Virus record (IMG/VR): IMGVR_UViG_3300024280_000009
Location: 1 to 37,718 of that record
Origin: a virus
Strand: one strand, 5' to 3'
DNA: 37,718 bases
A model generated the notes under the pieces. That model was not told the origin of the DNA. It searched no databases and saw only the letters and a program-made list of their open reading frames with translations. Positions 1 through 37,718 of the stretch are shown here, in pieces (the first letter of the stretch is position 1; each line of letters begins with the position of its first letter). Made by a program: the position numbers and the translations under genes.

Positions 1-1
1 C

Positions 2-853
2 ACTGATGAGGAAATTGAGAATGAAGTGTACGAAGTGTTTGAACGTGTTGTAGAGACTAATGGCGAGTTCTTATGGCCTAAACAGCGTCGAACTGACGGT
101 AAAACGTTTGGATTTGACGCTAAAGAGTTGGCTCGTAAAAAAGCCAAATATCTAGACGTAACTCAATTCTACGCCCAATACTATAACAACCCTAACGCAG
201 TTGAAACGCAACTTATTGACAGAAGCCGTTTTAACTACTACGAAAGGGATAAAATTGAGAACTTTAGCGGTAGTTGGTACTTTGGTGATAAGCTTCTCCA
301 CGTCTATGCAGCTATGGACTTTGCTTACTCAATCAACAACCACTCCGACTACACAGTTATTGCTGTGGTCGGCATTGACGAAGATAACAACTATTATGTC
401 CTAGACATTGATAGGTTTAAAACAAACAAGATTAGCGTCATGTATGAAAAGGCAGAAACTGTCTATCGTAAGTGGCGTTTTAAACGTATGCGTTGTGAAG
501 TAGTAGCAGCACAGCGACTCATTGTTCAACAATTCAAAGACTTTATGCGTGGTCAAAACATTGTATTTACCATTGATGAATACAATCCTCCACGTAACAT
601 GAGTAAAGATGAGCGCATTGCAGCTATTCTAGAACCACGTTATAACAACAATCAGATTTGGCATTACAAAGGTGGTAACTGCCAGATTCTAGAAGAAGAA
701 CTCATTATGAACAATCCTGAACATGATGACGTTAAAGACGCACTAGCGGCTTGTGTAGAGATTTGCAAGGCTCCCATTACATCCCGTATGTGGGGCAATA
801 AGAAATCCAATGTGGTAGCCTTCAACAGTAAGTTTGGAGGTGTGAATTTTTAG
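2..853 (+). CDS. terL: Terminase large subunit, C-terminal part (5' end cut by window)
   Basis: The DNA-packaging motor's large subunit couples ATP-driven translocation to genome cutting. The frame is open to the left edge; the GTG at 26 is only an internal codon, so the gene begins outside the window and its ATPase domain is missing. What remains is the RNase H-like nuclease domain: an acidic strand AAMDFAYSINNHSDYT (D about residue 101 of the visible part) and a late HDDVKDALAACVEI helix carrying the further metal-binding aspartates. An aromatic-rich linker, DVTQFYAQYYNNP, precedes the nuclease domain as in T7-like terminases. It sits just ahead of the portal gene, as in many podoviruses but unlike T7 itself. 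Confidence 0.88.
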   Translation, partial: TDEEIENEVYEVFERVVETNGEFLWPKQRRTDGKTFGFDAKELARKKAKYLDVTQFYAQYYNNPNAVETQLIDRSRFNYYERDKIENFSGSWYFGDKLLHVYAAMDFAYSINNHSDYTVIAVVGIDEDNNYYVLDIDRFKTNKISVMYEKAETVYRKWRFKRMRCEVVAAQRLIVQQFKDFMRGQNIVFTIDEYNPPRNMSKDERIAAILEPRYNNNQIWHYKGGNCQILEEELIMNNPEHDDVKDALAACVEICKAPITSRMWGNKKSNVVAFNSKFGGVNF

Positions 854-854
854 T

Positions 855-1313
855 ATGAGAACACATAAACGACAATACCATAATATTTGCGAAGAATGTG
901 GTAATCCATTTTTAGCAGTACAAAAACGATTTAAATTTTGTAGTAATACTTGTAACCATAGAAATGGCTATAAATTACGCATGTTAGATTATAAATGGCG
1001 ATTAAGCAAACTATTAGCTATGGCTAAAAATAGAGCCGCTGAAAAAAATGTTCCATTTGATTTAACACACGAATATTTAATTCAACTATGGGATGAAAAT
1101 TTAGGTTGTTGTGCAGTTACTGGTAGGCTATTTGATTTAGAAAAGTCTACTGAACATAGTGTGAATATAAATGCACCGTCTATTGATCGCATAGTTCCAT
1201 CAAAAGGTTACACAAAAGGTAACGTTCGTCTAGTAGTTTACATTTTAAATTGTGCTATGGGCGAGTATGGTTTAGATGAACTACGTAACTTAGCTAAAGA
1301 TTTAGCCTACTAA
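855..1313 (+). CDS. HNH-family endonuclease, probable free-standing homing endonuclease
   Basis: A 152-residue nuclease. The N-terminus has a zinc-ribbon-like pair (CEEC near residue 13 and CSNTC near residue 29). The C-terminal half has GCCAVTG followed by PSIDRIVPSKGYTKGNVRLV, the usual core of phage HNH nucleases, in which the D-R-I segment and the N-V-R-L-V strand frame the metal site. It starts one base after the terminase stop, with only a distant GGAGG (about 14 nt from the ATG). Its codons are rich in TTA, AAA and ATT, whereas the flanking terminase and portal genes favour CTA and GTA. That composition jump and its position between two core genes suggest recent insertion as a selfish nuclease gene. 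The family assignment is firm; homing activity is inference. Confidence 0.8.
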   Translation: MRTHKRQYHNICEECGNPFLAVQKRFKFCSNTCNHRNGYKLRMLDYKWRLSKLLAMAKNRAAEKNVPFDLTHEYLIQLWDENLGCCAVTGRLFDLEKSTEHSVNINAPSIDRIVPSKGYTKGNVRLVVYILNCAMGEYGLDELRNLAKDLAY

Positions 1314-1322
1314 GAGGAAACT

Positions 1323-3098
1323 ATGAACGAAAATGTACAAGTAAGTTTTAAAGATGACTTGTTAGCAAGTAAAATTGCAGACATGTGGACACGTTGGGAT
1401 CAAGCACGTTCTGTGTGGAAAGATGACCAGCAAGAACTACGCAATTATTTGTTTGCTACCGATACACGTAAAACTAGTAATAGTAAGCTACCTTGGAAAA
1501 ACTCTACAGTTACTCCTAAGCTAACTCAGATTCGAGATAACCTCCATGCTAACTACATGGCGGCTTTGTTCCCATCTGAGAATTGGTTTTTCTGGGAAAG
1601 TTCTGATAAAGATAAAGAGTTGGCTAAAAAGCGTTATGCCATTACCAACTACATGAAACAGAAGCTAAAAGCGTCTAACTTCCAGCTTCTTGTTTCTCAA
1701 CTAATTTATGACTACGTAGATTTTGGCAACGTAGTTGCTACATATGACTATGTACGTGATACAATTACTGACAATACAGGTAATGTTGTACAGCGTTATA
1801 TTGGCCCTAAAGCCTACCGCATTAACCCTACTGACCTAGTGTTTAATCCACTAGCTGAAACGTTTGAAAAGACACCTGTAGTTCGTCGTATGCTTAAATC
1901 GATTGGCGACCTACTCACTGACATTGAAACTAAACCTGCACTAAACTACAGTAAAGCTGTGGTTAACAAGGCTATGAGTTTCCGTCAAAACTACCGTGAT
2001 GATCCTGAGTTCAAGAAAGAATTGAACATGGCTATTGACGGATTTGGTAGTGCTGATGAATATCTAGAAAGCGATATGGTTGAACTATTAGAGTTCTGGG
2101 GCGACATTTACGATCCAGATACCAAAACTCTACTACGTAACCAGCTAATCACTGTTATTGATCGCAAATGGATTCTACGTAAGCAACCTAATCCTATGTG
2201 GACTGGTAGCAAACCCATGTTCCACTGTGGCTGGCGTTTACGTACCGATAACCTATGGGCACAAGGGCCTCTAGACCAACTAGTAGGTATGCAATATCGT
2301 ATTGACCATCTAGAAAACCTTAAAGCTGATGTGTTTGACCTTATTGCCTATCCAGTAATGAAGGTTAAAGGTTCAACGGTAGAAGAATTTGAATATGAAC
2401 CCGGAGCTACAGTGTTTGTTGGTGATGAGGGTGATCTAGAGTTTTTACGTCCTGACGCTACCGCACTACAGGCTGATCTACAGATTAACGAGTTGATGAA
2501 TCGTATGGAAGAACTAGCTGGTGCTCCTAAGCAGGCTATGGGCATCCGTACTCCCGGTGAAAAGACTAAATATGAAGTGCAGAGTCTAGAGAATGCTGCT
2601 GGTCGTATTTTTCAATCTAAAGTGAGTTGGTTTGAGCGTAACATTCTAGAACCATTACTCAATGGTATGCTAGCTGAAGCCATTCGTAATTTTGAGGGCG
2701 TAGAGCGCATTCGGACTGTGGATGAGGACTACGGTACAGAAAGCTTCGTTGAAGTCACCAAGGACGATTTAATGGCCTCTGGCAAGCTCTATCCTATTGG
2801 TGCTCGTCATTTTGCTGAACAAGCTAGATTTGTACAAGAGTTGGCACAAACTGTACAGGCTGTACAAGCTATTCCAACAGTAGCTGCACACATCTCTGGT
2901 AAAGCAATTGCTAAGGCACTTGAAGAGAATCTAGGTTGGCAAAACTACCGCATTGTACAAGACAATGCTATGATTTTTGAACAAGCTGAAACACAACGAC
3001 TTATGAACCAAGTTGCCGAGGATATTCAAACCGAGGCAGCAGTGAGTCCTGAAGGCCCCATGCCTGAAGGGGTTGACAATCAACAGCCAATGATGTAA
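1323..3098 (+). CDS. Portal (head-tail connector) protein
   Basis: A 591-residue portal, the dodecameric ring at the capsid vertex through which DNA enters and leaves and to which the tail tube attaches. The N-terminal part is typical of podovirus portals: an early WTRWDQARSVWKDDQQELR helix, then NSTVTPKLTQIRDNLHANY and ALFPSENWFFWE. The middle region YRIDHLENLKADVFDLIAYPV and the AMGIRTPGEKTKYEVQSLENAAGRIF segment match the stem and clip region of T7 gp8-like portals. The C-terminus is Glu- and Pro-rich. A good Shine-Dalgarno (AAGAGGAAACT) precedes the ATG. It lies between terminase and scaffold, as expected for a head-assembly operon. Confidence 0.9.
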   Translation: MNENVQVSFKDDLLASKIADMWTRWDQARSVWKDDQQELRNYLFATDTRKTSNSKLPWKNSTVTPKLTQIRDNLHANYMAALFPSENWFFWESSDKDKELAKKRYAITNYMKQKLKASNFQLLVSQLIYDYVDFGNVVATYDYVRDTITDNTGNVVQRYIGPKAYRINPTDLVFNPLAETFEKTPVVRRMLKSIGDLLTDIETKPALNYSKAVVNKAMSFRQNYRDDPEFKKELNMAIDGFGSADEYLESDMVELLEFWGDIYDPDTKTLLRNQLITVIDRKWILRKQPNPMWTGSKPMFHCGWRLRTDNLWAQGPLDQLVGMQYRIDHLENLKADVFDLIAYPVMKVKGSTVEEFEYEPGATVFVGDEGDLEFLRPDATALQADLQINELMNRMEELAGAPKQAMGIRTPGEKTKYEVQSLENAAGRIFQSKVSWFERNILEPLLNGMLAEAIRNFEGVERIRTVDEDYGTESFVEVTKDDLMASGKLYPIGARHFAEQARFVQELAQTVQAVQAIPTVAAHISGKAIAKALEENLGWQNYRIVQDNAMIFEQAETQRLMNQVAEDIQTEAAVSPEGPMPEGVDNQQPMM

Positions 3099-3191
3099 TA
3101 TAATAATAAGTATATTAGTAATATATAGTATATAATTAATAATAGTTATATATAAATATATTATTAATATATATAAACTATATTATATATA
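3099..3191. other. Almost pure A/T spacer between portal and scaffold region
   Basis: These 93 bases are nearly all A and T, with many overlapping TATA, TAAT and ATTA runs, including several TATAAT-like hexamers. No ribosome-binding site is visible before the next ATG. The composition resembles the AT-rich tract at the right end of the window and contrasts with the portal gene. It could be a promoter or duplex-unwinding region, or a scar of insertion of the adjacent AT-rich gene; the sequence does not decide. Confidence 0.5.
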
Positions 3192-3443
3192 ATGAATAAA
3201 CTATTACTTAATAATAAACCTAAAGATAGTAGCAATGAAGAGTTTATTAAAGCTTGGAATAATAGTAGCTATACTTTAGAAGCTTTATACAAAACATTAT
3301 TAGTATTGAAAGAAGATATTAATAGTGTAAAGAAAGATGATTTTGATTGTCCTAACCATTACGCTAAATTGGCGTTCAATTTAGGGCAAATTAAAGCATT
3401 TGATTTAATCATTTCAATGTTACCAGATACAGCCAAAAGGTAA
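3192..3443 (+). CDS. Hypothetical protein, AT-rich gene between portal and scaffold
   Basis: A predicted 83-residue soluble protein of unknown function, starting MNKLLLNNKPKDSSNEEF. It is Asn-, Lys- and Leu-rich, probably mostly helical, with no membrane segment or recognisable motif. It uses TTA for leucine almost exclusively, unlike the CTA-favouring structural genes on both sides. It follows a nearly pure A/T spacer and has no clear Shine-Dalgarno. Portal and scaffold genes are usually adjacent, so it looks like an added cargo gene. The coding frame is uninterrupted, but expression is uncertain. Confidence 0.55.
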   Translation: MNKLLLNNKPKDSSNEEFIKAWNNSSYTLEALYKTLLVLKEDINSVKKDDFDCPNHYAKLAFNLGQIKAFDLIISMLPDTAKR

Positions 3444-3455
3444 CGTTTTTCAATA

Positions 3456-3480
3456 AGCCTACTATAAGGCTGTCAATTTT
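3456..3480 (+). terminator. Weak stem-loop before the scaffold gene
   Basis: AGCCT (3456-3460) can pair with AGGCT (3467-3471) across a six-base loop, and an interrupted T stretch follows. The stem is short, so this may be a partial terminator, an RNA-processing site, or chance. Confidence 0.3.
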
Positions 3481-3492
3481 TAGGAGAAAAGC

Positions 3493-4221
3493 ATGACCGA
3501 TGCTACAATTTTTGGTGGTGAAGACAATAACACTGCCGCACCTGCTTCAGCGACAACTGATAGCTCTTTGTTCACCGCACTTGTTGGTGATACACAAAAA
3601 TACAAGACCGCAGAGGATTTGGCTAAAGCCTACACCAATGCTGACCAGTTTATTGAAACCTTGAAAGAGGAAAATCGTAAACTACGTGAGCAAGTAGCTT
3701 CCGCTAAAACCATTGACGAAGTTCTTGAGCGTATGTCGAAGCAAGGGTCTGCACCAGAGGCCGACAATCCTCCTGCTCAGGGCATTACCCCTGATGTTGT
3801 GCAACAGCTTGTAGAGAAGACGTTAGAGGGTCGTAAACAACTAGAAACTAAGAATGGCAATTTGCTTAAAGCTGATGCTCTGATGAAACAGAAATTTGGT
3901 GAAAAAGCAACTGAAGTATTTAAGCAGCGTGCTGCTACTCCAGAAAAAGCCAAAATCCTTATGGAACTAGCTGCTACCGATCCAGATGAGTTTGTATCTT
4001 TGTTTGCTGGTGTTCCTGCTCCAGCTAATCACATGGACACATCCTCATTCAACACCACTTCTGTAGCTTCTAATGGTGGTGATCGTAGTAAGATTGAAGG
4101 CACTAAAGAGTGGGCAGCATCTGTCCGCAAAGATAATCCTACTCTCTACTGGTCACAAGATTTCCAATATAAGCTGCAACAAACTGTTTCTAAAAACCCG
4201 ACCCTATATTTTGGGTCTTAA
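3493..4221 (+). CDS. Capsid scaffolding / assembly protein
   Basis: A 242-residue acidic, low-hydrophobicity protein directly upstream of the major capsid gene, the standard place for the scaffold that guides procapsid assembly and is then lost. The N-terminus is Ala/Thr/Asp-rich and likely disordered. DLAKAYTNADQFIETLKEEN and the following KLREQVA form a predicted coiled coil around residues 40-75. A second charged helical stretch lies near residues 105-165. The C-terminus has aromatic residues (TLYWSQDFQYKLQQTV) that could bind the coat protein. A strong Shine-Dalgarno (TAGGAGAAAAGC) precedes the ATG. There is no protease motif. The call rests on composition and synteny more than on conserved motifs. 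Confidence 0.8.
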   Translation: MTDATIFGGEDNNTAAPASATTDSSLFTALVGDTQKYKTAEDLAKAYTNADQFIETLKEENRKLREQVASAKTIDEVLERMSKQGSAPEADNPPAQGITPDVVQQLVEKTLEGRKQLETKNGNLLKADALMKQKFGEKATEVFKQRAATPEKAKILMELAATDPDEFVSLFAGVPAPANHMDTSSFNTTSVASNGGDRSKIEGTKEWAASVRKDNPTLYWSQDFQYKLQQTVSKNPTLYFGS

Positions 4222-4231
4222 GGAGAATTAA

Positions 4232-5188
4232 ATGTCTGGAATGGATTATACAAAGGTTAATGAAAACCTAGTTCGTGCAGAACTCTGGTCTGCTGAACTA
4301 AAAGATGTTCTACAAGAACAACTAATGGGCACTAAGTATGTTCGTATGCTAAGTGGCTTCCCTGATGGCAACCAGTTTACCATCCCCTCAGTTGGTGAAC
4401 TACCAATGCGTGAGACTGCTGAACTAACCCCTGTGGTTTATGACAGCATCGACACTGGTGAATTCAACTTCACCATTGACCGTTACGTAGAAGCTGCTAC
4501 CTACATCACTGATAAGGCTAAGCAAGACTCTTACTACGCTCAACAGCTAATCGGTATGTTCCCCACCAAGATGCGTCGTGCTCTTGATGAGAACCTAGAA
4601 GGCTCTGTCTTCTCTCTAGCTAACACCCAAACTGCTAACGATGCCAACTCCATTAACGGCGCTGCTCACCGTTTCGTAGCTTCTGGTAACAGCAACACCA
4701 CTCTATCTCTAGATGACTTTGCTAAGGCTAAGTATGCTCTAGACAAGGCCAACGCTGGCGGCACTCGTGTAGCCATTATTGACCCCTCACAAGAGTATGT
4801 GTTTAACCAACTAGTTGGTGCTCAAGCCTTCACTAACAACCCTGCTTTCGGTGGTATTGTTAATGGTGGTTTCGTAAACGACGTAACTGGTATGCGCTTT
4901 GTTAAGAGCATTTTCGGTTTTGACGTTTATGTTTCTAACTTCCTAGCTACTCCTACCGACACTTCTATCTCTAGCGTGTCTGTACCTGCTAGCCCTGTTA
5001 CCAACATCTTTATGTCTGTTGGTGGTGATCTAACTCCTTTCGTCGGTGCCTACCGTCAAATGCCTCGTGTTGAATACGAGCGCAACAAAGACCTACGCCG
5101 TGACGAATACGTGATGAACGCCCGTTTTGGTCTCAAGCTCTATCGTCCTGAGTGCCTAGTAAGCGTTATCTCTAAGTCCACCATCTAA
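4232..5188 (+). CDS. Major capsid protein
   Basis: A 318-residue HK97-fold coat protein. Recognisable segments are an N-terminal ENLVRAELWSAELKDVLQEQ helix, GNQFTIPSVGELPMRETAEL (E-loop and strand region), then IDRYVEAATYITDKAKQDSY leading into the long spine helix, and the A-domain strand RVAIIDPSQEYVFNQL. Codon use is the most strongly biased in the window (CTA for Leu, GCT for Ala, GGT for Gly, AAC for Asn), as expected for the most highly expressed gene. It has an AAGGAGAATTAA ribosome-binding site and is followed by a strong hairpin. Confidence 0.9.
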   Translation: MSGMDYTKVNENLVRAELWSAELKDVLQEQLMGTKYVRMLSGFPDGNQFTIPSVGELPMRETAELTPVVYDSIDTGEFNFTIDRYVEAATYITDKAKQDSYYAQQLIGMFPTKMRRALDENLEGSVFSLANTQTANDANSINGAAHRFVASGNSNTTLSLDDFAKAKYALDKANAGGTRVAIIDPSQEYVFNQLVGAQAFTNNPAFGGIVNGGFVNDVTGMRFVKSIFGFDVYVSNFLATPTDTSISSVSVPASPVTNIFMSVGGDLTPFVGAYRQMPRVEYERNKDLRRDEYVMNARFGLKLYRPECLVSVISKSTI

Positions 5189-5194
5189 TTTGTC

Positions 5195-5213
5195 GGAGGG
5201 GCTAGTCCCCTCC
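5195..5213 (+). terminator. Stem-loop after the capsid gene
   Basis: GGAGGGG (5195-5201) pairs perfectly with CCCCTCC (5207-5213) around the loop CTAGT. There is no U-run, so full intrinsic termination is unlikely. A pausing, partial-termination or RNA-stabilising role downstream of the coat gene is more plausible. A near copy of the left arm and loop occurs inside the Cas4-like gene at 27476. Confidence 0.6.
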
Positions 5214-5231
5214 TCCTGAAAGGAATATAAA

Positions 5232-5690
5232 ATGACTCGTAAATCTACTTGGACTAACGCTGACGGTCTAGTTGTTGGTTTCGGCCCCAACTACCCTGAG
5301 CGTAATGTTGCTGGCGTATATGAAACCGACGGTGCTGTAAAAGAAGCTCATCTAGCAATTACCTATCAATCTTCTGGCGCTGTCATTGACATCCCCGCAG
5401 GTGCTGTAGTTCTAGACGTAGTTCTTAAAGTAGGCACTGCATGGGCTGGTGGTACTGACGTACAGCTAGGTGATGGTAGCGATGCTGATGGCTGGATTTC
5501 AGCTACTCAAGGTGCTACTGCTAACCTAACTGCTGGTGCTACTATTCGTGCTGCTGGTGCATATGCAATTGGTGATGCTGCTACCAACCGTGGTCTAGGC
5601 AAAGTGTACGCTTCTGCTGATACTCTAGACGTAGCCTTCACTGGCACATTCACTGCCGGTACTGCTACCATCGTAGTTCGTTACCTATAA
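5232..5690 (+). CDS. Probable head decoration / minor capsid protein
   Basis: A predicted 152-residue beta-rich protein, very high in Ala, Gly, Thr and Val, with no charged helices. It begins MTRKSTWTNADGLVVGFGPNY, which recalls short phage structural proteins encoded right after the coat gene. The body alternates short hydrophobic strands (IDIPAGAVVLDVVLKVGTAW) with Gly/Asp turns, fitting a capsid-surface or jelly-roll protein. Codon use matches the highly expressed capsid gene. It lies between two stem-loops, so its mRNA may be a separate stable unit. No enzyme motif is seen. The function is inferred from position, composition and codon bias. Confidence 0.6.
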   Translation: MTRKSTWTNADGLVVGFGPNYPERNVAGVYETDGAVKEAHLAITYQSSGAVIDIPAGAVVLDVVLKVGTAWAGGTDVQLGDGSDADGWISATQGATANLTAGATIRAAGAYAIGDAATNRGLGKVYASADTLDVAFTGTFTAGTATIVVRYL

Positions 5691-5711
5691 GTAACTGAAT
5701 AAGGGGGAGTT

Positions 5712-5748
5712 GGCTGACTAGTTCAGCCTCTTCCTCTTTTCCCTTTTG
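5712..5748 (+). terminator. Stem-loop with pyrimidine tail after the decoration gene
   Basis: GGCTGA (5712-5717) pairs with TCAGCC (5723-5728) around the loop CTAGT, and a pyrimidine-rich tail with T runs follows. This is a plausible intrinsic or partial terminator. The five-base loop is identical to that of the hairpin after the capsid gene. Confidence 0.6.
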
Positions 5749-5757
5749 GAGATATAA

Positions 5758-6339
5758 ATGGCACAAGTGCAACATAGCGCATTACCAGATAGTCAGCTAC
5801 ATGAACCAAAGGGAGTTGCTTCAGCCGCTTCAGGTAAAGTATATGTAGCAAATGGTAGTGGTAGTGGCGTATGGCAATATGTCGCTGGTCACGCATACGG
5901 TGACTTATACATTTCAGGTAGTAGCACATCTCAAACTTTAGCTGCATCTAGTGCTTTAGCTAAGTTAAATCCCACTGGCGCATGGACAGCCAATGGATAC
6001 CAGAACATTACGCCATCTGCTGCTAACGGACAATTCACTATTACTCAAGCAGGTGTATATCAACTAGACTTCTGGATTGTTTTTGAAACTGCTGCAATTT
6101 CTAGTGGCGCAGCATATAACTTTCACTATGCTGTAAACGGTACTCCATCTACTCGTAAAGTATACGCTAAGAAACCTACTAATAACGTAGACACTATTCA
6201 CTTAGCTGCTAATGGATATGTAACTCTAGCTGCTGGTGATGTTCTTACTATGTATGTTGGCGGCGATGGTACATCTTCTGGTACTAACATTACACCTAAA
6301 GAAGCTAGTCTAAGTTGCCTACTAGTTGATCCAAGTTAA
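5758..6339 (+). CDS. Head-fibre-like structural protein with predicted C1q/TNF-like jelly-roll domain
   Basis: A 193-residue protein. The N-terminus carries the motif ALPDSQLHEPKGVASAASGK followed by VYVANGSGSGVW, a pattern shared by short fibre or head-decoration proteins of several aquatic phages; it probably anchors the protein to the virion. The C-terminal two thirds look like a C1q/TNF-type beta sandwich: GQFTITQAGVYQLDFWIVFE, then NFHYAVNGT, and finally LAAGDVLTMYVGGDGTS. Such domains trimerise and can bind host surfaces. It could be a capsid-surface adhesin, which is inference. A clear GGAGATATAA ribosome-binding site is present. Confidence 0.68.
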   Translation: MAQVQHSALPDSQLHEPKGVASAASGKVYVANGSGSGVWQYVAGHAYGDLYISGSSTSQTLAASSALAKLNPTGAWTANGYQNITPSAANGQFTITQAGVYQLDFWIVFETAAISSGAAYNFHYAVNGTPSTRKVYAKKPTNNVDTIHLAANGYVTLAAGDVLTMYVGGDGTSSGTNITPKEASLSCLLVDPS

Positions 6340-6348
6340 GGAGTATAT

Positions 6349-7056
6349 ATGGCTAAGATGACACTCCTAGACATGGTGCAAAACATCCTATCTGCACTAG
6401 ACTCTGATCCTGTAGATTCTATTGATGAAACTGTAGAAGCTGTACAAGTTGCAGAACTTGTTAAAGAAGCCTATTTTGAACTACTTAGCCAGCGTGACTG
6501 GCCTTTTCTATTTACACTAGGCGCTCTTCAAGCACTGGGAGATACTAGTAATCCAACTAAAATGAAAATTCCAGACACATGGAATAAGATTAAATGGATT
6601 AAGTATAATAAGAAAGAAGTGCAGTGGGTTGATCCAGAGACATTTAACGACATCATTACAAATCGTGTAGAACAAACTGGTGTTGTCAATAGTAGTGGAT
6701 ATGTTATCAATCAAGACCCAACTTATTGGACTAGCTATGATGATACATACATTGTGTTTGATGGCTATAACAGTATTGTAGATACTACGCTACAAGCTTC
6801 TAAGAGTGTTGTATACGGTACACAGCAAGCATCATGGAGCCACATTGATACGTTTGTACCCAACATTCCAGAAAAGTTTTTTCCAACTCTTCTAGCTGAA
6901 GCTAAGAGTCAAGCCTTTGTTAACTTGAAACAACAAAGCAATGCTCGTGAAGAACGGAAAGCAACAAGGGGCCGTATGGCAATGCGTAATGATGCATGGC
7001 GCAATGAAAACGGTGAAATTAAATATAACACATTGGTGAATTATGGACGCAAGTAA
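6349..7056 (+). CDS. Tail tubular protein A (T7 gp11-like adaptor)
   Basis: A 235-residue gatekeeper/adaptor that forms the ring between portal and nozzle. The N-terminal MTLLDMVQNILSALDSDPVD and VAELVKEAYFELLSQRDWPF helices match the gp11 family, where a long helix ends in a W-P-F turn. The central beta region YIVFDGYNSIVDTTLQ, with a preceding aromatic DPTYWTSYDD, is also typical. The C-terminal helix FFPTLLAEAKSQAFVNLKQQ ends in an Arg/Lys-rich tail (ATRGRMAMRNDAWR). The next gene starts inside its last codons, implying translational coupling. Family identity is good. Confidence 0.83.
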   Translation: MAKMTLLDMVQNILSALDSDPVDSIDETVEAVQVAELVKEAYFELLSQRDWPFLFTLGALQALGDTSNPTKMKIPDTWNKIKWIKYNKKEVQWVDPETFNDIITNRVEQTGVVNSSGYVINQDPTYWTSYDDTYIVFDGYNSIVDTTLQASKSVVYGTQQASWSHIDTFVPNIPEKFFPTLLAEAKSQAFVNLKQQSNAREERKATRGRMAMRNDAWRNENGEIKYNTLVNYGRK

Positions 7057-7309
7057 ATCATCTTATGACAAAGTAATGGAAAAATCTTTAGCTAAAAAAG
7101 AAGCTGCTAAAGAGAGAAAAGAAGAACGAGAAGAAAAAGGCATTGTTAATAAACTCATCATTGAGCGTACTCCTATGGGACTATATAGTTGCCGATACTC
7201 AATGCGAGGTCAAGTGCCTGATGAACTAAAAGGTTTGTTTACACGTAAAGAACGAATCCTAGCAGTTGCAAAACAACGAAATATTGATGTAGAAGAAGCT
7301 ACAGTTTAA
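7043..7309 (+). CDS. Small highly charged protein between tail tube genes
   Basis: An 88-residue protein. Residues 1-33 are a Lys/Glu-rich helix (KSLAKKEAAKERKEEREEKG), probably a coiled coil. The remainder (IIERTPMGLYSCRYSMRGQV, then PDELKGLFTRKERI) looks like a small folded domain. The start overlaps the tail tube A gene by 14 bases, and it ends just before the tail tube B start. Genes of this size and position are common in T7-like phages of aquatic bacteria, but I recognise no function. It may be a tail assembly factor or minor virion component. Confidence 0.68.
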   Translation: MDASKSSYDKVMEKSLAKKEAAKERKEEREEKGIVNKLIIERTPMGLYSCRYSMRGQVPDELKGLFTRKERILAVAKQRNIDVEEATV

Positions 7310-7318
7310 GGGGAAATA

Positions 7319-9541
7319 ATGGCAGTTCAAGCCTCAGTAAAAGATGCGTTTACTTTTGTAGGTGGCCTCAATACTGAGGGCGGCTATTTTATTACACCTG
7401 AAAATAGTTGGAAAGAAGGTGTTAACGTAGTACCGCAAGTAGACGGTACAGTTGAACGCCGTACAGGGTTAGACTATGAAGATAGTTATTCCTTGTATGC
7501 TAGTGCTATTAGTAGCGACAATAAAGACTTATGGGCCTTTACGTCTGGACTATGGAACACGGTTGCTGGTAATGGCAACCTTGATTTCTTTGTAGTTCAG
7601 ACTGGGCCTATTTTACATTTCTACGAAGCTGCTACAGGTAGTGTTAGCTCTAATAAAAAATCATTTACAGTAAATCTAAACAGCTATAAAGCAACTGGTA
7701 ACACTGAAATTGAAGGTACTGCTGCATGTAGTTATGCTCCTACCTACGGTAAACTCATTGTAACTAGCCAGAATACTAAGCCAATTGTAATTACATACAA
7801 CGCATCTACAGACACCATTAGTGTGTCTGCCATTGCTTTAGAAATTCGTAACTTTAAAGGTAAGCCCCTAGTAGATAGCAGTGGTAACATTATTCCTGTT
7901 GATGCAGAATATACTGGTGCAGAGTGGATGGCACTAGGTATTGACATTGCAGATGTTAAGTACAATCTATATAACCAAGGTTGGACTGATGAAAAGATTG
8001 ATGCCTACCGCACAGCTAACGGCGGTTCTCTTGATGTAGAAGATGGTAAATATCCAGCTAACACAAAGAGTTGGATTTATGGTAAAGATACTAGCGATAA
8101 TTTTGACGCATCATTTTTAAACAAACAAGACTTTGGTAACTCCCCGGCTCCTAAAGGGCATTACGTTATTGACCCACTAGCTGATGTAACATATTCTCCT
8201 AAGCAGTGTGCATTCTTTGCAGGTAGGGCATGGTATGCAGGTATGCCTAGTTCTGATTTGCTAGGTACTGTGTTCTTTAGCCAAGTGTTAGATGAATTCA
8301 CTAAAGTAGGTAAGTGCTATCAAACTAATGACCCAACATCTGAAGTATTAAGTGACTTAGAAGACGATGATGGTGGCACCATTGAGATTCCTGAAGCTGG
8401 TGAAATTGTAGGACTACAGCCACTAGGTCGTGGCATTATGGTGCTAGCTACTAACGGTGTATGGTTTATTTCAGGCATTGACCAAGGGTTCACTGCCGCT
8501 AGTTATTCAGTAGAGCGTGTATCAACTGTGGGTTGTGTAGGCAGTAAGAGTGTAGTGCAAGTTGAAGATACTTTACTCTACTGGAGTACGTCTGGTATTT
8601 ATGTAGTACAAGCTACTAACTCTGTAGAGTATAGTGCTAAGAATACTAGCGATCAAGCTATTAAAACATTCTATCAAGACATTCCTGTTCTTGGCAAACT
8701 ATACGCTGAGGGTTCCTACAATGCTACTAACAAAACAATTTATTGGCTATATTCAAACACAGACAGCACTTCTACCAGCGTTGGTAGATTCAATAAAAAC
8801 ACTGTGTTGGCCCTCGATCTACGCCTTAATGCATGGTATTGGTTTAGCCTAGACACCACAACTGGTGTTATTCCTGTTTCAATTGAGACTACTAAAGAGA
8901 CAGTGAGTGCTGGTGAAATTTATGAAGTTATTGCTGGTAGTGACGATGTTATTGCATCTACTGATGATGTTGTAGCAACTATCCCAACTATTCGGGGCAC
9001 TGAGAAGGTGTACAAGATTGTTTGTCTACATCCAGTTACCAGTAACAACTACTCATTAACATTTGCAGACTTTGTTAATGATCGTGAGAACACTACTAAG
9101 TTTAAAGACTGGTATAGCTATAGTAACACTGGTGTTGAAATGCCAGCATATTTTATTACTGGCTATAACATGGGTGGTAATGGCCCTGCTCGTTCTAAGA
9201 CTGGACAATATTTGACAGTGTTTATGAAGCGCACTGAAACTGCATTTGATGAGGACGCTATTCCTCTAAATCAGAGTGGTTGTCTAATGCAAAGTAGGTG
9301 GGACTTCACTGACAATGGTTATCCCGGTAAGTGGGCTGATGAAGTACAAGTCTATCGACAGTTACGCCCATTCTTTGCTAGTGGTGAAGACACATTTGAT
9401 GATGGTTATCCACTAGTTATTAGTAAGAATAAATTACGTGGCAGAGGTAAAGCTGTACAATTCAAATATACAGCACAAGCTGGTAAAGATATGAAGATTG
9501 TAGGTTGGACAGGAACATTCGTAGGAGCTACCAATGTTTAA
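7319..9541 (+). CDS. Tail tubular protein B (T7 gp12-like nozzle)
   Basis: A 740-residue nozzle protein forming the distal part of the short tail. The start VKDAFTFVGGLNTEGGYFIT, then PENSWKEGVNVVPQVDGTVE and RRTGLDYE, is the classic signature of gp12-like proteins. The interior consists of predicted beta-propeller-like repeats, for example AEGSYNATNKTIYWLYSN and NKNTVLALDLRLNAWYWFSL. A mid-region strand, ILATNGVWFISG in pattern (GIMVLATNGVWFISGIDQGF), is also usual. The length is close to T7 gp12 (about 794). A GGGGAAATA ribosome-binding site is present. The next gene overlaps its 3' end by 8 bases. Confidence 0.87.
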   Translation: MAVQASVKDAFTFVGGLNTEGGYFITPENSWKEGVNVVPQVDGTVERRTGLDYEDSYSLYASAISSDNKDLWAFTSGLWNTVAGNGNLDFFVVQTGPILHFYEAATGSVSSNKKSFTVNLNSYKATGNTEIEGTAACSYAPTYGKLIVTSQNTKPIVITYNASTDTISVSAIALEIRNFKGKPLVDSSGNIIPVDAEYTGAEWMALGIDIADVKYNLYNQGWTDEKIDAYRTANGGSLDVEDGKYPANTKSWIYGKDTSDNFDASFLNKQDFGNSPAPKGHYVIDPLADVTYSPKQCAFFAGRAWYAGMPSSDLLGTVFFSQVLDEFTKVGKCYQTNDPTSEVLSDLEDDDGGTIEIPEAGEIVGLQPLGRGIMVLATNGVWFISGIDQGFTAASYSVERVSTVGCVGSKSVVQVEDTLLYWSTSGIYVVQATNSVEYSAKNTSDQAIKTFYQDIPVLGKLYAEGSYNATNKTIYWLYSNTDSTSTSVGRFNKNTVLALDLRLNAWYWFSLDTTTGVIPVSIETTKETVSAGEIYEVIAGSDDVIASTDDVVATIPTIRGTEKVYKIVCLHPVTSNNYSLTFADFVNDRENTTKFKDWYSYSNTGVEMPAYFITGYNMGGNGPARSKTGQYLTVFMKRTETAFDEDAIPLNQSGCLMQSRWDFTDNGYPGKWADEVQVYRQLRPFFASGEDTFDDGYPLVISKNKLRGRGKAVQFKYTAQAGKDMKIVGWTGTFVGATNV

Positions 9542-9815
9542 AATTATTGATAACAGTGCTTGCACACTTTATTTAGATTTTAGAGATGATGTTGCTATTG
9601 TATACGGTGAGTTGCGTACATTTACAAAATCATCTTATAAAGATACATTTGATAACTGGGCTGCTACGTTACAAGCATTGCGTGAAGAAGGATATGATAA
9701 AGTATTTACGCAAATTAAAAAAGAACACGATAGTGTACGAGTGTTTCAAAAACGACTTGGATTTAAAGAACACACTGAAACAGAAACTGACTTAATCATG
9801 GTGAAGGAATTATAA
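9534..9815 (+). CDS. Small GNAT-like acetyltransferase-fold protein
   Basis: A 93-residue protein. The C-terminal segment RVFQKRLGFKEHTETETDLI resembles the end of the GNAT fold, where an Arg-rich helix is followed by an L-G-F turn and a final strand. The N-terminal two thirds (LYLDFRDDVAIVYGELRTF, then FDNWAATLQALREEGYDKVF) fit shortened beta/alpha elements. The full acetyl-CoA loop is not obvious. In T7-like phages a small protein at this point, between tail tube B and the internal core genes (gp13 position), is often GNAT-like. A virion-assembly role is as likely as enzymatic activity. It overlaps both neighbours, so it is probably translationally coupled. Confidence 0.58.
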   Translation: MFKIIDNSACTLYLDFRDDVAIVYGELRTFTKSSYKDTFDNWAATLQALREEGYDKVFTQIKKEHDSVRVFQKRLGFKEHTETETDLIMVKEL

Positions 9816-10222
9816 TGTGTGATCCAGTAACTTTAGGGTATATTGCAGTGGGAACAGCAGGTGCTTCTGCTTACAGTAGTTATCAAGCAGGAAAAGCTAC
9901 ACAACGACAATATGAAGCTGAACAACGTCGTGCGGAAATTCAAAACGTTCGTTCTGTTCGACAACAAATTCGTGAAGCTCGACTTGCCCAAGCGTCTATG
10001 ACTAACGTAGCTGCTCAAACAGGTGGTATGGGTGGTAGTGCTCTAGCTGGTGGTACATCTAGTGTTGGTGCTCAATTAGCCAGTAATGTAAGTTATATGG
10101 CTGATGTGGCTAAAGAAAACACAGCAATTACCAGTGCAGCAGCAGATGCTGCTCAGTGGCAATCTACGGCTACTATTTTTGGCGCAGTAGGCGATGTAGC
10201 AAGTGCTTTACGTAAAAAGTAA
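9815..10222 (+). CDS. Internal virion protein B-like (T7 gp14-like)
   Basis: A 135-residue Ala/Gln-rich protein starting MCDPVTLGYIAVGTAGASAY. The hydrophobic N-terminal segment, the charged central helix (QYEAEQRRAEIQNVRSVRQQ) and the Gly/Ala/Ser-rich mid-region (GGMGGSALAGG) match the gp14 family. These proteins are ejected first and help build the channel through the outer membrane. The start codon overlaps the preceding stop (TAATG). At 135 residues it is shorter than T7 gp14 (196). Two large internal virion candidates follow, which supports the call. Confidence 0.8.
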   Translation: MCDPVTLGYIAVGTAGASAYSSYQAGKATQRQYEAEQRRAEIQNVRSVRQQIREARLAQASMTNVAAQTGGMGGSALAGGTSSVGAQLASNVSYMADVAKENTAITSAAADAAQWQSTATIFGAVGDVASALRKK

Positions 10223-10234
10223 CCAAGGAATAAG

Positions 10235-13200
10235 ATGGAAGAGTTTAACATCTACGAAACAACAGAACAAAAAGACTACGCATCCGTTCCTGTAGCAAAC
10301 CACACACTAGCTGTGTTGTATGGCGCTGATAGTGGAAGAGTTAACGATGTTCTGAAAGAAACTGCTACGCTAGGCCCTGCTTATGTAGCGGCTGAACGTG
10401 CTAAACTTGTCCGTCAAGATAATTTACAAATTCTTAAGAATGCAACACTAGAACTAGCTAAGACTAATAATGCGCCTGCCGTAGAAGCAGGCTTTAAAGC
10501 TATTGCAGAGGCTGAAATTGTTAAGCCAGAATCATTCTATGATGATGTGCAAGATAGTTCTGAAGAAGCATTAGAGCGCATTAGTATTTCAATGGGTAAA
10601 CCTAAAGATGAAGTTATTAGGCTTGCTCAACTATACAAAGATAATGTTGCTACACGTACTGCATTGGAAGTTGCTGCTGCTAGTCTTACTGGTCGTAGTG
10701 ATGGCGCACAACTAGCAATGAGTTTTAGTGGTTTACAATCTGTAGCAGATGTAGGTCGTCTTACCCCTATTCTTAACGAAGAAATTGAAAAGATTGGTTA
10801 CACTGGCAATCGAGCATACTCTTTTGAGTCGGGTGTTAATGCACTGCTAGAAACACTAACAATTGTTTCTCCTGATGACAGACCTAAAGTAATTAACTCT
10901 TTATCTAAACGCCTAGCTCCTGTAATCGGTGAAGCAAACACTCGCCGCTTCTTTGAAGCAGCATTAAATGGTTATAGCAGTTCTACTACGGTAGATGCTG
11001 TGTTTTCGTCTTTAGACCTACTATCTATTGGTTCATTCTTAGGTGGTTCATTACGTGCTGTAATGGGGACTACTAAAGCAATTAACCTTGCTCGTAAAGT
11101 AGGGGCTGAAGAAACAGTAGCTAAGGAAATAGCCGATCAACTTACAGATGGTAAGTCTGCCCTTAACGTATCTCCAAAAGACGCTCTAGAAGGCTCTATT
11201 AGCGCCAAAACCCTATTGTCTAAAGAGTTAGATGGTGCATCTTCTGGTGTGCAAGATAACCTACGTAAACGTCTAGACGCAACTCTAAAAGACTTAGATG
11301 CTACACTATATAGTGGTGGTGCTAAGCCTGAAGAAGTGCTTGCAACTAAGATGCGTCTAGAACAAATTTATTCTAAAGAAAATAATTCATCTATTGTAGC
11401 TAGTAAAGTAACTGCTCTACCCGAACAAGGTAGACTATCTATTGACGTTACTTACGGTGATAGTGGTGGTAGACCATTTGCTACGGCTGAAGAAGCACTC
11501 GCCTATTATAAAGACATTAAACGTGGTGAGTTAGAAGTAGTACCTGTACTTGGTAAAGAAACAGAAATTAAAGCTGCTATTAATGAGTTAGATACTCGCA
11601 TTGCAGAACTTAGCAATAAAATTCAAGAAGCTAATTTTGCACCTCGTATGAGTAATGCAGGTACAGTTGCTAACATGGAAAAGCAACTACCACTACTAGT
11701 AATGCCTAGTGGTAAACTACCAGAAGCTAGTAAAGCTGGAGTATACCCTCGTCGTACTCGAAATGTTGAGGATGCGTGGACAGCAGTACGTGAGACAGCT
11801 ACTCAACCAGAACAATTTGTAATTGATAAAATTATTAAACTACTACCTAAAGAAACTAGGGTAGTTGTAAACATTGGTGATGGTCGGGCATCATATAACC
11901 CTGCTACAGATACGCTGCTAATGTATCGGGGCAATAAGGATAGTAACGTATTTAGTCATGAGCTTATTCATGCTGTTACTAGTCATAAAATTAAATACGG
12001 TAAATTAAATCCCAGTAGTGAGTTAGGTAAAATTACTACTAAAATGGATAATCTACGTGAAGCTGTAATTAAAGAAATTACTAAAGTTAAAGATAAAGAA
12101 CTTAAAGGATATTTGGAATATTTAACTAAAAACACAGAAGAGTTTGCAACTGCTGGTCTTTGGTCAATTAATCAACTACCTAAAGTAGCAGCATTTTTAG
12201 ATAGTATTAAATATAAAAATACTACGTTACTAACTGAACTATGGCAGACATTTAAACAGCTTCTTGGATTTGGTAATAAAGACACTGCTCTATCTGAGTG
12301 GTTTGGTCTTAACGAAGAGATGACTAAGCAAGGACTACGCATCACACTACCACGTCAAATTGACATTGGTGGTCAAGGTGCGCTAACGTCTATGTTGGAT
12401 GTTAATCGTGTTATTAAGCCTTACCTACCTAACGCTAAACTTGATGCTGACCTAGCTTCTCTAGAGTCGGCTGTAGCTGCACGTGTTACAGCAGACATTG
12501 AAGCATCTACTGCTCCTACAGGTTACTACCTGCGTCAGAAGGCAGACATGCCTGTATACACTGCTGACATTGGTAAGATTAGCCAAGAAGAACTAGACCA
12601 GATGCACCTAACTCTAGGTAAGATTAATCCTCGCCTAGCGTCAGTTAATTCCATTTATAGTCCTGCTTTGCTTTCAATGTACAAGCGTACACGCTACGGT
12701 AAGGTACAGAGTGACTTTATTAAGGCTAGTTTTGACAAACTAGATGCTAAGCAAATTGATATGGTTAATGCTGCTTTAGTGCAGACAGAGACACTAAAGC
12801 GAGACATGAATCTTGTTGAGCTAGCAACTGCTGGTTTACGTAAAGATGAAGAGATTGAAGCCTATTACGCTTTCCGTACAATGCGGAACGTTGAATATTA
12901 CCTAAAGAATAAAGAAGCAGCTAATGCTTTTATTGCTAAAGGGTATATCAGCGTGTTTGTTGGTATGGGTGATGATGGTGTGTTTAGTGGCCCTGCTAAG
13001 AGTAAAACACTTGCTGAAGTAACAGGCCGAAAAGTATATGATGTAGAAAATAAAAAGTATGTAACTCTCACTGAAGATAAAGCTAAAGAGTTCGATGCTC
13101 GTGGTCTACAAGTATTTGAATATGCTAAAGCACAAACAGTAGAGGGTCGTAAAGGCTCTATTACTCGTATTGCTGTGCCACCTTCTCAGGTTAAGACAGG

Positions 13201-15598
13201 AGACATTACTTCTGTTGTAGGCCGTGTAGACGGTGCGTATAGTCGCATTTATACTGAAGAATACTTTATCAAGATTAAAGGGCAGCAACTCATTGATGAC
13301 GAGCTACAGGATGTGTCTTACGCATTCCGCACTGCTGTATCAGAAAATAATGCTTCTCAATATGTTAAAGGGTTTAATGACTTACTAGAATTCCGTAGGG
13401 CTGGTAATGTAGTTAAAGCTGAAGATGTGTCTCGTTTCTTAACGTCTTATGAGACCGATGCTGCTGAGTTAGCACAGCGTATTAATAACGGTGAGTTTGA
13501 TGGAGCTAAAGCTGTGTTTAACTACACACGTATTGAAGATAACTTCTTCCGTGATGTAACAGGCATTGGCTCTATGGAAGGTGAACAAGGCCGTGTATTC
13601 TGGTCAGGCCGTACTGAAGCTGGTATTAAATCTATTAGCACAGGTAGCACACGTCTAGAAACACTTGGCCCACTACAAAGTCTTGAAGCTGAGATTAGCA
13701 ACACAGCTAGATTTGCTGCACTTAACGAGTGGCGTAGAAACTCCATTGAACGTTGGTATAACACCTTTGAAGACACTATTTCAGACATTGATAAAGCTAA
13801 CGCTAAAAGTGCTGAACAAGTGTTCTTTAATGTGGTAAACAACGTTAGTGGTTATGCTCTCTCTGATAGTAAAGCTAAGCAGATGCTAGCTACAAAAGAC
13901 TTTATTCTTACTCAGTTAGGTGTTAAGAGTATTGATGAAAAGCTGATTCAACACGCTGTTAACAACCTTACTAGTAACATTAACGTTCCCGGCTTCTCAC
14001 ATGTTGGTCAGTGGCTACGCCGTACCGATCTAATCAATTGGGCCAAGGGTGCTAACTCCACACTGATGCTTGGACTATTCTCTCCAGCACAGCTTATCGT
14101 GCAGTCTTCAGGTATGTTGTTGGCTGCATCTATGAGTCCTAAACATGGGCTTAAAGCTGCATTCTCTATTCGTCCTATTCTTGCTGCCATGACTTCGGAT
14201 AATCCTTCTGTATGGAAGTTTGTTCACAAGAGTTCTGGAATTGCTAAGAAAATGGGGATGGATGCAAATGAGTTTGCTGATGTAGCTGAAGCCATTAAAC
14301 GTGTTGGCTTGCTAGATAACATTGGTGCATCCTCCACCTACAACGGTGCTGATGGTGCTCTAAACATCTTTGCTAAACGTAGTGCTAAATTTAACCAAGC
14401 ACAGATGATGTTCTTCAACAAAGGTGAAGAGATTAACCGTGTTGGTGCATTTGACATTGCTCGTCGTGAGTTTATGGAAGCTAATCCCGGTGTAGCATGG
14501 AACACTGATGCTGCACTACAAACCATTGTACAACGTGCAGATGATTTGACAATGAACATGACACGAGCTAATGATGCTCGTATCTCTAAAGGTGTTCTAG
14601 GTATTCCTTTACAGTTCTTACAACATAACATCCGTTTGGGCACTAACCTCATTGCACAGACTGGTGCATTGGTAGGTAAAAAGTCACCATCACTAAGCAC
14701 AGCAGATGCTGTACGTTTGACACTAGGTAGCTACCTACTATATGGTATTACTAATAACGCTACACCAGACTTCATTGAAGAATGGCTAGGCGATAAGATG
14801 AATGGTGAACTTAGTGAGACTCAAAAACAATATCTAACTCAAGGTGCTCTTGCGGGTATCATTTCAACTGTTGGTGAACTATTAACAGGTGAGCGTACAA
14901 ACATTGCTTTAGGTAGCCGTCTATCGTCTATTCAGTGGTACGAAGATTTAGGCGATGCAATATTTGATTTGTTTAAGGGTGAGAAGGTAGACGTTAAGAA
15001 GTTAGCTGGCCCAACTGGATCAACACTAACAGCCATTCTAGAACTACCTGAAATTTTCCTAGACTATCGCTACAAAGACGAGTGGACACTAGGAGATTTT
15101 GCTTCAACGTTATCGGCTGCTGGTGCAACAATGGCATCTTCATGGCGTAACATTGACAAGGCATATTGGGCCTATCATGCTAATGGCATGGTGCTTAATA
15201 AACGTGGTGATCCACTAGCAAACCTATCTTGGACAGAACTCATTGCACAAGGACTAGGTTTCCAAAGCACTGAAGCATATGAAAGTGGTACAGTGTTTGC
15301 ATCTAAACAAGCATATGCAAAGACCATGCAGAAATATGCTGATAGTGTTATGCGCTTAGAAGGTCTCGCTCGTAAAGCCTATCTAAATGGCGACACTGAA
15401 GGTATGAAACAAAACTATTCTGCTGCTGAAGCAGTTATGGCACCTCTACCTGAATCAGATAGACAATTCATTAAACGACTCATTAAAGACACGACTTCTT
15501 ACGACACAGTAGGTAGAGAAGCATTTGCTAAGTGGGCAACACAAATGTCCTCACACAAAAATCGTTTACTAGTAACAAGCCCATTCGGAGAAGAATAA
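10235..15598 (+). CDS. Giant internal virion protein with a predicted zinc-metallopeptidase motif (T7 gp16-like role)
   Basis: A 1787-residue protein, the largest in the window. The C-terminal third carries features of the gp16-type internal virion proteins of podoviruses: a hydrophobic LINWAKGANSTLMLGLFSPA region, then helices such as FLQHNIRLGTNLIAQTGALV and LTLGSYLLYGITNNATPDFI that are candidates for membrane insertion during DNA ejection. Residues 575-579 are HELIH, in the setting VFSHELIHAVTSHK after a beta segment YNPATDTLLMYRG; this is the HExxH signature of zinc peptidases. There is no transglycosylase motif here; that activity is on a separate gene downstream. The N-terminal third is mostly helical. 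It is probably ejected into the host; the protease role is inference. Confidence 0.78.
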   Translation: MEEFNIYETTEQKDYASVPVANHTLAVLYGADSGRVNDVLKETATLGPAYVAAERAKLVRQDNLQILKNATLELAKTNNAPAVEAGFKAIAEAEIVKPESFYDDVQDSSEEALERISISMGKPKDEVIRLAQLYKDNVATRTALEVAAASLTGRSDGAQLAMSFSGLQSVADVGRLTPILNEEIEKIGYTGNRAYSFESGVNALLETLTIVSPDDRPKVINSLSKRLAPVIGEANTRRFFEAALNGYSSSTTVDAVFSSLDLLSIGSFLGGSLRAVMGTTKAINLARKVGAEETVAKEIADQLTDGKSALNVSPKDALEGSISAKTLLSKELDGASSGVQDNLRKRLDATLKDLDATLYSGGAKPEEVLATKMRLEQIYSKENNSSIVASKVTALPEQGRLSIDVTYGDSGGRPFATAEEALAYYKDIKRGELEVVPVLGKETEIKAAINELDTRIAELSNKIQEANFAPRMSNAGTVANMEKQLPLLVMPSGKLPEASKAGVYPRRTRNVEDAWTAVRETATQPEQFVIDKIIKLLPKETRVVVNIGDGRASYNPATDTLLMYRGNKDSNVFSHELIHAVTSHKIKYGKLNPSSELGKITTKMDNLREAVIKEITKVKDKELKGYLEYLTKNTEEFATAGLWSINQLPKVAAFLDSIKYKNTTLLTELWQTFKQLLGFGNKDTALSEWFGLNEEMTKQGLRITLPRQIDIGGQGALTSMLDVNRVIKPYLPNAKLDADLASLESAVAARVTADIEASTAPTGYYLRQKADMPVYTADIGKISQEELDQMHLTLGKINPRLASVNSIYSPALLSMYKRTRYGKVQSDFIKASFDKLDAKQIDMVNAALVQTETLKRDMNLVELATAGLRKDEEIEAYYAFRTMRNVEYYLKNKEAANAFIAKGYISVFVGMGDDGVFSGPAKSKTLAEVTGRKVYDVENKKYVTLTEDKAKEFDARGLQVFEYAKAQTVEGRKGSITRIAVPPSQVKTGDITSVVGRVDGAYSRIYTEEYFIKIKGQQLIDDELQDVSYAFRTAVSENNASQYVKGFNDLLEFRRAGNVVKAEDVSRFLTSYETDAAELAQRINNGEFDGAKAVFNYTRIEDNFFRDVTGIGSMEGEQGRVFWSGRTEAGIKSISTGSTRLETLGPLQSLEAEISNTARFAALNEWRRNSIERWYNTFEDTISDIDKANAKSAEQVFFNVVNNVSGYALSDSKAKQMLATKDFILTQLGVKSIDEKLIQHAVNNLTSNINVPGFSHVGQWLRRTDLINWAKGANSTLMLGLFSPAQLIVQSSGMLLAASMSPKHGLKAAFSIRPILAAMTSDNPSVWKFVHKSSGIAKKMGMDANEFADVAEAIKRVGLLDNIGASSTYNGADGALNIFAKRSAKFNQAQMMFFNKGEEINRVGAFDIARREFMEANPGVAWNTDAALQTIVQRADDLTMNMTRANDARISKGVLGIPLQFLQHNIRLGTNLIAQTGALVGKKSPSLSTADAVRLTLGSYLLYGITNNATPDFIEEWLGDKMNGELSETQKQYLTQGALAGIISTVGELLTGERTNIALGSRLSSIQWYEDLGDAIFDLFKGEKVDVKKLAGPTGSTLTAILELPEIFLDYRYKDEWTLGDFASTLSAAGATMASSWRNIDKAYWAYHANGMVLNKRGDPLANLSWTELIAQGLGFQSTEAYESGTVFASKQAYAKTMQKYADSVMRLEGLARKAYLNGDTEGMKQNYSAAEAVMAPLPESDRQFIKRLIKDTTSYDTVGREAFAKWATQMSSHKNRLLVTSPFGEE

Positions 15599-17866
15599 AT
15601 GGCAACATACCGTCAAGACATTACTCGCAGTATTGAACCAGCTATGGCTGATCCCTCTACACTTGCTAGGGGAATGCAGATGCAAGCTCAGGGTATTGCT
15701 ACAGCCATTAAGGGTGTTGCACAAGCTGGCCTAGATATTTATAAAACTACACAGACAGAAGCTTTACGGGGTGAACTACAAGCTGGTGTCAGTCAACTTC
15801 AGAAAGAAATGGATGAGGTTAAGGCGGCTGATATTACAGCTAAAACTATTTTTCAACAAGAACGTAATAACATACCTAATCTTGTAGATGAATATCGTGC
15901 AGCATCTCTTCTAACTGGCTCTGATCCTGAAGAAGCTAAGACACTAGCACAGGCATTTGGCACTAAACAAGAGAATGAGATTGTATCTCGCTATCGTTCT
16001 GAACAGCAGCGCATTGCAGCAGCTAGAGATTCTATGCCTAGTCGCTACAATGAGTTTATGCTACGTTCTGAAACAATGCTAAAGAAATACATTGCAGAGC
16101 ATCCTATGCTTGCTGATGAATTTCGCAGTGTGTCTGAACAAGTTACAGGTAAGCGTGGCTTGGATATGTACTCTGTAGCTAAGCTGTATGAGGATGTAAA
16201 CTTTATTGAAAAACAAAGTGCAGAACAAGCTAAGCGTCAAGAGCAAATTCAAGGTGAATTACAAAAAGCATATGTTGCTGACCGTATTAAAGGTGGTGTA
16301 AGTCAAACACAAGCCCTTGCAGAGTTTAATGCTGTAGACCCTAGCCTACGTATGGAGTTGGCTAATGCCTCTGTTGCTGCTGGTACATCTAAAGAAAATG
16401 CTAAACAAGCTTTGGAACTTGGTGGAAATAATATTCTTAATTTTTCTAATATTACTGTTGCTGGATTTCAAAGTGATTTAATTGCTAAGAACGCATCTAC
16501 TTATGCACAATTATCAGCACTAGGTATTACTCGTGCTCAAATTGCTTCTGGTAGTATTCCTGACGCTATTAAGAACAGTGCTCAATATAAAGCTATTGTA
16601 GATAAAGCAGGGACTGAGGTGTTGCAGCTATTAGATACACAATATAACACTGCTGTTAATGAACTAAATCTTAAAGCACGTAGCACCCCTGCTGATGCAG
16701 ATAAAGTTAAAACTGCTATGGGCGTTCTTAACGATTGGTACACTTCTCAGCGTGAATTTTATACTAAGAATCCTACTAGCTTCCTAGTTGGTATTGCTAC
16801 TAAGGACGATAGAGAAACTGAACTACAGCGTCGTTTAAACATTGTAGACACTATGGTGAGAAGTCTAGGAATTCCAGCAGAGATTGTAGCTCAGCTAGGT
16901 ATGTCGGGTGATAGCAAAGGATACAACGATGCTCGTGCTCGTTACCCTCGTGCTGCCTCAATCATTGACCATGCTAACCGTGTACGTGAACAAATCTTGT
17001 CTGGTGTATCTACAGATGAGTTTGTGAAACTAATGGGTAGTATGAATAAATATAAGGAAACTCCTGTTGCTGCTATTCCTGCAAATAAACAAGATGCTAC
17101 TGCCTCGTTAACTACACATAAACAAAAACAACAGAAGATTGTAGATTTAGCCCAAGGTGGGATGTCTGAGAATAAGGTACAGGATGTAGCTGACTATGTT
17201 GTATCTGCATTCCAACAACCAGCTAATGCTGAACAATATTTGAAGACTGGTCAAGTTGCAACTAAAGCTGTTCTTGGTAGCCTATCTCCTACAGATAAGC
17301 AAGCTGTAGCAGAACAAGTTAAAGTGGCTGCTAACCAATACATCTATGGTACGCAGGCTCACGGCGATAAAGCTAAGCAGTTTTATGACGAGTATGTAAA
17401 AGCGTTTGTACAAGGTGTTCCCGGACTGGATGTTAACGCATCTAAAGTTGTGTTTGCAGATGTTACTGGTAATGCTCCACTACGTGTTGTAGCTAATCGT
17501 GTACCTCGTGCAAATCTTACACCTACTGAACGCCGTTCTTATGACAACTATGTTCGTGTAGCTAACCAACCTTCAGCAGTGAACAATGCTTTATCTGCCA
17601 TTGACGAGATGCTACGTGTTCAAGCTGATGTAACAGGTATGTCTACACAAGAACTACGAAAAGAATTTATCTCTGCATTTACTAAAGGTAAAACTGTAAG
17701 TGAGGGGCGTACACAAGAGTTTGTACAGGCGGCTACTCAACAACCTTCTGGTAAGCGCACTGCAAATATGGCTGACGTAGCTAGGTTTGCAGCAGAAAGA
17801 AAGATGAGTATTGACGATGCTGTATCTCAGCTTGAAGCTGACGGTGTTGATGTTATTGGGCAGTAA
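15599..17866 (+). CDS. Internal virion core protein (T7 gp15-like)
   Basis: A 755-residue, predicted almost entirely helical, Ala/Gln-rich protein with no enzyme motif or membrane segment. The N-terminus ADPSTLARGMQMQAQGIATA, then IKGVAQAGLDIYKTTQTEAL, resembles the start of gp15-like core proteins in aquatic podoviruses. Long amphipathic helices follow to the C-terminus, consistent with the stacked tube that gp15 forms inside the capsid. It begins one base after the stop of the 1787-residue protein and precedes the transglycosylase. The order (large protein, then gp15-like, then transglycosylase) is the reverse of T7, where gp15 precedes gp16. Motif similarity is modest. Confidence 0.7.
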   Translation: MATYRQDITRSIEPAMADPSTLARGMQMQAQGIATAIKGVAQAGLDIYKTTQTEALRGELQAGVSQLQKEMDEVKAADITAKTIFQQERNNIPNLVDEYRAASLLTGSDPEEAKTLAQAFGTKQENEIVSRYRSEQQRIAAARDSMPSRYNEFMLRSETMLKKYIAEHPMLADEFRSVSEQVTGKRGLDMYSVAKLYEDVNFIEKQSAEQAKRQEQIQGELQKAYVADRIKGGVSQTQALAEFNAVDPSLRMELANASVAAGTSKENAKQALELGGNNILNFSNITVAGFQSDLIAKNASTYAQLSALGITRAQIASGSIPDAIKNSAQYKAIVDKAGTEVLQLLDTQYNTAVNELNLKARSTPADADKVKTAMGVLNDWYTSQREFYTKNPTSFLVGIATKDDRETELQRRLNIVDTMVRSLGIPAEIVAQLGMSGDSKGYNDARARYPRAASIIDHANRVREQILSGVSTDEFVKLMGSMNKYKETPVAAIPANKQDATASLTTHKQKQQKIVDLAQGGMSENKVQDVADYVVSAFQQPANAEQYLKTGQVATKAVLGSLSPTDKQAVAEQVKVAANQYIYGTQAHGDKAKQFYDEYVKAFVQGVPGLDVNASKVVFADVTGNAPLRVVANRVPRANLTPTERRSYDNYVRVANQPSAVNNALSAIDEMLRVQADVTGMSTQELRKEFISAFTKGKTVSEGRTQEFVQAATQQPSGKRTANMADVARFAAERKMSIDDAVSQLEADGVDVIGQ

Positions 17867-17867
17867 T

Positions 17868-18419
17868 ATGAGTATTTGGGAAGACTTTCAAAAATTCATT
17901 GGTATGGGACAGCAACAAACACAACAAGTTGCTTCTACTACCCCTGCTCCTGCACCAGAGCCTGCTAAGCCAGACTACTATCAACGCCTAGCTATGGCTG
18001 AAAGCAGTGGTAAGGCTGAAGCTAAAGCTGCTACTAGTAGCGCCGCTGGCCTATATCAATTTACTGAGGGTACTTGGAAAGAATATAACAAGAAGTATGG
18101 ATTGGGATTGAAGCTAGATGATAGGTTTGACCCTGCTAAATCTAAACTTGTTGTAGAGAAGTTTACTGAAGACAATAAGAAACAACTTAAACAACACTTA
18201 GGTACTGATCCTACAGACACTGATTTATACGCTGCTCATTTCTTGGGTGTATCTGGTGCTAAGAAATTCCTTAGTGCTGCGCCTAAGAAACTAGCAAAGG
18301 ATGTGGTTACTCCAGACCAGTATAAAGCTAATAAGTCTATATTCTATGACTCAAAAACTAAAAAACCTCGTACAGTAGCGCAAGTATACGGGTTGTTACA
18401 GAAGAAAATTGGGGAATGA
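17868..18419 (+). CDS. Lytic transglycosylase, SLT type
   Basis: A 183-residue enzyme that cleaves the glycan strands of peptidoglycan. A Pro/Ala/Gln-rich N-terminal linker (residues 15-35) leads to YYQRLAMAESSGKAEAKAAT, with E45 the likely catalytic acid in the E-S-S-G motif. GLYQFTEGTWKEYNKKYGL follows, the usual G-L-x-Q-F / T-W motif of SLT domains. There is no signal peptide or membrane anchor. It follows the internal virion genes and may replace the transglycosylase domain normally fused to gp16, acting at DNA entry; a role in lysis is also possible. I place the start at the ATG one base after the previous stop; an upstream in-frame ATG at 17811 lies wholly inside the previous gene. The terminator follows at once. 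Confidence 0.85.
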   Translation: MSIWEDFQKFIGMGQQQTQQVASTTPAPAPEPAKPDYYQRLAMAESSGKAEAKAATSSAAGLYQFTEGTWKEYNKKYGLGLKLDDRFDPAKSKLVVEKFTEDNKKQLKQHLGTDPTDTDLYAAHFLGVSGAKKFLSAAPKKLAKDVVTPDQYKANKSIFYDSKTKKPRTVAQVYGLLQKKIGE

Positions 18420-18423
18420 CAAA

Positions 18424-18450
18424 GGGGGCAATTAAGCCCCCTTCTTTTTT
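18424..18450 (+). terminator. Strong intrinsic terminator at the convergence of the two arms
   Basis: GGGGGC (18424-18429), loop AATTAA, GCCCCC (18436-18441), then TTCTTTTTT. This ends the rightward virion operon. On the opposite strand the same stem is followed by only three T residues, so it would be a weaker stop for leftward transcripts. Confidence 0.93.
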
Positions 18451-18631
18451 AAGCCTTACTAATAATGAAACCAAAGCTTTGCATTACAAGCATGGTAGGG
18501 TGTTCACCCCTGCGGAATTGTCCCTGCTTCCGCATATACTTGCGTAGGGCACTCCGTGCTTCGTTGTAGTTGCTGAACAACTGCTTCAAAGATTTTGGCA
18601 TCCCGCCCTTGATTCGTTTGATTTTGTACAT
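18449..18631 (-). CDS. Small basic conserved phage protein
   Basis: A 60-residue basic protein starting MYKIKRIKGGMPKSLKQLFS. The segment NYNEARSALRKYMRKQGQFR and the ending MQSFGFIISKA follow a pattern I associate with small phage proteins of the form 'xYExARxALRKxIRK...SFGFxI'. I chose the ATG at 18631 because AAAGGAAAC sits just upstream; an earlier TTG at 18655 is in frame. It overlaps the 3' part of the DUF3310 gene by about 128 bases in another frame. It is the most distal gene of the leftward arm. Function unknown. Confidence 0.58.
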   Translation of the reverse strand: MYKIKRIKGGMPKSLKQLFSNYNEARSALRKYMRKQGQFRRGEHPTMLVMQSFGFIISKA

Positions 18632-18854
18632 TTTGTTTCCTTTCTTCTTTAGCAATGAGATATTGAATGTTATGTAGACACTTATGTAGGTCTTCTAAAG
18701 GTTTACCCTTATCTTTATAGCGTAGCAAATATTTTAGGGCACTTGCTTCCCACCCATTCATATCATACGCCTCCCATACTTCCCAAGGTTGAATAGCACG
18801 TTCTTTGTAATGATTGCCACCGTACTGCGCTGCCATTACTTCTTCATACTTCAT
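18504..18854 (-). CDS. DUF3310 family protein (T7 gp1.7-related nucleotide kinase family)
   Basis: A 116-residue protein. Residues 8-70 are a DUF3310 domain: AAQYGGNHYKERAIQPWEVW, then MNGWEASALKYLLRYKDKGK and PLEDLHKCLHNIQYLI. The domain is related to T7 gp1.7, which can phosphorylate dTMP and dGMP, and is widespread in phages. The C-terminal tail (about residues 75-116) is Gln-rich, not part of the domain, and overlaps the next gene in a different frame. TAAGGAGAAAGTTGA precedes the ATG. Its place in a dNTP-synthesis arm fits a nucleotide-metabolism role, although most DUF3310 proteins are uncharacterised. Confidence 0.8.
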   Translation of the reverse strand: MKYEEVMAAQYGGNHYKERAIQPWEVWEAYDMNGWEASALKYLLRYKDKGKPLEDLHKCLHNIQYLIAKEERKQNVQNQTNQGRDAKIFEAVVQQLQRSTECPTQVYAEAGTIPQG

Positions 18855-19033
18855 TCAACTTTCTCCTTAAACAACGCTGGAATACGCTTCTCTGCTTCTG
18901 CCTTTTCAATCTCTTTAGTTAGCAAAGAGATGAGTCCTTCTTGCAATAGGAGTTGCATCATACGTGGTTCGATGTCTCGCAACATAACGGTTGCTGATCC
19001 ATCTTCATGCTCTTCCATCACTTCAATTTCCAT
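18851..19033 (-). CDS. Small acidic conserved phage protein
   Basis: A 60-residue acidic protein. The opening MEIEVMEEHEDGSATVMLRD and the following helix LLQEGLISLLTKEIEKAEAE match a recurrent small-protein family of T7-like phages (pattern 'EDGSA.v.l...e...L..eGL...L.kai'). The function is not known to me. Its stop overlaps the ATG of the DUF3310 gene (ATGA), and a GGAG lies 7 bases before its ATG, so it is part of a coupled chain. Confidence 0.72.
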   Translation of the reverse strand: MEIEVMEEHEDGSATVMLRDIEPRMMQLLLQEGLISLLTKEIEKAEAEKRIPALFKEKVE

Positions 19034-19190
19034 TTGGTTTCTCCATAAAACTGTTACACAGTTGATGAACTTTACCGTCTTCTGTACGGAATTGCAACAC
19101 TATTTCCATTGTCTTGTCAGTTTCATACACTTTCAGACGCACATAGCGCCTTAGCGCCTCCATCATCCGATAGCTTTCGTCGTTCGTCAT
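19023..19190 (-). CDS. Short unknown protein (55 residues)
   Basis: Read directly from the minus strand: MTNDESYRMMEALRRYVRLK, followed by a beta-like VYETDKTMEIVLQFRTEDGK and VHQLCNSFMEKPNGN. A strong Shine-Dalgarno (AAGGAGCATTA) stands before the ATG. The stop overlaps the start of the next gene by 11 bases. The 5' part overlaps the 3' end of the sigma factor gene. The good ribosome-binding site and tight packing support a real gene. No function recognised. Confidence 0.65.
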   Translation of the reverse strand: MTNDESYRMMEALRRYVRLKVYETDKTMEIVLQFRTEDGKVHQLCNSFMEKPNGN

Positions 19191-19695
19191 TAATGCTCCT
19201 TAAACGTTTCTTTGCAGTGTGTACCAGCTTCTTTGCGTAGCCGGGACTTACACCTAGCAAGTTGCCAACCTCAGTATAACACAATCCCTCATATAGTTTT
19301 AGCCATACTGCACGTTGTTGTTTATATGGCAACTTAAACAAGTCGTTCATAAGAAGACTAAGTGTTTGATTGCTTTCAAACAGGGTTTCAGGTGTCACAC
19401 TAGTCACCCCCTCGACTTCTAAATTAAACGCCTTGTAGGGCCGTTTAGAGGCCGTGTTGATGGCAATTGTACATAGCCAAGTATAGAATCCACTTAACTC
19501 TTTCTTGTATGTGTGCAGATATTTGAATGCTGACACAAATACATCCTGAGTAAGTTCTTCTGCTGTGTGGTTGTCATGTACACGCTTCCTAAGAAACATA
19601 TACACTCGCTTCCAATACTTAGCAAATAGCAAGGAATAGCTCTTGCTATCCCCTGCTAACGCTTTAGTTATTAGTAACTCATCCTCACTCGCCAC
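19123..19695 (-). CDS. ECF-type RNA polymerase sigma factor
   Basis: A predicted sigma-70-family factor of about 190 residues with only regions 2 and 4. Region 2: SYSLLFAKYWKRVYMFLRKR, then HTAEELTQDVFVSAFKYLHT and FYTWLCTIAINTASK, with the usual E-L-T-Q-D-V-F motif and the W/I-A-x-N core-binding end. Region 4: LFKLPYKQQRAVWLKLYEGL, then CYTEVGNLLGVSPGYAKKLV and HTAKKRLRS, a helix-turn-helix that would contact the -35 element. Such proteins redirect host RNA polymerase to special promoters. No phage RNA polymerase is visible, and this gene sits late in the leftward operon, so it may switch on the virion arm (inference). I chose the GTG at 19695, which overlaps the glutaredoxin stop; the ATG at 19731 lacks a ribosome-binding site. 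Confidence 0.87.
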   Translation of the reverse strand: MASEDELLITKALAGDSKSYSLLFAKYWKRVYMFLRKRVHDNHTAEELTQDVFVSAFKYLHTYKKELSGFYTWLCTIAINTASKRPYKAFNLEVEGVTSVTPETLFESNQTLSLLMNDLFKLPYKQQRAVWLKLYEGLCYTEVGNLLGVSPGYAKKLVHTAKKRLRSINDERRKLSDDGGAKALCASESV

Positions 19696-19876
19696 GGTCT
19701 TCAAACACCATGTGCGGCACTGCACGTACATTAGGATAGAGGGCTAGAAAATCCTCACGAGTAATGTCTTTACCAATGTTGACTTCTACATATGCTTCCT
19801 CTTCACGCTTTAGTCGTGCCTTAAGAACATCGCAGTTAGGACAATTATCTTTTGTATATACAACTAGTGTACGCAC
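19685..19876 (-). CDS. Glutaredoxin-like protein
   Basis: A 63-residue thioredoxin-fold protein. VVYTKDNCPNCDVLKARLKR contains the CPNC active site, and VRAVPHMVFEDRGE contains the cis-proline (V-P) that shapes the substrate site. It is shorter than usual for glutaredoxins, ending soon after the third strand. Start: a GTG at 19876 with GAGG five bases upstream; a longer frame to 19924 would lie inside the previous gene. It is two genes downstream of the ribonucleotide reductase, and reducing that enzyme's C-terminal cysteine pair is the obvious job. Confidence 0.83.
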   Translation of the reverse strand: MRTLVVYTKDNCPNCDVLKARLKREEEAYVEVNIGKDITREDFLALYPNVRAVPHMVFEDRGE

Positions 19877-19877
19877 A

Positions 19878-20111
19878 TCACACCTCGAACCAATCTTCAG
19901 CAAGCATGTCGGTTTGGCTAGCAAGCCACGGTACTCTAGCGTTTGGTGTATTTACAGCATCCGATGGATAGTTAATGTACACGTAAGGTAAGGTCATCTT
20001 GCTATACTTATCTGGAACCTGTAGTTCTAACCACAGCCCTTTTCCGTTCCACCCCTCACGAGCAACTTTACTACCTTGTTTTAACAAATCAATAGCGTGT
20101 CCAAAATTCAT
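19878..20111 (-). CDS. DUF2829 / Tad2-like protein, putative Thoeris anti-defence
   Basis: A 77-residue protein with the DUF2829 signature. MNFGHAIDLLKQGSKVAREG then WNGKGLWLEL opens it, and VPWLASQTDMLAEDWFEV closes it; the P-W-x-A-S-Q-T-D-x-x-A-x-D-W motif is diagnostic. Members of this family include Tad2, a phage protein that sequesters the cyclic ADP-ribose signal made by Thoeris defence. Binding by this protein is inference. AAGGAGATTAAA stands before the chosen ATG; a TAAGGAG-proximal upstream ATG at 20129 overlaps the RNR end. It lies between the class II RNR and the glutaredoxin-like gene. Confidence 0.83.
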   Translation of the reverse strand: MNFGHAIDLLKQGSKVAREGWNGKGLWLELQVPDKYSKMTLPYVYINYPSDAVNTPNARVPWLASQTDMLAEDWFEV

Positions 20112-20121
20112 TTTAATCTCC

Positions 20122-22023
20122 TTATACATCGCACGAACCGCTTACACATGCCAGTTGCTGAGCACCTTCAACGTTGTCGTCAAACTCAACAAACTGTTCC
20201 CAATCAATAGCTTTAGGCATTGTAGCTGCTAGCTTATCATAAGTAGCTTTATCAATCTCCTCATAGGGTGCTTGCTTATAAGTACCACCATCCCAAGGTA
20301 GGAAACTAATACCACTAATCTCATCAAAGTGTTCCCACACCCATGCACCTACAGAAGGCCAATCCTTCTCTTTAACATACACAGTGATGGAGGGTTTATG
20401 CTCACACCAGTGACGTTGATAGGTTAGCCATAGCTTTAGATGTGTGAAGCTGTCCAACTCATCACGAGTAATACATCCATCAGGACTCTTCATTGGAAAG
20501 CTAAACACAGTGGTGTCATGTGGCTTTAGGTGTTCCGGTTCTGAAGGTACTCCTTGAGACTGTAGAAAGGCAGTAATAGGGTCTTTGTTATCATTCCGCA
20601 CACGGCGAATGTAGTAATTGCTGTGACGAGCATGAATGCCACTGGCAGAATCAACAAGTTGAGAAACGGTACCAGAAGGTTTAACACACGTAACAGCAGC
20701 CGATTGAGGAATTCCGAGTGCATTAGCAAAATCCTTATTAGTAACAACAGCCAAGTCACGTAGCTCTTCTAAGCGTGATGACAGACCATCGTCGTTTACG
20801 TTGTTCAAAATGGGGCAGTCTAGGATGCCCGTAATGGATACACCAAGTAGGCGTTCTTCTTCAGTATTCTTCTGCCATACTTTCCTTAGATAAGGGAATT
20901 CTGTAAGAGTAGACTGGAAAGTGCCAAGGATAGAGGCCAGTCTAACTTTTCGCTGTAGACTTTCTCCATTATCATTGTCTCGGGCGACAACTTCCGTAAG
21001 GTTACAAAACTGATACGGACGTAAGATGATTTCGGAGCATGGATTAGTCCCAAAATCATAGCTGCTGTCTCGCCTTCCGTGTTTTGCAACTGTAGATTTA
21101 GCTGCTTCTCGTGAGAAGATGCCGCGCTCGCCAGAGTATGACTGATACAGCGCCAACCACTCTGACATAAATTCCCCAACTGAGGGTCGTTCATTATAGC
21201 TTGCACTATTGTTTGCAAGTGCTCGTTGGCTTTCTCGCTCCCACCACTGACCAGCTTTGGCATGTCGCATCCTATCATCACTTAAGTCACTCAAACTAAT
21301 CATCGCTGACCGACGTACCCCACCAACAACCACGACCTCGCCAATCTTACACATAATGTCATGGCATTCCAAGCTGGTAAGTTTCCGACCTGACGCACCT
21401 TTAAATTTATTAGTAACAAATTCAAAGAGTTCAGTGAGGGGTTTAGGGCCGCTAGCTCGACCACCAAACGTCTTAAGGCGTGCCCCTGCCGGACGGACTT
21501 TGCTAACGTCCCATTTCGGTACTTCCCCTGAATACAGTAGGGCAATGAGTTGACGTAGGGCTTTGGCCCAACCTGCTTTGCTGTCAGCCACAACAATAGT
21601 AGTGTCGCTAGTAAACATCTTTGCAGGGACTTCAGGTAGCTTGTTGACATATTTACTCTCTACTGAGAAACCAACACCAGTGCCACATAGCAGGATGTAC
21701 ATGGCTTCATCAAAGGATTTAACATCGTCTACAGGTAGGTAGCTACAGTTGTAGCCAGCAGTGTTGTCACGCTCTAGTGCCTCACCAGCAGTCATAACTG
21801 CTCGCATAGATGGCATGACTTCACGATTTAGAATGGCATTGTACAACTCATTCTTCAAGTCCATAGCCATAGCATAGCTGTGTTTCTTCTGTAGATGTTT
21901 GTCAATGAAATTCATGTAACGCTCTACAGTTTCAGGCCAATGTTCACGACGGTTCTTGTCATCAAGAAAACGTGAGTAGCGGCTCTTAGCAATAAATGAT
22001 TCGTATAGACCTAATTCACTCAT
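20122..22023 (-). CDS. nrdJ: Class II (adenosylcobalamin-dependent) ribonucleotide reductase
   Basis: A 633-residue monomeric reductase that makes deoxynucleotides using a B12-generated thiyl radical. Seen in the sequence: C93 in AGYNCSYLP and C340 in YQFCNL, the active-site redox pair; C329 in FGTNPCSEII, the thiyl radical position; and the C-terminal shuttle pair C626/C631 in ACVSGSCDV. The 11-residue spacing of C329 and C340 and the 5-residue spacing of the terminal pair match Lactobacillus leichmannii RTPR (408/419 and 731/736). TVSQLVDSASGIHARHSNYY is also typical. It is about 100 residues shorter than that enzyme. It needs no beta subunit and no oxygen but depends on host cobalamin. AGAGGAAT precedes the ATG. 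Confidence 0.93.
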   Translation of the reverse strand: MSELGLYESFIAKSRYSRFLDDKNRREHWPETVERYMNFIDKHLQKKHSYAMAMDLKNELYNAILNREVMPSMRAVMTAGEALERDNTAGYNCSYLPVDDVKSFDEAMYILLCGTGVGFSVESKYVNKLPEVPAKMFTSDTTIVVADSKAGWAKALRQLIALLYSGEVPKWDVSKVRPAGARLKTFGGRASGPKPLTELFEFVTNKFKGASGRKLTSLECHDIMCKIGEVVVVGGVRRSAMISLSDLSDDRMRHAKAGQWWERESQRALANNSASYNERPSVGEFMSEWLALYQSYSGERGIFSREAAKSTVAKHGRRDSSYDFGTNPCSEIILRPYQFCNLTEVVARDNDNGESLQRKVRLASILGTFQSTLTEFPYLRKVWQKNTEEERLLGVSITGILDCPILNNVNDDGLSSRLEELRDLAVVTNKDFANALGIPQSAAVTCVKPSGTVSQLVDSASGIHARHSNYYIRRVRNDNKDPITAFLQSQGVPSEPEHLKPHDTTVFSFPMKSPDGCITRDELDSFTHLKLWLTYQRHWCEHKPSITVYVKEKDWPSVGAWVWEHFDEISGISFLPWDGGTYKQAPYEEIDKATYDKLAATMPKAIDWEQFVEFDDNVEGAQQLACVSGSCDV

Positions 22024-22153
22024 CTTCTAATTCCTCTTCGTTATAAAATGCAACTTCGGCAATGCCGAGATATAAAGTGAAATAAACACCCGGTGCAGGT
22101 GTTACTTCAAAACCTACTGTGAAACCTGCCAAGAGTCTGATTGCGATGGACAT
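22016..22153 (-). CDS. Small hydrophobic protein (45 residues) upstream of RNR
   Basis: Found by reading the gap: MSIAIRLLAGFTVGFEVTPA, then PGVYFTLYLGIAEVAFYNEE and LEDE. It has two short hydrophobic stretches and an acidic tail. The G-F-E and 'AFYNEE' features resemble small phage proteins seen in T7-like genomes of aquatic hosts. The stop overlaps the RNR start by 8 bases, and its own 5' part overlaps the upstream gene. A purine-rich GAGGATGGG lies upstream of the ATG. Function unknown. Confidence 0.6.
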   Translation of the reverse strand: MSIAIRLLAGFTVGFEVTPAPGVYFTLYLGIAEVAFYNEEELEDE

Positions 22154-22326
22154 GAGATTTCCCATCCTCTCTGTTCTAAGTTGTACATGTTGTTTAACAC
22201 TAGCTTAGCTTGGTCAGATAGCAAGTCATAAAACAACGGCCCATATTTACCACTGCACACAACGTAATCAAAGTCTTTAATTACATGATGCAACCATGCT
22301 TCCTCTTCATTCACTTCAGCGTTCAT
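22114..22326 (-). CDS. Hypothetical protein (70 residues)
   Basis: A small acidic protein: MNAEVNEEEAWLHHVIKDFD, then YVVCSGKYGPLFYDLLSDQA and KLVLNNMYNLEQRGWEISCP. It looks helical and soluble, with a hydrophilic tail. The ATG overlaps the MazG stop by 11 bases and has AAGGAAGTGG upstream, so I prefer it to the longer frame. No family recognised. Confidence 0.6.
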   Translation of the reverse strand: MNAEVNEEEAWLHHVIKDFDYVVCSGKYGPLFYDLLSDQAKLVLNNMYNLEQRGWEISCPSQSDSWQVSQ

Positions 22327-22630
22327 CACCACTTCCTTGAATAACACCACGCTCCTTACGGCTACGCAGTTTGTTGACATTACTAATAGCAACATCGTCT
22401 AGGGACATACCGTATTTCTCAGCAAGCATGGCTACAAAGAACAGCACATCACCTAGCTCTTTTTTTAGCGGCTCTAGCGGGACTTGTCCTTGTTTGTCCC
22501 TTACTGCTTTTGCGAATACGTCCAGTACCTCCCCCGCTTCTGCTCCCAGACCGTACACCAGATACTCTCGGTTGTTTGACTCTGGTAGTAGAAACTGTTT
22601 CACCAGTTGTTGATATTCGCTTAGCGTCAT
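22316..22630 (-). CDS. MazG-like nucleotide pyrophosphohydrolase
   Basis: A 104-residue all-helical NTP pyrophosphohydrolase. Metal-binding motifs are EAGE (in GLGAEAGEVLDVFAK) and ELGD (in LKKELGDVLFFVAMLAEKYG), matching the ExxE...ExxD pattern of the MazG family. Such enzymes remove damaged or non-canonical dNTPs; phage versions have also been proposed to act on alarmones or host nucleotides. It sits with RNR, deaminase and ThyX, which supports a dNTP-pool role. Its first 182 bases overlap the 3' end of the HNH gene in another frame. The Shine-Dalgarno is within that overlap. Confidence 0.87.
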   Translation of the reverse strand: MTLSEYQQLVKQFLLPESNNREYLVYGLGAEAGEVLDVFAKAVRDKQGQVPLEPLKKELGDVLFFVAMLAEKYGMSLDDVAISNVNKLRSRKERGVIQGSGDER

Positions 22631-23003
22631 TCTTTTCTTCCTTTGTCTTTACCTTGTGGCAACTCTTACACAATATTTGCAGGTTAGATTTCTCACAGAA
22701 TAGACGGTCAATGTACACATCCCAAGAAACAAAACCAGTGAGTTCAACCACTGGTTCTTTATGATCTACTTCAACATCCTTGGAGGTAAACTCTTCACCA
22801 CAGCTAGCGCACTTGTAGTGCATTGCTAGCTTACCTGTCTTCTTGTTTGTCTTCCTACCTACTTCAGCTTCCTTGAGGGCTTTCCATTTAGGAGGCCATC
22901 TACGCATTCCACCACGTAGCGTACTAGTAATGAAACTTCGATAGCGTCCTTCTGTCCATTCCCCATCGTTACGGATACTTGAGGCCACCGCTATCACCAG
23001 CAT
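22449..23003 (-). CDS. HNH endonuclease with long basic C-terminal tail
   Basis: A protein of about 184 residues. An RNDGEWTEGRYRSFITSTLR and GGMRRWPPKW N-terminal region precedes a zinc-bound HNH core: YKCASCGEEF, then VEVDHKEPVVELTG and NLQILCKSCHKVKTKEEK. This layout is common in nucleases of T7-like phages, where they may act in host-DNA breakdown or as selfish genes. The last ~55 residues are Arg/Ser/Thr/Gly-rich, low complexity, and encoded over the MazG gene in another frame. Start uncertain: ATG at 23003 or GTG at 22988, both overlapping the upstream gene's end. Confidence 0.8.
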   Translation of the reverse strand: MLVIAVASSIRNDGEWTEGRYRSFITSTLRGGMRRWPPKWKALKEAEVGRKTNKKTGKLAMHYKCASCGEEFTSKDVEVDHKEPVVELTGFVSWDVYIDRLFCEKSNLQILCKSCHKVKTKEEKNDAKRISTTGETVSTTRVKQPRVSGVRSGSRSGGGTGRIRKSSKGQTRTSPARAAKKRAR

Positions 23004-23175
23004 TAAACGTACAATCTGAGATTGTTGTATTTCCAACTTGTAGCATTGTAGCCAGTGCTTGTAGTGCTGCCACTTTAACACTATCTCCTGCTACATGGTT
23101 CATAATTGCTGTGATAGCTTCTACTCGATATTGAATAGACTCTTCTTTTATACCACCAACATCAATCATTGCCAT
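22969..23175 (-). CDS. Hypothetical protein (68 residues)
   Basis: A small protein beginning MAMIDVGGIKEESIQYRVEA, with a helical middle (ITAIMNHVAGDSVKVAALQA) and a polar C-terminus. A GGGTGG lies upstream of the ATG, and its start follows the previous stop by one base. The 3' end overlaps the HNH gene start. No known family; the helical repeats could mediate dimerisation, but nothing in the sequence proves it. Confidence 0.6.
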   Translation of the reverse strand: MAMIDVGGIKEESIQYRVEAITAIMNHVAGDSVKVAALQALATMLQVGNTTISDCTFNAGDSGGLKYP

Positions 23176-23176
23176 G

Positions 23177-23413
23177 TTACACCACCCACGGAATTACTTT
23201 TGTCCAAGCAGCGAAATAGTGACGAGTGCCGTTGCTGTCAGTAGATTTGCTGTACATTCCATCAATGCCCAAGAATTTGAATACATCACCAGTTGTAAAT
23301 TCCTCACTATCCGGAGGTACACTAATAACATCTTGCGGCGCAAGTTTAAAATGTTGTCCATATTCCAGTTCATACAAAGCTTTCATGTCTGCAATGTCGT
23401 GCTCATTAATCAT
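23177..23413 (-). CDS. Hypothetical protein (78 residues)
   Basis: A small soluble protein: MINEHDIADMKALYELEYGQ, then HFKLAPQDVISVPPDSEEFT and TGDVFKFLGIDGMYSKSTDS, ending RHYFAAWTKVIPWVV. A TGAGGAACAC ribosome-binding site is clear. It is followed after one base by the next gene. I recognise no domain. Confidence 0.66.
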   Translation of the reverse strand: MINEHDIADMKALYELEYGQHFKLAPQDVISVPPDSEEFTTGDVFKFLGIDGMYSKSTDSNGTRHYFAAWTKVIPWVV

Positions 23414-23420
23414 GTGTTCC

Positions 23421-23570
23421 TCATTTAATGTTTAACCATAAACCAACTTGTGCAAAGGCATAACCTGTCCATATCATGCCGTTAGCAGTCTCGCCTTTGA
23501 GCCATTGTAGCACACCTACGATGAGATAGCCAATACCTGTAGCACCTACGATCAAATGTTCTACTGTCAC
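23421..23570 (-). CDS. Small membrane protein (49 residues)
   Basis: Read from the gap between two genes: a GTG start with AAAGGAAG upstream, giving MTVEHLIVGATGIGYLIVGV, then LQWLKGETANGMIWTGYAFA and QVGLWLNIK. Two hydrophobic stretches separated by a short polar turn suggest a two-pass inner-membrane protein. Small proteins of this pattern occur among early genes of T7-like phages; their function is unknown, and I see no holin-specific feature. Its start overlaps the preceding gene's end by four bases. Confidence 0.65.
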   Translation of the reverse strand: MTVEHLIVGATGIGYLIVGVLQWLKGETANGMIWTGYAFAQVGLWLNIK

Positions 23571-23767
23571 GATGGCTTCCTTTCACCTCTTTCAAACTTT
23601 TCTCGCTCATCTGCAGAGTTGTGAATGGCTAAAAAATCTTTAGCGTCAATCTGAGGACAGCACCAACAAGTGGGAAGTAATTCATGCTCATACAGATCAT
23701 CTGTGGGTACTATATGCTGAACAAGGTTTCCCATCTCTGAAACAAAACCAGTCAATATCCAACTCAT
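23567..23767 (-). CDS. Small conserved phage protein with Cys/His motif
   Basis: A 66-residue protein. VQHIVPTDDLYEHELLPTCW, then CCPQIDAKDFLAIHNSADER, follows a recurring phage pattern ('P..D...H....C.C.P....v..HNa.D.RE'), suggesting a small zinc-binding fold with three cysteines and two histidines. The C-terminus is charged. It overlaps both neighbours by four bases. The family is common in podoviruses and siphoviruses of environmental bacteria but uncharacterised. Confidence 0.7.
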   Translation of the reverse strand: MSWILTGFVSEMGNLVQHIVPTDDLYEHELLPTCWCCPQIDAKDFLAIHNSADEREKFERGERKPS

Positions 23768-24006
23768 GTGTCACTCGCTAAGTCTGCTTGGATTAAATTT
23801 GCAGCAACTTTCCAATAGTTGTGTACTCCGTTTGCTGCTTCATGCTGAATCATTAACAAAGCAACACAGTCTTTTATGGCTTGTTTATAACCCTGATTAA
23901 AGCCTCGCCACCTCTCTTGCGAACTTTTAACACCTTCAGGTGTCATTGGCACAACATAAGCTTCTTTTTCACGCCACTTTTGATAGGCGTTGTGATCTCC
24001 ACTCAT
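23764..24006 (-). CDS. Hypothetical protein (80 residues)
   Basis: A mostly helical soluble protein. MSGDHNAYQKWREKEAYVVP is followed by a long helix (SSQERWRGFNQGYKQAIKDC) and VALLMIQHEAANGVHNYWKV. AAGGAGTTTCTGAA precedes the ATG. A short ATG-initiated reading frame of 11 codons lies directly upstream and is probably meaningless. No domain recognised. Confidence 0.65.
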   Translation of the reverse strand: MSGDHNAYQKWREKEAYVVPMTPEGVKSSQERWRGFNQGYKQAIKDCVALLMIQHEAANGVHNYWKVAANLIQADLASDT

Positions 24007-24030
24007 TTCAGAAACTCCTTGATGTCTTCT

Positions 24031-24240
24031 TTATTCATCTTTGTACGGAACATAGCGTGTGTTCAGTGTTTCAAAACTGCCGTCGTCATTCTTTTTAACT
24101 ACCCTACTAGTACGTACAGCTTCTCGCCCCCACACATAATGATCTAGTGTAAATACATGTGCAACTTCAGCGCCGGGAAACATTTCTGTATCCCACCTAG
24201 GTTGCCCTAGGAAATATACTACTGGTTTTACTTTGTCCAT
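24031..24240 (-). CDS. Hypothetical protein (69 residues) downstream of ThyX
   Basis: A small protein beginning MDKVKPVVYFLGQPRWDTEM, with FPGAEVAHVFTLDHYVWGRE and a final basic segment VRTSRVVKKNDDGSFETLNT. It looks beta-rich. The chosen ATG overlaps the ThyX stop and has GGAG upstream; a longer frame to 24285 would lie in ThyX. Not recognised. Confidence 0.62.
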   Translation of the reverse strand: MDKVKPVVYFLGQPRWDTEMFPGAEVAHVFTLDHYVWGREAVRTSRVVKKNDDGSFETLNTRYVPYKDE

Positions 24241-24857
24241 ATCATCTCCATAGATGGATAGCATTGTAGCAGAATGGTTTTGCATTGCTCAGCTAACTCA
24301 CGATGTTCTTTCTGAGTAGATGGGTCAGTGCGAACATCAATGTAATGTAGCCAATTGCGTAGTGTACCCTTCATGTACATGCGGCTCATGGTTAGTCCTT
24401 CTGGCAACACCTTACGTGCAACTTCTTTAGCAATGCCACGTTCCAATGCTTGTGAATAAACACTATAACACTCGCTAATAATTTTGCTCTGCTGATATTC
24501 CCACCACGACTTAAGCATACTGTCGTCTGTTTCCAAACTATTCTGCCTATTCTTAGTGTCTTGTAGTCGTGCATCACTGGTTTCAAATTGACTGACCTCA
24601 GCATAACGCTGGCTAAACTCTTGGAAATAGAAACTGCGATGACGTAACACTTGTCGTGCAATGTCTCGTGTAGTTTCAATTTCAACACACATATCCACCA
24701 TGTCTAGAGGCGACCAGTGTTTATGGTTGACAAGATATTTGATTAGCTTAGATGCAGTCGCCTTATTGTCTTGATTTTCTGGATTGCTTACACGTGCCAT
24801 GTAAGCTACCAGTTCCTCACCTTCCGGTGTACTCCAAATAAGTTTTGTTTTGCTCAT
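24228..24857 (-). CDS. thyX: Flavin-dependent thymidylate synthase
   Basis: A 209-residue enzyme converting dUMP to dTMP with FAD, NADPH and methylene-tetrahydrofolate. The RHRX7S signature is present as RHRSFYFQEFS (R72-S82), followed by QRYAEVSQ. The N-terminal ATASKLIKYLVNHKHWSPLD and C-terminal LPEGLTMSRMYMKGTLRNWL, with HYIDVRTDPSTQKEHRELAE, also match. The length is typical. It should work with the deaminase and RNR encoded in the same arm to supply thymidylate. A GAAAGA lies just before the ATG. Confidence 0.94.
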   Translation of the reverse strand: MSKTKLIWSTPEGEELVAYMARVSNPENQDNKATASKLIKYLVNHKHWSPLDMVDMCVEIETTRDIARQVLRHRSFYFQEFSQRYAEVSQFETSDARLQDTKNRQNSLETDDSMLKSWWEYQQSKIISECYSVYSQALERGIAKEVARKVLPEGLTMSRMYMKGTLRNWLHYIDVRTDPSTQKEHRELAEQCKTILLQCYPSMEMIWTK

Positions 24858-24990
24858 ATTCTTTCAGTTGTCGTTGCCAATCTTTAGTACGCTCGTTATT
24901 AATAACTTCACGCCGCCTATTCTTCCCAATCTTCTCCAGTTCCAAAGTCGAACGGCTCGTCTTCAACTGTGTCTTCTTCTGTGTCGTCAT
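24817..24990 (-). CDS. Possible small basic protein upstream of thyX
   Basis: An overlapping frame of at most 57 residues, very rich in Lys, Arg, Gln and Glu (for example RRREVINNERTKDWQRQLKE). It fills the ~60-base gap between two convincing genes, but overlaps both and has no clear start or ribosome-binding site; an ATG at 24990 is the best candidate. It may be spurious. Confidence 0.25.
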   Translation of the reverse strand: MTTQKKTQLKTSRSTLELEKIGKNRRREVINNERTKDWQRQLKEYEQNKTYLEYTGR

Positions 24991-25150
24991 ACGCTTCAAA
25001 AAACTTATTGTAGTTTGCAACTAGAACATCTGGTAATAGCTGAATGAAGTCTTCTACAGATAGTCCTAGTGCAATAGTGAGTTCAACAGGGTCGTCAAAG
25101 TTCTCTTCAATAAACTGCTTCACCTTCCATAATTTGTCATTATAGTTCAT
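24917..25150 (-). CDS. Hypothetical acidic protein (77 residues)
   Basis: MNYNDKLWKVKQFIEENFDD opens a helical N-terminal region; LTIALGLSVEDFIQLLPDVL follows, and the last 25 residues are strongly acidic (AYDDTEEDTVEDEPFDFGTG). The GLSVEDF segment looks like a short helix-turn-helix. The acidic tail could be a DNA mimic or simply disordered. The start overlaps the upstream stop by 11 bases, with GAGGG upstream. No family recognised. Confidence 0.65.
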   Translation of the reverse strand: MNYNDKLWKVKQFIEENFDDPVELTIALGLSVEDFIQLLPDVLVANYNKFFEAYDDTEEDTVEDEPFDFGTGEDWEE

Positions 25151-25487
25151 CCTCAACAACCCTCACTACTTGTTTCTTTTTCTTCCACTCTTTACGTTTA
25201 AGTTCAGATTGTTTTAAATCTTCTGCCATAGCTTCATAATTGTTTGTGTAGTAGTCGTGCATCTTCTTCACTTCTTCTAACAGCAAACCTAGCTTCATAT
25301 ATTTTGTAGGCAAATCGTCTACATCATATACACTGAAGTCTAGACTGACGTTTCGATTACAGTCTGAAATGGTGATGTTACCATCAATGCCGTCACCTAA
25401 GTCCCAACTAGCTACTGTTGATTCAATGGCAGCAATGCCTTCTTTCTTGTTTAGAAACTTACGCGAGTAATATTTAAACTTCGCCAT
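25140..25487 (-). CDS. Hypothetical protein (115 residues)
   Basis: The N-terminal half is beta-like (AKFKYYSRKFLNKKEGIAAI, then DGNITISDCNRNVSLDFSVY). The C-terminal half is a long charged helix (LLEEVKKMHDYYTNNYEAMA), ending Lys-rich (KEWKKKKQVVRVVEDEL). A small beta domain plus coiled coil is suggested. TTTAGGAAAGCGTT precedes the ATG, which overlaps the end of the metallophosphoesterase gene. Unknown function. Confidence 0.7.
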   Translation of the reverse strand: MAKFKYYSRKFLNKKEGIAAIESTVASWDLGDGIDGNITISDCNRNVSLDFSVYDVDDLPTKYMKLGLLLEEVKKMHDYYTNNYEAMAEDLKQSELKRKEWKKKKQVVRVVEDEL

Positions 25488-26241
25488 AACGCTTTCCTAA
25501 ATATTCAATTGATAGAAACATCTCATCAAAGTGACCATCGTTAACTTCGTTCAGCATAACAAGCCCACGCCAGTGTTTGTTGCTAAGCTGATCCATGTAA
25601 CTCTCGTCATGTAGATAGTAGCTTCCTGCAATTATAGCACAGATAGATTGACCATCTGCACGTTTGCCATAGGCTACTTGTTTTCCTTGTTGATGGCCAG
25701 CAATGCAAGACATATGGAGCTTACTAATAATAGCACTAGCAGTACCAGCGGGCCTGCCCATAGCTCCAACAGGCCAATAATGGTTGAAACCAACGCCATT
25801 GATAAAAATAGGATGGAGGAATTCATGGACAATCCAATCTTTTTCGTAACATAAATCCTTGGTGGAGATGAGTCCTTCAAGGGTCGGGTTGTTGTTCACT
25901 GCTCTATTGATACGATTCTCATGGTTGCCTAACAGCATGTGCATAACTGGCTTATACACTTTCTCTTTGTTCTTCTTCTGCTTGTCTTGCAACTCACGTA
26001 GAGGGGCTAGCAGTTTCTGCATAGCCTCCTTAACTACCTCTACATCCTTCTTGTAACGCAATCCTTCAAAGTATTTAGAACCTTTAATGTCATGCGTAGA
26101 CAGTGATGGCATGTCAGCAAAGTCACCTAAGTTCACCACAACATCAGGCCGGTAATCTATAATAGCTTTACCAGCCCATGTGAGATGATCTGTAGGTACG
26201 CCTTCCTTAATCTGACAATCCGGGATGACCAGTATCTTCAT
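25474..26241 (-). CDS. Calcineurin-like metallophosphoesterase
   Basis: A protein of about 255 residues with the two-metal phosphoesterase fold. Motifs in order: KILVIPDCQIK (D8, with Q in place of the usual H), VVVNLGDFAD (GD motif), HMLLGNHENRINR (GNHE) and MSCIAGHQQGKQVAYG (GHxxG-type). Substrates for this class range from cyclic nucleotides and diadenosine phosphates to nucleic acids. Phage homologues are frequent in DNA-metabolism clusters, and some are related to SbcD-type nucleases; this one lacks the SbcD capping domain. I chose the ATG at 26241 because of GAGGAAGAAG just upstream. Confidence 0.83.
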   Translation of the reverse strand: MKILVIPDCQIKEGVPTDHLTWAGKAIIDYRPDVVVNLGDFADMPSLSTHDIKGSKYFEGLRYKKDVEVVKEAMQKLLAPLRELQDKQKKNKEKVYKPVMHMLLGNHENRINRAVNNNPTLEGLISTKDLCYEKDWIVHEFLHPIFINGVGFNHYWPVGAMGRPAGTASAIISKLHMSCIAGHQQGKQVAYGKRADGQSICAIIAGSYYLHDESYMDQLSNKHWRGLVMLNEVNDGHFDEMFLSIEYLGKRYGEV

Positions 26242-26494
26242 CTTCTTCCTCAGCAAGTTTATCAAACTTTGACCAGTAGCCGTTAATGTAACCTTGCACT
26301 CGTTCTTTTACACCTACATAACCTACACAATCTAGGAATCGTGCAAACTCTAGGATGATGTTATCCCATGCAGTGTCACTACTGAACGTAACTGCGTGAT
26401 TAATAACCTTCACATGCGGATATTCAACGTCTGGGAATGTGCAATCTGATTCTGGTTGCGACTCGCTGAAATGAAATTCAAAATGTTTTGTCAT
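26207..26494 (-). CDS. Hypothetical protein (95 residues)
   Basis: MTKHFEFHFSESQPESDCTF starts the protein; the central HAVTFSSDTAWDNIILEFAR and FLDCVGYVGVKERVQGYING resemble an uncharacterised small-protein family found beside phage nucleases, with a W-D-N-I-I-x-E-F helix. The C-terminus is acidic (KLAEEEDEDTGHPGLSD). A TAAGGAGCATTGAC ribosome-binding site is strong. Its 3' end overlaps the metallophosphoesterase gene by 35 bases. Confidence 0.68.
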   Translation of the reverse strand: MTKHFEFHFSESQPESDCTFPDVEYPHVKVINHAVTFSSDTAWDNIILEFARFLDCVGYVGVKERVQGYINGYWSKFDKLAEEEDEDTGHPGLSD

Positions 26495-26505
26495 GTCAAT
26501 GCTCC

Positions 26506-26715
26506 TTAAAATGGAATGTCATCTTCTACTACAAGAAATGCCTTGATTGGTTTATATGCAACTACACCTTCATTGCTGTACTCACCATGATATTCAGCAG
26601 CACTTTTAGCACTCTTCTCTGAAACATACAACTTAGGCGTAGATGTGTTTTGCATTAACATAAACTCACCTGTTGCCTGATGTTCCAGTAGCCATGCTTC
26701 TTTAACTACTCGCAT
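26506..26715 (-). CDS. Hypothetical protein (69 residues)
   Basis: MRVVKEAWLLEHQATGEFML is followed by QNTSTPKLYVSEKSAKSAAE, and the end is IKAFLVVEDDIPF. The alternation suggests a small beta/alpha fold. TGGAGGTTACAG precedes the ATG at 26715, which I prefer over the longer frame running into the nuclease gene. No family recognised. Confidence 0.65.
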   Translation of the reverse strand: MRVVKEAWLLEHQATGEFMLMQNTSTPKLYVSEKSAKSAAEYHGEYSNEGVVAYKPIKAFLVVEDDIPF

Positions 26716-27541
26716 CTGTAACCTCCATAACTCGTGGAACATCCACCACTTCAACTAGAAACTCTGGGCCAGAGGCATACAAGAATGTACGCATTTCAGG
26801 CCAGCATTCCTTCTTAAAGTTGCAATAGCTGCAACTGGTACACAGCTTCTTATTCTTGCTGGTCTTGCTAGCAGGGACGGGTTCTAGTCGTTGAATCGAA
26901 TTAAGTGACTCTAGACTAACAGTCTCTACAGCATGTTCAGCTTGCAGCTTAAACAGCCCTTTGTTTACTTCAATGGGGTAGTAGTTTACGTGCCCGAGTT
27001 CTTTCTGGATAGTAAGAAAACCAGCATTATCAGCGTTAAGAGTAGTAGCATAGCCGTTAAGTTGTTGGTAATATCCGAATGGATCGTCAACTAGATTGTT
27101 CTTAAACTTTTCTTCAGAATATTTAGTAACACTCTTTACGTCAACAGGAACACCATCAATGATGGCATCAATGCGACCTCGTACAACCCAACCATCACCA
27201 ACCTCATATGTCACACGCTCTTGCTTACTAGTAACACTGTGACCAGCATCCTCAGCTACGTTCAACACCAACTCTTCTAGAATGTCACCATAAAAGAATT
27301 TGAGTAGGCTGCGACCATCAGGCTTCTCGCCAACGCTAGGCATGTTGTACTTATACCACAGACGACGTGGGCAGGGATCACCTACCTCGCTGAAGTACAG
27401 CACCTTGTCTTCTCGTGTGCGCTCTTCCTTGTTAAACCACTTGTCATAGCTGACATGCACGTGGTTGTTTGCAGTGGAGGGGCTAGTGCCCCCTTCCACT
27501 AGCTTGTAGATGTCATCTACCAGTGTATCTACAGTTTTCAC
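26702..27541 (-). CDS. Cas4-like PD-(D/E)XK exonuclease with iron-sulphur cysteines
   Basis: A 279-residue RecB-family nuclease. Core catalytic residues appear in VVRGRIDAIIDGVPVDVKSV (D125, D134, K136). C57 in GDPCPRRLWYKY, with C234, C237, C240 and C246 in LCTSCSYCNFKKECW, are candidates for the 4Fe-4S ligands seen in Cas4/AddB-type nucleases. A QxxxY-like helix (YYQQLNGYATTL) follows the active site. It starts with GTG in a GTGA overlap with the SSB gene. In the replication cluster it may replace the T7 gp6 exonuclease for host-DNA degradation or recombination. It lacks any Cas1 neighbour. Confidence 0.86.
   Translation of the reverse strand: MKTVDTLVDDIYKLVEGGTSPSTANNHVHVSYDKWFNKEERTREDKVLYFSEVGDPCPRRLWYKYNMPSVGEKPDGRSLLKFFYGDILEELVLNVAEDAGHSVTSKQERVTYEVGDGWVVRGRIDAIIDGVPVDVKSVTKYSEEKFKNNLVDDPFGYYQQLNGYATTLNADNAGFLTIQKELGHVNYYPIEVNKGLFKLQAEHAVETVSLESLNSIQRLEPVPASKTSKNKKLCTSCSYCNFKKECWPEMRTFLYASGPEFLVEVVDVPRVMEVTDASS
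27473..27500. other. Stem-loop inside the Cas4-like gene, similar to the post-capsid hairpin
   Basis: AGTGGA (27473-27478) pairs with TCCACT (27495-27500), and GGGGC (27479-27483) with GCCCC (27488-27492), around a TAGT loop with a two-base bulge. The segment GGAGGGGCTAGT is identical to that at 5195. It lies near the 5' end of the coding region, so it could slow ribosomes or mark an RNA-processing site. Confidence 0.5.
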
Positions 27542-28038
27542 TTAGTCATTTCCTCAGCAGCAGCTAGGTCTAGATCACCGCAGGAGTAGGCTTCAAACTT
27601 ACGAGCAACCTCAATGACAAAATCGGCGTACTCTTCAATGCTGCCCGGAGTGACATCCTCGCCACGTAAGTAGTTGTCTGTAGCTTTCACAGCGTTAGTG
27701 ATGGAGTTCTGCCGCACAATTGCTCGATCGCCGTGTAGTGGAGGAATAGGGAACACCTTGCTAGGAGGGCTATAGGAGGGCTTAGAACCGCCTGCAACAG
27801 CACCAACTGGTGCAGGTGCACCCTCACCCTTAGCTAGCAGTCGAACGCTTGCCATGTCAATGTTCTTACCGTAGGTGTTCTCTGTATATTGGAAATCTAC
27901 AGTGTCACCAATCTTGAATGTAGGCTTCTTGAATCCATAGCTGAAACGCTCACCACCAGCATGTACGGTGTACGCTGGCTTAGGGCCAAACTTGGTGGTT
28001 ACTTCTTTAGTTGTGATGTTTTCAATGATGTAGCTCAT
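27538..28038 (-). CDS. Probable single-stranded DNA-binding protein (OB-fold)
   Basis: A 166-residue protein between polymerase and nuclease. The N-terminal ~70 residues look like an OB-fold: SYIIENITTKEVTTKFGPKP, then YTVHAGGERFSYGFKKPTFK and IGDTVDFQYTENTYGKN. A Pro/Gly/Ala linker (residues 72-95) follows, then HGDRAIVRQNSITNAVKATD, a segment recurring in phage SSB-like proteins, and an acidic C-terminus (DLDLAAAEEMTK). An SSB role fits its position and acidic tail. Start in an ATGA overlap with the polymerase stop, with AGAGGAAAT upstream. Confidence 0.68.
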   Translation of the reverse strand: MSYIIENITTKEVTTKFGPKPAYTVHAGGERFSYGFKKPTFKIGDTVDFQYTENTYGKNIDMASVRLLAKGEGAPAPVGAVAGGSKPSYSPPSKVFPIPPLHGDRAIVRQNSITNAVKATDNYLRGEDVTPGSIEEYADFVIEVARKFEAYSCGDLDLAAAEEMTK

Positions 28039-29933
28039 GCTTCAATTTCCTCTTTGTCTTGCCAGTTAATTCCTGCTTCCACGCCAACACCTAGCTTGCA
28101 TGGAAAGTCAATGTTGAAGATTGCTTTGAGTTGTTCTGGAGCACTCTCCAACGTCTTACGTGCTAGTGTTGCAACACTGTACAGCATATCTTTAGGTACG
28201 TCAAGTACCACAGAATCATGCACAGTCATTACTAGTTTCGCTTTCTCTGCGTAGCCAGCTTCTTCTAAATTACGTAGCAGAATGCCAACCATCATAGGTA
28301 CAACGTCACCAGTAGCAAAGCCCTGAATGGGCCAGTTCTTTAGTTCTGTAGGACTGAATGACAATCCACCTTTGTATTCGCTAGGATACTTGTTAAAGAT
28401 GTAATGTCGTCCTGTAGGACTGCTGTGAAAGTAAGTGTACTGGGGGCCAGCTTTATCTGGATCATAACTTACAACAGCTTCCTTCTCTGCTTTAGCCACT
28501 ATTTCTTCATGGTAGCGTTTGACTCCTTTGTATCGGTTGTAGAATGTGTTAATGAATCTCTTAGCAGTTGCTCTATCACAACCACTCTGCGCCATAAGTG
28601 TAGACGCTCCGCCTCCGTAAACGAGTAGAAAGCTAAATCGTTTAAAGGGCTTCCGTTCTTTGTCAGTTGGATACCGACCATACATCTCCTTGTACAACTC
28701 TCTGTGCATGTCCCTACCGTTATTAATATCGTCAATGAGTTGTTGGTCATTGGCAAGGTAGGCCAGTGCAACCATCTCTAGCTGACTGTAGTCAAGTTCC
28801 AATATGTTGCCGTCACTGCCATAACGAGACACATACGCTCGCTTAACGTCACCTGTGTCTGTTTGGTTTTGCAGGTTTGGGTTGGTTGAAGATAGCCGTC
28901 CTGTCTTGGTTGCACAATGGTTAAGGTTTGGATAGATGTTGTCATCTGGAAATCGTAGTGATACCAGCCCTTCATAATAGGTGTCTTTGATCTTGGCGTA
29001 CTCACGTATCTTCAATAACTCTTTTGCAATGTCATCACCCTTGTCTACAAGTTGTTTCAATACACTGTCGTCTGTTGAATAGTAGCCACTCTTACCAAGT
29101 TCACCAATGGGTTCGTACTTGCCTTTTACCTCACGCGTCTTCTCTACGTTCTTGTACTTGTCCTTACCATTCTTATACTTACCAACAAGTTCACGCACCA
29201 CACACTTCTCTTGACCACCAAAGAAATACAGAGACAGTTGCTTAGGGCTAGCTGTGTCTAAGAATGGTTCTGCACTGGCAACTTTCGTTTGTGCCATGAG
29301 TAGATCAAAACCATATGCATCACGCTGTTTCTCTACATAGTTCCAATCTACACGCATACCATTACGGTTCATCTCAATAGTTGCACGTAACGCATCCATC
29401 TGTGTGAACATCAATGGCAAGATGTCTAGACCTTCTGCTTCTGCCCACTGTGCTTCAAAGATGGCAGCAGTGTTCTCTACGTCACCCTTCAAATAGTCTA
29501 GCAGTTCCTCCTTAGGAATGTCTTCAGTTTGTACACCAGCCTTCCAATAGGCTTTAATCTTGTCATCCTTCAGTGCGTGTTTGCCAATGTACTCGGCTGT
29601 AAGTTCGTCCAAGCTAGCGTACAAGTGCTTCTGACCACTGAGTAAGTAGGCAGCTAGCTGTGTATCCCAGATACGTGGCAGCTTGTTACTAGTATCACGA
29701 TAGATGTACAGCAGGTCAAACTTAACGTTGTGCCCAATGACTAAATCAGCAGTGTCGCATAGTGTCTGCAAGGGTAGTAGGTTTAGCCCTACCTTGTCGT
29801 AATTATAGCCGTATGTACCTCCAATAACGTGTGTACCCCATGCAATGACCTTGTTACCACGCCACATAGGATTGCCACTGTTGTTGCCAACTGGACACCG
29901 AATGGTTGTCTCAAGGTCAATTACTAGGTTCAT
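28035..29933 (-). CDS. Family A DNA polymerase with 3'-5' exonuclease domain
   Basis: A replicative polymerase of 632 residues. Exonuclease motifs: VIDLETT (D6, E8), IGHNVKFDLLYIY and the later LLDYLKGDVENTAAIF. Polymerase motifs: A, LELDYSQLEMVALAYLAND; B, ERKPFKRFSFLLVYGGG; C, LVMTVHDSVVLDVP. The residue equivalent to E. coli Pol I F762 / T7 Y526 is F435. The N-terminal 5'-nuclease of bacterial Pol I is absent. Start: the ATG at 29933 (GGAAG five bases upstream) in an ATGA overlap with the helicase stop; an ATG at 29945 is also in frame. It presumably works with the adjacent helicase, primase and SSB. The processivity factor is not evident. Confidence 0.94.
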   Translation of the reverse strand: MNLVIDLETTIRCPVGNNSGNPMWRGNKVIAWGTHVIGGTYGYNYDKVGLNLLPLQTLCDTADLVIGHNVKFDLLYIYRDTSNKLPRIWDTQLAAYLLSGQKHLYASLDELTAEYIGKHALKDDKIKAYWKAGVQTEDIPKEELLDYLKGDVENTAAIFEAQWAEAEGLDILPLMFTQMDALRATIEMNRNGMRVDWNYVEKQRDAYGFDLLMAQTKVASAEPFLDTASPKQLSLYFFGGQEKCVVRELVGKYKNGKDKYKNVEKTREVKGKYEPIGELGKSGYYSTDDSVLKQLVDKGDDIAKELLKIREYAKIKDTYYEGLVSLRFPDDNIYPNLNHCATKTGRLSSTNPNLQNQTDTGDVKRAYVSRYGSDGNILELDYSQLEMVALAYLANDQQLIDDINNGRDMHRELYKEMYGRYPTDKERKPFKRFSFLLVYGGGASTLMAQSGCDRATAKRFINTFYNRYKGVKRYHEEIVAKAEKEAVVSYDPDKAGPQYTYFHSSPTGRHYIFNKYPSEYKGGLSFSPTELKNWPIQGFATGDVVPMMVGILLRNLEEAGYAEKAKLVMTVHDSVVLDVPKDMLYSVATLARKTLESAPEQLKAIFNIDFPCKLGVGVEAGINWQDKEEIEA

Positions 29934-31195
29934 CTTGTCTTCCATTTAGAAACATAACGTGCCTTTGCAGGTTCAATTTCTACCTCGAAACATCCATGTC
30001 TGTGTGCCTCTAGTGTGTCAGGCCCACCGAACAGTTTGTTCTTTGGTACGTGAATGAATCGTTGCAAATCCATGCCGGGTTCATTACTCTTGCCAATTGT
30101 GACAATGGCATCAGCTTCACCAATCTTGTCGGTCTTACTACCTCGTAGTTGGTTCATCTGAATCCACTTCTCACCCTCACCTGTGCCGTCCACTTGGCTA
30201 ATAGCAATGACTGGACAATATTCCTTTGCAACATCTCGTGCCCACTCATACAGCTTACCGATTCGTAGGTCTTCCCTAACTTCATAATCGAATCCGTGTA
30301 CTTTGTCAAGTTGGTCGAAAATAATTAGACCGGGCTTAAACTCTTTGAACAACATGCTTATCTTGTTCACGGTCTTGATGCCGCTGTCGTCATCTAATAT
30401 CAGAAACCTGTCACCACCAGCCGCTGTGAACAGTGCTTCGTAGGTTGCAGGATCAGCTAGCAATTCGCTACTAGTAACTTGTGACGTGGCTTGAATGACA
30501 CGCATCATAACCTTGTTGCTAGCCTCTTCGTTGTTGATCCAAATGACATGCTCATCAGGTTGTAGCTGACTCATCATGTAGCTGGCTTCGCTAGCTGTGA
30601 ATGTTGTCTTGCCTGTCTCAGGTCGTGCTGCAATGATGACAAAATCACCTTTGCGTAGTGGGCCTAGACTTACGTTTAGTTCCTTTAGCCTCCAAGATAA
30701 GCCCCCACTAGCCACGACACCAGAAAGATAGTCAAGGGATGGCTTAACAAATACTTCGTCTTTCTCAACACTTGCACCAATTTCTTTCTTGTAATGATTG
30801 AGCATCTCTTCAATAGATAGCAAGTCACCACCATGACCTGTACCAATCTTCAGACACACATCGTAAATCTGCGTAGCATAATCTGTCTCAATGAGTTTAG
30901 CTAGCAGTGCTTTTGTGATTGGTGGCGGCTTGTCAAGTGCCTCCTTCAAGTTGTCGAATGCAATTTCATATGTTGCAGGGTCTTTAATCTTCTTACCCTT
31001 AACAATGAAAAAGAATGTGCGAAACTCTCGGAAGTCAATGGTTGTACGTGCAGGATAGTTGTCCCAATATTCTCCTAGCACATTGAAAATCTCCAACGTA
31101 ATTGGCGATACGTTGTGCTTCTTAACATGTTCTTTGAATCGCTGGTAGTCTACCTTGTTACTAGTAACTGCCAACAGATCAATGTCGTAACTCAT
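29930..31195 (-). CDS. DnaB-like replicative helicase
   Basis: A 421-residue RecA-fold helicase. A predicted helical N-terminal domain (residues 1-150) precedes GPLRKGDFVIIAARPETGKT (Walker A, with K196), VIWINNEEASNKVMMRVIQA, and the Walker B region PGLIIFDQLDKVHGFD. Later AISQVDGTGEGEKWIQMNQL and RGSKTDKIGEADAIVTIGKS match the sensor and arginine-rich motifs of DnaB-type helicases. It would unwind DNA ahead of the polymerase encoded next. Unlike T7 gp4, no primase is fused. GGAGTTGTA precedes the ATG, which overlaps the primase stop (TAATG). Confidence 0.9.
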   Translation of the reverse strand: MSYDIDLLAVTSNKVDYQRFKEHVKKHNVSPITLEIFNVLGEYWDNYPARTTIDFREFRTFFFIVKGKKIKDPATYEIAFDNLKEALDKPPPITKALLAKLIETDYATQIYDVCLKIGTGHGGDLLSIEEMLNHYKKEIGASVEKDEVFVKPSLDYLSGVVASGGLSWRLKELNVSLGPLRKGDFVIIAARPETGKTTFTASEASYMMSQLQPDEHVIWINNEEASNKVMMRVIQATSQVTSSELLADPATYEALFTAAGGDRFLILDDDSGIKTVNKISMLFKEFKPGLIIFDQLDKVHGFDYEVREDLRIGKLYEWARDVAKEYCPVIAISQVDGTGEGEKWIQMNQLRGSKTDKIGEADAIVTIGKSNEPGMDLQRFIHVPKNKLFGGPDTLEAHRHGCFEVEIEPAKARYVSKWKTR

Positions 31196-32028
31196 TACAA
31201 CTCCATTTCTTTTAATATATCCAGATCAATCTCCTTCGGCTGATGGTTGAACACTGCACTGATGTTAGGTATTAGTGGACTAACATCTACAAACAGCTTA
31301 CGTGCTGCTGTGTGTCCTGCAACATCATCATCTAGCCATAACACTACTCTCTCATACCGTAGTGCAACTTTCTTCAACGCCTCTCCATCCAACTTAGTTC
31401 CCAACAAACACAAGGTTGGAAACCCTGCCATATGTAGCTTATAACTACTTAATAAATCTTCTACAACTACTAATGGTTTATTATCTTTAACTATAGTTGC
31501 ATTATCTAAATAACTATATCTTTGTTTACTATAAGTAAGATATTTAGGTTTCTTATTATAACGCCTAACTTGGCAACCTACAATACCACCACTCACACCA
31601 CTGAAAATTGGTAGCACAATGCCGTCTTCGGATTCTGTAATGTGATAGCCACTGCATTTAGGTTGATTGAATCCATATTGTGCCAGCCACAGTTGGCCCT
31701 CAATTGCAAACCTATCATAACTTGTTTCTTTTGTCAACTCGGTGTGTGTAGGTAGACGCGCACCTCTAAGAGATACCATAACTCTGGTATCTTCTTTAAT
31801 GCGCTTAATTGTCTCCTTCGGTCGATAATAGCCGCTATCTCCACAGTTATGGCAGTGCCATAGGTAGGCTCCATCTACATTCTTAACATACAAACGTTGC
31901 TTATTGTCAACACCTGCTGGACAATCTTCGTGGTTATACTTGCCTTGTTGTCCTTCATCAAGCTCCTCAAAGTCAGGTGCATTACCTGTAAGTACAGCCA
32001 ACGCTTGTTGTCCATAGTGTGTTGTCAT
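31195..32028 (-). CDS. DNA primase (zinc-binding plus TOPRIM)
   Basis: A protein of about 277 residues. A zinc-binding part has C36 (HEDCP), then C59 and C62 in LWHCHNCGDSGY. A TOPRIM domain follows: PLVVVEDLLSSYKLHMAGFP (E190) and ERVVLWLDDDVAGHTAARKL (D233-D235). This is the T7 gp4A N-terminal layout, here on a separate gene. The protein should make RNA primers for lagging-strand synthesis. Start: the ATG at 32028, in an ATGA overlap with the deaminase stop and with GGAGCACAC upstream. The stretch around 31440-31560 is more AT-rich than its neighbours. Confidence 0.87.
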   Translation of the reverse strand: MTTHYGQQALAVLTGNAPDFEELDEGQQGKYNHEDCPAGVDNKQRLYVKNVDGAYLWHCHNCGDSGYYRPKETIKRIKEDTRVMVSLRGARLPTHTELTKETSYDRFAIEGQLWLAQYGFNQPKCSGYHITESEDGIVLPIFSGVSGGIVGCQVRRYNKKPKYLTYSKQRYSYLDNATIVKDNKPLVVVEDLLSSYKLHMAGFPTLCLLGTKLDGEALKKVALRYERVVLWLDDDVAGHTAARKLFVDVSPLIPNISAVFNHQPKEIDLDILKEMEL

Positions 32029-32327
32029 GTGTGCTCCACAATCTTGATGTTGGTCATGCCTATAATTTGATGACAGACCTTGCATGGCTTTGCTAGCAAA
32101 GGCCTACCACTTTTACCATAACGTGTTACTAGTATGCGATGTGCTTTGTTCCAATCACATTTAAGCAATGCTGCCACCTCTGCATGTAGAAACACCTTAT
32201 GCGGCTCACCCACTGATGCCGCTATACGGGCTTGCAATGGGTGTGTTTTAACGTAGGAGTTCTGACCTGTAGCCAGCAATCTCCCACGTTTGTCATATAC
32301 AAATGCACTGACAGTTTGTTGACACAT
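32025..32327 (-). CDS. Zinc-dependent cytidine/deoxycytidylate-type deaminase
   Basis: A 100-residue deaminase. Zinc ligands and catalytic Glu appear as HAE (H48, E50 in KVFLHAEVAALLK) and PCKVC (C82, C85 in AKPCKVCHQII). The N-terminal SAFVYDKRGRLLATGQNSYV gives the first strands of the fold. At 100 residues it is compact compared with dCMP deaminases (about 150-190), so the substrate could be a nucleotide, nucleoside or base. In an arm with ThyX and RNR, making dUMP from dCMP is the natural role (inference). Confidence 0.8.
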   Translation of the reverse strand: MCQQTVSAFVYDKRGRLLATGQNSYVKTHPLQARIAASVGEPHKVFLHAEVAALLKCDWNKAHRILVTRYGKSGRPLLAKPCKVCHQIIGMTNIKIVEHT

Positions 32328-33376
32328 TACTTGCCAAACACTTTAGTGTACAACTCTTTGACACTCTTGCTGTCTTCAGCAGTCAGCTTCTCAAGGAATG
32401 ACACTTGAAGTGCATACTCCACATCGTAACGCTTCTGCTTACGTGCCCAATTGATTAGGGTACGTGGCGACATTGTAAGACCAATCTTACCACTCTCATA
32501 CGCTGAACGTACAAGGTTAGCCAGCCTCACCATGTCATGCGCTACCTTCTGCTCAACATCACTCTTACTAGTAATGATGTTAACCTCATGTGCTTGCGAC
32601 AGATAGCCTAGCTTGATGGTATTGGTGAATCGGTCAATGGTTGCAGTGTTCTGCACACCTACACCTGAGAATGCACCAGTGATGTCGCCCTGCCCAACAG
32701 TGTTGCCAGCAAACACTAGCCTGAAGTTGTCGTTAGGAATAATGGTGCGGTCTTCGCTAGTACCGGGCTTCTCTTTGAGATAGAGATAGCCACCGTCTTC
32801 CAGCAGGTTCTGCATACCCATAGCAATCTCAGCAGGCATGAGTTCCCACTCGTCAACCAGGCACACAGCGCCATACTTAGCTGCTTCAGTAATTGCACCG
32901 TCTTCCCACACAGTTGCACCACCACGTACAACAAGTGTACCAAACAGACTAGATGATTCCACATCACCAGACATATTGATGCGAATGAATGGTCGATTCA
33001 GCTTAGCACACACATACTTAACCAGCGATGATTTACCGCTACCAGTAGGGCCAGTGATAAGGGTCTTGTCGCCATCCATCATACCTGCTACTAGTAATGC
33101 TGCTTCGTCTTGTTGCACTACATAGTCAGGATCAACATCAGGGATGAGTCGGTCAATGTCTGGAATGCCTGTCTTGTTGAGAACAAACACACCAAAGTCA
33201 CCAAACTTAGGCTTGTAACCAAACACATCACTGAACCAAACTTGACCATCTTCCAGAGATACGTGCTTGGTAACAGGCGGTGGCTCAGGTGTAGCAGATT
33301 TAGATTCAGGTGCTTTCTTGCCGAGATGTGCAGCAATGGCTTTTGCAACGCGATCATTCAAGTCAGGTGTTGTCAT
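32327..33376 (-). CDS. CobS-like / MoxR-type AAA+ ATPase
   Basis: A protein of about 349 residues. A Pro-rich N-terminal linker precedes DPDYVVQQDEAALLVAGMMD, which resembles the start of CobS proteins. Walker A is GPTGSGKSS (109-117), Walker B VCLVDEWE (D175, E176), and sensor I lies in FRLVFAGNTVG. AFSGVGVQNTATIDRFTNTI gives the arginine-finger-like region. Such ATPases partner VWA proteins to remodel targets; CobS with CobT drives cobalt insertion into the B12 ring. The next upstream gene encodes a VWA protein, so the pair is intact. It carries no CobN. I chose ATG at 33376 (GGAGTATTTAAC). Confidence 0.86.
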   Translation of the reverse strand: MTTPDLNDRVAKAIAAHLGKKAPESKSATPEPPPVTKHVSLEDGQVWFSDVFGYKPKFGDFGVFVLNKTGIPDIDRLIPDVDPDYVVQQDEAALLVAGMMDGDKTLITGPTGSGKSSLVKYVCAKLNRPFIRINMSGDVESSSLFGTLVVRGGATVWEDGAITEAAKYGAVCLVDEWELMPAEIAMGMQNLLEDGGYLYLKEKPGTSEDRTIIPNDNFRLVFAGNTVGQGDITGAFSGVGVQNTATIDRFTNTIKLGYLSQAHEVNIITSKSDVEQKVAHDMVRLANLVRSAYESGKIGLTMSPRTLINWARKQKRYDVEYALQVSFLEKLTAEDSKSVKELYTKVFGK

Positions 33377-33377
33377 G

Positions 33378-35075
33378 TTAAATACTCCGGTCAATGATGG
33401 AGAGAATTGTAGGGGACAGTTGGTTAAGATCGTTTACTACTACGTTCTTTTTATAAAAACGAGTAACATTAGTATCCATAATGCCAATACCATAAACGTC
33501 TACTCCAAGTTGTTCTGCCGTGTCAATTGCATGTTTAGTGTACCAGTCAACGTTACCAGCATGGTCACGGCCAGCAGGACTGCCGTCTGACAATACTACC
33601 AGCACTTTGCGGTGCTCCTTGCGTCCTATCAGCTTACTAGTAGCATATGCTACAGCATCACCGTCACTGTTCTGCCATAGTGCACCACTCACTTTGTCAA
33701 ACCTGTTAATGAGTTCTTGTTGCGGTGTCTTCTCGCCAAACTCTGAGAACAGCCACACTAAAGGATATTCCTCTTCCACAGTGTTGCTAAACCCATAGAT
33801 TGAATAGGCAATGTTTAGGGGCTTCAGTGCTTCTGCAAATGCACCAGCACCAGCACACGCCATGTCAAACTTGCGACCAGACATACTACCACTGCAATCT
33901 ACCAGCAGACATACAGCAGTGTCTGTTGTGTCACTTACAACACGCTGACGAAACACCTTGGTAGAAAACTTGTCGTCACCACTGATGATGCGATGCAGAC
34001 TACCATTGTGCAGCTTGCCTTTAGTCTTGCCATACTCATACCTGTCACGGCTACGTGTCTGCAATTTAAGGCGTAACTTGTTAGCCATTGGTCTAGCGTT
34101 ACTAGTAATGTAGTTGCTAACATCATGCTTGTGCATGTATCCAATGTGCATGTGTTCGTCTACAATTTTAGGCATAGCCTTGTCAAAGTTGACGATGACA
34201 TACTCATTAGCATTAGGGATAGCATATGCGCCCTTCTCAATGGGTTGAGCTGTCATGTGAATGCCTGTGCGCGTAGGCTTATGCTCGTGCCCCATAGCTT
34301 TCATTAGCTTGTCAACATTGATTAAACGGTCTACATCGTCGTCAATGGGCTTACCCTCACCGTCACCCTTGTCACCACCTTTGCCCTTGCCTGTGCCGTC
34401 GTCACCCTCACCCTTGCCCTTGTATTCTTCAGGGTCTTGATCGTATAGGTCTTTAAGGATACGCTCTGCCAAATCCATAACTTGTGCAGCTTCACCATGC
34501 TCACGTACTGCAATGAGTTCTTCGCTGTACTTATCCAGCTTAGCTAGCCGTGTACGTGCATCATCATCAATGGCTGTTGACATCTGTGCCTGTGCTTCTA
34601 CGCTTGATGCAATCCAGTCACGCAAACTAGCGTCCCACACAAACAGAGGCAGTGTCAGTAGCTGCTGTTCTCGCAGTTCTTTGTCTGTGCTTGATGTGTG
34701 TTTCTTGATGTCGTCAGCATACACATACCAGAAATCATTACTAATAACACGGTCACCTGCATACTCCATATCGTTGCGATAGTCAATGCGATGATCTTCA
34801 ATTAGATTGTTGATAAGGGCCAACAAACCGCCGGGTTTTACTTTATTTAAAAATGTAAAGTCACTGTGCACCACATGGCTTGTCTCATGCTTTACAAAGT
34901 AACGCATACGGGTTAGCCACTCTTCGCTGGTTTTGCTTGTAATTGCAGGCAGATAGATGGTTTTACCGTCAGTTCGTGGTGTTGAGTCTGGTTTGTCCCA
35001 CTGCACGTTAACACCGCTATTAGTAGCACACGCTGCTACGTATGTCTCAAACTGTTGAACGTCAAGTAGATTCAT
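33378..35075 (-). CDS. CobT-like VWA protein with N-terminal HExxH domain
   Basis: A 565-residue protein. The N-terminal domain has RYFVKHETSHVVHSDFTFLN (H63, E64, H67) and NLIEDHRIDYRND (E93), the layout of a zinc-peptidase-like domain found in some VWA proteins. The middle is an acidic, Gly/Lys-rich linker (residues ~210-245; GKGEGDDGTGKGKGGDKGDG). The C-terminus is a VWA domain with a MIDAS site: AVCLLVDCSGSMSGRKFDMA (DxSxS), then YSIYGFSNTVEEEYP and KVLVVLSDGSPAGRDH. The acidic linker plus C-terminal MIDAS domain is characteristic of CobT-type cobaltochelatase subunits. A GAGGAAGC ribosome-binding site precedes the ATG. It should act with the CobS-like ATPase next door. Confidence 0.84.
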   Translation of the reverse strand: MNLLDVQQFETYVAACATNSGVNVQWDKPDSTPRTDGKTIYLPAITSKTSEEWLTRMRYFVKHETSHVVHSDFTFLNKVKPGGLLALINNLIEDHRIDYRNDMEYAGDRVISNDFWYVYADDIKKHTSSTDKELREQQLLTLPLFVWDASLRDWIASSVEAQAQMSTAIDDDARTRLAKLDKYSEELIAVREHGEAAQVMDLAERILKDLYDQDPEEYKGKGEGDDGTGKGKGGDKGDGEGKPIDDDVDRLINVDKLMKAMGHEHKPTRTGIHMTAQPIEKGAYAIPNANEYVIVNFDKAMPKIVDEHMHIGYMHKHDVSNYITSNARPMANKLRLKLQTRSRDRYEYGKTKGKLHNGSLHRIISGDDKFSTKVFRQRVVSDTTDTAVCLLVDCSGSMSGRKFDMACAGAGAFAEALKPLNIAYSIYGFSNTVEEEYPLVWLFSEFGEKTPQQELINRFDKVSGALWQNSDGDAVAYATSKLIGRKEHRKVLVVLSDGSPAGRDHAGNVDWYTKHAIDTAEQLGVDVYGIGIMDTNVTRFYKKNVVVNDLNQLSPTILSIIDRSI

Positions 35076-35260
35076 AGTAATGCTTCCTCATCAGTTTCTG
35101 GTGTTGGTTTCTGCTTTGGCACACGTTTACCTAGAATGGCTTGGCTTTCTGCTGTACGCTCACCATTAACCTCAGGGAACGGCCAAAACGTCAGTTTACT
35201 TTCGTCACATCTGGATACATGTACGTCACAAATATCTGATTGAATTCTGAATCCAGCCAT
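35072..35260 (-). CDS. Small unknown protein (62 residues)
   Basis: MAGFRIQSDICDVHVSRCDE starts the protein, then LTFWPFPEVNGERTAESQAI. The tail is charged (KPTPETDEEALL). Stop overlaps the CobT-like start (ATGA). GGAGG lies ten bases before the ATG. Its 5' third overlaps the preceding gene. Unknown function. Confidence 0.58.
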   Translation of the reverse strand: MAGFRIQSDICDVHVSRCDESKLTFWPFPEVNGERTAESQAILGKRVPKQKPTPETDEEALL

Positions 35261-35376
35261 GGCTCTACATCCTCCAATCCGTTATTAGTAACATACTGTC
35301 GCAGCAATTCATTCTTAAACTGCTGCTCGTGATCGTCGTCATGCAGAATGATGACGGACCCTAATTCATCCCTCAT
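35191..35376 (-). CDS. Small acidic protein (61 residues)
   Basis: Starting MRDELGSVIILHDDDHEQQF, then KNELLRQYVTNNGLEDVEPW, it is acidic and probably helical. I chose the ATG at 35376 because it overlaps the stop of the upstream 53-residue gene and has GGAGG upstream; the frame is open further to 35436 inside that gene. Function unknown. Confidence 0.55.
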   Translation of the reverse strand: MRDELGSVIILHDDDHEQQFKNELLRQYVTNNGLEDVEPWLDSEFNQIFVTYMYPDVTKVN

Positions 35377-35527
35377 GACATTCATCCTCCATGCTTTCAT
35401 AGTCGTTGAGATAGCAGCGATATGCAATAGGGTCAATGGCTTTCAGTATCTGAGATGCATAGAATACCACACCACACACCTCAATAGTGCCGTACACCTC
35501 GTCAAGATATTGGTCAAAATTATTCAT
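35366..35527 (-). CDS. Small conserved phage protein (53 residues)
   Basis: Found by reading the minus strand: MNNFDQYLDEVYGTIEVCGV, then VFYASQILKAIDPIAYRCYL and NDYESMEDECHEG. The pattern 'FDxYLDExYG.vevcG....as.vL...Dp.aYrc...Dy' recurs among small proteins of T7-like phages. TGAGGAACATC precedes the ATG. It overlaps the next start by 11 bases. Unknown function. Confidence 0.72.
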   Translation of the reverse strand: MNNFDQYLDEVYGTIEVCGVVFYASQILKAIDPIAYRCYLNDYESMEDECHEG

Positions 35528-35535
35528 GATGTTCC

Positions 35536-35592
35536 TCAATTGATAAAGTAAATGATTGCGCCAACGATTATAAAGGCAGCCAGTATTTCCAT
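35536..35592 (-). CDS. Possible tiny membrane peptide (18 residues)
   Basis: MEILAAFIIVGAIIYFIN is one hydrophobic helix. The ATG lies one base after the stop of the preceding tiny frame, and the stop overlaps the Shine-Dalgarno of the next gene. There is no strong ribosome-binding site, so expression would rely on coupling. It could be chance. Confidence 0.35.
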   Translation of the reverse strand: MEILAAFIIVGAIIYFIN

Positions 35593-35593
35593 A

Positions 35594-35677
35594 CTATCGC
35601 CACAATATGTCAAAGAAACCTGCCAGTGCTACTAGTAACACTAGGCTGACAGCAATTGATTCGATAATGTCTCGCAT
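35594..35677 (-). CDS. Possible small membrane peptide (27 residues)
   Basis: MRDIIESIAVSLVLLVALAG followed by FFDILWR: a single membrane helix flanked by charged residues. The ATG overlaps the preceding stop (TAATG), and GGAG lies about ten bases upstream. One variant of the CTACTAGTAA motif lies inside and encodes Leu-Leu-Val. Function unknown; small membrane peptides of this kind could be holin-like or regulatory, but no motif supports a choice. Confidence 0.48.
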   Translation of the reverse strand: MRDIIESIAVSLVLLVALAGFFDILWR

Positions 35678-35940
35678 TATACAGTTGCTCCAAGTGCACG
35701 TAGACGGGATTTTGTGGTGCGTGTAGGCCAGCGGGCCAGTGTTTCTTTATTGACAAAGAATTTTACATCACGATAGAGAAATGTTCCGATGTGATTGCCA
35801 TGCAAATATACCTTGGCTTGCTCCATTCGTGCATGTGTAGGCTCGTCAAGCTCACACTCATACACTACCTCAGTATTGGCATTCTTCCAGTTCTTACGAT
35901 GTGCCACTGCCATACACATTTCTTTTTCAATCTTACGCAT
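35677..35940 (-). CDS. Small conserved phage protein (87 residues)
   Basis: MRKIEKEMCMAVAHRKNWKN, then ANTEVVYECELDEPTHARME, KVYLHGNHIGTFLYRD and LARWPTRTTKSRLRALGATV. The 'VYLHGNHI...' strand and the final 'WPTRTTxSRLRALG' motif define a family common near the start of early operons in podoviruses of environmental bacteria, without known function. I chose the ATG at 35940 because of GGAGCAAGAAAC upstream; the longer frame to 36000 lies in the previous gene. Confidence 0.78.
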   Translation of the reverse strand: MRKIEKEMCMAVAHRKNWKNANTEVVYECELDEPTHARMEQAKVYLHGNHIGTFLYRDVKFFVNKETLARWPTRTTKSRLRALGATV

Positions 35941-36028
35941 GTTTCTTGCTCCAATAAAATGAGAATCCAAAGCGCCACACCTTAACAAAGTGTAAGCCAC
36001 CGACCTTTTTGTAAGATATTTTACGCAT
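35933..36028 (-). CDS. Small conserved phage protein (31 residues)
   Basis: Read directly: MRKISYKKVGGLHFVKVWRF, then GFSFYWSKKHA. This short basic beta-hairpin-like sequence follows a pattern I recognise from T7-like phages ('SYKKVGnLHF...gr...SFy.S.K'). Stop overlaps the next ATG by 8 bases. The ribosome-binding site is weak. Confidence 0.6.
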   Translation of the reverse strand: MRKISYKKVGGLHFVKVWRFGFSFYWSKKHA

Positions 36029-36034
36029 GATAAT

Positions 36035-36226
36035 TTACCAGTTCCTGACTTTTACTTCAAACTGTTGTTCGCGTTCATCGTCACGCATTACAAATGCCTC
36101 GCATGGATAGTTGTCATATCGTGTTTCATCTTCTGCCCACTGAGCAAAAGCTAACGCTTCTGTTTCAGTTTCAAAGTAATGCCAAGTTACGCCAAGGCAA
36201 GGCAACATATCACGGCTATATTTCAT
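36035..36226 (-). CDS. Hypothetical protein (63 residues)
   Basis: MKYSRDMLPCLGVTWHYFET, then ETEALAFAQWAEDETRYDNY and CEAFVMRDDEREQQFEVKVR. It looks like a small alpha/beta fold. An 8-bp GCAA-tetraloop hairpin lies just upstream of the ATG and contains the only GGAG, so the ribosome site may be partly sequestered. Function unknown. Confidence 0.62.
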   Translation of the reverse strand: MKYSRDMLPCLGVTWHYFETETEALAFAQWAEDETRYDNYPCEAFVMRDDEREQQFEVKVRNW

Positions 36227-36234
36227 GGTGTTTG

Positions 36235-36254
36235 CAGGGAGTTTGCACTCCCTG
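36235..36254 (-). promoter_or_regulatory. Perfect stem-loop with GCAA tetraloop in the leader of the 63-residue gene
   Basis: On the minus strand CAGGGAGT pairs with ACTCCCTG around GCAA, a GNRA tetraloop. It occupies the gap between two early genes, 9 bases before the ATG at 36226. There is no U-run, so RNA processing or translational control is more likely than termination. Confidence 0.6.
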
Positions 36255-36271
36255 TCCTCATTACTAGTAAC

Positions 36272-36784
36272 TTATTCCTGAGAATTCTTGGCTTGCAGGA
36301 TGGAGTCTGCCAACAGTGCCACCTTACCCCACAGTGTAGCGAGTTCGTCTTGCGTGAACACCTCACGTGTCTCACTGTTCCACTTCTTTTCTGCACCATC
36401 AAGGAATGCAAGCATCCGGTCAAAGTCACTCTTGGCTTCTTGCAATTCACTCTTACCCTTGGGCATTGGATTGCCAGCATCATCGCTCTCGATGTTGCCA
36501 CCGTCGTCACGCTTCCACACGTCAACACCGTTACTAATAGCTTTCCCGATGACAGATTTTGCCGACCGAAGGGAGTTCTTTTCTTCCTTGGACAATTCTT
36601 TCATGGCTTCCAGTTCTGCCACTACTCGCTTGTGTTCCTCGTCCAGTTTTTCCACGTTATCCGGTGCACATGGATAGCAGGTAGCTCGCACATAATTGGC
36701 CCATACACCCTGCCCTGCCTCACGGCTGATGTCTTTACCCTCTTTGGCTTGTTGCAGTGCTACGCGCAGTTGATTTTCAAACAT
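36272..36784 (-). CDS. Hypothetical protein, first gene of the leftward operon
   Basis: A 170-residue charged, mostly helical protein: MFENQLRVALQQAKEGKDIS, ATCYPCAPDNVEKLDEEHKR, then a predicted coiled coil VVAELEAMKELSKEEKNSLR and KSELQEAKSDFDRMLAFLDG. It has no membrane segment and no enzyme motif. AAAGGAATCATC precedes the ATG. As the promoter-proximal early gene it is a candidate host-takeover protein, on position alone. A variant TTACTAATAG motif lies within it, and TTACTAGTAA lies at its 3' end. Confidence 0.7.
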   Translation of the reverse strand: MFENQLRVALQQAKEGKDISREAGQGVWANYVRATCYPCAPDNVEKLDEEHKRVVAELEAMKELSKEEKNSLRSAKSVIGKAISNGVDVWKRDDGGNIESDDAGNPMPKGKSELQEAKSDFDRMLAFLDGAEKKWNSETREVFTQDELATLWGKVALLADSILQAKNSQE

Positions 36785-37020
36785 GATGATTCCTTTGCAA
36801 TTGATTGACTTACTAGGCTTGATTTCAGGATGCTACTAATAACACCCTGAAGAAAACCTAGTGTTTTCTGTGGGTATCTTCCCCACTGTGCTACCAATTG
36901 ACGGACTAAGTAGCTTCATCCTTCACCCCTAAGGCACTCGTACGGACTTTGGGTAGCCGTAGTCAAAGCTTGCCTGCAACATTTATTTATACAGCTTGAT
37001 GTTGCTTGCTGTCATTTGCC
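36785..37020 (-). other. Long untranslated leader with hairpins and direct repeats
   Basis: No convincing gene occupies this stretch between the first leftward gene and the promoter-like array. On the minus strand it can form GTGGG/CCCAC with a 7-base loop, GAAAAC/GTTTTC with a 5-base loop, and CAGGGTG/CATCCTG with a 10-base loop (all between 36825 and 36890). The plus-strand segment ACGGACT...GTAGC occurs twice, at 36901 and 36942. It may be a structured 5' leader. It is not a canonical tRNA. Confidence 0.5.
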
Positions 37021-37022
37021 TC

Positions 37023-37055
37023 TATTTTACATGCGAAGCTTACATGAAACTTACA
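37023..37055 (-). promoter_or_regulatory. Promoter-like repeat, copy 4 (closest to the first gene)
   Basis: On the minus strand: TGTAAG, five bases, TGTAAG, nine bases, then TAAAAT as -10-like hexamer. The same arrangement occurs three more times further right. The -10 is the least perfect of the four. Confidence 0.6.
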
Positions 37056-37122
37056 AAGAACATTTGTTGTCTTTTCACAACACCAGCATTCGGTACGATT
37101 ACCGCTTGCATCGTATGGCTTT

Positions 37123-37157
37123 CATTATACACATGAACCTTACACGAAACTTACAGG
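37123..37157 (-). promoter_or_regulatory. Promoter-like repeat, copy 3
   Basis: TGTAAG, five bases, TGTAAG, nine bases, then a consensus TATAAT followed by G. There is no TTGACA-type -35. The paired TGTAAG boxes are 11 bp apart, one helical turn, upstream of the -10. Confidence 0.68.
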
Positions 37158-37217
37158 GATAGTCTGACAATTGAAAGTGACTATTTGTGTCTGGTGCACT
37201 GTTCGGTGCATGACTTT

Positions 37218-37253
37218 CATTATATGCCTGATTCTTACACCAAGCTTACAACT
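37218..37253 (-). promoter_or_regulatory. Promoter-like repeat, copy 2
   Basis: TGTAAG, five bases, TGTAAG, nine bases, TATAAT, with GAAAG after the -10 as in copy 3. Confidence 0.68.
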
Positions 37254-37322
37254 ACTTGTCAGGATGTGTTGCAAGATTACAACACCTTCGCTAACTAGGT
37301 TAGCTTCGCTGCCCATGCCTTC

Positions 37323-37358
37323 CATTATGCACCCAATCCTTACACCAAACTTACAACT
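37323..37358 (-). promoter_or_regulatory. Promoter-like repeat, copy 1 (outermost)
   Basis: TGTAAG, five bases, TGTAAG, nine bases, then CATAAT. Successive copies are about 95-105 bp apart. All point leftward into the early operon. Confidence 0.65.
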
Positions 37359-37371
37359 GAAGTGAGTACCT

Positions 37372-37426
37372 TAGTACGTATAAATATTGCCCCTATATAG
37401 AGGCCTTGCGGCCCCTAGTACGTATG
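37372..37426. repeat. Direct repeat TAGTACGTAT flanking a TTGC-loop hairpin
   Basis: TAGTACGTAT occurs at 37372-37381 and 37417-37426. Between them a stem (37399-37405 with 37410-37416, one mismatch) closes a TTGC loop, which reads GCAA on the minus strand, the same tetraloop as at 36235. The repeats contain the palindrome TACGTA. A protein-binding or origin-related site is possible. Confidence 0.5.
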
Positions 37427-37430
37427 TATT

Positions 37431-37718
37431 CAATTATTATTAATAACATATTGAGATAATGTTAGTTAATATATTAAATAATAGTTTAATATAATATATA
37501 AATAGTTGATTTAAATAAAGATATATAATATAATATATATTAATATAATATACTGGGGGTAGTATATATATAGTTGTATTTGTAATATACTTATATATTA
37601 ACTATAACTATATATAGTAGTATATATATAATATAATAATATATAATATAGTATAAATATATATAATAATAAAGTAATAATATAATATATACTATATAAT
37701 AATAATATATTATACTCC
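37431..37718. other. Extremely AT-rich non-coding tract at the right end
   Basis: About 290 bases that are almost only A and T, with no open reading frame of note. A single GGGGGT stands in the middle, flanked by the inverted repeat ATATACT (37548-37554) and AGTATAT (37561-37567). The tract has many TATAAT-like hexamers, so promoter prediction is meaningless here. It could be a replication origin or the junction between the two arms; it runs off the window. Confidence 0.6.

Follow-up and report, generated by a model that had tools for sequence, protein, structure and literature searches.

Predicted early promoters of a Zobellviridae-like podovirus carry paired boxes resembling SARP-type activator sites

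We found four tandem promoter units upstream of the replication genes of a Zobellviridae-like podovirus in which the usual -35 signal is replaced by a paired direct repeat that looks like the site of the SARP/AfsR family of bacterial activators, best known from antibiotic regulation. The same paired site is carried by unrelated environmental phages, which suggests that many viruses depend on the same kind of host switch. In Gammaproteobacteria, the site is linked to genes coding for an OmpR-like winged helix plus a BTAD domain, and hence the best reading seems to be a set of early promoters activated by a host SARP-type regulator, often linked to NACHT and TPR domains, although binding, transcription and the presence of such a regulator in the host of this phage are inferred.

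Four paired-box units point into the replication genes

The window analyzed is the whole stretch of 37,718 nucleotides of the IMG/VR record IMGVR_UViG_3300024280_000009. Exact TGTAAG-N5-TGTAAG boxes were found at 37055-37039, 37155-37139, 37250-37234 and 37355-37339, all on the minus strand, and each is followed after exactly 9 bp by a -10 hexamer: TAAAAT (37029-37024), TATAAT (37129-37124), TATAAT (37224-37219) and CATAAT (37329-37324). The copy nearest the genes (37024..37055) reads TGTAAG-TTTCA-TGTAAG-N9-TAAAAT, the second (37124..37155) TGTAAG-TTTCG-TGTAAG-N9-TATAAT, the third (37219..37250) TGTAAG-CTTGG-TGTAAG-N9-TATAAT, and the most upstream one (37324..37355) TGTAAG-TTTGG-TGTAAG-N9-CATAAT. 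Start-to-start spacing is 100, 95 and 105 bp. These are the only four exact copies of the paired box in the window, where 0.007 would be expected from base composition. The position where a -35 hexamer would be expected reads AAGTTT or similar. The four regularly spaced elements with an 11-bp direct repeat in place of a -35 box that had been described in the initial annotation are therefore real, although it did not mention that they lie on the minus strand, reading leftward into the replication genes, nor that two of the four -10 boxes deviate from TATAAT by one base.

The portal of this phage is about 48% identical over 97% to those of Roseobacter phage CRP-5, Lentibacter phages ICBM and Celeribacter phage P12053L, and it codes for CobS/CobT-like proteins and a family A DNA polymerase related to those of Vibrio phage ICP2. 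As in Zobellviridae, the genome has a divergent two-arm layout, with structural genes running rightward from the left end and replication genes running leftward from about 36.8 kb. The first ORF of the operon that the array would drive (36272..36784, minus strand) codes for 170 aa without a family match, and the early/replication genes downstream (28035..35075, minus strand) code for a CobT-like VWA protein, a CobS-like AAA protein, a deaminase-like protein, a primase, a DnaB-like helicase and DNA polymerase A. The phage has no tRNA genes, and no nucleotide relative was found in the phage collection searched.

Upstream of the array, positions 37380..37718 are very AT rich, with a low-complexity stretch of 88-92% A+T in the last 240 bp (37480-37718) at the contig end; since relatives have 73-81% A+T just upstream of their arrays, an AT-rich region there may be genuine. 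The spacers between the copies (37056..37323, minus strand) could each form hairpins in the transcript, with a fold z of about -3.1 to -1.6. The spacers in contigs L010, L013, L015, L023 and L092 (L denotes the stretches retrieved in our searches) can likewise form hairpins. Across the clade, 35 inter-copy spacers fold better than shuffles (mean z -1.10, P 8e-8), while 16 stretches after the last copy do not (mean z +0.40). The stem sequences differ from copy to copy. The transcripts may begin with protective hairpins, or the hairpins may serve something else.

The element is conserved in relatives and present in unrelated phages

Contigs with a related CobT gene carry two to five tandem copies in the same divergent gap, 69 to 163 bp apart and all pointing at the replication genes. 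Loss of the paired boxes with retention of the -10 in related phages had been named beforehand as an outcome that would refute the reading of the initial annotation, but relatives keep both. A scan of IMG/VR for the unit with its -10 gave 71 stretches, against 14 for a control in which the two hexamers were read backwards and the -10 was kept, and the core TGTAAGKTTCRTGTAAG was found in at least 119 stretches. However, changing the spacer to N6 gave 54 stretches with one match each; half-sites this AT-rich give a sizeable background, so counts alone are not decisive. In 102 dereplicated sites, the best -10 lies at +9 in 31 and at +10 in 28 (59 in total), against about 4.5 per offset when the downstream sequence was shuffled.

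The contigs include protein-sharing groups other than that of the window, such as podoviruses with a fused primase-helicase and another terminase (the L029 group), T5-like phages (L030 and L084, with a terminase 46-48% identical to Vibrio T5-like phages), D279-like podoviruses (L047 and L078) and a group of 53-57% G+C (L051, L079 and L080). Their different terminases and portals confirm that these lineages are unrelated, and a search for a protein shared across them gave only a broad cluster. A shared element across unrelated phage types points to shared host machinery.

Other arrangements of the site were also found in phage contigs. L245 (2672-2840), L263 (5555-5629) and L230 (10837 onward) contain runs of several tandem 11-mers (TGTAAGTTTCG-like) without a clear -10, which may be longer operators or replication related. 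In L207 (801-902), two direct TGTAAGGTT repeats are followed by two inverted ones, twice in 100 bp, as paired head-to-head operators. In a group of contigs with shared flanks (L209, L226, L241, L257 and L268), the pair lies about 40 bp upstream of a TTATCCACA/TGTGGA-like (DnaA-box-like) sequence.

In contrast, the full phage-type promoter with ATAAT at +10 is essentially absent from 84,980 prokaryote species genomes (8 scattered hits, two of them near-identical sequences in two Clostridia-type genomes), was not found in 50,697 phage records, and gave no meaningful match in plasmids. A near-identical GTGTAAGGTTTTTGTAAGGGYGGGTGTGATAATATG promoter-like sequence with the same geometry lies at L096:4413 and L099:7054, in two Clostridia-type genomes. 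Phages may carry near-ideal versions of sites that are weaker in chromosomes, or the hosts may be poorly sampled. Literature searches, restricted to open-licence papers, found no described match to the motif and no phage early promoters with SARP boxes.

The paired site is linked to BTAD genes in Gammaproteobacteria

In 369 Gammaproteobacteria genomes, the exact pair with a 5-base spacer occurs 85 times, and several genomes have 3-5 copies. Some of these sites stand directly before large regulators with a Trans_reg_C-like winged helix, and Pfam identified their C-terminal part as BTAD, the SARP activator domain, with NACHT/AAA_16 and MalT-like TPR regions in the long forms. A search for BTAD in the same genomes showed that 20 of the 85 pairs lie within 350 bp of a BTAD gene, against 0.12 expected (Poisson P about 3e-37), whereas none of the 72 pairs with a 6-base spacer lies near one of these BTAD genes (Fisher P 2.5e-6). 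The linkage thus depends on the one-turn phase. Some sites belong to related genomes (G289, G033 and G181; G denotes Gammaproteobacteria genomes), so they are not all independent, and the BTAD search covered weak matches only in part, but neither changes the conclusion. About three quarters of the pairs are not beside a BTAD gene, and the bacterial sites mostly have other spacers (often nnATC) than the KTTCR of the phages.

The site is sometimes before the BTAD gene, as for autoregulation, and sometimes just after it, before the next gene, which is often a small or secreted protein. In three genomes, the pair directly precedes the BTAD gene itself and is followed by TATAAT or TATGCT at +10. 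Examples of the linkage to NACHT/TPR-BTAD genes are G289:C7:309232, G033:C19:111, G181:C20:33392 and G196:C5:37272, and the pair is a candidate operator for this regulator class. One of these proteins, a 252-aa bacterial protein (at L406), matches EmbR (2FEZ) and AfsR (8HVR) by sequence. Annotation of the regulators as defence systems with PADLOC gave only weak matches. No phage contig examined (2.2 million residues of translated frames) encodes the activator domain.

A possible mechanism of activation

SARPs are OmpR-like winged-helix proteins with a BTAD domain, and their sites are direct repeats 11 bp apart, with the 3' repeat 8 bp upstream of the -10 and the 5' repeat over the -35 (PMC4393881). 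Cryo-EM work on AfsR places two 11-bp repeats at -40 to -19 and shows the SARP dimer between the DNA and sigma region 4, which no longer needs a -35 (PMC10936776). The SARP-LAL protein PimR binds CGGCAAG heptamers with 4-bp spacers (PMC5930380), and NTGTAAG with 4-bp spacers is the same format. If transcription starts 7 bp after the -10, the 22-bp phage box covers about -39 to -18, and exactly -40 to -19 where the spacing is 10. The repeat period, the position of the box, the poor -35 and, for Gammaproteobacteria in general, the linkage to a winged-helix plus BTAD gene all agree with a SARP-type activated promoter.

Considering these data, we favor, with fair but not high confidence, a cluster of four tandem early promoters, each with a two-site operator for a host SARP-type activator, in many Gammaproteobacteria fused to a NACHT/AAA STAND NTPase and TPR repeats. 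By analogy with AfsR, two activator protomers would sit side by side on the repeats, give sigma region 4 a protein docking site in place of a -35, and recruit the host RNA polymerase to the -10, so that the replication genes would be transcribed at once from up to four starts. Our analysis shows the sites and their geometry, the conservation of their position and orientation in related phages, their presence in unrelated phage types, and the genomic linkage of the same operator to BTAD genes in bacteria. Binding, activation, the transcription starts and the possession of such a regulator by the host of this phage are inferences, since genomic linkage is not binding.

A bolder and only tentative possibility is that many unrelated environmental phages have converged on the operator of host STAND-type SARP regulators (NACHT-TPR-BTAD), so that the start of the lytic program is gated by a signal-sensing host switch, possibly one that responds to infection or stress. 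This would be a promoter class shared across phage families and defined by a host activator instead of a -35 box. The proposed SARP-type protein is a specific, testable identity for the activator of promoters that recur across environmental phages, and TGTAAG-N5-TGTAAG is a proposed operator for a large, little-studied class of bacterial regulators, the NACHT/TPR-BTAD proteins in Gammaproteobacteria. If true, whether an infection can start would depend on a host signaling protein, and the motif could be used to find early promoters, early genes and likely hosts of uncultured phages directly from sequence.

ALTERNATIVES

The initial annotation had suggested an activator of the PhoB/OmpR type, either a host regulator or one supplied by the phage, with replication iterons as another possibility, and this interpretation is partly supported. 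The architecture, a promoter array with an OmpR-type (winged-helix) activator site in place of the -35 and directed at early genes, agrees with our results, and a host activator is favored, but the protein proposed is probably the wrong one. A classical response regulator of the host, PhoB or another, remains the main alternative, although an unlikely one, in which the link to BTAD genes would reflect a similar but separate operator. Such regulators also bind 11-bp direct repeats next to the -10, the pho-like boxes of the same genomes contain one TGTAA half-site, and regulation of phage genes by host PhoB is known in cyanophages (PMC10976474). Orthologous chromosomal sites with three or four tandem half-sites, some mixing TGTAAG and TGTCA (G023:C134:23434, G176:C58:14904, G023:C160:39209 and G176:C104:56224), hint at possible crosstalk between this operator and pho boxes. 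However, the pho-like boxes found upstream of phoB in several of these genomes read TGTCAY-N5-TGTAAC or TGTCA-N6-TGTCA, while the window has TGTAAG twice, and the linkage of the exact operator to BTAD genes is strong and depends on the 11-bp phase.

It is very unlikely that the phage supplies its own activator, carried in the virion or made first. The element is very common in phages and rare in chromosomes, but no BTAD/winged-helix protein was found in any phage contig examined, no known DNA-binding regulator domain was found in the window ORFs scanned, and unrelated phage types would all need the same protein. Similarly doubtful is a repressor operator or a promoter with a cryptic -35: the repeats cover the -35 region, but there is no TTGACA-like hexamer 16-18 bp upstream of the -10, and box and -10 spacing are kept together, as expected for activation. 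Iterons of a replication origin are not supported in spite of the direct repeats in an AT-rich intergenic region and the longer runs of the 11-mer in L245 and L263, since every copy here has a -10 at fixed distance, all copies point the same way, the copy-to-copy spacing varies between relatives, and no replication initiator was recognized.

Comparison with known promoter systems

The closest systems are the SARP-regulated promoters of Streptomyces (AfsR/afsS, OtcR/oxy and the SARP-LAL PimR/pimM), which have two direct repeats 11 bp apart, the 3' repeat 8-9 bp upstream of the -10, the 5' repeat over the -35 region, no good -35, and an activator with an OmpR-like winged helix plus BTAD, sometimes with NTPase and TPR (PMC10936776, PMC4393881, PMC5930380). 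The sites described here are found in phages and Gammaproteobacteria rather than in actinomycete antibiotic clusters, their half-site is TGTAAG instead of, for example, CGGCAAG, the -10 is strong, and the SARP part is C-terminal in the large host proteins but N-terminal in AfsR. PhoB/OmpR-type class II promoters (pho box, PhoP box) share the direct repeats 11 bp apart replacing the -35, but differ in the half-site sequence, and no phosphorelay regulator is linked to our sites.

Tandem promoters at this place are already known, since three are annotated in the homologous gap before the early genes of Vibrio phage ICP2 (Zobellviridae), but as ordinary sigma-70 promoters (TTGACA-N15-17-TATAAT) with no 11-bp repeat boxes noted; the repeat boxes are what differs. 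In cyanophages, promoters under host PhoB (S-PM2d, P-SSM2 pstS) are also bound by a host activator (PMC10976474), but there a subset of genes responds to phosphate, while here the promoters stand in front of the replication operon, with an apparently different activator. Finally, the GacA/UvrY box has the same half-site TGTAAG (PMC8523701), but arranged as the inverted repeat TGTAAG-N6-CTTACA and not as a direct repeat near a -10.
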